Assembly (NCBI GenBank): GCA_018066285.1
Contig: JAGHRS010000004.1
Location: 1-38,430, forward strand
From: Candidatus Treponema caballi
GTDB taxonomy: Bacteria > Spirochaetota > Spirochaetia > Treponematales > Treponemataceae
Reading direction: 5' to 3'
Length of the DNA stretch: 38,430 nt
Of the stretch, positions 1 through 38,430 are shown one piece after another. Below the pieces are notes generated by a model, which saw nothing but the letters and a program-made list of their open reading frames with translations, was not told where the DNA came from and did no database searches. A program made the translations under genes and the position numbers. How positions within the stretch are numbered: the stretch's first letter is position 1; each line of letters opens with the position of its first letter.

Positions 1-41
1 CTTTTACTTATATTTGTATTTTTTCTAAAGGAGTTGCACCA

Positions 42-941
42 ATGATAGATTTCAGAGTTTACACACTTCTTCAGGTTCATGAGAGCAAGAGTTTCAGTAA
101 GGCAGCACAGAAACTCGGCCTTACCCAGCCTGCTGTCAGCCAGCATATCAAGGCACTGGAAGAAAAGTACAATGCAACGATATTTGTGCGGAAAAACGGG
201 GATTTTATAGTCACTAAAGAAGGAAAACTGATAGTGCAGACGGCCCGCAAGATGATTGGCCTTGATAAGCTTCTGGTGCAGGAGATACAGGACAAAACCG
301 GCGAGATTGAACATCTTTCCATCGGCGTTACCCATACCATGGAAAGCAACCCGATAGCAGAAGCTCTTGCCAAATTCTGCTCTGAAAATGAAGGCATTTC
401 AATAAAGATTCTTACTAACAATATAAAAAAACTTTATAAAATGCTTCGCAATTATGAGCTGGATATGATATTTATTGAAGGCAGATCACAAGAAGCAGAC
501 ATGAACTATTTCATGCTTGATACTGACTATCTTGTACTTGCAGTCCCGCCCACTCACCCTTTTGCAAACAGAGAGTTTGTTACCCTGAACGAACTGAAGA
601 AAGAAAGGCTTATCCTCCGCCTGCCCGGTTCCGGAACGCAGAACCTGTTTGTTGCTCATCTGGAAAGCAACAATATGAGCATCAGCGATTTCAATGTCAT
701 CCTGGAGCTTGATAATGTCGCTACAATCAAGGATCTGGTCAGACGTGACTTCGGAGTATCCATCCTGCCTAAGAGCGTCTGTCTGGCTGAGCTTAAGAAA
801 GGCAAGATAGTCACCCTTCCCGTTGAGAACCTGAGTATGATCCGGGAGATGAACATTGTGTATCGTAAAGACTCGAACTATTCAGACATACTCGGAGGAA
901 TAGTCAAATCCTACAACGAAACGCTGAAGCATTACATTTAG
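42..941 (+). CDS. LysR-family transcriptional regulator
   Basis: A 299-residue protein of usual LysR length. The N-terminal winged helix-turn-helix covers about residues 1-60, with the typical pattern SKAAQKLGLTQPAVSQHIKALE. The rest is the two-lobed periplasmic-binding-protein-like effector domain. LysR proteins are cytoplasmic DNA-binding activators or repressors that respond to a small ligand. The ATG is supported by an AAAGGAG ribosome binding site 8 nt upstream. The target and ligand cannot be read from the sequence. The next gene on the same strand is a methyltransferase with its own putative promoter, so co-transcription is not required. Family assignment is firm; function is open. Confidence 0.9.
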   Translation: MIDFRVYTLLQVHESKSFSKAAQKLGLTQPAVSQHIKALEEKYNATIFVRKNGDFIVTKEGKLIVQTARKMIGLDKLLVQEIQDKTGEIEHLSIGVTHTMESNPIAEALAKFCSENEGISIKILTNNIKKLYKMLRNYELDMIFIEGRSQEADMNYFMLDTDYLVLAVPPTHPFANREFVTLNELKKERLILRLPGSGTQNLFVAHLESNNMSISDFNVILELDNVATIKDLVRRDFGVSILPKSVCLAELKKGKIVTLPVENLSMIREMNIVYRKDSNYSDILGGIVKSYNETLKHYI

Positions 942-983
942 TGTGGAAAGCAAAAATAAACCACGTCTTTAATGCATGCAGTG

Positions 984-989
984 TATAAT
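984..989 (+). promoter_or_regulatory. -10 box of the methyltransferase gene
   Basis: A perfect TATAAT lies 44 nt before the ATG at 1034. The -35 position is poor (no TTGACA-like hexamer at 16-18 bp). A palindrome TGCATGCA (973-980) sits in the spacer region and could be an operator. The ATG itself has a good AAGGAGG site, so this would be an ordinary transcript with a leader. Confidence 0.45.
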
Positions 990-1033
990 TGGTGTAGTAT
1001 CTGAATAAAGAAGGAGAATAAGGAGGCTCGCAT

Positions 1034-1819
1034 ATGACCCGCACAGAACTTATCAACACCATTTACGGAAAATACAATGAGGATGCGCGCCTTACCAAAA
1101 GCAGGCAGGGCCAGCTTGAATACATTACGACGATGGATTACATCCACCGCTACCTGAAACCGGGCGCATCCGTGCTTGAAGTTGGCGCGGGAACAGGCCG
1201 CTATTCTGTCGCACTCGCCCGCGAAGGTTATGACGTGAAGGCAGTCGAGCTCGTTCCATCCAACATTGAAGTCATGAAAAAGAACATCGGTTACCTGAAG
1301 AACATTGAGCCCATGCAAGGCGATGCGCTCGACCTGAGCCGCTTTCAGGACGACACGTTCGACGTGACGCTCGTGCTTGGCCCGATGTACCATCTGTACG
1401 AAAAAGCCGACTGGGACCGCTGCATTGAAGAAGCAGTCCGTGTCACCAAAAAGGATGGCGTGATTTTCTTCGCGTTCCTGTCAGTGTACGCAATCATGTA
1501 CGTAAATTACCTGCAGGGCAACTTTGATCCGGGGCTTGAAGAAAACTTCGACGCTGACATGAAGACGCGGCATTTTACCGAGCAGGCGTTCACCGGCTTT
1601 GATGTCACTGAATTTGAATCGCTTTTCACTGGTAAGAATGTCACACACATAACGACAGCGGCGGCAGACGGATTACTTGAACTCGCTCAGGGAAAGGAAG
1701 ATTTCAAGATGGGCGACCACGACTTCAAGCTGTTCGTGAAGTATCATCTTGCAACATGCGAGAAGCGCGAACTTCTCGGGATGAGCTCTCATCTGCTCTA
1801 CATGTGCAGGAAAAACTGA
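1034..1819 (+). CDS. Class I SAM-dependent methyltransferase
   Basis: A 261-residue protein with the Rossmann SAM-binding motif I (EVGAGTG at about residues 49-55), an acidic residue after the next strand (VKAVEL) and a motif IV-like LGPMYHLY. It resembles the UbiE/COQ5-like Methyltransf_11/25 families of small-molecule methyltransferases. The substrate cannot be deduced. An AAGGAGG Shine-Dalgarno sequence 7 nt before the ATG fixes the start. It converges on the MerR gene. Domain call is firm, substrate unknown. Confidence 0.85.
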   Translation: MTRTELINTIYGKYNEDARLTKSRQGQLEYITTMDYIHRYLKPGASVLEVGAGTGRYSVALAREGYDVKAVELVPSNIEVMKKNIGYLKNIEPMQGDALDLSRFQDDTFDVTLVLGPMYHLYEKADWDRCIEEAVRVTKKDGVIFFAFLSVYAIMYVNYLQGNFDPGLEENFDADMKTRHFTEQAFTGFDVTEFESLFTGKNVTHITTAAADGLLELAQGKEDFKMGDHDFKLFVKYHLATCEKRELLGMSSHLLYMCRKN

Positions 1820-1857
1820 CAGACCAGGCGGTTGCCGCTTAAAACTGCAGCCGCTCC

Positions 1858-2322
1858 TTACAGCCAGATTGCCTCGCTCAGCACTCTGCTAGCCTTGAGT
1901 TCTTCTACGCTCACGACCTCAAAGATGAACTGGGCGCGCTCATCTTCCGTCATTTCGGTAATCTCTTTTCCCTGCTTACGGGCAATTCTGTTCTCTATGT
2001 TTTCGATTGCCTCAATTTTACGCTGGACATCTGCCAGATGCTGCTCCCACTCGACTTTCTTCTTGAAAAGGAAATCCTTGAACTTTTCTGACTTGATGCC
2101 GCCATCCATGATTTTCTTGATGTCATTCAGAGAAAAGCCGAGGTCCTGTAGTTCCACAAGCGCGTTGAGCTGCTTCACCTGATCAGGCGAATAGTACCGA
2201 TAGCCGTTGACCGCATCCACCTTGCAGGGCTTGATGATGCCCTTCTGCTCATAAAGGCGCATTGCTTTAGGAGAAACCCCGAAAAACTCCGCAATTTCGC
2301 TGATTTTCATCAATTCCTTCAT
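1858..2322 (-). CDS. MerR-family transcriptional regulator
   Basis: A 154-residue protein with an N-terminal MerR helix-turn-helix and wing (ISEIAEFFGVSPKAMRLYEQ, then GYRYY) in residues 1-75, and a long dimerisation helix at about 80-135. The short C-terminal segment has no metal-binding cysteine cluster, so a metal sensor of the MerR/ZntR type is unlikely. A multidrug or small-molecule sensor is more plausible. It is divergent from the ABC exporter at 2388-4893, whose promoter carries a MerR-type operator. It therefore probably controls that exporter and perhaps itself. Two starts are possible: the first ATG (AAGGAG about 8 nt upstream) and a second Met four codons later that also has an AAGGA close by. 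Confidence 0.85.
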   Translation of the reverse strand: MKELMKISEIAEFFGVSPKAMRLYEQKGIIKPCKVDAVNGYRYYSPDQVKQLNALVELQDLGFSLNDIKKIMDGGIKSEKFKDFLFKKKVEWEQHLADVQRKIEAIENIENRIARKQGKEITEMTEDERAQFIFEVVSVEELKASRVLSEAIWL

Positions 2323-2350
2323 AAAAATGCTCCTTCTGTGCTTTTTTCAC

Positions 2351-2381
2351 TTGACCTTTCCCTTAGGGCAAGGTTTAGCGT
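2351..2381 (+). promoter_or_regulatory. MerR-type promoter and operator for the ABC exporter
   Basis: TTGACC (2351-2356) and TAGCGT (2376-2381) are separated by 19 bp, the abnormally long spacer that MerR activators correct by twisting the DNA. The spacer is filled by a 21-bp inverted repeat (2354-2374) with ten-base arms, one mismatch and a single central T; its outer ends are ACCTT and AAGGT. This form is known for MerR-family operators. The -10 ends 6 nt before the ATG at 2388, which has no Shine-Dalgarno sequence, so the transcript would be leaderless. Confidence 0.75.
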
Positions 2382-2387
2382 TTTCTC

Positions 2388-3317
2388 ATGAACATTGTAT
2401 CAGTGATTCTACGAAAACAAAAGTTCCGCATCATGCTCACGCTGCTTATAAGCATGTGCCTGCTCGCCGTCAATTTCGTCTGGAACGATCACCTCGCCGA
2501 GCTGGTCAACTGCGTGTCTGCCGGAACGCCGGTTACTTCCGCATGGATACGCTCTTTCATCATCATCCTGTTCGTCTATATCGCGTTTTCCGGCCTTTCA
2601 AGCTTTGTCTCAACGTACACCTGCGAGACAATCAATTACCACATCCGGAAAAGCTACGCTGAAAGCCTGTGCTCTTCAAAGCAGGGTGGTGGCACCGGCA
2701 CAACGGATGGCAGCGAAGTGTCCGCGGGCAAAGAAGTGTCACGCTTTCTGAACCAGACAAGCGCCGTCTGCGCCTTTATAAGCGGGAACCTGTTCTTCAT
2801 CATTGAAAGCGCCATCAAGTTCGTGGGAACGTTCGTCTGGTTCCTGACGCTGAATCCGTTTCTCGCACTCACGACCAATCTGCCGTGCTTCCTTATTCTG
2901 GTGTATGTGTCTGCCACAAGCAAGGTGCTCCAGAAATACATCGTCGAAAGCAACGGCGAGAAAGCGAAACTCAACGCACTCACAGAAACGGTCGTCTCGC
3001 TTTTTCCCGTCATCAAACTGTACGACGCGTGGCCTGTCATGAAAACGGCCTTTGAAAGCGCGGTCGGTAACTGGGAGGATGTGACGGTCCGCTCAGAAAA
3101 AAAGCACGCTTTCCTCATGTCAATTTCTGCCGTGCTAACCTGCATTCCGCTCATGCTCACCATCTGGATTGGCGGCATGCTCGTCATAAAAGGCAGCATG
3201 ACACTCGGCAATATGTTTATCTTCATCAATCTTTCAGGAAACGTATCTGGAATACTCATGAACATGCCGTCATTCGTCAGCCAGTTCCGTGTGTTCCTCG
3301 GCAATCTTAAGGAGTAA
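2388..3317 (+). CDS. ABC exporter membrane subunit (TMD without NBD)
   Basis: A 309-residue protein made only of the six-helix type I ABC exporter transmembrane domain. Hydrophobic stretches fall near residues 14-32, 50-70, 130-150, 155-175, 240-265 and 270-290. It stops where a nucleotide-binding domain would normally begin, and that domain follows as a separate gene 3 bp later. No ribosome binding site precedes the ATG, and the promoter places the transcription start at or next to it. An internal Met at 2433 also lacks a ribosome binding site. Substrate is unknown; with the divergent MerR gene, drug or peptide export is a reasonable guess. Confidence 0.75.
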   Translation: MNIVSVILRKQKFRIMLTLLISMCLLAVNFVWNDHLAELVNCVSAGTPVTSAWIRSFIIILFVYIAFSGLSSFVSTYTCETINYHIRKSYAESLCSSKQGGGTGTTDGSEVSAGKEVSRFLNQTSAVCAFISGNLFFIIESAIKFVGTFVWFLTLNPFLALTTNLPCFLILVYVSATSKVLQKYIVESNGEKAKLNALTETVVSLFPVIKLYDAWPVMKTAFESAVGNWEDVTVRSEKKHAFLMSISAVLTCIPLMLTIWIGGMLVIKGSMTLGNMFIFINLSGNVSGILMNMPSFVSQFRVFLGNLKE

Positions 3318-3320
3318 CGC

Positions 3321-3935
3321 ATGAAAGACGCAATCACCATCAGAAACCTGACGCACGCTTATGGCGAAAAGACCGTCCTCAAGGGAATAAACCTCTGCAT
3401 CCCGGAAGGGCAGAAAGTCGGCATTGTAGGCGAATCGGGCTCAGGAAAATCGACACTCATAAAACTGATTGCAGGCCTGTACCGCGTACAGAATGGCGAA
3501 CTTACCGTGAACGGAGACACCGCCGTCGTCATGCAGTCACTCAGCCTGTTCCCGCTTACCATACGCGAGAACATTACCTGCGGGCACAACATTCCCGAAG
3601 AGCGGATAGCCCTGGCCGTGAAGACCGCCCAGCTTGAAGACTGGCTTTCAACACTGCCGGATGGGCTTGAGACGTTTACTGGTGAACGTGGCGGCCAGGT
3701 TTCAGGCGGCCAGGCGCAGCGCATCTCGATTGCCCGCGCCATAGCAAAAGACGCGCCCATCCTGATTCTGGATGAAGCGACTTCCGCGCTCGATGTAAAG
3801 ACAGCGGACAGGCTCATGACTTCACTTTCAGCCTGGTGGAAGGACAGAACGGTCATCACGATTGCGCACAGACCTGAGGCGCTTTCATACTGCGACGTCA
3901 TTTACCGCCTTGAAGACGGGGTGCTTCATGAGTAA
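3321..3935 (+). CDS. ABC transporter ATP-binding protein (compact NBD)
   Basis: A 204-residue ATPase with all catalytic motifs: Walker A GESGSGKST, Q-loop VVMQ, signature VSGGQ, Walker B ILILDEA with catalytic Glu, D-loop SALD and switch His in TIAHR. It is short for an exporter NBD. About 14-15 residues that usually lie between the NG turn and the Q-loop (the G-x-D-I...LR region) are missing, so VNGD runs almost directly into VVMQ. It sits between two membrane-only subunits and probably serves both as a homodimer. It overlaps the next gene by 8 bp. Confidence 0.85.
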   Translation: MKDAITIRNLTHAYGEKTVLKGINLCIPEGQKVGIVGESGSGKSTLIKLIAGLYRVQNGELTVNGDTAVVMQSLSLFPLTIRENITCGHNIPEERIALAVKTAQLEDWLSTLPDGLETFTGERGGQVSGGQAQRISIARAIAKDAPILILDEATSALDVKTADRLMTSLSAWWKDRTVITIAHRPEALSYCDVIYRLEDGVLHE

Positions 3936-4893
3936 CAGCATGCTTTCAAAACTCGGCTTCAGAAAAAAGTACATCACCCTGCTCTGTCTCCGCGTTCCGT
4001 TTGAAGCGGTCAGAACCATCGTGAACGCACTCTTTCTGAAACTGTCCTTCACCGCAATCGAAGCGTTTGACGCGAATAAACTCAGCCTTGCATGCGTCCT
4101 TTTCTTTGTGGAGTGCGCCTTCCTCTTTTCGTACAACGGCACCGTCTGGCGTTTTTTCGGCATCATGTACGCACGCCTAAAAGGCAGCCTTTCCAAGCAC
4201 ATGATGCAGTCGCTCATTGCAAAACCGTTTGATGAACTTGAGACACTTTCATCCGGCGACATCCTCGTGCGTTTCAACAGCGATGCAGACAAGGCCGCCG
4301 CCATCTACGGCGAGCCGTTCAACCTCGTCTTTCTGCTGAACGGCTTATGCAACATCATCATCTCATCCGTGCTGTTCCTGCGTGTTAGTCCGCGGCTGTT
4401 CCTGCTTGTTCTTGCATTCGTCATTCCGCACGTCGCGCTCAGCATCTGCGTCATTTCGCCCCTGCAGTACAGAATTCAGGGAAAGATACAGGCAAAGACA
4501 GCTGAACTGACCGACCTGTTCACCTCGTACATCGCAATGGAAGATATCGTCCGTCTGTACGACGCGTCAGGTTTTCTGAAAGCTAAGATGGATGCGCGTA
4601 ACGAAGAGCTCCGCCGGCTGAACGTAAAGAAGGCAGCGTATTCCGCAATCGGTGATATGCTTCTTCCGCTGTTCGGACTTTCAGGCTATCTCGTGCTCAT
4701 GCTGACCGGCGGCTCAATGGTAGCGGCAGGAACGCTGACGTATGCAACGCTGCTCTACGTCTGCCAGCTGAGGGGCGGCATCCTGCCCGCTTCATTCATG
4801 GTGATACAGAGCGCGCTCACCATGAAGACGAACAGCGTCAGCTTAAAGAGAATTGAACCGTTACTGTGCATTGATGAAAAGGACAGCCGTTAA
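3928..4893 (+). CDS. ABC exporter membrane subunit, second TMD without NBD
   Basis: 321 residues from the ATG at 3928, which overlaps the NBD stop codon; an upstream in-frame Met at 3862 lies inside the NBD gene and is less likely. Like the first subunit it is only a type I exporter transmembrane domain, and it ends at the point (LKRIEPLL...) where fused exporters continue into the NBD. With TMD1 it probably forms a heterodimeric membrane core served by the single NBD gene. Its stop codon shares TTAA with the stop of the convergent HD-GYP gene. Confidence 0.75.
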   Translation: MSNSMLSKLGFRKKYITLLCLRVPFEAVRTIVNALFLKLSFTAIEAFDANKLSLACVLFFVECAFLFSYNGTVWRFFGIMYARLKGSLSKHMMQSLIAKPFDELETLSSGDILVRFNSDADKAAAIYGEPFNLVFLLNGLCNIIISSVLFLRVSPRLFLLVLAFVIPHVALSICVISPLQYRIQGKIQAKTAELTDLFTSYIAMEDIVRLYDASGFLKAKMDARNEELRRLNVKKAAYSAIGDMLLPLFGLSGYLVLMLTGGSMVAAGTLTYATLLYVCQLRGGILPASFMVIQSALTMKTNSVSLKRIEPLLCIDEKDSR

Positions 4894-6884
4894 GCTTCAG
4901 TACATACCATCAGGCCGAGAATATGGGACGGTGTTGCATCCTTTACGCTCGTACACTGCATCTGAATCTTGAAAGACACGTACCTTCCCTGTCCGTCATT
5001 CAGTCTGATGATTGCAGGCGGCGGTTCAGTTCCGGTGATGATCATCTCAAACAAAGCCATGAAAAGGTCCTTGTCATCTGGGTGAATGTCGTTCTTGAAT
5101 TCCTTTATCGTTGCAGGCAGAATCAATGGCCGGACAGACTCTGATGAGAACTCGAACGCAAGGTTTCCGCTGTCAATATTCATGACAAAGACTGCATCAC
5201 ACAGTGAGCGGAACATGGAGAACAGCCTGTCTGGCGGACAGCCGATAGAGGCAAACTTCTCCAGGGCCTTGATATCCATATTCTTTTCAGGCATGGCAAT
5301 AGTCGTTTCATAGTGCAACTTTTTATGAGCCACTTCCAGAGATGAAACATCAATAAGGCCGGCTTTCACCTGGTCGTCTATATCAGTGAAGATAATCAGC
5401 GATTTGTGGTACTGGGTTGACTGCAGCTCAATACGCGCCTGCTGGACGCGATACCACTTGAACGGCTTGTTACGTTGAGGCCTTAAACGCATAAAGGTGG
5501 AATGCTCAGAGAACTTGCCGGAATTGATGCTTTCCCTGTCTTTTTCAAACTGGGCAGTAATGCGCATGCAGTCTTCCGGATGACAGAACACATCAATAAA
5601 CTGCTGGACATCTGCAATCAGTTCACCGCAAAGTGGCATACGTTCAAACGGGGACCGTTTTGGCCACATAAGACGGTAGCTTCTGTTATCGTAGTTGATT
5701 TCATACACAATGCCGTTAATGGCCCTGAGTGCGGTCAGATATTTGAAATAGTCGCTTCTGTAAGCCTCTTCAAGGAATTCGTCATCAATAACGATTGTCT
5801 CATATCCGTATTCGGAAGCGTCTTTCTCTCCATCCCGGTACTGACGGGCAAGTTCCTCAAACTGAGGAGCCACAGATCTGAGTGCATGATTTATTTTCTC
5901 TGAGAACTGTCCGCATTCGCCGCTCAGAATCATGGTAATGGCTTTTCCATGTGAAATTGCAGGCTTATACACACGTGGCGTCGTCAGGGCATCGTACACA
6001 TCCGCAATACCGACAACCTGTGCACACAGAGGAATTGAGTCTCCGGACAGCCCCTCAGGATATCCCTTTCCATCCCAACGCTCATGGTGATACATGGCAA
6101 TCTGCCAGGCGTAATCAAGATAATCCTTCTGATATTCACCATTCAGTTTCTTGATGATATTGCCGCCTTCCGTCGTATGCGTTTTCATTACGGAGAATTC
6201 TTCATCCGTAAAACGGCCAGGCTTATTCAGAATAGAGTCAGGAATGACGATTTTTCCCACATCATGTAGTGTTGCAGCTTGCGATATGGTTTCGATAGTT
6301 TCTTCATCAAGCATGGAGTACTGCTGGTCTTCCTGAAGCTTACGCAGAAGTATGTCCGTAAAAGAGCGGATTCGCTTGATGTGAAGGCCAGATTCAAGGC
6401 TTCGGTGCTCAATAATGGAACTGAGCGTATCCACGAACATTTCATTTGATTTTTGAAGCCGCTGGCGGAGCACCTGCGTAATATGCTCCAGATTCTGCCG
6501 GTAAAATGAGGCGCTGACAACGTTCTCTACACGGCGGAGAACAGTATCACGGCTGATTGGGGATGTAATCATATCCGCAACACCGTGATTCAAAAGACTA
6601 GACTCTATCTTGTCGTTTCTATCTGCTGAAATGACAATGACAGGAATGTGTACAAGAAGATTCTTGCGTGACATGCGTTCAATGAACTCATATCCGTCCA
6701 TTTTCGGCATGACAAGATCAAGAAGAATGACAGCGAGAGAATCACAATACTGTGTTACAAGATCAAGTCCGTCGGCCCCATTTGAAGCTTCCAGGACGTC
6801 ATAATCCTCTCTGAAAATTTCCCGAAGTATATCCCTGGATATCTCATTGTCATCGATAATGAGCATCCGGTTTGCTTTAGACAT
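4890..6884 (-). CDS. Response regulator with HD-GYP phosphodiesterase and two PAS-like domains
   Basis: 664 residues from the ATG at 6884, supported by a GGGGGA site about 7 nt upstream. A longer reading would run into the TSCPD gene and is rejected. Order: receiver at 7-120 (Asp11, Asp12, phospho-acceptor Asp56); HD-GYP at about 140-330 with His207-Asp208-VGK, HH266-267 and GYP 274-276; then two PAS-like modules at about 380-520 and 555-664. HD-GYP domains hydrolyse c-di-GMP, so the protein likely adjusts c-di-GMP in response to phosphorylation. Oddity: the conserved receiver Lys before Pro is Ser108 (TSP instead of KP), which may alter phospho-signalling. Confidence 0.9.
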   Translation of the reverse strand: MSKANRMLIIDDNEISRDILREIFREDYDVLEASNGADGLDLVTQYCDSLAVILLDLVMPKMDGYEFIERMSRKNLLVHIPVIVISADRNDKIESSLLNHGVADMITSPISRDTVLRRVENVVSASFYRQNLEHITQVLRQRLQKSNEMFVDTLSSIIEHRSLESGLHIKRIRSFTDILLRKLQEDQQYSMLDEETIETISQAATLHDVGKIVIPDSILNKPGRFTDEEFSVMKTHTTEGGNIIKKLNGEYQKDYLDYAWQIAMYHHERWDGKGYPEGLSGDSIPLCAQVVGIADVYDALTTPRVYKPAISHGKAITMILSGECGQFSEKINHALRSVAPQFEELARQYRDGEKDASEYGYETIVIDDEFLEEAYRSDYFKYLTALRAINGIVYEINYDNRSYRLMWPKRSPFERMPLCGELIADVQQFIDVFCHPEDCMRITAQFEKDRESINSGKFSEHSTFMRLRPQRNKPFKWYRVQQARIELQSTQYHKSLIIFTDIDDQVKAGLIDVSSLEVAHKKLHYETTIAMPEKNMDIKALEKFASIGCPPDRLFSMFRSLCDAVFVMNIDSGNLAFEFSSESVRPLILPATIKEFKNDIHPDDKDLFMALFEMIITGTEPPPAIIRLNDGQGRYVSFKIQMQCTSVKDATPSHILGLMVCTEA

Positions 6885-6975
6885 CTGTTTCCCCCAATCC
6901 ATCTCTCGCTGTTTTTTTATCTTACCATAAGATTTTTTTGGGGCAAAGGAAAAACAAACACTTATTAGGAATAAA

Positions 6976-7233
6976 CTACTTCTGATTTTCCTCGTATGCT
7001 TTGCGCACTGCAAGAGCAAGCTGGTCTGCACATGATGTTTTCCTGAATCCGCAGATGTTGCCCTTGAGCTTTTCTTCAATCTGACTGACAGTCATTCCGT
7101 CCACCAGTTTTGAGACAGCCTTGAGGTTTCCGTTGCATCCACCATCAAAAGAAACGTTTGTAATGACATCACCGTTTATGTCAAAGTGAATTGCGGTTGA
7201 ACATGTTCCGCTTGTTTTATATGAATAACTCAT
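6976..7233 (-). CDS. TIGR03905-family TSCPD protein
   Basis: 85 residues from the ATG at 7233; a TTG five codons earlier is less likely. It has the family pattern YKTSGTCS, FDGGCNGN and the closing TSCADQLA (TSCPD-type). TSCPD domains also occur at the C terminus of B12-dependent ribonucleotide reductases, where the cysteines are thought to bind metal or act in redox chemistry. The stand-alone family has no established function. A TATATT box ends 6 nt before the ATG and no ribosome binding site is present, suggesting a leaderless message. It is divergent from deoD across only 43 bp. Confidence 0.85.
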   Translation of the reverse strand: MSYSYKTSGTCSTAIHFDINGDVITNVSFDGGCNGNLKAVSKLVDGMTVSQIEEKLKGNICGFRKTSCADQLALAVRKAYEENQK

Positions 7234-7276
7234 AGCCAAAATATACAAAAAAAAGGAAAAGAAGTATACTGTCTGT
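7234..7276. promoter_or_regulatory. Overlapping divergent promoters of deoD and the TSCPD gene
   Basis: Plus strand: TATACT at 7265-7270, 6 nt before the deoD ATG, with a 4-of-6 -35 (TATACA, 7242-7247) at 17 bp. Minus strand: TATATT at 7240-7245, 6 nt before the TSCPD ATG. The -10 of each promoter occupies the -35 position of the other, so the two polymerases should exclude each other. Confidence 0.55.
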
Positions 7277-7999
7277 ATGGCTACTCCACATAATGCTGCA
7301 AATGCAGGCGATATCGCATCAGATGTAATTCTGCCAGGCGACCCGCTCAGGGCTCAGTACATGGCAGAGAAGTTCCTTTCCGATGTAAAGCAGGTTACTG
7401 GTGTCAGGAACATGTTCGGATTTACAGGAACCTGGAAAGGGAAACCTGTAACAATTATGGGTTCTGGAATGGGAGGTCCTTCAGCAGGCATCTACTCATA
7501 CGAACTGTTCAAGTTTTACGGTGTCAACCGTATCATCAGGACGGGAACATCAGGTTCCTTCCAGAAAGAGCTCATTCCCGGTGACCTTGTCTTTGCACAG
7601 ACTTCTTCCACTGATTCAGCATGGGCGCATCAGTACAAACTGCCCGGTACCTTTTCTCCGGCAGCAGACTTCGGCATGCTTGAAACAGCCGCCGCTTCTG
7701 CACGCGCACACAACTTCCGTTTCACTGCGGGCGGTATCTTTTCTTCAGACACTTTCTCTGATTACAGCGCGTTGAATGAAACGACGGGAGAAGCAAGCTG
7801 GTTACCCTGGGCCCGCATGGGATGTCTTTCATGCGACATGGAAACCTACGCCCTGTACTGCACGGCTGCCTGGCTTGGAAAGAAAGCGCTTTCCATCCTG
7901 ACGCTGACAGATTCCTGTGTAACGGGCGAGTCACTGCCTGCTGAAAACCGGATGGCAGCGCTGGAACCGATGTTCACGGTCGCGTTCGATATACTGTAA
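7277..7999 (+). CDS. deoD: DeoD-type purine nucleoside phosphorylase
   Basis: A 240-residue protein matching the trimeric/hexameric DeoD type: TPHNAANAGDIASDVILPGDPLRA at the N terminus (phosphate and ribose binding), GSGMGGPSAGIY, and the C-terminal catalytic Asp in LTDSCVTG with Arg in ENRM. It cleaves purine (deoxy)nucleosides with phosphate to base and ribose-1-phosphate in the cytoplasm, for salvage. The usual VEMEA ribose-binding segment appears as CDMETYA, with the ME pair kept. It is monocistronic, between a divergent promoter and a bidirectional terminator. Confidence 0.92.
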   Translation: MATPHNAANAGDIASDVILPGDPLRAQYMAEKFLSDVKQVTGVRNMFGFTGTWKGKPVTIMGSGMGGPSAGIYSYELFKFYGVNRIIRTGTSGSFQKELIPGDLVFAQTSSTDSAWAHQYKLPGTFSPAADFGMLETAAASARAHNFRFTAGGIFSSDTFSDYSALNETTGEASWLPWARMGCLSCDMETYALYCTAAWLGKKALSILTLTDSCVTGESLPAENRMAALEPMFTVAFDIL

Positions 8000-8007
8000 C
8001 CGCTTAC

Positions 8008-8038
8008 AAAAAAAAGGCACCAGACGGTGCCTTTTTTT
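8008..8038. terminator. Bidirectional intrinsic terminator
   Basis: GGCACC (8016-8021) and GGTGCC (8026-8031) with loop AGAC are flanked by eight A on the left and seven T on the right. It works for deoD on the plus strand and for the convergent TIGR03545 gene on the minus strand, whose stop codon overlaps the T run. Confidence 0.9.
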
Positions 8039-10313
8039 ACCAGAATTTCTTCAATGCTTTAGCAGCTTCTTCAGTTGCTTTTTTTGCAGCATCTTCCGCA
8101 GCCTTCTTAGCAGCCTCTTCAGCTTCTTTTTTCAGCCGCTCTGCTTCAGCCCTGGCAGCTTCTTCGGCTTCACGCGCCAGCCGCTCTGCTTCTGCGCGGG
8201 CTGCTTCCTCAGCCTCCCTTGCAAGCTGAGCAGCCTTTTCCTCAGCCTCTTTCTTAAGTCGCTCGGCTTCTGCCTTTGCAGCGTCAACAGTTCCAGTTAC
8301 ATAACCTGAAAGCTCGTTCTTCTTGTCTTCGAGCATGTTTTTATAGGATTCAATCTTATCTGTGTATCCTGTAATGGCAGTTTCAAGATCACCATAACCG
8401 GTAAGAGACTGGACAGCTCCATCCACATATCCCTGCAGTTTCTCCTGTGCTTCTGCAAGGACTTTCGTCTTTATGGCATCAAGCTGTGCATTCCATTCAT
8501 CCTGGACAGCACTCCATAAAACAGTTCCCATATCTGTCCTGAAATCAAAATCCATTGCCTTGCCAAAACCTGCAGACTGAGCCGTAAAGCTTGCTGTCGT
8601 CGCAGTAAAACGGCTGAATACATTATCCACAATCTCTGCAGCTTCTTTTGGATTGAATGGACCTGCTGACAGAGTGAAAGGATCAAAGGCTACATTACCG
8701 TCAATCTCATAACTTCCCGTATCATGAATAGTCGTTGACAAGTCAAACGCTGCACATGCTTTCATACCCGGGCCGCCAGAACCTGCACCCAGAGAAAAAT
8801 CCAGACCATGTCCATTCAAGTCAAGCACAGCAGGACCTCCCGCAGCTGCCTCATCACTGGAAATATTCACAGCAGTAAACTGCAGTTTTGGGCCAGAACC
8901 TTCTACATGACGTATCCACAAGGTTGGCTCATTATGCTCACGGTACACGATTGTGCGGCCCGCAGAACGTTCACCGGGTTTCTTCTTCTCCTTTTCAGGC
9001 TCTTTATCCTTTTTAAGTCCTTTTATATATTCAAGGCCGGTTTCAATATAGCCATATGCATCGCCAAGCGTTGTCTTAACCAGATCAGATGCAGTGTCAG
9101 TAAGGAATGAAAAACCATCAGAAACCGTTATGCCCTTAAGTTCAGAAATCTGTCCTTTCAGAAATCCTGAATCCGCATCAAAGGCAGCTGTTAACGACTT
9201 ATACTGCTTCTGAACATCATCTGCGGCAGTCTGAACCAGTTCAACAGCTTCCGTTGCATCTTTGTATGCCTCAACAGCAGTATCATAGGCATCTGTAACA
9301 ACGGTATACATATCCTTGATTAAAAGCGGATTCTTAAGGGCTGCTTCATAATCAAGGCTCATAACTTCATCAATACTTGTCTTGACGCTGTCTGCCGTTT
9401 TCTCAAGGTCTGCAGCCTTATCTTTCAGGGAAGCAGTCATTTCAGTTCCAAAATCAACAGTTTCCTGAACCTTTCCGGGTAACGTCAACTGTTCATAGAA
9501 CTGATTGATTATTTTTTCCGGATCATACTGATTGAAAAGGTCATTGACGGCAGACTTGAAGCGCACTGTCATTTCCGAAGATATTTCTGCCGTTTTCAAG
9601 GCCAGACCGGAAGGTTCTGACGGCTTTTCTTCAGTCGGCTTTTCCTGTTTTTCTTTCTTTTCCTTTTTTTTCTTTTCTTTTGGAATATACGTTCCATCAG
9701 TATCACGGTCTGTTCCGGTCTGAATACCGATAACTGACATATCCTCAACAATGAATTTTCCCTGCAGCAACATTGTCAGGTCAAAATCGCTTGTAATGGT
9801 GTCTATTTGAACAACGTTCTTCCACGGATTATTTTTGTCGGCAATTTCCAGATTCTTAAGAGACAGGTATCCAGCAAGAGGTCTGAAATCGACGTCACCA
9901 ACTTCGCAGACAGCGCCAAAAGCTGCAGTGCCGCCAGAGGTTACCACTTTCTTTACGATGACGTTCTTGAACATTGAGAACAGGAGGATGGCAGCAGCTA
10001 TAATAGCGGCCGTTACCAGCAGAGCAACAATCTTGACGCGTCCTTTCTGGCTCTTCACATCAGCAGAAATAGTCTTTAAGCGGGCAGCTTCCTTTTTTGT
10101 AAAACGCGCATCCTTTGGTACAACAAGCCATTTCCGCCCTTTTTTATCTTCAATCTCTACAAAAAGAGTACGGGCATACTCGCGGTCTGCTTCAACATAA
10201 ATCCTGCTGAAAAGCTTTTTCTCTATCTGTTCCGGCTTGAACTTCTTCTTGAACAGACCAACCGCTTTTTTATTTTTCTCAGGCTCTTTCTTCTGCTTCT
10301 TCTCGTCTTTCAT
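8037..10313 (-). CDS. TIGR03545-family protein with AsmA-like and coiled-coil regions
   Basis: A 758-residue protein. A Lys-rich cytoplasmic N terminus is followed by one transmembrane helix at about 94-115 and a large periplasmic part. Residues about 130-210 (VDFRPLAGYLSLKNLEI...) resemble the start of AsmA/TamB-type chains. Long helical segments with Ala/Asp/Lys composition follow. The last about 95 residues are a TolA-like Ala/Glu/Arg/Lys helix built from repeats of the type EAERLxxEAEEAA, ending in KKFW. TIGR03545 is known as half of a two-gene pair in bacteria with outer membranes; no function is established. It overlaps its partner gene by 4 bp (ATGA), implying translational coupling. 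A role in envelope lipid or protein transport is only a guess. Confidence 0.8.
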   Translation of the reverse strand: MKDEKKQKKEPEKNKKAVGLFKKKFKPEQIEKKLFSRIYVEADREYARTLFVEIEDKKGRKWLVVPKDARFTKKEAARLKTISADVKSQKGRVKIVALLVTAAIIAAAILLFSMFKNVIVKKVVTSGGTAAFGAVCEVGDVDFRPLAGYLSLKNLEIADKNNPWKNVVQIDTITSDFDLTMLLQGKFIVEDMSVIGIQTGTDRDTDGTYIPKEKKKKEKKEKQEKPTEEKPSEPSGLALKTAEISSEMTVRFKSAVNDLFNQYDPEKIINQFYEQLTLPGKVQETVDFGTEMTASLKDKAADLEKTADSVKTSIDEVMSLDYEAALKNPLLIKDMYTVVTDAYDTAVEAYKDATEAVELVQTAADDVQKQYKSLTAAFDADSGFLKGQISELKGITVSDGFSFLTDTASDLVKTTLGDAYGYIETGLEYIKGLKKDKEPEKEKKKPGERSAGRTIVYREHNEPTLWIRHVEGSGPKLQFTAVNISSDEAAAGGPAVLDLNGHGLDFSLGAGSGGPGMKACAAFDLSTTIHDTGSYEIDGNVAFDPFTLSAGPFNPKEAAEIVDNVFSRFTATTASFTAQSAGFGKAMDFDFRTDMGTVLWSAVQDEWNAQLDAIKTKVLAEAQEKLQGYVDGAVQSLTGYGDLETAITGYTDKIESYKNMLEDKKNELSGYVTGTVDAAKAEAERLKKEAEEKAAQLAREAEEAARAEAERLAREAEEAARAEAERLKKEAEEAAKKAAEDAAKKATEEAAKALKKFW

Positions 10314-10813
10314 ACAAGCCCCTTAATCTTTACGACAAGCTTCATCTTTGAAATAACCTGAACGGCCTTTGTCTTTCTGAGTGCAGGTACCAGATATCTG
10401 CGCCAGACAAAGATGAACAGTCTGGAAAAACCATAGACAGGAAGATACAGGATAATGGAACTTACCAGAGAACCCATAACAATGGTGTTGTTGAGTTTCA
10501 GGAAATGAAAGCCCGGAAATTCGAGCGCATTTGCCATGAAAACCGATACCGGATCCCACATGAGGATTGCATAACCAAGCTTATCAAAGGCTGCATCAAA
10601 CACAGGCGCAAGAAATGAAAAGGCAAGCGTCAGCAGTGTCAGTGTTCCTTTGTTGATACGTAAAAACAAGAACAGAAAAGTAATGATATACCACGTCAGA
10701 TTTGTCTTTGGCAGAAAGCCAAGTATCAGTCCGCAGCATACAGCATGGGCAATCTCTCCGGGATGTCTGTTGCTGTTGAGTGCTTTCAACAGTTTTATAA
10801 TGTACTTAAGCAT
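10310..10813 (-). CDS. TIGR03546-family integral membrane protein
   Basis: A 167-residue protein with several hydrophobic segments (about 25-65, 70-90, 110-135) and a DUF2062-like start (LNSNRHPGEIAHAVCCGLILGFLP). This is the recognised partner of TIGR03545, encoded immediately upstream with ATGA overlap. It probably lies in the inner membrane and forms a complex with its partner. The region before the ATG contains the inverted repeat ATCTAT/ATAGAT (10813-10832) and a TATTAT on the minus strand 11 nt before the start, with no clear ribosome binding site. Confidence 0.75.
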   Translation of the reverse strand: MLKYIIKLLKALNSNRHPGEIAHAVCCGLILGFLPKTNLTWYIITFLFLFLRINKGTLTLLTLAFSFLAPVFDAAFDKLGYAILMWDPVSVFMANALEFPGFHFLKLNNTIVMGSLVSSIILYLPVYGFSRLFIFVWRRYLVPALRKTKAVQVISKMKLVVKIKGLV

Positions 10814-10858
10814 ATCTATAAACCATAATAGATGACAGATGCGTTTTTTTCAATTCTC

Positions 10859-10867
10859 TGCTATACT
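10859..10867 (+). promoter_or_regulatory. Extended -10 promoter of the DtxR-like gene
   Basis: TGC followed by TATACT (10862-10867) is an extended -10 element. Seven nt separate it from the ATG at 10875, and no Shine-Dalgarno sequence lies between. The transcript should start at or within a base or two of the start codon. Confidence 0.6.
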
Positions 10868-10874
10868 TTACCAT

Positions 10875-11237
10875 ATGAAAATTCAGGAATCAGCAGAAAT
10901 GTATCTTGAAACAATCCATGTCCTCCAGAAGGAACTGGGAACAGTCCGTGCAGTAGACATTGCGCGCAAAATGGGTTTTTCAAGACCATCAGTGAGCGTC
11001 ACCGTTCATGCACTTGAAGACGAAGGATACATAACCATTGGGGAAGACGGATCCATCGTTCTTCTTCAGAGCGGCCTTGAAATAGCACAGCGTATTTATG
11101 AACGTCATACGGTAATTGGCGAGATTCTTGAATCAATAGGTGTCAATCATGAAACCGCCTATGCAGATGCTTGTAAAATTGAACATGATATCAGTCCGGA
11201 AACATTTGCCTGTCTGAAATCGTATTTTAAAAAATAG
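10875..11237 (+). CDS. DtxR/MntR-like metal-dependent regulator (short form)
   Basis: 120 residues from the ATG at 10875; an in-frame Met at 10839 lies upstream of the promoter and is rejected. The N-terminal winged helix (about 1-60) has the family pattern ESAEMYLETIHVLQKE and VRAVDIARKMGFSRPSVSVTVHALEDEGYI. The dimerisation/metal domain has H-x-I-x-x-x-LE, DACKIEHDIS. It lacks the SH3-like C-terminal domain of full-length DtxR, as MntR does. Mn or Fe sensing is expected from the family. It is probably co-transcribed with the acyltransferase gene 17 bp downstream. Confidence 0.85.
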   Translation: MKIQESAEMYLETIHVLQKELGTVRAVDIARKMGFSRPSVSVTVHALEDEGYITIGEDGSIVLLQSGLEIAQRIYERHTVIGEILESIGVNHETAYADACKIEHDISPETFACLKSYFKK

Positions 11238-11254
11238 CATCCAGGAGTAACTGT

Positions 11255-12532
11255 ATGAAAATCAAGGTAAAAGACATTACATATGAAGAACTGCAGGCTC
11301 TGCCTCACTCAAAACATCTGCCGCCCCATAAACCTTCCATATTCTTCAGAACACTGCTCAAGGTTGTCGGTGCAGGAGACCTTAAGGCAACCAATTTCAC
11401 CTGCACAACAGATGGTATGGAAAAACTTGGTAAAAAGCAGCCTGCACTCTATCTTATGAATCACTCAAGTTTCATTGATTTGAAGATTGCTTCTTCCATT
11501 CTGTATCCCCGCCCGTTCAACATCGTCTGCACATCAGACGGCTTTGTCGGCAAGGAATGGCTCATGAGAAGACTCGGATGCATTCCGACCAACAAGTTCG
11601 TACGCGACATCACTCTGGTACGCGACATGCTTTTCGCCACACAAAAGCTCAAAAGCTCAGTCCTCATGTATCCAGAGGCAAGCTACACTTTCGACGGTAC
11701 TGCAACTCCGCTTCCTTCAAGTCTTGGCAAGTGCATCAAGCTGCTGAACGTACCGGTCATCATGATCAAGACAAGCGGCGCGTTTGCACGTGATCCGCTG
11801 TACAACAACCTGCAGCTCAGAAACGTTGATGTCTCTGCCCACATGCAGTATCTGCTTTCACCGAAACAGACAGCTTCCTTAAGTGTTGATGAGATTAATG
11901 CCATTTTGAAGGAAGCATTCACGTTCGACAACTTCAAGTGGCAGCAGGAAAACAAGGTTTCCATCTCTGAAAACTTCCGCGCGGATTATCTTAACCGCGT
12001 CCTCTATAAGTGCCCGCATTGCAGCACAGAAGGAAATATGACAGGAAAGGGAACAGAAGTTACCTGCAGTGCTTGCGGTAAAAAATGGTCGCTCACTGAA
12101 TATGGCTTCATGCAGTCAGAAAGTGGCGAAACAGAGTTCCCGCATATTCCGGACTGGTACCGCTGGGAACGCGAATGTGTGCGGAAAGAGCTTGTTGACG
12201 GAACGTACCGGATGAAGCTTGACGTAAGCGTATTTGCGCTTATCGACAGTAAGGCAATCTACAAAATCGGGGATGGCACACTGGCCCATACAAAGCAGGG
12301 CTGGGAACTGAACGCATGCGATGGAAAGCTTTCATTCATCCAGAAACCGCGCGACTCATACAGTCTGTATTCAGACTATTACTGGTATGAGCTGGGAGAC
12401 ATGATCTGTATTGGAAACAGTAAGATCCTGTACTACTGCTTCCCTAAAAACAGCGGAGATTTTGTCGCAAAAGCACGCCTTGCAACGGAAGAGCTGTACG
12501 CGCTTTCATCCTCTCCTGCAACAGCGGGTTAA
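11255..12532 (+). CDS. PlsC-like acyltransferase with zinc-ribbon C-terminal extension
   Basis: A 425-residue protein. The acyltransferase motif NHSSFID (Asn69-His70...Asp75, the H-x4-D catalytic pair) and YPEAS (Pro140-Glu141, glycerophosphate-binding motif) mark a lysophosphatidate-acyltransferase fold at about 55-230. A zinc ribbon follows with Cys253, Cys256, Cys271 and Cys274. The last 150 residues (279-425) are an unrecognised domain rich in Trp and Tyr. This is about twice the length of plain PlsC. No transmembrane helix is obvious. A CAGGAG site precedes the ATG. It overlaps the convergent kinase gene by 27 bp. Acyl transfer to a phospholipid precursor is likely; the ribbon's role is unknown. 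Confidence 0.75.
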   Translation: MKIKVKDITYEELQALPHSKHLPPHKPSIFFRTLLKVVGAGDLKATNFTCTTDGMEKLGKKQPALYLMNHSSFIDLKIASSILYPRPFNIVCTSDGFVGKEWLMRRLGCIPTNKFVRDITLVRDMLFATQKLKSSVLMYPEASYTFDGTATPLPSSLGKCIKLLNVPVIMIKTSGAFARDPLYNNLQLRNVDVSAHMQYLLSPKQTASLSVDEINAILKEAFTFDNFKWQQENKVSISENFRADYLNRVLYKCPHCSTEGNMTGKGTEVTCSACGKKWSLTEYGFMQSESGETEFPHIPDWYRWERECVRKELVDGTYRMKLDVSVFALIDSKAIYKIGDGTLAHTKQGWELNACDGKLSFIQKPRDSYSLYSDYYWYELGDMICIGNSKILYYCFPKNSGDFVAKARLATEELYALSSSPATAG

Positions 12533-15292
12533 CGTTTCCATCAGCATGTTCGGAACAATCGGCTTAGCAAGATGAGCCGTCATGCCGGCTTCTTCCGTTT
12601 TCTTCAGATCGGACGCGAACGCATTTGCCGTAAGCGCGATTACCGGTATCGTAGTTGCATCGCTTCTTGTCATTGACATGCGTCTGAGCAGTTTCGTTGC
12701 CTCAATACCATCAAGAACCGGCATCATGATATCCATGATGATTGCGTCATAGTATCCTTCCGGAGAACTCGTAAACGCATCAAGAGCCTGCTGTCCGTTC
12801 GACGCGGTCTTTACAACCGCCCCCTGATCCTCAAGCAACATCTGGACAATCTCTATATTAAGCTCATTATCATCAACAAGCAGAACATTAAGGCCCTTTA
12901 CATCAATAAGGCTTGTTCCGCCTTCATTCAGGACATCAGGATTATCAATGTCAATATCAAGCGGAAGTTCAACCACAAACTGTGTACCTGTTTTCTCACT
13001 ACTGGTGATAGAGATTGTACCACCAAGCACATCCACATACTCCTTTACGATTGACATACCAAGACCGGTTCCCTGGAAGCTTGTGCGGGGACCACAGTTT
13101 TCACGGCTGAAAGGATCGAAAATCTTATCAAGATAGTCTTCATCCATGGCAACGCCCGTATCTGTAATCGTGAACTTTGCATTCAGCTTCGTTCCATCAA
13201 ACGAATACGAGTATTCTGTCTTCAACGTAATCTTTCCGCCATCCTCAGTAAACTTCACTGCATTACTGAGGATGTTCATGATGATTTTCTTCAAGGCAAG
13301 GGCATCACTCAGTACACACGGCGTTTTCAGCGGCTGGGCATCAAGTTCAAACATGATGTCATGTGTCAGGAGCTGGCTGTTAAGGATAACGCAGCATTCA
13401 TCCAGAATTGTATTCAGGTTCAAAGCCTTTTTGACAATCTGAAGCTTTCCGCTTTCAATCGCTCCCATATCAAGAACGTCGTTGACAAGCGAAAGCAGAT
13501 GCTTTGAACTCATGTCTATCTTTCCGATGTAGTCACGGACACGATCAGGTTCATCCATATGGTGACGGACAAGATCAATCATTCCGATGATTCCGTTCAA
13601 AGGTGTGCGGATATCATGCGACATATTGGAGAAGAACTTGATTCTGGCCTCATTACTTGCCTTCTGATGCAGCAGTTCCATCTGACTGTTCTGTATCTCA
13701 AGCTGTTCTTCAGTACCATCCCTGATAATCATGATACCGACGATATCTCCGCTACCCTCTTCCTTTCTGAGAAGCATCGTATTTCTGAGATACTTCTTTT
13801 CTCCATCCGGGAATGTAATCCAGAATTCATTGCTCTGATTTCTTACGCCACGCTTGTACAGATTAGTCAGATAGTCAGGGTTGACAGGAATGAGATGCTT
13901 CCTGTTTTCTTCGTCAAGCAACGGAAGAATGGCGTCACGAATCTGGGAAACCTTTCCGGGAAGATTGATTCCGACTGATTCAAAGAATCTGGCAATTTTA
14001 TGGTCAGGTGTATCAGAAATGATGGACTCTATCCTGCCACAGGTGATGTTTGCCTCATAGATTCCGATTGAGTCTGTTCTCAGTGCATCAAGATACTGCT
14101 GTCCGGAACGCAGGGAAAGGTCAACAAGCTGCTGCTGCTTCTCAGACTCCAGTTTTTCCGATGTTATGTCACGAATTACGATAAGTGCGCTTATGCATTC
14201 CCTGTCAATATTCCTTGACAGAAGAACAGAACTGCGGAGGAAGAGATGACGCTCATCAGAGGCTGAATACCAGCTTTCCCGTGTAATGAAGCGGTTATTG
14301 TCGTTAAACTGATTGATGAAATACGCCGATGAAAAACGCTCAAATACATCTGCATCGGCAGGAGGCAGCGAAGGAATTATCTTTGCCAGCAGTTCCGAGA
14401 ACGGACAGGGAATTGTCATGTTCCATTTCTTAAGCTGATTGGAAATAAGGTTTTTCTTCTCTGAAAGGATTGATTCAACTGTGTCTTCTGTCAGATTAAC
14501 TTCAAAGACACCTATTGAATCTGTAATCAACGCATCCTTATACTGCTTCTCAGCTGACAGCATCTTGTTGATTACCGTCATCTGGCGGTACAGAAGAATG
14601 ATGATGAGGAACATCATGATGCCTGTGAGCAGGAGCATTGTCTGCTGGAAACTGTTCTTTATCCGTATTAAATCCGCATACTCAGCCTGGATGACTTCAT
14701 TCCATGACACCAGGTCATCGGTATATTCTTCAAGAACATTTCCAAACCGTGACTTGGCATTCCGATAGTCTTCGCAGAAAGCAAGTTCACCGGCACGCTG
14801 TCTGAGCTGCTCTGAAGAAAGAACTGCATCTTCATCCGTCAATTCACAGGTTCTGAGCCGCACATCCATCTGATAATCGGGAATAGAACCGGAGACAGCC
14901 ACCAGCTTTATGATATACAGTTCCCTTTCCAGAATGGCATCAGCTTCTTTTTCAACTGTTTCACTGAAACGTATGGTGTTGTTTGTATTTCTGAGGATTT
15001 CTTTATTCTGACTGTATTGAGGCCCGTTTAACAGAGAAAAATAATCATTGATGTATGACAGGTCTCCCGAAAAAGCATACTGACACATATCAGCAGAAAG
15101 GGAATTCACTGTCTCAAGATATTCATAAACGGCATCAATACTTTTTACCTGAGTATCAGCGAACTGAACATAGTCATTGTATTTTGTGCTGAATTTAATA
15201 TTCGAAAACAACTGCGCAATAGTAAATGCGAAAATAAAAATAACAATGCACCAATCAAGCAGACGCCTGAGCGGAGTGTCCCTGCGATTCAT
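12506..15292 (-). CDS. Membrane hybrid sensor histidine kinase/response regulator
   Basis: A 928-residue protein. Transmembrane helices at about 12-30 and 215-235 bracket an extracytoplasmic helical sensor of about 185 residues. Two PAS-like modules follow (about 250-380 and 400-530) that share the repeated motif DALxTDSIG, so they arose by duplication. HisKA has phospho-His559 in SHDIRTP. HATPase_c covers about 665-780 (N box NILSNAVKF; G2 GTGLGMS). The receiver is at about 801-925 with Asp854. The G1 box reads DTGVA rather than DTGIG, a mild deviation. The ATG has GAGGAG 7 nt upstream and a TATACT further up. Confidence 0.92.
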   Translation of the reverse strand: MNRRDTPLRRLLDWCIVIFIFAFTIAQLFSNIKFSTKYNDYVQFADTQVKSIDAVYEYLETVNSLSADMCQYAFSGDLSYINDYFSLLNGPQYSQNKEILRNTNNTIRFSETVEKEADAILERELYIIKLVAVSGSIPDYQMDVRLRTCELTDEDAVLSSEQLRQRAGELAFCEDYRNAKSRFGNVLEEYTDDLVSWNEVIQAEYADLIRIKNSFQQTMLLLTGIMMFLIIILLYRQMTVINKMLSAEKQYKDALITDSIGVFEVNLTEDTVESILSEKKNLISNQLKKWNMTIPCPFSELLAKIIPSLPPADADVFERFSSAYFINQFNDNNRFITRESWYSASDERHLFLRSSVLLSRNIDRECISALIVIRDITSEKLESEKQQQLVDLSLRSGQQYLDALRTDSIGIYEANITCGRIESIISDTPDHKIARFFESVGINLPGKVSQIRDAILPLLDEENRKHLIPVNPDYLTNLYKRGVRNQSNEFWITFPDGEKKYLRNTMLLRKEEGSGDIVGIMIIRDGTEEQLEIQNSQMELLHQKASNEARIKFFSNMSHDIRTPLNGIIGMIDLVRHHMDEPDRVRDYIGKIDMSSKHLLSLVNDVLDMGAIESGKLQIVKKALNLNTILDECCVILNSQLLTHDIMFELDAQPLKTPCVLSDALALKKIIMNILSNAVKFTEDGGKITLKTEYSYSFDGTKLNAKFTITDTGVAMDEDYLDKIFDPFSRENCGPRTSFQGTGLGMSIVKEYVDVLGGTISITSSEKTGTQFVVELPLDIDIDNPDVLNEGGTSLIDVKGLNVLLVDDNELNIEIVQMLLEDQGAVVKTASNGQQALDAFTSSPEGYYDAIIMDIMMPVLDGIEATKLLRRMSMTRSDATTIPVIALTANAFASDLKKTEEAGMTAHLAKPIVPNMLMETLTRCCRRG

Positions 15293-15347
15293 AACAATAC
15301 TCCTCTTATAGTATACAATAACATTACTAAAAAAGGGGAAATTATTT

Positions 15348-15821
15348 TTATATAAAGCTGAAAATTCCGAAACTTATGCACATCATGATGATGCCTGCTA
15401 TAAGGACACCGAGCACAACTGCTGCAACAGTGGATTTGAAATCTATATCGAGGATGCTGGCCGCAAGCGTACCTGTCCAGGCGCCAGTGCCGGGAAGCGG
15501 GATACCGACAAAAAGCATGAGTGCTATGAATAAGCCGCCTTTTCCTGCTTTTTCTGTAAGCTTTGCCCCGCCCTTGTGGCCTTTTTCAAGAAAGAACCGG
15601 CAGATGCCACCGATGAACTTTTTGTCCTGTCCCCACTCAAGAAAGCGGCGGGCAAACAGAAAGATGACCGGCACGGGAAGCATGTTGCCTATGATGCACA
15701 CAATGTAAGAAGTCAGCAGGGGAAGTGGCGGGTTGAATGCCTGAGAAACAGGAATGGCGACTCTGAGTTCCACAATTGGAACCATTGAGATAAAGAAAAT
15801 CCACAGGTATTTTGTCAGCAT
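15348..15821 (-). CDS. COG2426-family small multidrug export-like membrane protein
   Basis: A 157-residue integral membrane protein with the family signature FVGIPLPGTGAWTGTLAA, plus RVAIP near the N terminus, as in the Sm_multidrug_ex family. Four hydrophobic segments are visible. Experimental support for drug export in this family is weak. It lies 26 bp downstream of the M28 peptidase but has its own strong promoter within that gap and the peptidase's 3' end, with no ribosome binding site before the ATG. Confidence 0.8.
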   Translation of the reverse strand: MLTKYLWIFFISMVPIVELRVAIPVSQAFNPPLPLLTSYIVCIIGNMLPVPVIFLFARRFLEWGQDKKFIGGICRFFLEKGHKGGAKLTEKAGKGGLFIALMLFVGIPLPGTGAWTGTLAASILDIDFKSTVAAVVLGVLIAGIIMMCISFGIFSFI

Positions 15822-15827
15822 GGTTTC

Positions 15828-15856
15828 AGTATACAGAAGGCAGGGCGTCAGTTCAA
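15828..15856 (-). promoter_or_regulatory. Consensus promoter giving a leaderless COG2426 transcript
   Basis: On the minus strand TTGAAC (15856-15851) and TATACT (15833-15828) are 17 bp apart. Exactly 6 nt separate the -10 from the ATG at 15821. Confidence 0.65.
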
Positions 15857-16705
15857 GGCGACAGAGTCTGCAAGAATATCAAGGTAGCGTTCCATTATGG
15901 AAAAAGCTTCCGGAGTAAGCGATTCCGCATTATCTTTTTCCGTATGCATGAACTGCCAGGTCATGGGAACCTGATTACGGTGCTGTGCCATGGCCTGTTT
16001 GGCGATTGTGCTGTCTCTCTGGATTGTCTTGAAGTACATAGTTGCTTCATCAGACGGAAGCACGGTGATGGCAACGGCGGGAATGCCCGTAGCAAGGAAC
16101 CCCGCGTTGTCGCTGTAAGGAACGGGAAGCTGCATCCAGCGGGAAGGAGCCGCACGCCGCGCTATTTCTGTAGCACGCTCATACAGGTCGTCGAACCGCT
16201 TTCTGAAAGACTCTGAGCAGCGGCTCCATTTGCCAGCAGTAGACAGAATAAGCGTATCTCCACGGCCGCAGCAGTCAAACACGTACACATCGTCATTCAG
16301 GATGCCGAGCCGCTTGTACACCTGCGCTATGCCGAACGCGCCCTGGTTTTCGACCTGCGCAGTGGAACCGCATTCCTCACCATCCGTAAAGAAGATGCGT
16401 ATATTATGGATGCGCGTCCGCTGCATCAGCCTGAAAGCCCACTTAACAACCTGATATACTGCAGCGCTGTTGTCGTTCGCGCCCGGTGTACCTTCTGAAC
16501 GGTCATAGTGAACGAGGACAGTCTTTATCCTGAACTGAGGATTATATTGGGATGAAGGGAAATGAACGTAGATGTGTGTTTTCCCTTCCATGTGAATCTC
16601 ATTGAAGGGGATGCCAAATGATCTGAGCCAGAATTCAAGATATTCCTTTCTGTCACATTCTGGTGCAATAAACTGTCTGAAATCCTCTGTCAGAAAATCG
16701 TCCAT
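15848..16705 (-). CDS. M28-family zinc aminopeptidase-like protein
   Basis: 285 residues from the ATG at 16705. An upstream Met at 16774 is rejected because the preceding gene's terminator lies between. Metal-ligand motifs of M28 peptidases are visible: His66-x-Asp68 and Asp78 (HYDRSEGTPGANDNSAA), Glu110-Glu111 (TDGEECGS), Asp144 (VFDCCG) and a C-terminal His (QFMHTEKD). No signal peptide is seen, so it is probably cytoplasmic. It likely removes N-terminal residues from peptides. A GATAAT box ends 6 nt before the ATG. Confidence 0.8.
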   Translation of the reverse strand: MDDFLTEDFRQFIAPECDRKEYLEFWLRSFGIPFNEIHMEGKTHIYVHFPSSQYNPQFRIKTVLVHYDRSEGTPGANDNSAAVYQVVKWAFRLMQRTRIHNIRIFFTDGEECGSTAQVENQGAFGIAQVYKRLGILNDDVYVFDCCGRGDTLILSTAGKWSRCSESFRKRFDDLYERATEIARRAAPSRWMQLPVPYSDNAGFLATGIPAVAITVLPSDEATMYFKTIQRDSTIAKQAMAQHRNQVPMTWQFMHTEKDNAESLTPEAFSIMERYLDILADSVALN

Positions 16706-16711
16706 ACGCTG

Positions 16712-16717
16712 ATTATC
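16712..16717 (-). promoter_or_regulatory. -10 box of the M28 peptidase gene
   Basis: GATAAT on the minus strand is separated by 6 nt from the ATG at 16705. The -35 is poor. It sits just after the RRM gene's terminator, so a promoter is needed here, and no ribosome binding site is present. Confidence 0.4.
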
Positions 16718-16741
16718 GGCAGAAAAAAAAGCTTTCAGAGC

Positions 16742-16769
16742 AAAAAAAAGCCGCCTTTTCAGGCAGCTT
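16742..16769 (-). terminator. Intrinsic terminator of the RRM gene
   Basis: On the minus strand AAGCTGCC and GGCGGCTT form an eight-pair stem (one G-U) around a 6-nt loop, followed by eight T. It begins a few bases after the RRM gene's stop codon. Confidence 0.85.
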
Positions 16770-16774
16770 ATCAT

Positions 16775-17188
16775 TTAATAGCGGTCGTCGTCCTTTGGAG
16801 CATCGTAATCGCCGCGTGGACGTCCGTATCCTCTTCCTCCATCACGGTTGTAGCCGCGGTTGTATCCACCGTCACGGTTTCCTCCGCGATTATAACCGCC
16901 GTCACGGTTGAAATCACGTCTCGGGCGGTCAGTACGGGGAGCACGCTCTTCTGCAACATTGACGCGCAGTCTGCGGCCCTCAAGTTCCTTTCCATTCAAG
17001 GTAGCAATTGCGGTTCCGGCAGCTGCTTCATCGCTCATCTCAACAAAGCCAAACCCCTTTGACTGCTCTGTAAAGCGGTCTTTGATGACAGTTGCGGAAA
17101 CAACTTCGCCGTACTGTGAAAAAAGAGACGTAAGCGTCTCTGCTGTCGTAGCATAGTTCATGTTTCCGACATAAATTTTTAATGACAT
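16775..17188 (-). CDS. RRM RNA-binding protein with Gly/Arg-rich tail
   Basis: A 137-residue protein. A single RRM spans 1-80 with RNP2 IYVGNM (5-10) and RNP1 KGFGFVEM (44-51). The tail from about 84 is low-complexity with repeats of the type NRDGGYNRG, like RGG boxes, ending in acidic DDDRY. It resembles bacterial Rbp proteins of cyanobacteria and other phyla, often cold-responsive RNA chaperones. The start is set by AAAGGA 6 nt upstream. A perfect palindrome GCCCGCGGGC (17211-17220) lies in the leader and could form a regulatory hairpin. Confidence 0.88.
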   Translation of the reverse strand: MSLKIYVGNMNYATTAETLTSLFSQYGEVVSATVIKDRFTEQSKGFGFVEMSDEAAAGTAIATLNGKELEGRRLRVNVAEERAPRTDRPRRDFNRDGGYNRGGNRDGGYNRGYNRDGGRGYGRPRGDYDAPKDDDRY

Positions 17189-17260
17189 GTAAAATCCTTT
17201 TTTATTCCTTGCCCGCGGGCACTTCTATAGATAAATTCAGCGTACAATGTAAAAATACGG

Positions 17261-17289
17261 TTGTCAAGTTTTGCCCTAAGGAGTACACT
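17261..17289 (+). promoter_or_regulatory. Promoter of hslO
   Basis: TTGTCA (17261-17266) and TACACT (17284-17289) are separated by 17 bp. Six nt separate the -10 from the ATG at 17296. An AAGGAG just upstream of the -10 is 12 nt from the ATG; it would not be transcribed if this promoter is used. Confidence 0.65.
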
Positions 17290-17295
17290 GCGTGC

Positions 17296-18282
17296 ATGAT
17301 ACACGCACCAATTACAGATACAGAGCTTACAACTCACCTTGATTCCCTTGAAAAAGACGGCATGTCAGTTTTCGTCATGGCAGACGGAAGAATCCGCGGG
17401 GCCCTGTTTAACGGCAGTTCGTTCGTAAACGTCATGCGCGCCCAGCATAATCTCGGCATTCTTGAGACCATGATTCTGGGACAGGCTTGTCTGTGCGGTG
17501 CACTCCTGATTCCTACAATGAAGGGGCGCGAACACACGGTTTTCAAATATGACACCAACGGCCCCGCAGCAGGCTTCTCCGTTGAGGCTGACTCAACAGG
17601 ATACGTACGCGGCTTTCTGCTGCAGAACCCGGTTCCTGTCGACAAGCCTCTTGAAAGTTGGGATCTCTCCCCTTTCTTCGGCCCCGGCACGCTTACCATA
17701 AGCCGCTTCGCTGAAGGAAGCAGACTGCCGCAGACAGGCAGCGTTGAAATCAAATACCGGAACATAGCGCAGGATTTAGCATGGTACTTCCACCAGTCAG
17801 AGCAGATAAACACTGCTTTCAACACAAGCATCATGATGGACAGGCAGGGCCGGGTCACCGGTGCAGGCGGTCTTTTCCTTCAGGTTATGCCAGAAATCGG
17901 CGGAAAGCGCAAGGCAAAAGCTGCAGCAGAAGCAGGAGCTTCAGCAGCGGCAGGAGCAACAACTGCGGTCAAGTCAGACGACGAGCTGTTCGATGCAGTA
18001 GAAGCCGCCCTGGATGCAGCCCCGCAGCTGGGCCAGTGGTTCAGCGAGAAAGGCAACCGCGAGGACATCATCTACGGTCTTTTCAGAGAGTTCAATCCGT
18101 CAGTTGCCGTTGACCGCTCAATTGTCTTTGACTGCCCATGTTCAGAAGACGTATACAGACAGCACATCCGCAACCTGGGAGCCGATGAGCTCGCCGATAT
18201 CAGAAAGAACGGACCGGACCCGCTTGAAATAATCTGCCACAACTGCGGCAGCGTGTACCACATTCCGGTCAGCTCACTGTAA
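17296..18282 (+). CDS. hslO: Hsp33 redox-regulated chaperone
   Basis: 328 residues from the ATG at 17296. The C-terminal zinc redox switch is present as Cys280-x-Cys282 and Cys314-x-x-Cys317. Hsp33 is a cytoplasmic holdase activated when these cysteines are oxidised and zinc is lost. The N-terminal domain shows the usual features (GALFNGSSFVNVMRAQH..., GxLTIS). It is about 35 residues longer than typical Hsp33, mainly through an Ala/Lys-rich low-complexity insert at about 205-232, between the core and the linker. It is monocistronic. An upstream in-frame Met at 17182 lies before the promoter and is rejected. Confidence 0.93.
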   Translation: MIHAPITDTELTTHLDSLEKDGMSVFVMADGRIRGALFNGSSFVNVMRAQHNLGILETMILGQACLCGALLIPTMKGREHTVFKYDTNGPAAGFSVEADSTGYVRGFLLQNPVPVDKPLESWDLSPFFGPGTLTISRFAEGSRLPQTGSVEIKYRNIAQDLAWYFHQSEQINTAFNTSIMMDRQGRVTGAGGLFLQVMPEIGGKRKAKAAAEAGASAAAGATTAVKSDDELFDAVEAALDAAPQLGQWFSEKGNREDIIYGLFREFNPSVAVDRSIVFDCPCSEDVYRQHIRNLGADELADIRKNGPDPLEIICHNCGSVYHIPVSSL

Positions 18283-18288
18283 GCAGAC

Positions 18289-18316
18289 GCGCCTGAGCTT
18301 TTAAAAGCAGAGGCGC
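18289..18316 (+). terminator. Stable hairpin after hslO, no U tract
   Basis: GCGCCT and AGGCGC enclose the perfect palindrome GCTTTTAAAAGC. It begins 6 nt after the hslO stop. No T run follows, so it may be a weak terminator or an mRNA 3'-end stabiliser. Confidence 0.45.
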
Positions 18317-18362
18317 CAGAAAGCGCAGCACCTCATTAAACTACAGGTTTACGCTCCGTTAA

Positions 18363-18391
18363 TTGACATTTTCTTCTTTTCCCGTGAAAAT
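18363..18391 (+). promoter_or_regulatory. Promoter of the heterodimeric ABC exporter operon
   Basis: Perfect TTGACA (18363-18368), 17-bp spacer, GAAAAT (18386-18391). The ATG at 18404 is 12 nt after the -10, giving a leader of only about 5 nt and no ribosome binding site. Confidence 0.65.
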
Positions 18392-18403
18392 GGACAAACC
18401 ACT

Positions 18404-20137
18404 ATGAAGAGAATTACATTTGGTTATTATTTAAAGAAATACACTCCTCATTACATCATTTCGGTAATCGTACTGGCGCTTTCTACACTGCTTGATCTTC
18501 TGATGCCGCTCATCACCGAGCACATTGTCGATGATGTCATTGTAGGCGGTCGTGTAGACTTGCTCCTGAAACTGCTTTCAGGTATTGCAGCAATGGGAAT
18601 CGGACGCTGCATCTTCCAGTACACAAAGGAATTCCTCAATGACTACGCCGGTGCGCGCATCGGAAAGGAAATACGTGACACAACCTTCCAGAAAATCCAG
18701 TCACTTTCAGCAGACTTTTTTGACAGGAACAACACCGGCGAGCTCATGGCCCGCGTCAGGGATGACACCACGCGCGTTCAGGACATCTTCCAGTACGTCG
18801 GCATCCTGATTGTCGAGGTAGCCATCCGCACGGCAATAGCCCTGTTCTTCATGTACCGTCTGGACTGGCAGCTGTCAATCATTCCGACAATCGCAATGGC
18901 AGGCGCGCTCGTCATCGCACTGACAATGGAAAAGAAGCTCGACACCCTGTTCGAGGAACTTTCGGAAGAAAACTCAGTGCTGAACAACGTCGCACAGGAA
19001 AACATCGCCGGCATCAGAACGGTAAAGGCTTTTGCCCGCGAACCGTTTGAAATCCTGAAGTTCCGTAAGCACAACAGACGCTACTACGACCTGAACGTCA
19101 ACCTGTCTGAAGTGTTTGTCAAATATAACCCGATGCTGCAGCTCATCACGTACCTGCTGCCGGCGACCATGCTGCTTACAGGCGGTGCACTCGCCATCAA
19201 GGGAAGTATCACAGTCGGCGTGCTCACAGCGTTCGTCCAGTATTCGACGAACATCGTCTGGCCTATGGAAATGCTCGGCTGGCTTGCAAATGCGTTCGCT
19301 TCGGGCACTGCATCCATGAAGCGCATCAACAAAATCATGGATGAGCTTCCGACCATCAAGGATGAAGAGAAGCCGGCGGTGCTCCCGAAAATAAGGGGCG
19401 ACATCACGTTCGACCACGTTTCATACAAAACTGAAAGCGGCAAGGATGTGCTGAAAGACATCAATTTCACGATTCCGGCAGGAAAGACGCTCGGCATCAT
19501 GGGCGCGACCGGCTCCGGAAAGACGACGATCATCAACCTCTTGAAACGCATCTACGACGTCACCGACGGCACAATCACGCTTGATGGCACAGACATAAAG
19601 ACAATGAGCCTTGAGCAGCTCAGGACAAGCATAGCGAGCGTTGTGCAGGACATCTTCCTGTTCTCTGACTCAATCAGCGACAACGTAAAACTTGGACAGA
19701 AGCACCTGCTTCCGGATGAAGCTGTTGCCCGCGCGCTTAAAGAAGCCTGTGCGGATGATTTTGTCACCGGCATGAAGGAAGGCGCTGATACCATCATCGG
19801 TGAACGCGGCGTCGGCCTTTCTGGCGGCCAGAAGCAGAGAATCACGATTGCACGCGCACTTTCACGAAACGCGCCTGTCCTCGTGCTTGATGACTCAACA
19901 AGCGCGCTCGACACTGAAACCGAGCAGATTTTCCAGAGGACACTGAGCCGGCTTCACGGCATGACGAAAATCATCATCGCCCACAGAATAAGCGCGGTCA
20001 AACTCGCGGACGAAATCATCGTGCTCGACAAGGGAACCATTGCAGAGCGGGGAACACACCAGGAACTGCTCGATAAGCATGGTCTGTATTATGAAACCTG
20101 GTGCACTCAGTATAAGGGGGCACAGAATGGCATTTAA
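18404..20137 (+). CDS. ABC exporter half-transporter with degenerate catalytic site
   Basis: A 577-residue TMD-NBD fusion. Six transmembrane helices lie in about 1-310. The NBD has Walker A GATGSGKTT, Q-loop VVQD, signature LSGGQ, Walker B VLVLDD and switch His in IAHR. The catalytic Glu after Walker B is Asp, the hallmark of the non-hydrolysing subunit in heterodimeric exporters such as BmrC or TM287. Its intact LSGGQ completes the active site of the partner. It pairs with the next gene, which overlaps it by 11 bp. Substrate unknown; multidrug or lipid export is typical. Confidence 0.9.
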   Translation: MKRITFGYYLKKYTPHYIISVIVLALSTLLDLLMPLITEHIVDDVIVGGRVDLLLKLLSGIAAMGIGRCIFQYTKEFLNDYAGARIGKEIRDTTFQKIQSLSADFFDRNNTGELMARVRDDTTRVQDIFQYVGILIVEVAIRTAIALFFMYRLDWQLSIIPTIAMAGALVIALTMEKKLDTLFEELSEENSVLNNVAQENIAGIRTVKAFAREPFEILKFRKHNRRYYDLNVNLSEVFVKYNPMLQLITYLLPATMLLTGGALAIKGSITVGVLTAFVQYSTNIVWPMEMLGWLANAFASGTASMKRINKIMDELPTIKDEEKPAVLPKIRGDITFDHVSYKTESGKDVLKDINFTIPAGKTLGIMGATGSGKTTIINLLKRIYDVTDGTITLDGTDIKTMSLEQLRTSIASVVQDIFLFSDSISDNVKLGQKHLLPDEAVARALKEACADDFVTGMKEGADTIIGERGVGLSGGQKQRITIARALSRNAPVLVLDDSTSALDTETEQIFQRTLSRLHGMTKIIIAHRISAVKLADEIIVLDKGTIAERGTHQELLDKHGLYYETWCTQYKGAQNGI

Positions 20138-21896
20138 CGCATCAACCCAGGATGAAAACACCGTCGTAAACAAAAACGGCAACCCAATGCTCCGCACGTT
20201 CGCGTACCTTCTGAAGTACAAGGGCCGCATCGCAATCGTGCTGCTGCTCATTGCGTTCGGAACGTTCGTACAGCTGGTAAACCCGATTCTCATAGAAAAA
20301 GCTATTGATACCTGCGTTTCAACAAAGGATATGAAACACCTCTTGAAAATTGCAGGCATCGCAATCGGGCTGAACCTGCTTCTCATCCTTACCATAAAGG
20401 CGCGCATGCTGATTATGGCAAAGACAAGCAACAAGGTCATTGAAGAAATGCGCGATGACTTGTACAACCACGTACAGGCGCTCGATCTGCCCTTCTTTGA
20501 CTCACGTCCGTCAGGAAAGATACTCGCGCGCCTTATCGGCGACATAAACGGCATGAAGGATGTGCTTGAAAACTGCATCACAAGCTTCATCCCCGGCATT
20601 CTGACCGTCATCTGCGTCGGCGTCATTATGTTCACCAAGAACAGCACGCTCGCCCTCGCCTCACTGTGCAGTCTGCCGCCGCTCATCGTGGGCGTCTTCC
20701 TCATCTCCATAAAGGCAGAGAAACACTGGAAGGCATTCCGCAAGAAATGCAGTAACCTTGGCGCATTCATCAACGAGGACTTTTCAGGCATAAAGACCAT
20801 TCAGAGCTTTGACGCTGAGACAGAAACGAGCGGCACGTTCGACCGGCTTACAGAAGAACACCGCACGACATTCATCGACGCCGTAAAATGGTGCGACGCG
20901 TTCGGCTCAGTCATCGACCTGTGCTGGGCGGCAGGAACGTTCATGCTGTACTTCGTCGGCATCAGAAAGCTCGGTCCGGATGCAGTCAGCATCGGTACGT
21001 ACATCAGCTTTGCGTGGTACATCGGCATGTTCTGGCAGCCTATCATGAACATCAGTAACTTCTACAACCAGTTCGTGAACGCAGCATCAGGCGCCGAGCG
21101 CATCTTTGAAATAATGGACTCTGAGGCTGAGATTTTCGACGCCCCTGACGCAGGAACGTTGCCCGCCATCACTGGCGCCGTTGAGTTTGAGAACGTAACG
21201 TTTGAGTACGAGAAAGATACCCCGGTTCTGAAAGATGTGTCGTTCAGCGTAAAGCCCGGCGAGACAATCGCCCTTGTAGGCCCGACCGGCGCCGGCAAGT
21301 CAACGGTAGTCAACCTGATCTGCCGCTTCTACGATGCACAGAAAGGCCGCGTGCTCATTGACGGCACAGATGTAAAGAACGTCACCATGGAAAGCTTGAG
21401 ACAGCAGATGGGCATCATGACGCAGGACAACTACATCTTCAGCGGCACCGTCCGCGAGAACATTGCGTACGGAAAACTTGACGCAACTGATGAAGAGATT
21501 GTCGCGGCCGCAAAAGCCGTGCACGCTGATGATTTCATCCAGAAGCTTGAAAAGGGATATGACACTGAGCTTACGGCAAGAGGCGGCGAACTTTCAAACG
21601 GACAGCGCCAGCTGCTCGCGTTCGCCCGCACCATGGTCCGCATGCCGCGCATTCTTATTCTGGACGAAGCGACTTCAAGCATCGACACGAAGACCGAACA
21701 GACCGTGCAGGCGGGCATTGCCGCGCTGCTTAAAGGCCGTACGAGCTTTGTCATTGCGCACCGCCTGTCCACAATCCAGAACGCAGACCGCATCTTCGTC
21801 ATTGACGACGGCGGCATTAAAGAAAGCGGAACGCCCGCCGAGCTCATGGAAAAGAAAGGAATGTACTACGCGCTCATAAAAGCGGCAGAAGAGTAA
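20127..21896 (+). CDS. ABC exporter half-transporter with canonical catalytic site
   Basis: 589 residues from the ATG at 20127 (AAGGGGG site 6 nt upstream); in-frame codons further up belong to the previous gene. It has a TMD in about 20-340 and an NBD with Walker A GPTGAGKST, Q-loop MTQD, Walker B ILILDEA with catalytic Glu, and switch His in IAHR. Its signature is LSNGQ rather than LSGGQ. The deviations are complementary to the first subunit: one fully canonical and one degenerate ATP site per heterodimer, as in BmrCD-type exporters. Confidence 0.92.
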   Translation: MAFNASTQDENTVVNKNGNPMLRTFAYLLKYKGRIAIVLLLIAFGTFVQLVNPILIEKAIDTCVSTKDMKHLLKIAGIAIGLNLLLILTIKARMLIMAKTSNKVIEEMRDDLYNHVQALDLPFFDSRPSGKILARLIGDINGMKDVLENCITSFIPGILTVICVGVIMFTKNSTLALASLCSLPPLIVGVFLISIKAEKHWKAFRKKCSNLGAFINEDFSGIKTIQSFDAETETSGTFDRLTEEHRTTFIDAVKWCDAFGSVIDLCWAAGTFMLYFVGIRKLGPDAVSIGTYISFAWYIGMFWQPIMNISNFYNQFVNAASGAERIFEIMDSEAEIFDAPDAGTLPAITGAVEFENVTFEYEKDTPVLKDVSFSVKPGETIALVGPTGAGKSTVVNLICRFYDAQKGRVLIDGTDVKNVTMESLRQQMGIMTQDNYIFSGTVRENIAYGKLDATDEEIVAAAKAVHADDFIQKLEKGYDTELTARGGELSNGQRQLLAFARTMVRMPRILILDEATSSIDTKTEQTVQAGIAALLKGRTSFVIAHRLSTIQNADRIFVIDDGGIKESGTPAELMEKKGMYYALIKAAEE

Positions 21897-21908
21897 ACGA
21901 AAGCTGGA

Positions 21909-22892
21909 TTAATCCAATGTTCTGCCCAAAAACATATCTCCGTTTTTATGCGTCATATGGGTTGCATCCTCGGCAACCCATATGTCTGTATCCCATGCGA
22001 TTTTTGGATATACCTGAAGCATCTTTTTAGTATTTAGAAAAGCCGTAACAAATGCGACCTCTGTACCTTTTTTACAATCACAAAGACTTTTTATAAATTC
22101 AACTCTATCAATGTTGAATTCACCAGTACTTGAATATGCTTCGATAAAAAGCACTCGATTTTTAGACTCGTCGTACAGAATAATATCAGGAAGTTTTGGA
22201 GAATCAGACAGTACCTTAATACCAAGATTCTGTAGTTTCTGATTATCGTAACTTTTTATTCGGTCTGATGTATCCCCAATATAAAGCAGTAAGGCGCCAG
22301 ATGCAAAATATTTTGTAAAGTCCTCAAGAATTAGCTTTTGCAATTTATTATGTGCTGTTCTCCCAAGGGTAAAAGACAAACCGTTGTAGTTTACTGAATA
22401 ACCGGCATCAATTTCTCGTACCTGTTTTAATTTTTCTGAATATTTCTGATGGTTAGAAAGAAAGACCCCTAACTCCTCGTTCCACATATCAGATTTATAC
22501 TTTCTTAACAAGCTGGCAAACTGAGATGTAATTCTGTAAGAATTGTTCCGATCATTTGATGCCAAGCCTGTTTTTTCTTCCATCAGAGATGCTGAAATAA
22601 ACACTTTGATAGTATCATCTCTGATGGTTTCCCTTGAATTCTCCTGATAACCTTTTTTATCTAACCCAGCCTTATCAGGATAATTCGTATTAATAAAACT
22701 GATGATATCATGAGTTCCATGGTAGTCTTCAGATATAGAAGCCCACTTTTTCCCCGGAACCATTTCCAAACATGCTGCCATAACGAGAACACATCGCGTG
22801 TTACAGTATTTTTCAGGCATTCCAATGTGCATTAAAATATCACGTATATCATTAAGAACATCATATGAATATTCATTTACTTTTCTTTTCAT
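21909..22892 (-). CDS. Type II restriction endonuclease, BsuBI/PstI family
   Basis: A 327-residue protein. The C-terminal half has the family's conserved segments: YIGDTSDR, LPDIILYDE...VLFIEAYSSTGEFN (PD...E active-site pair of the PD-(D/E)XK fold), VAFVTAFLN and IAWDTDIWVAE..HMTHKNGD. BsuBI and PstI cut CTGCAG, but specificity cannot be assumed for a diverged member. It overlaps the methyltransferase by 4 bp (ATGA), giving translational coupling with the modification gene first. Codon use is much more AT-rich than in flanking genes, suggesting transfer. Confidence 0.9.
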   Translation of the reverse strand: MKRKVNEYSYDVLNDIRDILMHIGMPEKYCNTRCVLVMAACLEMVPGKKWASISEDYHGTHDIISFINTNYPDKAGLDKKGYQENSRETIRDDTIKVFISASLMEEKTGLASNDRNNSYRITSQFASLLRKYKSDMWNEELGVFLSNHQKYSEKLKQVREIDAGYSVNYNGLSFTLGRTAHNKLQKLILEDFTKYFASGALLLYIGDTSDRIKSYDNQKLQNLGIKVLSDSPKLPDIILYDESKNRVLFIEAYSSTGEFNIDRVEFIKSLCDCKKGTEVAFVTAFLNTKKMLQVYPKIAWDTDIWVAEDATHMTHKNGDMFLGRTLD

Positions 22893-24274
22893 TGATTGAT
22901 TCCCCTTTCCAAATATGGAAGATTATTCAGATCCTGTGCATTTACCTGAGTATTACCATTAAGCAATCTAAAGTATAAATCATACTCATCAGACATCAGT
23001 AACCCACTAATATGAGCCAATTCTGATTCTGATATCGTACCACCATCAATTCTAGTAAGATAATCAACATGATTTTCTATTGAAATTTTGGAGTAGCCTT
23101 TCAATTTCTTATATTGACAACATTGGATACGCCGCTTCTCTTCTTTCGAAGATAATCTTCTAACAAGAATTGTATTCTCATTCGCTAAAAGCAACTTATC
23201 TGCTCTTGAATCAATATATTGAGGTTTGTTAATCATTATAGGAAACGAAAATGAACCTGAAGAAATATTAGTAGACCGGAACATTGGAATTGAGTTTTTT
23301 TCTTTCTCCATATGAAGGAAATCTTTGTTCCGAAACTCAACAACGGGACCAGTTTTGAAAACATATCCGGCATCCTTAAAGGTGCCCTTTGCATTTGAAA
23401 ACTTATTAATTACATTGATTTCATTCTGTGTACTAGGAATCAGCAGATATGAATTCGAACCAATATTTTTTATTGTTGTACTTGATACAAGATAATGATT
23501 AATACTCGTAAATTGGTCACCATCTGAAACATCAATGGAAATCATCTCCCTTTGATGTCCGTTTTTTTTGCCCGCAAAAATCATCGTTTCCTGCAACACA
23601 TTCTCTGCACTGAAAGACATATTTCTCTCATTAAAGATGCAGATAGTACTGATATCTGTGTTGTCCAGGATATATTTTCTGACTGTTTTGTAATATTCGC
23701 CAGATGTCCATGAACGGGGTACAATAAATACATATTCTGCATTCGTTTTTAGAAGACGAAGCGTTTTTACCATAAACAGTGAATAAAGATTTGGTTGCCC
23801 ATAAACAAAATCAGACATTTTCTGTGATTCAACAGAATCCTTTCTGATCTTCTTGTAAGGTGGATTCATTATTGCTATATCGTATTCTGGTAAATCATCG
23901 CAAAGTAAAAAATTATCTTGCAAAACAGAAAAAGAAAGGTTCACGCCCTTCATAGTCGCAAAGCTCTCCATTTCCCTTATTGTTTCCTTTAAGGTAGGAA
24001 GAATTCCTATGTCATTTTCTATCAAGGTGCAAGTGATTTTTTTACAGCCATTTTTGATAAGCTTGAAAATAACTGTAGCTGCAAGTGCTCCATTACCAGC
24101 CCCCGGTTCAATAATAGAGGTCTCATCATTTTTGCAACTCAAATAATCAGCCATCTGGAGTGCAGTTTTTTTGGAAGTAAAAAACTGAGCCTTGCTTTTT
24201 CGTTCTTCTTTTGAATTCCGTTTTTTATAATGTTCTGTATTACTAAAAATCGTATCCAGTATCGAATTAATCAT
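22889..24274 (-). CDS. N6-adenine DNA methyltransferase of the RM system
   Basis: 461 residues from the ATG at 24274, which has AAGGGTGG 5 nt upstream; a GTG at 24283 lies inside that site and is unlikely. Motif X FFTSKKTALQMADYL (31-45), SAM motif I IIEPGAGNGAL (54-64) and catalytic NPPY (137-140) are in the order of gamma-class adenine methyltransferases. The C-terminal half is the target recognition region. It protects host DNA from the BsuBI/PstI-type nuclease encoded next to it. AT-rich like its partner. Confidence 0.92.
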   Translation of the reverse strand: MINSILDTIFSNTEHYKKRNSKEERKSKAQFFTSKKTALQMADYLSCKNDETSIIEPGAGNGALAATVIFKLIKNGCKKITCTLIENDIGILPTLKETIREMESFATMKGVNLSFSVLQDNFLLCDDLPEYDIAIMNPPYKKIRKDSVESQKMSDFVYGQPNLYSLFMVKTLRLLKTNAEYVFIVPRSWTSGEYYKTVRKYILDNTDISTICIFNERNMSFSAENVLQETMIFAGKKNGHQREMISIDVSDGDQFTSINHYLVSSTTIKNIGSNSYLLIPSTQNEINVINKFSNAKGTFKDAGYVFKTGPVVEFRNKDFLHMEKEKNSIPMFRSTNISSGSFSFPIMINKPQYIDSRADKLLLANENTILVRRLSSKEEKRRIQCCQYKKLKGYSKISIENHVDYLTRIDGGTISESELAHISGLLMSDEYDLYFRLLNGNTQVNAQDLNNLPYLERGINQ

Positions 24275-24290
24275 TGCAACCACCCTTTCT

Positions 24291-24327
24291 ATTGTAGCAT
24301 ACTCTAATATCTTTATGTATACATAAA
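24291..24327 (-). promoter_or_regulatory. Promoter and palindrome of the RM operon
   Basis: On the minus strand TGC-TACAAT forms an extended -10 (24299-24291). The -35 position at 17 bp (24319-24314) falls inside the perfect 16-bp palindrome TTTATGTATACATAAA (24312-24327). A protein binding there would block the promoter. No separate controller (C) gene is present, so methyltransferase autoregulation is one possibility. Confidence 0.45.
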
Positions 24328-24414
24328 AACATATCGCTACATCTAAAAATAATCTATAAAGAATTGTTGCACATCAAAGGGACATATAATGCCCCAGTCA
24401 CGCTATTTCAGCGG

Positions 24415-24891
24415 TTAATACCCGAGCTTTTTGAGCATTCCTGCAAGTCCCCTTGATATGTCGTCGTACGTTTCATCGAAGTTGTCTGTGTACCAGGGAT
24501 CGGCGACGTCGGGGACGTACTCTGGCGGAAAGCCCGGTCCGTCATATACGTATTCAAGCATTTTGTGGATTTTATGTTCAGGGTCGCCGCCTGCTATCCG
24601 CGTCATGTTGCGGACGTTGGCGCTGTCCATGCCAATAAGCAGATCGTACTCTTCATAGTCTTCACGGGTCATCTGCCTTGCATGGTGGCCGTCACAGCGG
24701 ATGTTGTAGCGGGCGAGTTTGTTGCGGGTTCCGTAATGAACGCCGTTGCCTATTTCTTCTGTACTGGTAGCTGCCGAGGCAATAAAAAACCGGTCCTGAA
24801 TGCCTTTCTTCTGAACGATATCCTTCAGAAGGAACTCTGCCATGGGGGACCGGCATATATTGCCGTGACAGACAAATAAAATCTTCGTCAT
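24415..24891 (-). CDS. Low-molecular-weight protein tyrosine phosphatase
   Basis: A 158-residue protein of normal family length. The active-site loop CHGNICRS (Cys8...Arg14) and the general acid Asp131 in DPWY are both present. These cytoplasmic enzymes remove phosphate from tyrosine residues, often in control of polysaccharide synthesis, but no tyrosine kinase or polysaccharide gene is nearby. A TGA-TATTAT extended -10 ends 6 nt before the ATG, with no ribosome binding site. Confidence 0.92.
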   Translation of the reverse strand: MTKILFVCHGNICRSPMAEFLLKDIVQKKGIQDRFFIASAATSTEEIGNGVHYGTRNKLARYNIRCDGHHARQMTREDYEEYDLLIGMDSANVRNMTRIAGGDPEHKIHKMLEYVYDGPGFPPEYVPDVADPWYTDNFDETYDDISRGLAGMLKKLGY

Positions 24892-24897
24892 ACCGGC

Positions 24898-24906
24898 ATA
24901 ATATCA
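24898..24906 (-). promoter_or_regulatory. Extended -10 promoter of the phosphatase gene
   Basis: On the minus strand TGA is followed by TATTAT, then 6 nt, then the ATG at 24891. No good -35 is needed for an extended -10. Confidence 0.55.
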
Positions 24907-24925
24907 GAAACTGACGCTTTTTGCA

Positions 24926-25864
24926 TCAATCAGGCTTGAACATGTCTTTTTTCTGCTGTTCAGCCTCTGCTTCCTGTTTCAGATACTTGAAGATTTCCTC
25001 AAGCTCAATGATGAATGAGATGCGGTCGTTTACATCGATAAGCGAAATCGTGCGGCTGTCAGAAATTGCCTTAAGTTTCTTGGCGTTGATTTTCTCAATT
25101 TCCTTGACGCTCTCAATCGTATCGTTGATTGAAACCTGATTTTCACGAAGCTGCTCAATCATACGTCCGGTAAACTGGGAGTTCTCATCATTTGTTGCCT
25201 TGAACGCTTCAATAATCTGAACGGATTCGCGCGTTGTGTTCTGCAGTTCCTTCAGCATCCGGGTGTTTGCGTCATTCGCTTCCTTAAGCTCACTCAACGT
25301 ATCGACAAGGATTTTCAGTGCGTCACCGATCTTCTGGGATGTTGTGTCTGTGTTTACAGAAAGATTCTTGACTTCGTTTGCAATAATACGGAAGCCCTTA
25401 CCTGCCTCTCCTGCATGAGCAGCCTCAATGGATGCGTTGAACGACAGCAACTGAGTCTGAGATGCAATTGACTGGATGGAGTTGACGAACTCATTGATTT
25501 TCTTGATCTGTGCGCTTACTTCGTTAAATCGTCCTGAAAGCTGCACACCGTTCTGCTCAAGTTCGTTGACGCGGCTTCTGAATGTCTCGAACTGGGCTGC
25601 TGTCTGTTCAAGCCCGGATGATGTCTGCTCGTTTGCGGCAATCATCTTATCCGCATCGCCAGTGATTGACTCACTGACTTCGGCCAGCCTGTTCAGAGCA
25701 TTCTGCTGTTTCTGGTGTATTTCCCGCTCATTCGCAACCTGTGACACTTCATCCTTGAGGACGCTTTCTGCACGGTTGTTGCTGCTGCAGGATTTCATCA
25801 GGATCTTTGAAAGTTCAAGTCCGCCTTCTATTGCCTTTTCAACTGAAATATCATCTAAAAACAT
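24926..25864 (-). CDS. Soluble methyl-accepting chemotaxis-type signalling protein
   Basis: A 312-residue, almost wholly helical protein with no transmembrane segment. The MCP signalling-domain hairpin tip is at about 128-170 ([21 protein letters not shown] then [13 protein letters not shown]), the binding surface for CheA/CheW. The N terminus (1-60) is a short unrecognised helical region. It lies 12 bp downstream of the FIST gene and is almost certainly co-transcribed. The FIST protein probably supplies the ligand-sensing function. It would feed cytoplasmic cues to chemotaxis or a related kinase. Confidence 0.88.
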
Positions 25865-25876
25865 TTTGTACCTGCC

Positions 25877-27019
25877 TTATTCACCGATTACGATGGAAAC
25901 GAGTGTCTGGTTTGAGTTGATCTGACCAAACTGTTCGCCGTAGCTTGAGAAACCGCACCACACCGGGAAGTTGTCGTTATACATGTTCGTCAGCCTGTCG
26001 TACGCCTTGAGATTACCAAAGTAGATGGTACGCAGAATGCAGTTGATGAAGAGGACGAACTCAGGTTTTCTGATTTCTTCCCTGATTTCCTTACAGGTGG
26101 TCTGCCCCATTGCTTCCCAGTCATCAGGGATAAGAAGGTCAACTTCGCTGTCCTTCAGGATGCGGCAGTACATGTTGACAGTGTTGTCATTGTTGAATCC
26201 CGCAATTGAAGAAATGTAGATGTAGTCACCGAATACGCGTCCGAACGGATGGTCCAGAACGGCGTTATCAACCTCAGAAACAGGAACACCGATTGCAGCA
26301 GCATATTCCTGCTTTGCCGGTCTTCCGTTGATGGTCATGACGCGGCGTGTCTTTGTATCCGCATCGGTAATCTTCATGGATTTGCCAGAAGGCTTGTAAA
26401 TGTTCTCTTTCCTGATGTCAAACTTCAGTTCCGTTGTTACGAACAGAAGTGCACAGCCATCTGAAACAGTCTTTCCATTATAAGAGACATATGTCTGCTG
26501 GAATTTCAGGTCATCTCCGGCTGATCCACCGGCAACAACAAACTTATCATTGCCGACTATCGCATAGAAAAGCGACAGGAACGCTTCCTCAGCATTACAC
26601 AGTCCGTTGACGAAATTGATGGCAAAAGAGTGCTTGTGCGACTCAGGGTCACCCGGGCGGATACCGTTTTTCGCCATGGCCGCTTCAATAGCTTTCTTGT
26701 GAATGATCGGAAATTTATCAACTCCATCAAGAATGACACCACTGAACTTTGTCCTGCTGTCGCTGATTGTCGTCAGAACGACAGATCCGTTAGCAAAACC
26801 TTTTGGTGAAATCTCACCAGAGGTGCTTGTTCCAATGATTTCAGCTTTGGGGAACCTGTTGTGCAGTTCAACAGAGAGTTCCGCAAAATCATACTTTACG
26901 CTGGCAAAAAAGATGACTGCATTGTAAGAAAAAAGATCTTTGCTAAGCTGAGAGCAGAGTGCATCTGCAACAATGGCAGCGTTACCTGAAACGTTTGTTG
27001 TTACAACTTCCTGTTCCAT
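25877..27019 (-). CDS. FIST-domain sensory protein
   Basis: A 380-residue soluble protein with FIST N-terminal (about 25-225; FFASVKYDF, IIGTSTSGEIS, VVAGGSAGDD) and FIST C-terminal (about 235-370; AKQEYAAAIG, HPFG) domains. FIST is a proposed small-ligand (amino-acid-like) sensor fused to or encoded beside MCP, GGDEF or kinase modules. Here it precedes a soluble MCP in one operon. The start codon has an AGGAG site; a hairpin lies immediately before it. Confidence 0.88.
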   Translation of the reverse strand: MEQEVVTTNVSGNAAIVADALCSQLSKDLFSYNAVIFFASVKYDFAELSVELHNRFPKAEIIGTSTSGEISPKGFANGSVVLTTISDSRTKFSGVILDGVDKFPIIHKKAIEAAMAKNGIRPGDPESHKHSFAINFVNGLCNAEEAFLSLFYAIVGNDKFVVAGGSAGDDLKFQQTYVSYNGKTVSDGCALLFVTTELKFDIRKENIYKPSGKSMKITDADTKTRRVMTINGRPAKQEYAAAIGVPVSEVDNAVLDHPFGRVFGDYIYISSIAGFNNDNTVNMYCRILKDSEVDLLIPDDWEAMGQTTCKEIREEIRKPEFVLFINCILRTIYFGNLKAYDRLTNMYNDNFPVWCGFSSYGEQFGQINSNQTLVSIVIGE

Positions 27020-27033
27020 AATACTATTCTCCT

Positions 27034-27051
27034 GATACTTATAAAAGTATC
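27034..27051 (-). promoter_or_regulatory. Hairpin next to the FIST ribosome binding site
   Basis: Perfect 7-bp inverted repeat GATACTT/AAGTATC with a 4-nt loop, immediately 5' of the AGGAG of the FIST gene on the minus strand. It could be an operator or an mRNA structure affecting translation. Confidence 0.4.
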
Positions 27052-27128
27052 ATGTGTAAAGTAATTATGTAAAAGAAATAATTACGCTTTCAGGGAAAGA
27101 AATAAGAGTTTGAGCACATTGTGAAGTC

Positions 27129-27157
27129 TTGCACAACCTCAAGAAATTCTGTACAGT
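27129..27157 (+). promoter_or_regulatory. Promoter of glyA
   Basis: TTGCAC (27129-27134) and TACAGT (27152-27157) are 17 bp apart. The start would be near 27164, a few bases before the first riboswitch stem. Confidence 0.6.
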
Positions 27158-27163
27158 AGAAAC

Positions 27164-27255
27164 ATAACTTCTGGCGTTTATGATGGAGTTAACCATCGTG
27201 AAGTGCACGGATTTTTCCCCGTGCTGCACCTGCCGCGCGCCTGGACAGGTCAGAA
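27164..27255 (+). ncRNA. ZTP (pfl-motif) riboswitch upstream of glyA
   Basis: P1: ACTTC (27167-27171) with GAAGT (27200-27204). It encloses the conserved CTGGCG (27171-27176) and hairpin P2 GATGG/CCATC (27182-27197). A variable stem GCACGG/CCGTGC (27205-27224) follows. The second subdomain ACCTG...CAGGT (27228-27250) carries CGCCTGG. GGCG (27173-27176) can pair with CGCC (27238-27241), the defining pseudoknot of the class. ZTP riboswitches switch on one-carbon genes such as glyA when 10-formyl-THF is short. The element deviates from the usual CCGCCTGGGC. A short hairpin ATGCC/GGCAT (27264-27282) beside the AAGGAG suggests control of translation. Confidence 0.7.
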
Positions 27256-27297
27256 ACGTTTACATGCCTTAATTCACGGCATTACAAGGAGTTTCCC

Positions 27298-28800
27298 ATG
27301 ACACCATTACAGGAGTACATCTCCAGCACACCAGTTGAGAAAATCAACACGGCAATGACAGCGTATGTTGCAAACCTTACACAGGTTTCTACAGTCAATC
27401 CTTCAATCGCAGCAGACGTGGTAAAGGAGCTTGAAACACAGCGCAGCCACCTGAAGCTCGTTGCTTCTGAAAACTACTGCTCACTCGCAACTCAGGCTGC
27501 TATGGGCAACCTCCTTACAGACAAGTACGCAGAAGGATATCCTGAGCACCGCTACTATGGCGGCTGCGTAAACGTCGACTCAGTCGAGAATACAGCTGCT
27601 CACGAAGCAGAAGCACTGTTCGGTGCAGATTACGCATACGTTCAGCCACATGCAGGCTGCGACGCAAACGTCGTTGCTTACTGGGCAATTCTTTCAGCAA
27701 AAGTTGAAACACCTACTCTTGAAGAACTCGGTGTCAAATCTCTGAACGACCTTACAGCAGAGCAGTTCGACATGCTCAGAAAGAGATTCGGCAACCAGAA
27801 GCTCATGGGTCTTGATTACAGCTGCGGCGGTCACCTGACACACGGCTACAAGATGAACGTTTCAGCACGTATGTTTGAAAGCCATCCATACGGCGTTGAT
27901 CCAGAGACAGGCCTTCTTGATTACGACGCAATCGAAAAGCAGGCTATGGAAGTAAAGCCACTCATCCTGCTCACCGGTTATTCAGCATATCCACGCAAGA
28001 TCAACTTCCGCCGCTTCCGCGACATTGCAGACAAGTGCGGTGCAGTCCTCATGGTAGATATGGCACACTTCGCAGGCCTCGTTGCAGGTAAGGTCCTGAC
28101 AGGCGATTACGATCCGGTAAAGTGGGCAGACGTCGTTACATCAACAACACACAAGACACTCCGCGGACCACGCGGTGCAATCATCCTCTGCAAGGAAGCT
28201 TTCGCTGACTACGTCAACAAGGGCTGTCCGATGGTTCTCGGCGGCCCACTGCCACACGTTATGGCTGCAAAAGCAATCGCCTTCAAGGAAGCAAACTCAC
28301 CAGAGTACCAGAAGTACGCACACAACGTTGCTGACAACGCTGCATACCTCGCTGAGTGCTGCATGAAGAAGGGCATGAAGCTCCAGACAAACGGAACTGA
28401 AAACCACCTGATGCTGATCGACGTTTACACAACATACGGTCTTACAGGTAAGCAGGCAGAAGCTGCAATGTTCGAATGCGGCGTTACACTCAACGCAAAC
28501 GCACTGCCATACGACAAGATGGGTGCATGGTGGACAAGCGGTATCCGCGTTGGTACTCCAGCCCTCACAACACTCGGCATGGGCAAGGACGAGATGGCAG
28601 AAGTTGCTGACATTATCGACTTCGTCCTTAAGGGAACAAAGCCTGGCCTTACAAAAGAAGGCAAGCCTGCAAAGGGCAAGATTGACCTTGACCCTGCAGT
28701 TAAGGAAGCAGCCCAGAAGCGCGTAAAGGCACTGCTCGGCAAGTTCGTCCTCTATCCGGAACTTGACCTGGACTTCCTGAAGAAGGCTTTCGTAAAGTAA
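27298..28800 (+). CDS. glyA: Serine hydroxymethyltransferase (long form)
   Basis: A 500-residue protein. The PLP lysine is Lys286 in TSTTHKTLRGPRG, with LVASENYCS and DMAHFAGLVA as typical motifs. It interconverts serine and glycine while forming 5,10-methylene-THF in the cytoplasm. It is about 80 residues longer than the E. coli enzyme: an N-terminal extension of about 30 residues and an insert at about 134-168, as in treponemal and chlamydial enzymes. The codon set is narrow, as in highly expressed genes. AAGGAG lies 6 nt before the ATG, and a ZTP-type riboswitch precedes it. Confidence 0.95.
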   Translation: MTPLQEYISSTPVEKINTAMTAYVANLTQVSTVNPSIAADVVKELETQRSHLKLVASENYCSLATQAAMGNLLTDKYAEGYPEHRYYGGCVNVDSVENTAAHEAEALFGADYAYVQPHAGCDANVVAYWAILSAKVETPTLEELGVKSLNDLTAEQFDMLRKRFGNQKLMGLDYSCGGHLTHGYKMNVSARMFESHPYGVDPETGLLDYDAIEKQAMEVKPLILLTGYSAYPRKINFRRFRDIADKCGAVLMVDMAHFAGLVAGKVLTGDYDPVKWADVVTSTTHKTLRGPRGAIILCKEAFADYVNKGCPMVLGGPLPHVMAAKAIAFKEANSPEYQKYAHNVADNAAYLAECCMKKGMKLQTNGTENHLMLIDVYTTYGLTGKQAEAAMFECGVTLNANALPYDKMGAWWTSGIRVGTPALTTLGMGKDEMAEVADIIDFVLKGTKPGLTKEGKPAKGKIDLDPAVKEAAQKRVKALLGKFVLYPELDLDFLKKAFVK

Positions 28801-28805
28801 GCAGA

Positions 28806-28877
28806 CAGAAAGCCCCGTACGCTTTCTGATGAAGAGCGGCTCATCCTGCTGACCGGCAGATGCAGCCGCTTTTTTTA
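28806..28877 (+). terminator. Tandem hairpins and intrinsic terminator of glyA
   Basis: A first hairpin CAGAAAGC/GCTTTCTG (28806-28828) is followed by AGCGGCT/AGCCGCT (28835-28870) with inner pairing and then eight T. The second is a strong intrinsic terminator. Confidence 0.85.
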
Positions 28878-28885
28878 TACCCGTT

Positions 28886-28975
28886 AACAGTCAACTGTTT
28901 GACAATTTTCCTTTTTCAATTCATTTGTGACAATTTTCTTTTTTCACACACTTAATCAAAACTGACGTTTAGAAT
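28886..28975 (+). promoter_or_regulatory. Operator-like repeats and -10 box before the first XRE gene
   Basis: An inverted repeat AACAGT-CA-ACTGTT (28886-28899) is followed by two 19-bp direct repeats, TGACAATTTTCCTTTTTCA (28900-28918) and the same with one change (28928-28946), offset 28 bp. A TAGAAT (28970-28975) ends 7 nt before the ATG at 28983. The repeats are good candidates for binding by the encoded regulators. Confidence 0.45.
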
Positions 28976-28982
28976 GGCGTTC

Positions 28983-29348
28983 ATGAACTTTTGGGACAGA
29001 GTAGACACTCTTCTTGAGAATAAAGGCATTACACGTAAAGAACTGGCAGCTGAAGCAGCATTTGATGTTTCAAGTATCGGAAAAGGAAAAAGTCAGAAAC
29101 TGAACAGCAGTCCGTCTGCTGATATTGCAGTCCGCATAGCCCGTGTATTGGAAACAACCGTTGAATATCTGGTTTCTGGAGTAATTTCTGATCCACAACC
29201 ACAAAATCTGGATCTGGACTCGTTCTATAAATACGAACGCTCTATCCGCAGCCTGTCAACACTTCCGGAAAAACAACAGAAAGCCATAGAAAACCTTATT
29301 GAAGACATCAGCACATCCTACAGCGGTGATGACACGGACAAAGACTAA
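28983..29348 (+). CDS. XRE-family helix-turn-helix regulator, copy 1
   Basis: 121 residues from the ATG at 28983; a Met three codons upstream (28974) overlaps the -10 box. Residues 1-65 form a Cro/CI-type helix-turn-helix (ITRKELAAEAAFDVSSIGKGK, PSADIAVRIARVLETTVEYLVSG). The C-terminal 45 residues form a helix that probably dimerises. It starts MNFWDRV, almost identical to the next gene's MNFWERV. No phage or toxin gene is adjacent. Function is unknown beyond DNA binding. Confidence 0.8.
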   Translation: MNFWDRVDTLLENKGITRKELAAEAAFDVSSIGKGKSQKLNSSPSADIAVRIARVLETTVEYLVSGVISDPQPQNLDLDSFYKYERSIRSLSTLPEKQQKAIENLIEDISTSYSGDDTDKD

Positions 29349-29427
29349 CTATTTTCCATTATCCTAATTTTTTGGATATTCTCTCATTTTCCACCAAGTT
29401 TCATAAACTTTATTTGATTATGGTTTT

Positions 29428-29766
29428 ATGAACTTTTGGGAACGGGTTGAATACCTTCTAGAACAAAAAGATATAACAAAAAAAGAACTTGCAATGATTG
29501 CCGGATTCAGTCCCTCTAATATTTCTAAAGGAAAGCGTGAAAACAGTTTTCCCTCTGCAGAAACTGCCGTAGAAATAGCTAAAATACTGAATACAACAGT
29601 CGAATATCTGGTAACTGGAGACAGTTCAAAATCATCAAATACATTTCAAAATGATTCTTCTGTTTATTACCGCTATTCAAAAACAATCAAAAACCTGAAT
29701 TCAATACCTGCCGACAGGCGGAAACTCATTGAAACAATGATTCAGGATATGGGCGGTCTTGAGTAA
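29428..29766 (+). CDS. XRE-family helix-turn-helix regulator, copy 2
   Basis: 112 residues, collinear with the upstream gene over its whole length (MNFWERVEYLLEQK, ITKKELAMIAGFSPSNISKGK, SAETAVEIAKILNTTVEYLVTG, C-terminal YYRYSKTIKNLNSIP). A tandem duplication is clear, but the copies are strongly diverged at DNA level and this one is more AT-rich. The 79-bp gap has no obvious ribosome binding site and only weak -10 candidates, so it may be read from the first gene's promoter. It converges on the phosphatase gene with 9 bp between. Confidence 0.78.
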   Translation: MNFWERVEYLLEQKDITKKELAMIAGFSPSNISKGKRENSFPSAETAVEIAKILNTTVEYLVTGDSSKSSNTFQNDSSVYYRYSKTIKNLNSIPADRRKLIETMIQDMGGLE

Positions 29767-29775
29767 ATCAGCTTC

Positions 29776-30558
29776 TTACAGACTGAATGAATCGGTGAAA
29801 TAACCGGATGGAGACACTTCCACTCCTTTTGCAAGCAGATGGTGCGAGTCACCAAGCGTCTGACAGCGGAAAGAGGCAACGCCGGGCCGAACTTCCTCAG
29901 CAGCAACCACAGTCACTGACGTCGGCGGGCAGAAGAACGTCTGGATGAAGAACACTGGCGACGCGCCGAGTAAATGTCCCAAAACCGCAGACGTAATACC
30001 GAAATGGCAGAAAAAGACAAGCGTCGTGTCATCAAGAGCGTGTCCGGCGCTGCTCGTTTCAGTATGCGGAGTGTCGTACAGGGCGGGAGAAGCCATCCGT
30101 AAGCGGGCATCACTGTCGCCTTCAGCTGGCGTACGGCGGACGTAGCCATAGCGGGCAAGCACTTCATCAATGCCTTTTACGGTACGCTGCCATACTTCGG
30201 TAGCGCAAGTGTCTTTGTACAGTTCTGCATCTATCCAGTGTACCTTATCGTACAGCTCCGGATGAGAGGTGAAGTATTCGGGTGTCCAGTCCCAGCCGTG
30301 TCTGAGCTCGCCCGTATCAGGGTCAGTTGCCCGGATGGGAAGCTCTTCAAGCCAGTCAAGTGTCTCAGGGACAACACCTGTCCCTTCAAGCGCGATACGG
30401 GCAGTCTGCTGCGCGCGGCCGAGAGGAGATGCAAAACAATGGGTTATTGGCCACGTAGCGACCCGGTCATGCAGGCACTCAGCCTCTTTCACGCCCCTTT
30501 CAGTAAGGGAATCGTGAACATAATCAGGGTCGCCGTGACGGACGAAAATAAGACGCAT
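29776..30558 (-). CDS. Histidine phosphatase family protein
   Basis: A 260-residue protein of the phosphoglycerate-mutase-like fold. The phospho-His loop is VRHGDPDY (Arg7-His8-Gly9), a second Arg is in SPLGRAQQTA, and the second catalytic His is in FFCHFG. Family members dephosphorylate sugar phosphates, nucleotides or other small molecules; the substrate here is not deducible. Its ATG overlaps the apt stop as TAATG, so the two are translationally coupled and a role in nucleotide salvage is possible. Confidence 0.85.
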   Translation of the reverse strand: MRLIFVRHGDPDYVHDSLTERGVKEAECLHDRVATWPITHCFASPLGRAQQTARIALEGTGVVPETLDWLEELPIRATDPDTGELRHGWDWTPEYFTSHPELYDKVHWIDAELYKDTCATEVWQRTVKGIDEVLARYGYVRRTPAEGDSDARLRMASPALYDTPHTETSSAGHALDDTTLVFFCHFGITSAVLGHLLGASPVFFIQTFFCPPTSVTVVAAEEVRPGVASFRCQTLGDSHHLLAKGVEVSPSGYFTDSFSL

Positions 30559-31091
30559 TATGCGCCCTGGAAGTTGATCAGTGTCGTTACAGGAACAGGA
30601 TCAAGAACCTTGGTGTAGTTGAGTTCAGGAAGGCCGATGATGCCGAAGAACTCAGCAACAGAAGCGCCGCCCTGCTCAATGACATTCTTTGCAGCCTTGA
30701 GCGTACCGCCGGTAGCAATGAGGTCATCTACAACGAGGATGCGCTGGCCCTTCTTGATGTCAGCCTTGTGCACTTCGATTTCAGCTGTTCCGTATTCAAG
30801 AGCATACTTGCATCCGTATGTGTCTCCAGGAAGCTTTCCCTTCTTTCTGATAAGGATGAGCGGAATGCCAAGCTTTTCAGCAAGTGGTGCTGCGAAAACA
30901 AAGCCGCGTGATTCAACACCTGCTACGGCGTCAATCTTTGCGTCCTTATAGCGCTCGTACATCTGGTTAAGGCAGATTTTGAAGGCTTCTGGCTTTGTAA
31001 GTACGCCAGTAATGTCATAGAAAAGAATTCCCGGTGTCGGGAAATCCGGAATGCGGCGGATGGCCGCGTCAAGAATCTCTGTATCGTTCAT
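30558..31091 (-). CDS. apt: Adenine phosphoribosyltransferase
   Basis: A 177-residue protein of standard length. The PRPP loop is VVDDLIATGGT, and the N-terminal family pattern IPDFPTPGILFYDITGVL is clear. It converts adenine and PRPP to AMP in the cytoplasm for purine salvage. A promoter TTGCGG-17 bp-TAAAAT ends 6 nt before the ATG. An AAGGAG lies 12 nt before the ATG but upstream of the -10. Confidence 0.95.
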   Translation of the reverse strand: MNDTEILDAAIRRIPDFPTPGILFYDITGVLTKPEAFKICLNQMYERYKDAKIDAVAGVESRGFVFAAPLAEKLGIPLILIRKKGKLPGDTYGCKYALEYGTAEIEVHKADIKKGQRILVVDDLIATGGTLKAAKNVIEQGGASVAEFFGIIGLPELNYTKVLDPVPVTTLINFQGA

Positions 31092-31097
31092 GCTTTT

Positions 31098-31126
31098 ATT
31101 TTACTCCTTTTTAATGCTTTCCGCAA
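31098..31126 (-). promoter_or_regulatory. Promoter of apt
   Basis: On the minus strand TTGCGG (31126-31121), 17-bp spacer, TAAAAT (31103-31098), then 6 nt to the ATG at 31091. Confidence 0.55.
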
Positions 31127-31135
31127 ATACCAGAT

Positions 31136-32071
31136 TTATTTGCTTTCAGCCCTGCTTTCAGTCTTGCGCATGAGGGCACGTCTTGTTCTGACAGCAGCCA
31201 GATACTTTTCAAGCGACCCGGCATCATCATCCGCTATTGCAGCGCGGAACTTCTGCATTGAGTCAAGAAAAGTGTCCACATGCGGCAGCAAAGCATCCTT
31301 GTTTGAAAGGAAGAGCTCTGTCCAGAGCGGCGCGTTTATCATGGCAATGCGGGTAAGGTCTTCAAAGCTGCCGCCGCCGAACTCGGTGACGCGCTCGTCT
31401 TCCGCGCTGTCAACAAGAGCAGACGCTATGACATGACACAGCTGCGACGTGAATGCAATCTTGCTGTCATGCGTCTTTGCCGTTGTCTCGATAATCTGAC
31501 CGAAACCAAGCGCACGGATAATTGTCTTGAAGCGCTCCAGACGTTCAACATCCGAAAGCTGACCAGCTTCATGAGACGCGCTGGATGCGACAGATCTTGG
31601 AATGACGATGTAGTTACGTCCTTCAAAGTGAACAGTGTCTGAATGGCCAAACCCCTCGCGGTCGCTGCCTGCCATGGGGTGCCCTGCTATATACTGCGGA
31701 CACGCAGCCTCGCATTCCGCTACCTCACTGCCCTTCACGCCTGCAATATCCGTGACAATTGCGTCAGGAGCAAAGTCAGCGGCGTGCTCTTTTATGAAAC
31801 TGAATGCGGCGTCAGGATAGACACACACAAAGACCATGCTGCATTTTTTGAGCATTGCAGCGGCATTCTGCATGGAAAAAGCGCCGTCTATGACGCCTTC
31901 TGCAAGGGCCGCTTCCAGCACATCCGCTCGCGTGTCACAGGCGAAGATTTCGCTTTCAGAAGCCTCAGACCAGCCCGCTTCTGCAAGTCTACCGGATGAA
32001 GAGGCTGCCCTGCGGATGGCACGCGCAAAGCCGCCGCCCATAAGGCCAAGGCCGACAATTCCAAACGTCAT
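31136..32071 (-). CDS. tyrA: Prephenate dehydrogenase
   Basis: A 311-residue monofunctional enzyme. The NAD-binding motif GLGLMGG is at the N terminus, with the substrate-binding signature GHPMAGSDREG and the DIAGVKG segment. It oxidises prephenate to 4-hydroxyphenylpyruvate, the tyrosine branch. There is no chorismate mutase or ACT domain, so feedback control must act elsewhere. It follows aroF with a 3-bp gap, forming a two-gene operon under the leader-peptide attenuator. Confidence 0.92.
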   Translation of the reverse strand: MTFGIVGLGLMGGGFARAIRRAASSSGRLAEAGWSEASESEIFACDTRADVLEAALAEGVIDGAFSMQNAAAMLKKCSMVFVCVYPDAAFSFIKEHAADFAPDAIVTDIAGVKGSEVAECEAACPQYIAGHPMAGSDREGFGHSDTVHFEGRNYIVIPRSVASSASHEAGQLSDVERLERFKTIIRALGFGQIIETTAKTHDSKIAFTSQLCHVIASALVDSAEDERVTEFGGGSFEDLTRIAMINAPLWTELFLSNKDALLPHVDTFLDSMQKFRAAIADDDAGSLEKYLAAVRTRRALMRKTESRAESK

Positions 32072-32074
32072 TTT

Positions 32075-33097
32075 CTACAGGTCCTTGTCTTCAATGGCAG
32101 CGTACTTACGGAGCTTCTTCATGAGAGACTCAAACTGGGCAGGCGTAATTGACTGCTCACCGTCACAAAGAGCCATTTCAGGATTGTTATGAACCTCAAC
32201 GATAATGCCGTCAGCGCCTGCTGCAAGAGCTGCTTTTGCCATTGGCTCAACCATCCATGCACAGCCGGTCGCGTGGCTTGGGTCAACGATGACAGGCAGG
32301 TGCGTCTCGCGTTTCAGGAACGGAACGACGCTCAGATCAAGAACATTGCGCGTAAAACTGTCAAAGCTTCTTATACCGCGTTCACACAGAATGACGTTCT
32401 CGTTTCCGCCTGCCATGATGTATTCGGCTGACATAAGCAGTTCCTTTGCCGTATTTGCAAGGCCGCGCTTCAGAAGAATAGGCTTTCCGCAGTGACCGAG
32501 CTCTTTCAAAAGGTCAAAGTTCTGCATGTTGCGCGCGCCAATCTGGATGATATCTACATTGTCGAACAGTTCAAGCTGCTTGACTGACATAAGTTCAGTA
32601 ACGATTGGAAGGCCTGTTGCGCGCTTTGCTTCAAGCAGCAGGTCGATGCCCTCACAGCCCATGCCCTGGAAAGAGTACGGGGAAGTACGCGGCTTGAAGG
32701 CGCCTCCGCGGAGCATGCGCGCTCCTGAAAGCTTTACGGCGCGGGCAATGCCGGTAAGCTGATCGCGGCTTTCAACAGAGCAAGGACCAGCAATAACGGT
32801 GAAGTTTGGCGCACCGATTACAACGTCCTTTTCCTCTGTAGGAATGCGCACCAGCGTATCATCCGGATGGAACTTGCGGTTCGCCATTTTATACGGTTCC
32901 TGAACACGCATAACCTTTTCTACAAGGTGGTTAGCCTTGAGTGATTCAGCATCAATGCCGCTTGTATCACCTACAAGACCGAGAATGGCAGTATTTTCGC
33001 CGAATGACTCATGAATGCCTACTCCCAGTGCTTTAAGATGGGTGGCAAGCTCATCAACCTCTTCCTTTTTAATTCCGTGTTTCAGAACAACAATCAT
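32075..33097 (-). CDS. aroF: 3-deoxy-7-phosphoheptulonate synthase, beta type
   Basis: A 340-residue DAHP synthase of the Thermotoga/Bacillus type. A ferredoxin-like regulatory domain (1-70, MIVVLKHGIKKEEVDELATHL) precedes the barrel with AGPCSVES, RGGAFKPRTSPYSFQG, VIVDPSHATG and IVEVHNNPE. It joins PEP and erythrose-4-phosphate as the first step to aromatic amino acids. In related enzymes the N-terminal domain binds Tyr or Phe for feedback inhibition. The ATG has GGAGG about 6 nt upstream. Transcription is probably controlled by the upstream attenuator. Confidence 0.94.
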   Translation of the reverse strand: MIVVLKHGIKKEEVDELATHLKALGVGIHESFGENTAILGLVGDTSGIDAESLKANHLVEKVMRVQEPYKMANRKFHPDDTLVRIPTEEKDVVIGAPNFTVIAGPCSVESRDQLTGIARAVKLSGARMLRGGAFKPRTSPYSFQGMGCEGIDLLLEAKRATGLPIVTELMSVKQLELFDNVDIIQIGARNMQNFDLLKELGHCGKPILLKRGLANTAKELLMSAEYIMAGGNENVILCERGIRSFDSFTRNVLDLSVVPFLKRETHLPVIVDPSHATGCAWMVEPMAKAALAAGADGIIVEVHNNPEMALCDGEQSITPAQFESLMKKLRKYAAIEDKDL

Positions 33098-33141
33098 ATC
33101 TTCCTCCAGTCCATTCAGGACGTTTATTTTCGGTTTGGGGT

Positions 33142-33175
33142 AAAAAAAAGGAGATTCCGTTGTGCGGAATCTCCT
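33142..33175 (-). terminator. Attenuator terminator upstream of aroF
   Basis: On the minus strand AGGAGATTCCG and its exact complement form an 11-bp stem around loop CACAA, followed by eight T (33149-33142). It sits 45 bp before the aroF ATG, after the leader ORF, so it can only act as a premature terminator. Confidence 0.88.
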
Positions 33176-33240
33176 GTAATTACCTCTGGTAATACATGCA
33201 AGCCTTAAGCATTACTGCTTGTTGGCATTGCTGTCCGCAC
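33162..33240 (-). promoter_or_regulatory. Antiterminator pairing of the aroF leader
   Basis: Segment 2 (GTGCGGA, 33240-33234), at the end of the leader ORF, is fully complementary to TCCGCAC (33168-33162) in the terminator's 5' arm and loop. Pairing would break the terminator. Segment 2 can also pair with segment 1 (GTCCG at 33292-33288 with CGGAC at 33237-33233). A separate small hairpin ATTACC-AGA-GGTAAT (33193-33179) lies between. Confidence 0.65.
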
Positions 33241-33301
33241 TACAGTGAGAAAACTCGTAATAATAATAAAAGAATGTCTCTGCATAACGGACTGTATTCA
33301 T
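33212..33301 (-). CDS. Phe/Tyr-rich leader peptide of the aroF-tyrA attenuator
   Basis: A 29-codon ORF from the ATG at 33301 to TAA at 33214-33212. It contains FFYYYYEF at residues 10-17 plus Tyr6: eight aromatic codons of 29, six in a row. The downstream genes make Phe/Tyr precursors. It starts 7 nt after a consensus -10 and has no properly spaced ribosome binding site, so its mRNA would be leaderless. Like pheL or trpL, its role is to let the ribosome sense charged tRNA-Phe and tRNA-Tyr; the peptide itself probably has no function. Confidence 0.8.
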   Translation of the reverse strand: MNTVRYAETFFYYYYEFSHCSADSNANKQ

Positions 33302-33308
33302 ATCTGGA

Positions 33309-33337
33309 ACTATATCCTTATCAATAAACTTGGTCAA
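33309..33337 (-). promoter_or_regulatory. Promoter of the aroF-tyrA leader
   Basis: On the minus strand TTGACC (33337-33332), 17-bp spacer, TATAGT (33314-33309), 7 nt, then the leader ATG. It lies between gltX and the leader. A hairpin CCCGGAT/ATCCGGG (33340-33378) between it and the gltX stop may end gltX transcription, though without a long U tract. Confidence 0.75.
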
Positions 33338-33384
33338 TCCCCGGATGAGCGGTCTGAAAAAGAGCAGCACAATCCGGGAACAAA

Positions 33385-34971
33385 TCAGAACTGCTTCAGG
33401 GTGTTCTCTGTGCGTTCAAGGGCGCGGTCAATGCCGAGTGCAAGGATTGAGCCCATAAGCGGCGGAGAAACACGGCTGCCGGTAACTGCCATGCGGATTG
33501 GCATCATGAAGTCGCCGAGCTTAATGCCGAGTTCTTCAGACATCTTGCGGGCAAGCTCTTCCTGCGCCTCGTGCTCTGGAATGTCTGGCAGAGCCTTGAT
33601 GAACTCCTTTGACTTTTCAAGGACTTCCTTTGTCTTGGCTGCGTCGAGGCGCTTCGGCACGATTTCTTCAACAGGAGGAACGGCGACGTTCTTGAACAGG
33701 AAGCCGACCATTTCTGCGGCGTCTGTCAGGAAGTGCAGGCGCTCCTTGATGAGCGGCATGAGCATCATGAGCTTTTCGCGGATTTCAGCGTCAGTAAGCG
33801 GCGCCGCACCTGCAGCAACTGCCTCTGGAGCGATGCAGAGCTTTCCGTCAGCGTCATAGGCGATTCCAGACCATGCTGGTCCTACGTGCGGTGCCGGGAA
33901 CTCTTCGCTTGCATTAACCGGAATGGCCGCGTCGCCTGTACCGGTGATGAACGGCAGTGTCCAGTCAAACAGTTCCTGGTCTGTCATCAGGCGGATGTAC
34001 TGGCCGTTGTACCACTCAAGCTTCTTGTAGTCGAATACTGCCGGTGCCTTATTCAGGTGCTCCAGCTTGAAAAGCTTCTCAAAGTCTGCAAGGTCGTACA
34101 TGTCGCGGCCGTCTTCGTAAGAGCAGCCAAGCATGGCGACGTAGTTGATGAGTGCCTTAGGAACATATCCGCGAGCACGGAACTCGTTGACAGATGTTGC
34201 ACCGTGGCGCTTTGAAAGCTTCTGGCCATCCTTTCCCATAACCATTGGCAGGTGGCAGAACTCAGGATAATCCCATCCGAAAGCCTTGTACATGATGACG
34301 TGCATTGGAGTAGAAGGAATCCATTCCTGTGCACGCATGACGTGGCTGATCTTCATGAAGTGGTCATCAACAATATTTGCAAGGTGATATGTCGGAAAAC
34401 CGTCGCTCTTAAGGAGAACAGGGTCCGGACTTACATCCTCGTTTTTCCATTCAATGTTTCCAAGAAGTGCATCGTGGAACTTTGTCTCGCCTTCCATCGG
34501 AACCTTGAGGCGGATGACGTATGGCTTGCCTGCATCGAGGTTTGCCTTTACTTCTTCCGGAGTAAGGTGGCGGCAGTTGCGGTCGTAACCAGGAGCCATC
34601 TTGTTCTTTGTCTGCAGTGCGCGGATGCGTTCAAGACGCTCTTCATCGCAGAAGCAGTAGTAAGCCTGTCCCTTGTCGACAAGTTCCTGAGCGTACTTCT
34701 TGTACAGCTCAAAACGCTCTGACTGAACGTACGGGCCGTATTCACCGCCCTTAGGACCGCCTTCATCCCACTCAATGCCAAGCCAGGCAAGAGTGTCGTA
34801 AAGGTTCTGGACATATTCTTCACCGTAGCGTGTACGGTCTGTATCTTCAAGGCGAAGGATGAACTTACCGCCCTGACTGCGGGCGTAAAGGTAATTGAAA
34901 AGAGCGGTACGAACACCGCCGATGTGCTGCATTCCTGTTGGAGAAGGAGCGTATCTTACACGAACTTCCAT
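33385..34971 (-). CDS. gltX: Glutamyl-tRNA synthetase
   Basis: A 528-residue class I synthetase. The HIGH motif is HIGG (16-19) and the KMSKS motif is KLSKR (251-255), with APSPTGMQHIGG and RLEDTD as family marks. It charges tRNA-Glu (and perhaps tRNA-Gln). An insert at about 345-400, rich in Ala and Pro, makes it about 45 residues longer than typical. TAGGAG lies 6 nt before the ATG, with a promoter about 28 nt upstream, so this one has a conventional leader. Confidence 0.95.
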   Translation of the reverse strand: MEVRVRYAPSPTGMQHIGGVRTALFNYLYARSQGGKFILRLEDTDRTRYGEEYVQNLYDTLAWLGIEWDEGGPKGGEYGPYVQSERFELYKKYAQELVDKGQAYYCFCDEERLERIRALQTKNKMAPGYDRNCRHLTPEEVKANLDAGKPYVIRLKVPMEGETKFHDALLGNIEWKNEDVSPDPVLLKSDGFPTYHLANIVDDHFMKISHVMRAQEWIPSTPMHVIMYKAFGWDYPEFCHLPMVMGKDGQKLSKRHGATSVNEFRARGYVPKALINYVAMLGCSYEDGRDMYDLADFEKLFKLEHLNKAPAVFDYKKLEWYNGQYIRLMTDQELFDWTLPFITGTGDAAIPVNASEEFPAPHVGPAWSGIAYDADGKLCIAPEAVAAGAAPLTDAEIREKLMMLMPLIKERLHFLTDAAEMVGFLFKNVAVPPVEEIVPKRLDAAKTKEVLEKSKEFIKALPDIPEHEAQEELARKMSEELGIKLGDFMMPIRMAVTGSRVSPPLMGSILALGIDRALERTENTLKQF

Positions 34972-34998
34972 TGCAAACTCCTATATTGAAATTACCAT

Positions 34999-35027
34999 AC
35001 TATACAACATTTTAGGGGCTTAGTGAA
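34999..35027 (-). promoter_or_regulatory. Promoter of gltX
   Basis: On the minus strand TTCACT (35027-35022), 17-bp spacer, TATAGT (35004-34999). The leader would be about 20 nt and contains the TAGGAG site. Confidence 0.55.
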
Positions 35028-35051
35028 TACGGTCTGCTGCCGGTCACAAAA

Positions 35052-35083
35052 CAAAAAAGCCGCCCCCCTGACGGAAAGCGGCT
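35052..35083 (-). terminator. Terminator of the first lipoprotein gene
   Basis: On the minus strand AGCCGC and GCGGCT pair around a 14-nt loop and are followed by a T-rich run (six T, G, four T). Confidence 0.75.
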
Positions 35084-35106
35084 GTTCAGACACAGGCGTT
35101 CAGATA

Positions 35107-36027
35107 TTACTGTTTTGTGAACATTTCTGAGGTTTCAGAAGTAATCGTATATGTAGAGAGGTCTCCTTCATCCAAGATAATTGTTACGGTCTTTGGGTCA
35201 GAAGAAAAATCAGCAGTATACGAATATTCACTTCCGTAGCATGTTATTTCTGAATCTGTTGCACTGATTATAAAATCTATTAATTCATGAGATTCTTCAA
35301 AGTAGAAGGAAGGAAAAGCCCCTGTTGTAGTTGAATACAGTCCGTTTAAGAACTTTTCTGCAGTTGCTTCTGGGGGAAGTATTGAATTAAAAGTCAGCTT
35401 ATCGTCATCTAGAGTGTACTTTACGATAAGTATCTTGCGGAATTCCTTTGCAATTGGTGCAAGCAGTTCACCTTCTGCAGCTTCCGCCCAGGATATATAT
35501 GAAGTATCGTTCCAGTCATTAAAGACTTCTAAAGTTACATTTTTGTAGCTTTCATACAACTGAGCAATTTTCTGACTTATTTCAGCAGTATTACTGGTTT
35601 CCGGAGTAAAATAGAACATTTCACCTTCCTCAATTTCACCGGCACTGCACAGATACTTGTTAATAGTACCATCAGATACCTTATCTACAGTAAGATACAG
35701 TTCCTGCTTTTCTGTATTAAAGGTATAAGAAAAGACTGTTTCACTTGATTGTATACCTGTATCTCCATAAGTATCTTCATATCTGTAAGTAAAGGTAAGC
35801 TTGTCATTTCCAAATGAATAAACCCACGTCTCGTTCCATAAACTGTTATAACCGTCTTCGTATCTGCTGTACGTGTTTCCCGCAAGTTCGCAGGTGCTTG
35901 TATTAGCTGGTGTTACAGGTGTTTCAGGTACAGCAGGTGTTTCAGGTGTATCAGTTCCATTTGAATGTGGACATCCGGTAAGTGTAAAGGCAAGAAGCAG
36001 CAGAATTAAAAAATATTGTTTTTTCAT
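35107..36027 (-). CDS. Lipoprotein with putative phase-variable promoter
   Basis: 306 residues from the ATG at 36027, fixed by AAGGAGGT 6 nt upstream. A type II signal peptide ends in the lipobox TLTGC, with lipidated Cys19. A Thr/Pro linker (TPETPAVPETPVTP) follows, then an unrecognised domain of about 250 residues. Its end, ILPPEATAEKFLNG...YSYTADF, is shared with the next gene. No known family was recognised. It is exported and membrane-anchored, possibly surface-exposed. The promoter spacer contains ten G. Confidence 0.82.
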   Translation of the reverse strand: MKKQYFLILLLLAFTLTGCPHSNGTDTPETPAVPETPVTPANTSTCELAGNTYSRYEDGYNSLWNETWVYSFGNDKLTFTYRYEDTYGDTGIQSSETVFSYTFNTEKQELYLTVDKVSDGTINKYLCSAGEIEEGEMFYFTPETSNTAEISQKIAQLYESYKNVTLEVFNDWNDTSYISWAEAAEGELLAPIAKEFRKILIVKYTLDDDKLTFNSILPPEATAEKFLNGLYSTTTGAFPSFYFEESHELIDFIISATDSEITCYGSEYSYTADFSSDPKTVTIILDEGDLSTYTITSETSEMFTKQ

Positions 36028-36053
36028 AAGGGCACCTCCTTGGGCCAAAGCGG

Positions 36054-36083
36054 AGTATACCCCCCCCCCGACTTCTCTGTCAC
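36054..36083 (-). promoter_or_regulatory. Promoter with G10 spacer tract (lipoprotein 1)
   Basis: On the minus strand GTGACA (36083-36078) and TATACT (36059-36054) are 18 bp apart. Ten consecutive G (36069-36060) directly precede the -10. Loss of one G would give the optimal 17 bp. The tract lies upstream of the transcription start and outside the coding region. An inverted repeat ACTAC/GTAGT lies just upstream of the -35. Confidence 0.7.
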
Positions 36084-36127
36084 TACCCGAAAGTGTAGTT
36101 TTAACAGTTTTTTTGCAGATCGGACAG

Positions 36128-36161
36128 AAAAAAAAACGCTCCACCGGAACCCAGCGGAGCG
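36128..36161 (-). terminator. Terminator of the second lipoprotein gene
   Basis: On the minus strand CGCTCC/GGAGCG pairs, followed by nine T. It begins about 27 nt after the stop of the upstream lipoprotein gene. Confidence 0.75.
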
Positions 36162-36187
36162 GGAAAATATTCCTTTTTCGTTACAGA

Positions 36188-37177
36188 TTACTGTACCAGC
36201 GTATAGATGTCTGAACTTCCCAGGACTTCTGTAAGTATAACATCAGTAAGCCCGTAACCGCTTACGGTAATCGTCTTTTGTGATGTGGCAAAATCTGCAG
36301 TGTAGCTATATGTTTCTCCTGCTGCCTTAAACGTAGAGTCTGTTACGTCATAGATCTCTTCACCAAAGAAGTTATCCTCTTCATTGTTGTGTTTAGGATT
36401 GGTAAATTCACAAGGAATGTCGCTTATTATTTCTACTTCTCCTTCTTCTCCATCCTGATATCTGAATGACAGTTCTCTGAAAATAGGACTCTGGTATTCA
36501 CCCTTCAAAAAAGCCTCTGCAGTTGCATCCGGAGGAAGAATGGATGTAAAGGAAAGTGTATTTCCTCCAATGGTGTATTTCGCAGCGCTCAGTGTGTTGA
36601 AAATTGGTTCACAGTCAGCAAGCATTTCCTTAACTATGTCAGTCCAGCTTGCATAGTTTGTTTCCATTCCTTCATTGTAATCAGCAAGTGTAGTCCCTTC
36701 AGCCTCCATACCTGGGCCAAAGACATTTGCTATATCCTGCAAGAACTGTTCATCCTGTAAATCTGCCCATGTGAAATAATACGGGTTTTCTTCACTTGAT
36801 TTACCGGCAAGCTCCAGAAAATCGCCCATTATATCATCATATTGTTTTTCAACAGTCATATAGATTTCATTCTTTGTTGCATCATATGAGTATTTCAGAA
36901 TATAGCCTTCATGAAGACCGATATCAGCATCCATCTCGGTATACTCTATTGTGTTCTCTGTAAAACATACTGTTTCGTAATCATCTCCATCTTCGTACCG
37001 ATACGTTTTTCCGACAAGCGGATTTTCGCCGACGCTTTCTGGCAGCGTTTTTGCATTCGGGTTCGTTGGTGTTACAGGTGTTTCAGGGGTATCAGGCGTA
37101 TCAGTTCCATTTGATTGTGGACATCCGGTAAGTGTAAAGGCAAGAAGCAGCAGAATTAAAAAATAATGTTTTTTCAT
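36188..37177 (-). CDS. Lipoprotein, tandem paralogue
   Basis: 329 residues from the ATG at 37177 with AAGGAGGT 6 nt upstream. The signal peptide and lipobox (LTGC, Cys19) are almost identical to the neighbour's, followed by a Thr/Pro linker. The mature parts are diverged but share RYEDGD, LSFTSILPPDATAEAFLKG and a C-terminal YSYTADF...KTITV. It is slightly longer and more acidic than copy 1. No family was recognised. Strong conservation of the 5' end against a diverged body suggests either recent conversion of the promoter and signal region or diversifying selection on the exposed part. Confidence 0.82.
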   Translation of the reverse strand: MKKHYFLILLLLAFTLTGCPQSNGTDTPDTPETPVTPTNPNAKTLPESVGENPLVGKTYRYEDGDDYETVCFTENTIEYTEMDADIGLHEGYILKYSYDATKNEIYMTVEKQYDDIMGDFLELAGKSSEENPYYFTWADLQDEQFLQDIANVFGPGMEAEGTTLADYNEGMETNYASWTDIVKEMLADCEPIFNTLSAAKYTIGGNTLSFTSILPPDATAEAFLKGEYQSPIFRELSFRYQDGEEGEVEIISDIPCEFTNPKHNNEEDNFFGEEIYDVTDSTFKAAGETYSYTADFATSQKTITVSGYGLTDVILTEVLGSSDIYTLVQ

Positions 37178-37203
37178 AAGGGCACCTCCTTGAGCTAAAG
37201 CGG

Positions 37204-37233
37204 AGTATACCCTCCCCCCGATTTCTCTGTCAC
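37204..37233 (-). promoter_or_regulatory. Promoter with interrupted G tract (lipoprotein 2)
   Basis: GTGACA (37233-37228), 18-bp spacer and TATACT (37209-37204) as in copy 1, but the spacer reads GGGGGGAGGG. This is less prone to slippage. Confidence 0.65.
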
Positions 37234-37276
37234 TACCCAAAAGTGTAGTTATAACAGTTTTTTTTGCAGATCGGAC

Positions 37277-37311
37277 AAAAAAACCGCTCCGCCGGTATCA
37301 AGGCGGAGCGG
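37277..37311 (-). terminator. Intrinsic terminator after the DUF4097 gene
   Basis: On the minus strand CCGCTCCGCC and GGCGGAGCGG form a perfect 10-bp stem with an 8-nt loop, followed by seven T. It lies about 120 nt after the DUF4097 stop. Confidence 0.88.
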
Positions 37312-37435
37312 GAAAAAAGGAGGAGGAGGATGCAGAAAACTGCTGCTGACGATTGGTTCTCAGTCAATCTATATGGATAACCACATTTTCTGCATATAGT
37401 TACAGAAAAAATAAAAATTGATGGAATTTTTATTT
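37312..37435 (-). other. Structured 3' region after the DUF4097 gene
   Basis: Three inverted repeats: AAATAAAAATT/AATTTTTATTT (37409-37435, overlapping the stop codon), ATGCAGAAAA/TTTTCTGCAT (37330-37339 and 37386-37395) and CTATATG/CATATAG (37369-37375 and 37393-37399). The last two cannot form together fully. It is either an elaborate 3' UTR or a small RNA released between the first hairpin and the strong terminator. Confidence 0.4.
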
Positions 37436-38257
37436 CCTCATGATACGGATGGAACCAGAAGCCGTATCAACACGACAGACAACATATCCATAGCCATATG
37501 TGTCTACGCCTGATCTGCCCCCGGTATAGCCTGTAAATGCATTATAAACAGAACCTGACGCTGTATCAAAAACAAACTTGAAGCCAGGATTCTCAGGTAA
37601 TGTAATATTGACAGCTCCACTTGCAGTATCGAAATTGCAGTCCTGTGTCAGAGGCCTGTCAAAAGAAGCCGTAATTGAACCAGATGAAGTATCTGCATTC
37701 ATACCGCCTGCAATACCATCAAATCTGATGCTGCCCGAAGTTGCCTCTGCATTAAGCAGATTTGAGAAGATACACTGTGAACAGTTTATTGAGCCAGAAC
37801 TGCTGCTGATATAAGCAAGCTGAGCTTCACACTTTGTAAGTCCTATAGAACCGCTTGTTGTTTCGATTTCAATGATATCGCCCCAAAGTTTTGAAGCATA
37901 GACGGACCCTGATGTCGTAGAGATATACCAGCCGCCATAGGCAGATTTTGCATAAAAAGACTCCGGTACCTTGATTTCAATCTTGCATATGGAACCTGTT
38001 CCCTCACTGGAAAGGATACCGTTTGAAAGCTCGAATACAGGATAACTGTTAGTTGAAGAAATAACGGTTACACGAAACTCATTTCTGTTCCACAGAGCAA
38101 TCTCAATATCTTCAGAATTGACATCAATATTCACGCCATAGACTTCAGATACCGGAATGAACCTTTGGAACTTGATGTCGCTCCCCGCAAAAAGAGCGCC
38201 TGTTCCTACTGCAAGGAAAAGGGCAACTGTCAGTATTTTCTTCATTGATAAACGCAT
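37430..38257 (-). CDS. DUF4097-like exported beta-repeat protein
   Basis: 275 residues from the ATG at 38257 (GGGGAG 9 nt upstream); a second Met four codons later begins the core signal peptide. The signal peptide MKKILTVALFLAVGTGALFA is cleaved by signal peptidase I (no lipobox). The mature part carries eight repeats of the type T-[TSA]-SGS-[IV] (STTSGSVY, ETTSGSIG, SSSSGSIN, EATSGSIR, DTSSGSIT, DTASGAVN, DTASGSVY, DTASGSIR), each a turn of a right-handed beta-helix as in DUF4097/DUF4098 putative adhesins. Periplasmic or surface location is likely; ligand unknown. Confidence 0.82.
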   Translation of the reverse strand: MRLSMKKILTVALFLAVGTGALFAGSDIKFQRFIPVSEVYGVNIDVNSEDIEIALWNRNEFRVTVISSTNSYPVFELSNGILSSEGTGSICKIEIKVPESFYAKSAYGGWYISTTSGSVYASKLWGDIIEIETTSGSIGLTKCEAQLAYISSSSGSINCSQCIFSNLLNAEATSGSIRFDGIAGGMNADTSSGSITASFDRPLTQDCNFDTASGAVNITLPENPGFKFVFDTASGSVYNAFTGYTGGRSGVDTYGYGYVVCRVDTASGSIRIMRK

Positions 38258-38430
38258 AAAACTAATCTCCCCATATAGTGTCATCGTAAATGAAACACCC
38301 TGATAAGCGCAAGATGTCACCATCAAAGTAACTTCTCACTAAAAAAAACGCTTAATATTACACAAATCAGTACAAAAATGAGACTTTATCGTTTTCGTTG
38401 CTTTTTCACTGATAGTAGGTTATATATGAT

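Follow-up and report, generated by a model that had tools for sequence, protein, structure and literature searches.

A predicted leaderless Phe/Tyr leader peptide in a probable ribosome-mediated attenuator upstream of aroF-tyrA in Treponema and its relatives

Introduction

Ribosome-mediated attenuation has long been established as a mode of transcriptional control. In the trpL, pheL and hisL leaders of E. coli, a peptide rich in codons for the pathway product is combined with protector, antiterminator and terminator pairing, and a U-run terminator precedes the biosynthetic gene. A 2010 survey of premature terminators described leader-peptide systems as previously found only in Proteobacteria and Actinobacteria and added a His case from the Firmicutes (PMC2965389). 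Upstream of aroF, an aromatic leader peptide (F-Y-F) has been proposed in Corynebacterium glutamicum (PMC4046766), and uORFC-13-1, a small ORF with a terminator, has been proposed to mediate Phe-dependent attenuation in Acholeplasma (PMC8632094). In Sinorhizobium meliloti trpL (PMC7298713) and in the leuL, trpL and ilvL leaders of Streptomyces (PMC8079986), the start codon of the leader peptide lies at the 5′ end of the RNA. Here we analyze the region upstream of aroF-tyrA in Candidatus Treponema caballi, within a stretch of 38,430 nt (contig JAGHRS010000004.1, positions 1 to 38,430; hereafter the window), together with its homologues in other spirochaetes and in Clostridia.

Results

Anatomy of the leader region

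All features described here lie on the minus strand of the window. The leader region separates gltX, which ends at 33385, from the aroF start at 33097. The aroF gene (32075-33097) encodes a 340-aa DAHP synthase (NF006421/TIGR01361) with its own Shine-Dalgarno (SD) sequence, ggagg, and is followed 3 nt later by a gene for a tyrA-like prephenate dehydrogenase of 311 aa (31136-32071); aroF then tyrA is the order in most loci checked. The best-scoring promoter of the region has a -35 box, TTGACC (33332-33337), and, after a 17-nt spacer, a -10 box, TATAGT (33309-33314), which ends 7 nt 5′ of the leader ATG. The leader peptide ORF, MNTVRYAETFFYYYYEFSHCSADSNANKQ, has 29 codons (33212-33301, with ATG at 33301 and TAA at 33212), and its codons 10-17, TTC TTT TAT TAT TAT TAC GAG TTT, spell FFYYYYEF (33251-33274; leader nt 28-51).

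Three segments can compete for pairing around this ORF. Segment 1, the 5′ arm of the protector in the minimum free energy (MFE) fold, is GTCCGT..TGCAGAGA (33277-33292), with its core GTCCG at 33292-33288 inside the longer arm. Segment 2, GTGCGGA (33234-33240; leader nt 62-68), is the 5′ arm of the antiterminator, and the 3′ arm of the protector reaches beyond it (33250-33233). Its partner, segment 3, TCCGCAC (33162-33168), comprises terminator 5′ arm and loop. The intrinsic terminator (33142-33175) has 10 bp plus an A-T closing pair, a 5-nt loop and a T8 tract; its hairpin, GGAGATTCCG-CACAA-CGGAATCTCC, occupies 33174-33150, followed by the T8 at 33149-33142. Promoter, ORF, terminator and all three segments agree base for base with the original prediction, which overlooked the predicted leaderless start described next.

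The leader start codon is adjacent to the promoter

Among the 108 spirochaete loci with a qualifying leader (see below), the -10 box lies 6-9 nt from the leader ATG in 95, compared with a null in which 5% fall in the 4-8 nt band. The spacing in clostridial aroF leaders is mostly 23-59 nt, giving 5′ leaders of roughly 30 nt with an SD. The leader ATG has an SD before it at 6/108 spirochaete loci versus 31/35 clostridial ones, and at T. caballi it has none; in front of aroF itself, an SD is found in 107/108 and 33/35 loci, respectively. Because a -10 box only 6-9 nt away should place the start of transcription at or beside the AUG, and because the SD is absent, we predict that the leader mRNA is leaderless, with the AUG at +1 or within about 3 nt of it, while its target gene aroF would use an ordinary SD.

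The same attenuator could instead operate with a leader translated from a short or SD-independent 5′ UTR rather than from a true leaderless RNA. The start sites are predicted ones, the 9-nt spacing seen in 22 loci would leave 1-3 nt before the AUG, and L006 and the L053 type, from the same family, are SD-led. We nevertheless regard this version as unlikely, since in 95/108 loci the -10 box, together with the missing SD, leaves space for no more than a few untranslated bases.

Leaderless mRNAs occur commonly in Leptospira (PMC5243855). In the T. caballi window, three further ORFs without a clear SD have an ATG 6 nt past a TATACT or TATTAT box (7277-7999 on the plus strand; 15348-15821 and 24415-24891 on the minus strand). 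These are possibly leaderless as well, and this mode may be common in the genome.

Leader ORF, terminator and segment 2:3 pairing are conserved

We gathered aroF homologues within the genus and the family, and from a named collection of genomes, removed duplicates, and scanned 138 spirochaete upstream regions by a single procedure; nearly all are from Treponemataceae, with a few unclassified spirochaete loci. A match was defined as a leader ORF with ≥5 aromatic codons in 9, followed by a terminator. The original prediction had named relatives that keep the hairpin without an aromatic ORF as the observation that would speak against it. The survey left the prediction standing: ORF and terminator occur together in 108/138 regions and in 0/138 reverse-complement controls. 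Where a terminator is detected, ≥5 aromatics per 9 codons are found in 90% of real loci versus 1.6% of terminator-keeping shuffles, in controls that, like those for complementarity below, ignore shared ancestry. The 30 loci without a qualifying match include some that are short of upstream sequence or below thresholds and some that apparently have no leader. Two loci of the same genus (L008 and L009) carry a second, longer ORF of about 655-660 aa that contains a DAHP synthase and has no aromatic leader.

The same layout of leader and terminator was found at 35/59 clostridial aroF homologues. Aromatic leader peptides, mostly with an SD, lie 5′ of aroF in many Clostridia (L050, L057, L068, L071, L076, L080, L087 and others), and the papers that we found do not describe them.

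Segment 2 and the terminator 5′ arm differ among species and yet co-vary. The longest perfect complement between segments 2 and 3 averages 6.8 nt, compared to 5.0 nt for swapped partners and 4.5 nt for shuffles, and the match is kept in segment 2 sequences as diverse as GTGCGGA, ACGCAGGGT, CATGGAAGT, TTGCAGAG, GAAGAGT and AGAAGGT. The distance from the last control codon to the start of segment 2 has a median of 13 nt (interquartile range 11-16 nt), which would place segment 2 just outside the front edge of a stalled ribosome. The distance from segment 2 to the stop codon ranges from overlap to >30 nt across relatives, so the wide stop spacing first described as a departure from trpL is not a fixed feature of these leaders.

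Since gltX ends upstream on the same strand and terminators can close preceding genes, the hairpin might be a constitutive intergenic terminator at the end of gltX, with an independent start for aroF and an incidental small ORF. We consider this very improbable, because a strong promoter separates gltX from the ORF, relatives with different upstream sequence keep the aromatic ORF and its spacing to segment 2, and segment 2 follows the changes in the terminator arm. In Firmicutes, T-boxes control aromatic genes, and by that precedent a T-box or metabolite riboswitch could govern the terminator with the ORF secondary, an explanation we find barely credible given that the Rfam leader RNA and T-box families yielded no covariance-model match to the leader that reached the gathering score and, at a relaxed threshold, nothing meaningful, that ORF and terminator occupy most of the leader, and that the aromatic codons are conserved in frame.

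A modelled ribosome stall switches the fold

The fold of the leader RNA reaches -55.7 kcal/mol versus -31.6 +/- 3.2 kcal/mol in shuffles (z -7.4), and its structure is not due to chance. At about -17 kcal/mol, the terminator is more stable than the 7-bp antiterminator, and folding of the full-length RNA always gives the terminator. The switch must therefore be kinetic, decided during transcription. We modelled nascent RNA at the 108 loci by restricting the fold to the RNA in front of the ribosome, through the end of the terminator loop. The mean expected number of 2:3 pairs was 9.9 with the ribosome on the control codons, 6.5 with no ribosome and 2.1 with the ribosome at the stop codon, and pairing was greater in the stalled state than at the stop in 107/108 loci. 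At the T. caballi locus, the simulation forms 2:3 for a ribosome halted at codon 17 or at any of codons 10-14, and no longer does so from codon 20 onward; for a stall at codon 15, the model let segments 1 and 2 pair across the ribosome.

These models and the conservation of ORF, terminator and 2:3 complementarity support the attenuator logic first proposed. Within its 1:2 / 2:3 / 3:4 scheme, competition of 2:3 with the terminator is supported by the co-variation; the 1:2 protector is clear in the MFE fold at T. caballi and only moderately exceeds shuffles family-wide (31/98 loci at 5% or better), suggesting that it is less constrained than 2:3 across the family.

The amino acid probably sensed

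The codon clusters of the spirochaete leaders are 55% Tyr, 22% Phe and 4% Trp. The signal is thus most likely uncharged tRNA-Tyr, with Phe second. The earlier proposal that both amino acids are sensed is plausible on this composition, with Tyr as the main component. Trp codons in the aroF leader tend to accompany possession of trpE (27/63 vs 6/37; Fisher p 0.008, uncorrected for ancestry), a suggestive association. The T. caballi genome gave no trpE match, and its aroF leader has no Trp codon; upstream of trpE in 19 relatives, we found no Trp leader.

Scanning the T. caballi genome for runs of six Phe/Tyr codons returned 13 matches, not above the 16 of a reversed-pattern control. Besides the aroF leader and two matches in C43 and C73, the sequence context was read at five matching places, in C12, C24, C57 (two places) and C63, and none showed a leader. 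The sole match to PF00800 (prephenate dehydratase) in this genome (G000:C47:4334-4639; L226, L236) has one in-frame TGA, for which a pseudogene, recoding or a sequencing error are possible explanations.

A similar leader precedes hisG

The T. caballi genome also encodes a His leader peptide, MSLVIMHAHHHHSHEVSQ, before hisG; promoter and ATG are arranged as at aroF, and a terminator is present (L227, G000:C46). His leaders with a promoter-adjacent ATG, mostly with a terminator before hisG, occur at eight further loci (L238, L240, L246, L250, L255, L261, L287 and L288). In the own genome and relatives together, 9/12 His leaders have a spacing of 7-9 nt, versus 4.8% of shuffles scored for 6-9 nt. 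By its layout, the hisG leader is a second putative leaderless attenuator similar to that of aroF, with a predicted start. The same criterion revealed no His leader in the 18 hisG upstream regions of the own-type group that came from outside the genus, nor in many of those of the other hisG group.

Clostridial-type aroF in Treponemataceae

A quick tree of AroF places most spirochaete sequences in one group (support 88). Four loci of Treponemataceae (L005, L006, L007 and L053) fall among clostridial sequences (support 95-99), and this nesting suggests that some Treponemataceae acquired a clostridial-type aroF horizontally. The clostridial type is also seen within the family at L129, L131, L132, L139 and L140; tree placement covers the first four loci only. 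The leaders of those four resemble one another. L006 and the L053 type retain the SD together with about 25-28 nt of 5′ UTR; in L005 and L007 the 5′ UTR is about 22 nt shorter than in L006, and the ATG lies 6 nt past the -10 box. The pattern suggests that an SD-led attenuator became leaderless once transferred, a direction of change that we infer.

Discussion

Taking the anatomy, its conservation and the folding models together, we conclude that a ribosome-mediated transcription attenuator very probably controls aroF-tyrA. The leader AUG would lie at the start of transcription or beside it, allowing a ribosome to load straight onto the 5′ end of the RNA by leaderless initiation. As long as Tyr-tRNA and Phe-tRNA are charged, the ribosome would pass through FFYYYYEF, segment 2 would then be covered, or re-paired with segment 1 after release, and the 3:4 terminator would form and end transcription at about 33142. 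With uncharged tRNA-Tyr (or tRNA-Phe), the ribosome would stall within codons 10-17, its leading edge just short of segment 2 and segment 1 disrupted; segments 2 and 3 would pair before segment 4 is made, pre-empting the terminator and allowing transcription of aroF-tyrA.

More broadly, we lean towards the view that the aroF and hisG attenuators of Treponemataceae are built on leaderless initiation, and that the acquired clostridial aroF attenuator became leaderless in spirochaetes by losing about 20 nt of its 5′ UTR. On that view, these bacteria would favour leaderless initiation for sensing rather than just tolerate it. The sister loci L005/L007 and L006, a 5′-UTR deletion apart, are a natural experiment on leaderless start and attenuator response.

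The leader is probably a leaderless variant of classical ribosome-mediated attenuation, a variant for which our search of the open-access literature, with subscription literature outside its scope, found no description in spirochaetes. The strong comparative support carries ribosome-mediated attenuation into a large spirochaete family, supplies >100 natural variants of one attenuator, and would tie attenuation to leaderless translation. The T. caballi leader shares with enteric trpL, pheL and hisL the product-codon-rich peptide, the predicted three-segment logic and the U-run terminator; it differs in its unrelated sequence (no Rfam match), in its Tyr-led cluster before a DAHP synthase gene, and, across the spirochaetes, in the predicted leaderless start and the variable distance from segment 2 to the stop. 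Clostridial leaders such as L050, L057 and L076 have an aromatic leader, a terminator and a homologous AroF in common with the spirochaete ones, but their 5′ UTR is mostly 23-59 nt long and carries an SD. Compared by description, Acholeplasma uORFC-13-1 resembles the present leader in its uORF and terminator before aroF, but published reports place it only in Acholeplasma and environmental sequences, not in spirochaetes, and it has a Phe (U-run) signal, versus the Tyr-dominated one here (PMC8632094). The C. glutamicum leader likewise places aromatic codons before a DAHP synthase gene, but it is actinobacterial and only three consecutive aromatics are reported (PMC4046766). The S. meliloti (PMC7298713) and Streptomyces (PMC8079986) leaders match the spirochaete prediction in that their RNA begins with the start codon, but they belong to other phyla and concern other amino acids.

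Follow-up and report, generated by a model that had tools for sequence, protein, structure and literature searches.

The window analysed here is the entire 38,430-bp contig C41 of the Candidatus Treponema caballi genome (75 contigs, 2,909,601 bp), and it carries on its minus strand two tandem genes for predicted lipoproteins of 306 and 329 aa (Table 1). In minus-strand order, the 306-aa gene is preceded by GTGACA, GAGAAGTC, ten G, TATACT, and AAGGAGG, with the ATG at 36027; these elements make up a predicted promoter with an 18-bp spacer (hereafter the G10 promoter) and a ribosome-binding site. The paralogous 329-aa gene adjoins the 306-aa gene on its upstream side, and its promoter matches the G10 promoter in hexamers and 18-bp spacing, with a tract of 10 positions, GGGGGGAGGG, that includes one A. 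Since a terminator-like hairpin separates the tandem genes, the G10 promoter would be the 306-aa gene's own, and with a similar hairpin on the other side this gene looks monocistronic. Upstream of the tandem pair lies a gene for a DUF4097 (toastrack) protein (37430-38326, minus strand).

Table 1. Features of the G10 promoter locus and related elements of the same genome. Positions without a contig name refer to the window.
Feature	Position	Strand	Basis or remark
Predicted lipoprotein ORF, 306 aa, lipobox LTGC	35107-36027	minus	ORF, Pfam, protein search
Terminator-like hairpin 3' of the lipoprotein gene	35058-35083	minus	terminator scan
Ribosome-binding site AAGGAGG	36041-36035	minus	sequence
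-10 hexamer TATACT	36059-36054	minus	sequence and promoter scan
G10 tract, flush 5' of the -10, within the 18-bp spacer	36060-36069	minus	sequence
18-bp spacer, GAGAAGTC plus G10	36077-36060	minus	sequence
-35 hexamer GTGACA	36083-36078	minus	sequence and promoter scan
Candidate operator ACTACACTTTCGGGTAGTG, an imperfect inverted repeat that overlaps the -35	36081-36099	minus	sequence search
Terminator-like hairpin between the tandem genes	36137-36161	minus	terminator scan
Tandem paralogous lipoprotein gene, 329 aa	36188-37177	minus	sequence comparison
Twin promoter GTGACA-18-TATACT	37204-37233	minus	sequence and promoter scan
Interrupted tract GGGGGGAGGG of the twin promoter	37210-37219	minus	sequence
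Second copy of the inverted repeat, over the twin's -35	37231-37249	minus	sequence search
Third copy of the inverted repeat	C57:21910 (L003 1505-1522)	plus	precedes a third lipoprotein gene
Lipoprotein-promoter tracts	C4:2675, C4:4926, C24:76390, C41:36060, C61:61579		

An earlier note had placed ten G directly against TATACT in the 18-bp spacer of a lipoprotein promoter, and this anatomy is confirmed with exact coordinates on the minus strand. By its layout, the promoter is of the spacer type, in which about eight or more G (or C) without interruption lie wholly between the -35 and the -10. A tprL-type promoter, in which the tract overlaps the -10 and leaves the spacing unaffected, was considered and rejected, as the tract ends before an intact TATACT. 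The two hexamers together match 10 of 12 consensus positions (five of six for GTGACA) and are not significant by themselves, a simple scan giving five promoter-like sites vs 7.6 in shuffles. The tract is the sole run of at least eight G (or C) in the window, where it accounts for three overlapping 8-mers; 100 shuffles of the window had a mean of 0.16 such 8-mers, and none of them reached three. Folding of the 32 nt that begin with the -10 and end just before the ATG was unremarkable (z 0.50), and the window had no match in Rfam.

The 306-aa protein begins with MKKQYFLILLLLAFTLTGC, in which a signal peptide and the LTGC lipobox were identified by eye. The lipobox supports the earlier description of the product as an exported lipoprotein, while the Pfam model LPAM_1 matched below its threshold (12.3 bits vs a cut-off of 20), and the protein may be exposed at the cell surface. 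Above the cut-off, Pfam gave no match for this protein, its twin, or four other lipoproteins of the genome with poly-G promoters. The 306-aa protein had no homologue in the 58 relatives searched, a protein search of the genome contigs with it found no relative, and the leader of its gene had no full-length copy outside its own genome among 274 genomes searched. AlphaFold2 gave a mean pLDDT of 37.0 for two proteins of the window. The twin proteins share 42% identity; between the genes, the leader is 94.1% identical, codons 1-28 are 96.4% identical, and the remainder is 65.4% identical with many gaps. That the 5' ends are nearly identical while the bodies have diverged points to gene conversion or to a cassette of promoter and signal peptide common to both genes. 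The interrupted tract of the twin is a natural comparison, as it is expected to slip less; that the layout also occurs in such a presumably stable version counts against switching.

Genome-wide, there are 11 tracts of at least nine G (14 overlapping 9-mers), which is about the number expected from base composition by a rough hand estimate; it is not their abundance but their placement that is remarkable. Five of the 11 lie flush 5' of the -10 in TTGACA or GTGACA promoters of lipoprotein genes (Table 1), two lie within coding sequence, and four in a repeat or without assignment. The pattern TGACA-N2-14-G6-TA has six matches in the 2.91-Mb genome and its reversed form has none. Lipoprotein ORFs lie downstream of five of these matches, and the sixth, at C66:21444, has eight G, with the ORF chosen by rule beginning 258 bp downstream. 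The tracts at C4:2675 and C4:4926 (loci L026 and L027) belong to related lipoprotein genes that are divergent and about 2.2 kb apart, each with a promoter of its own (G9 and G10, respectively).

The same placement recurs across the family. TTGACA-N4-12-G7-TA, a pattern into which the flush position of the tract against TA is built and for which that position is no evidence of its own, was matched 292 times, in 112 of the 274 family genomes and in 12 of 20 genera, with up to 20 matches in a single genome; the reversed pattern was matched twice. The promoters read comprise 229 distinct ones from loci L026-L169 and L200-L289. By a home-made rule of hydrophobicity and lipobox, 193 of them precede ORFs for exported-looking proteins (145 with a lipobox, 48 with another signal peptide or a membrane segment). 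Nothing exported-looking by this rule lies downstream of the other 36, i.e., 31 in neither class, three too short to judge, and two without an ORF. Plain TTGACA-N16-18-TATAAT sites from six of these genomes served as control, and 12 of 32 were exported-looking (six with a lipobox, six other), which gives Fisher p values of 6e-8 for exported proteins and 2e-6 for lipoboxes, with the reservation that this control is small, consists partly of false sites, and includes sites counted in two overlapping loci. For the class as a whole, such tracts mark genes of exported proteins, in support of the earlier note.

In this class, as judged from other genomes of the family, the G tracts change length faster than their surroundings. 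Between pairs of relatives with downstream DNA at least 85% identical, the tract differs in length in 18 of 26, whereas the figure for other homopolymers of at least six, taken from the same stretches of downstream DNA, is two of 26; these differences come from assemblies rather than reads and may include homopolymer sequencing or assembly errors. The 26 pairs are not independent and form 19 clusters. By hand count, 12 of these vary in tract length, 10 of the 12 also in spacer length, and seven have no tract difference; in two more, the spacer is unchanged and a boundary base has changed instead. One exported protein is encoded by the orthologous loci L043, L048, and L050; their tracts are G15, G13, and G9, respectively, flanked in all three by the same TTGACAAAAT and TAATAT, and the spacers accordingly measure 19, 17, and 13 bp. 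Over 604 bp of downstream DNA, loci L242 and L250 show 100% identity, and their tracts are G8 and G10, respectively; as their TTGACA lies 24 and 26 bp away, another -35 may serve there.

A comparable arrangement is present in a T. pallidum-like genome of 1.1 Mb (G025), where TCGACA-9 bp-G9-TAGAAT precedes an OmpW-like ORF, with the tract flush against the -10 and 18-bp spacing as at the G10 promoter, but with TCGACA instead of GTGACA as -35. The OmpW label follows the description in the paper cited below. A second such poly-G promoter in this genome has 19-bp spacing. According to the accessible part of PMC7864442, TP0126 of T. pallidum, an OmpW homologue, is controlled by the length of a poly-G tract located between its -35 and -10, transcription is best at a distance of 17, and T. 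pallidum tract lengths vary within isolates; TP0126 is thus a precedent for the earlier claim that G tracts alter the expression of outer-membrane genes in T. pallidum. TP0126 and the G10 locus have in common the tract between -35 and -10, an exported product, and the bacterial family. They differ in that the product is a beta-barrel homologue in the one and a lipoprotein in the other, and in that length control has been tested for TP0126 and is a prediction for the G10 promoter. Variable-length poly-G tracts are also described at the promoters of the exported-protein genes tprE/G/J and tprL of T. pallidum (PMC7864442, accessible part). In the porA promoter of Neisseria meningitidis, poly-G between -10 and -35 likewise alters transcription through the spacing (PMC7864442 and PMC3639595, accessible parts), but the organism and gene are unrelated, and the promoter serves a porin instead of several lipoproteins. 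In the accessible parts of the respective papers, homopolymer tracts are counted in several treponemes without being placed in promoters (PMC8049484), and PMC3747143, PMC11868660, and PMC2831843 do not place such tracts in promoters either. Among titles and the first lines of abstracts, with subscription papers mostly outside the scope, no paper on poly-G lipoprotein promoters was found for treponemes beyond the T. pallidum group.

The best explanation for the G10 locus is, with good probability, a slipped-strand phase-variable promoter. Replication slippage would add G to the tract or remove G from it, and this would alter the spacing between -35 and -10 from the 18 bp read here to, e.g., 17 bp with nine G or 19 bp with eleven. 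The spacing would set how well a sigma-70-type RNA polymerase engages the promoter, and single cells of a clone would consequently differ in whether they make the lipoprotein, or in how much of it they make. The genome has no fewer than five lipoprotein promoters of this kind, and because each of them has a separate tract, the combination could vary from cell to cell. Slippage within a population, the effect on transcription, and the length that is ON are what we infer for this locus.

The earlier note regarded the 17 bp given by nine G as the optimum. The arithmetic stands, and the TP0126 precedent and convention speak for the optimum, but in the main family set fewer promoters have 17 bp (20 of the 229) than have 18 (54), 19 (50), or 16 (44). 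The counts for 16/17/18 bp are 30/17/46 in 174 de-duplicated family promoters, 24/13/48 in 112 poly-G promoters of other bacteria, and 15/35/23 in plain promoters (hand count among the 73 matches listed). In 40 further family promoters the dip does not recur (5/7/6), and in another spirochaete family the commonest spacer is 19 bp (31 of 66); for some of these sets, the upper limit of the search pattern was 18 or 19 bp. It may be that consensus genomes capture weak states for the most part, or else that the optimum is shifted by the G-rich spacer.

Instead of switching, the tract could be a fixed promoter element, with its length under selection and the G-rich spacer read by RNA polymerase or a regulator. 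The narrow range in which most tracts fall agrees with this (nine G in 106 of the 229, 10 in 51, eight in 40), as do three pairs of relatives that keep their total spacer despite a tract change by substitution at the boundary (L230/L244, L114/L228, and L240/L254), and the 10 positions that the twin keeps with one A. We nevertheless consider it unlikely, since tract lengths extend from seven, the floor set by the search pattern, to 17, since they differ in most close pairs and often alter the spacer, and since length variation within isolates is described for T. pallidum (PMC7864442, accessible part). The G run might, moreover, have been left by duplication and drift in an ordinary promoter, with which the unremarkable genome-wide count of long tracts and the hexamers, being no rarer than chance matches, are compatible; five of 11 tracts at lipoprotein promoters and the family-wide excess over the reversed pattern disfavour chance and make it very improbable.

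The inverted repeat over the -35 bears on a further alternative, in which the hexamers would work well enough at 16 to 19 bp for slippage just to scale expression, and control would be exerted mainly by a protein at ACTACACTTTYGGGTAGTG. This element has three copies, all before lipoprotein genes, and the one at C57:21910 has no G tract; it may be the site of a candidate regulator, in which case slippage may not be the only control. Such tuning would also fit the poly-G promoters in collections, whose spacers are spread over 15 to 19 bp, and the accessible part of PMC7864442, which describes tprL expression in vivo without a clear dependence on tract length and a CRP homologue acting jointly with the tract at tpr promoters. 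Among 557 loci examined, however, ACTACACTTTYGGGTAGTG is confined to its three lipoprotein loci, whereas the G tract is common to the class, and we give this alternative slightly less weight than a fixed element.

If slipped-strand switching applies beyond the G10 promoter, the family might run a combinatorial lipoprotein switchboard, in which a genome would have as many as 20 poly-G promoters that slip independently and control a different small lipoprotein or exported protein apiece. Most of these loci would rest a single slip away from the optimum, and 17-bp spacers would for that reason be under-represented in consensus genomes. We offer this tentatively, as possible but not as our expectation. 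The mechanism is ordinary and its extent unusual, and the candidate lipoprotein switches across the family are the part that deserves attention. Among treponemes, work on poly-G promoter switching has dealt with the syphilis agent, a bacterium difficult to grow; with a shared layout at lipoprotein genes across the family, the switch, the ON length, and the rates could be measured in other members, and the family set would supply candidates for surface proteins that may be targets of host immunity or phages.

Outside the family, 70 of 392 genomes in a sample of the phylum had matches, many of them in Treponemataceae and one other family of the class (f13). With one genome per species, TTGACA-N5-10-G8-TATAAT matched at least 120 stretches, mostly of Clostridia and Bacilli and many from animal guts, and the poly-G spacer layout is thus not unique to spirochaetes. 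Among the matches listed (127), 79 lie in front of an ORF that looks exported (a lipoprotein in 25, another type in 54), 36 precede ORFs that are not exported-looking, nine are too short, and three are without an ORF. In addition, 54 stretches of a viral collection match the poly-G promoter pattern and could be phage promoters or host DNA.
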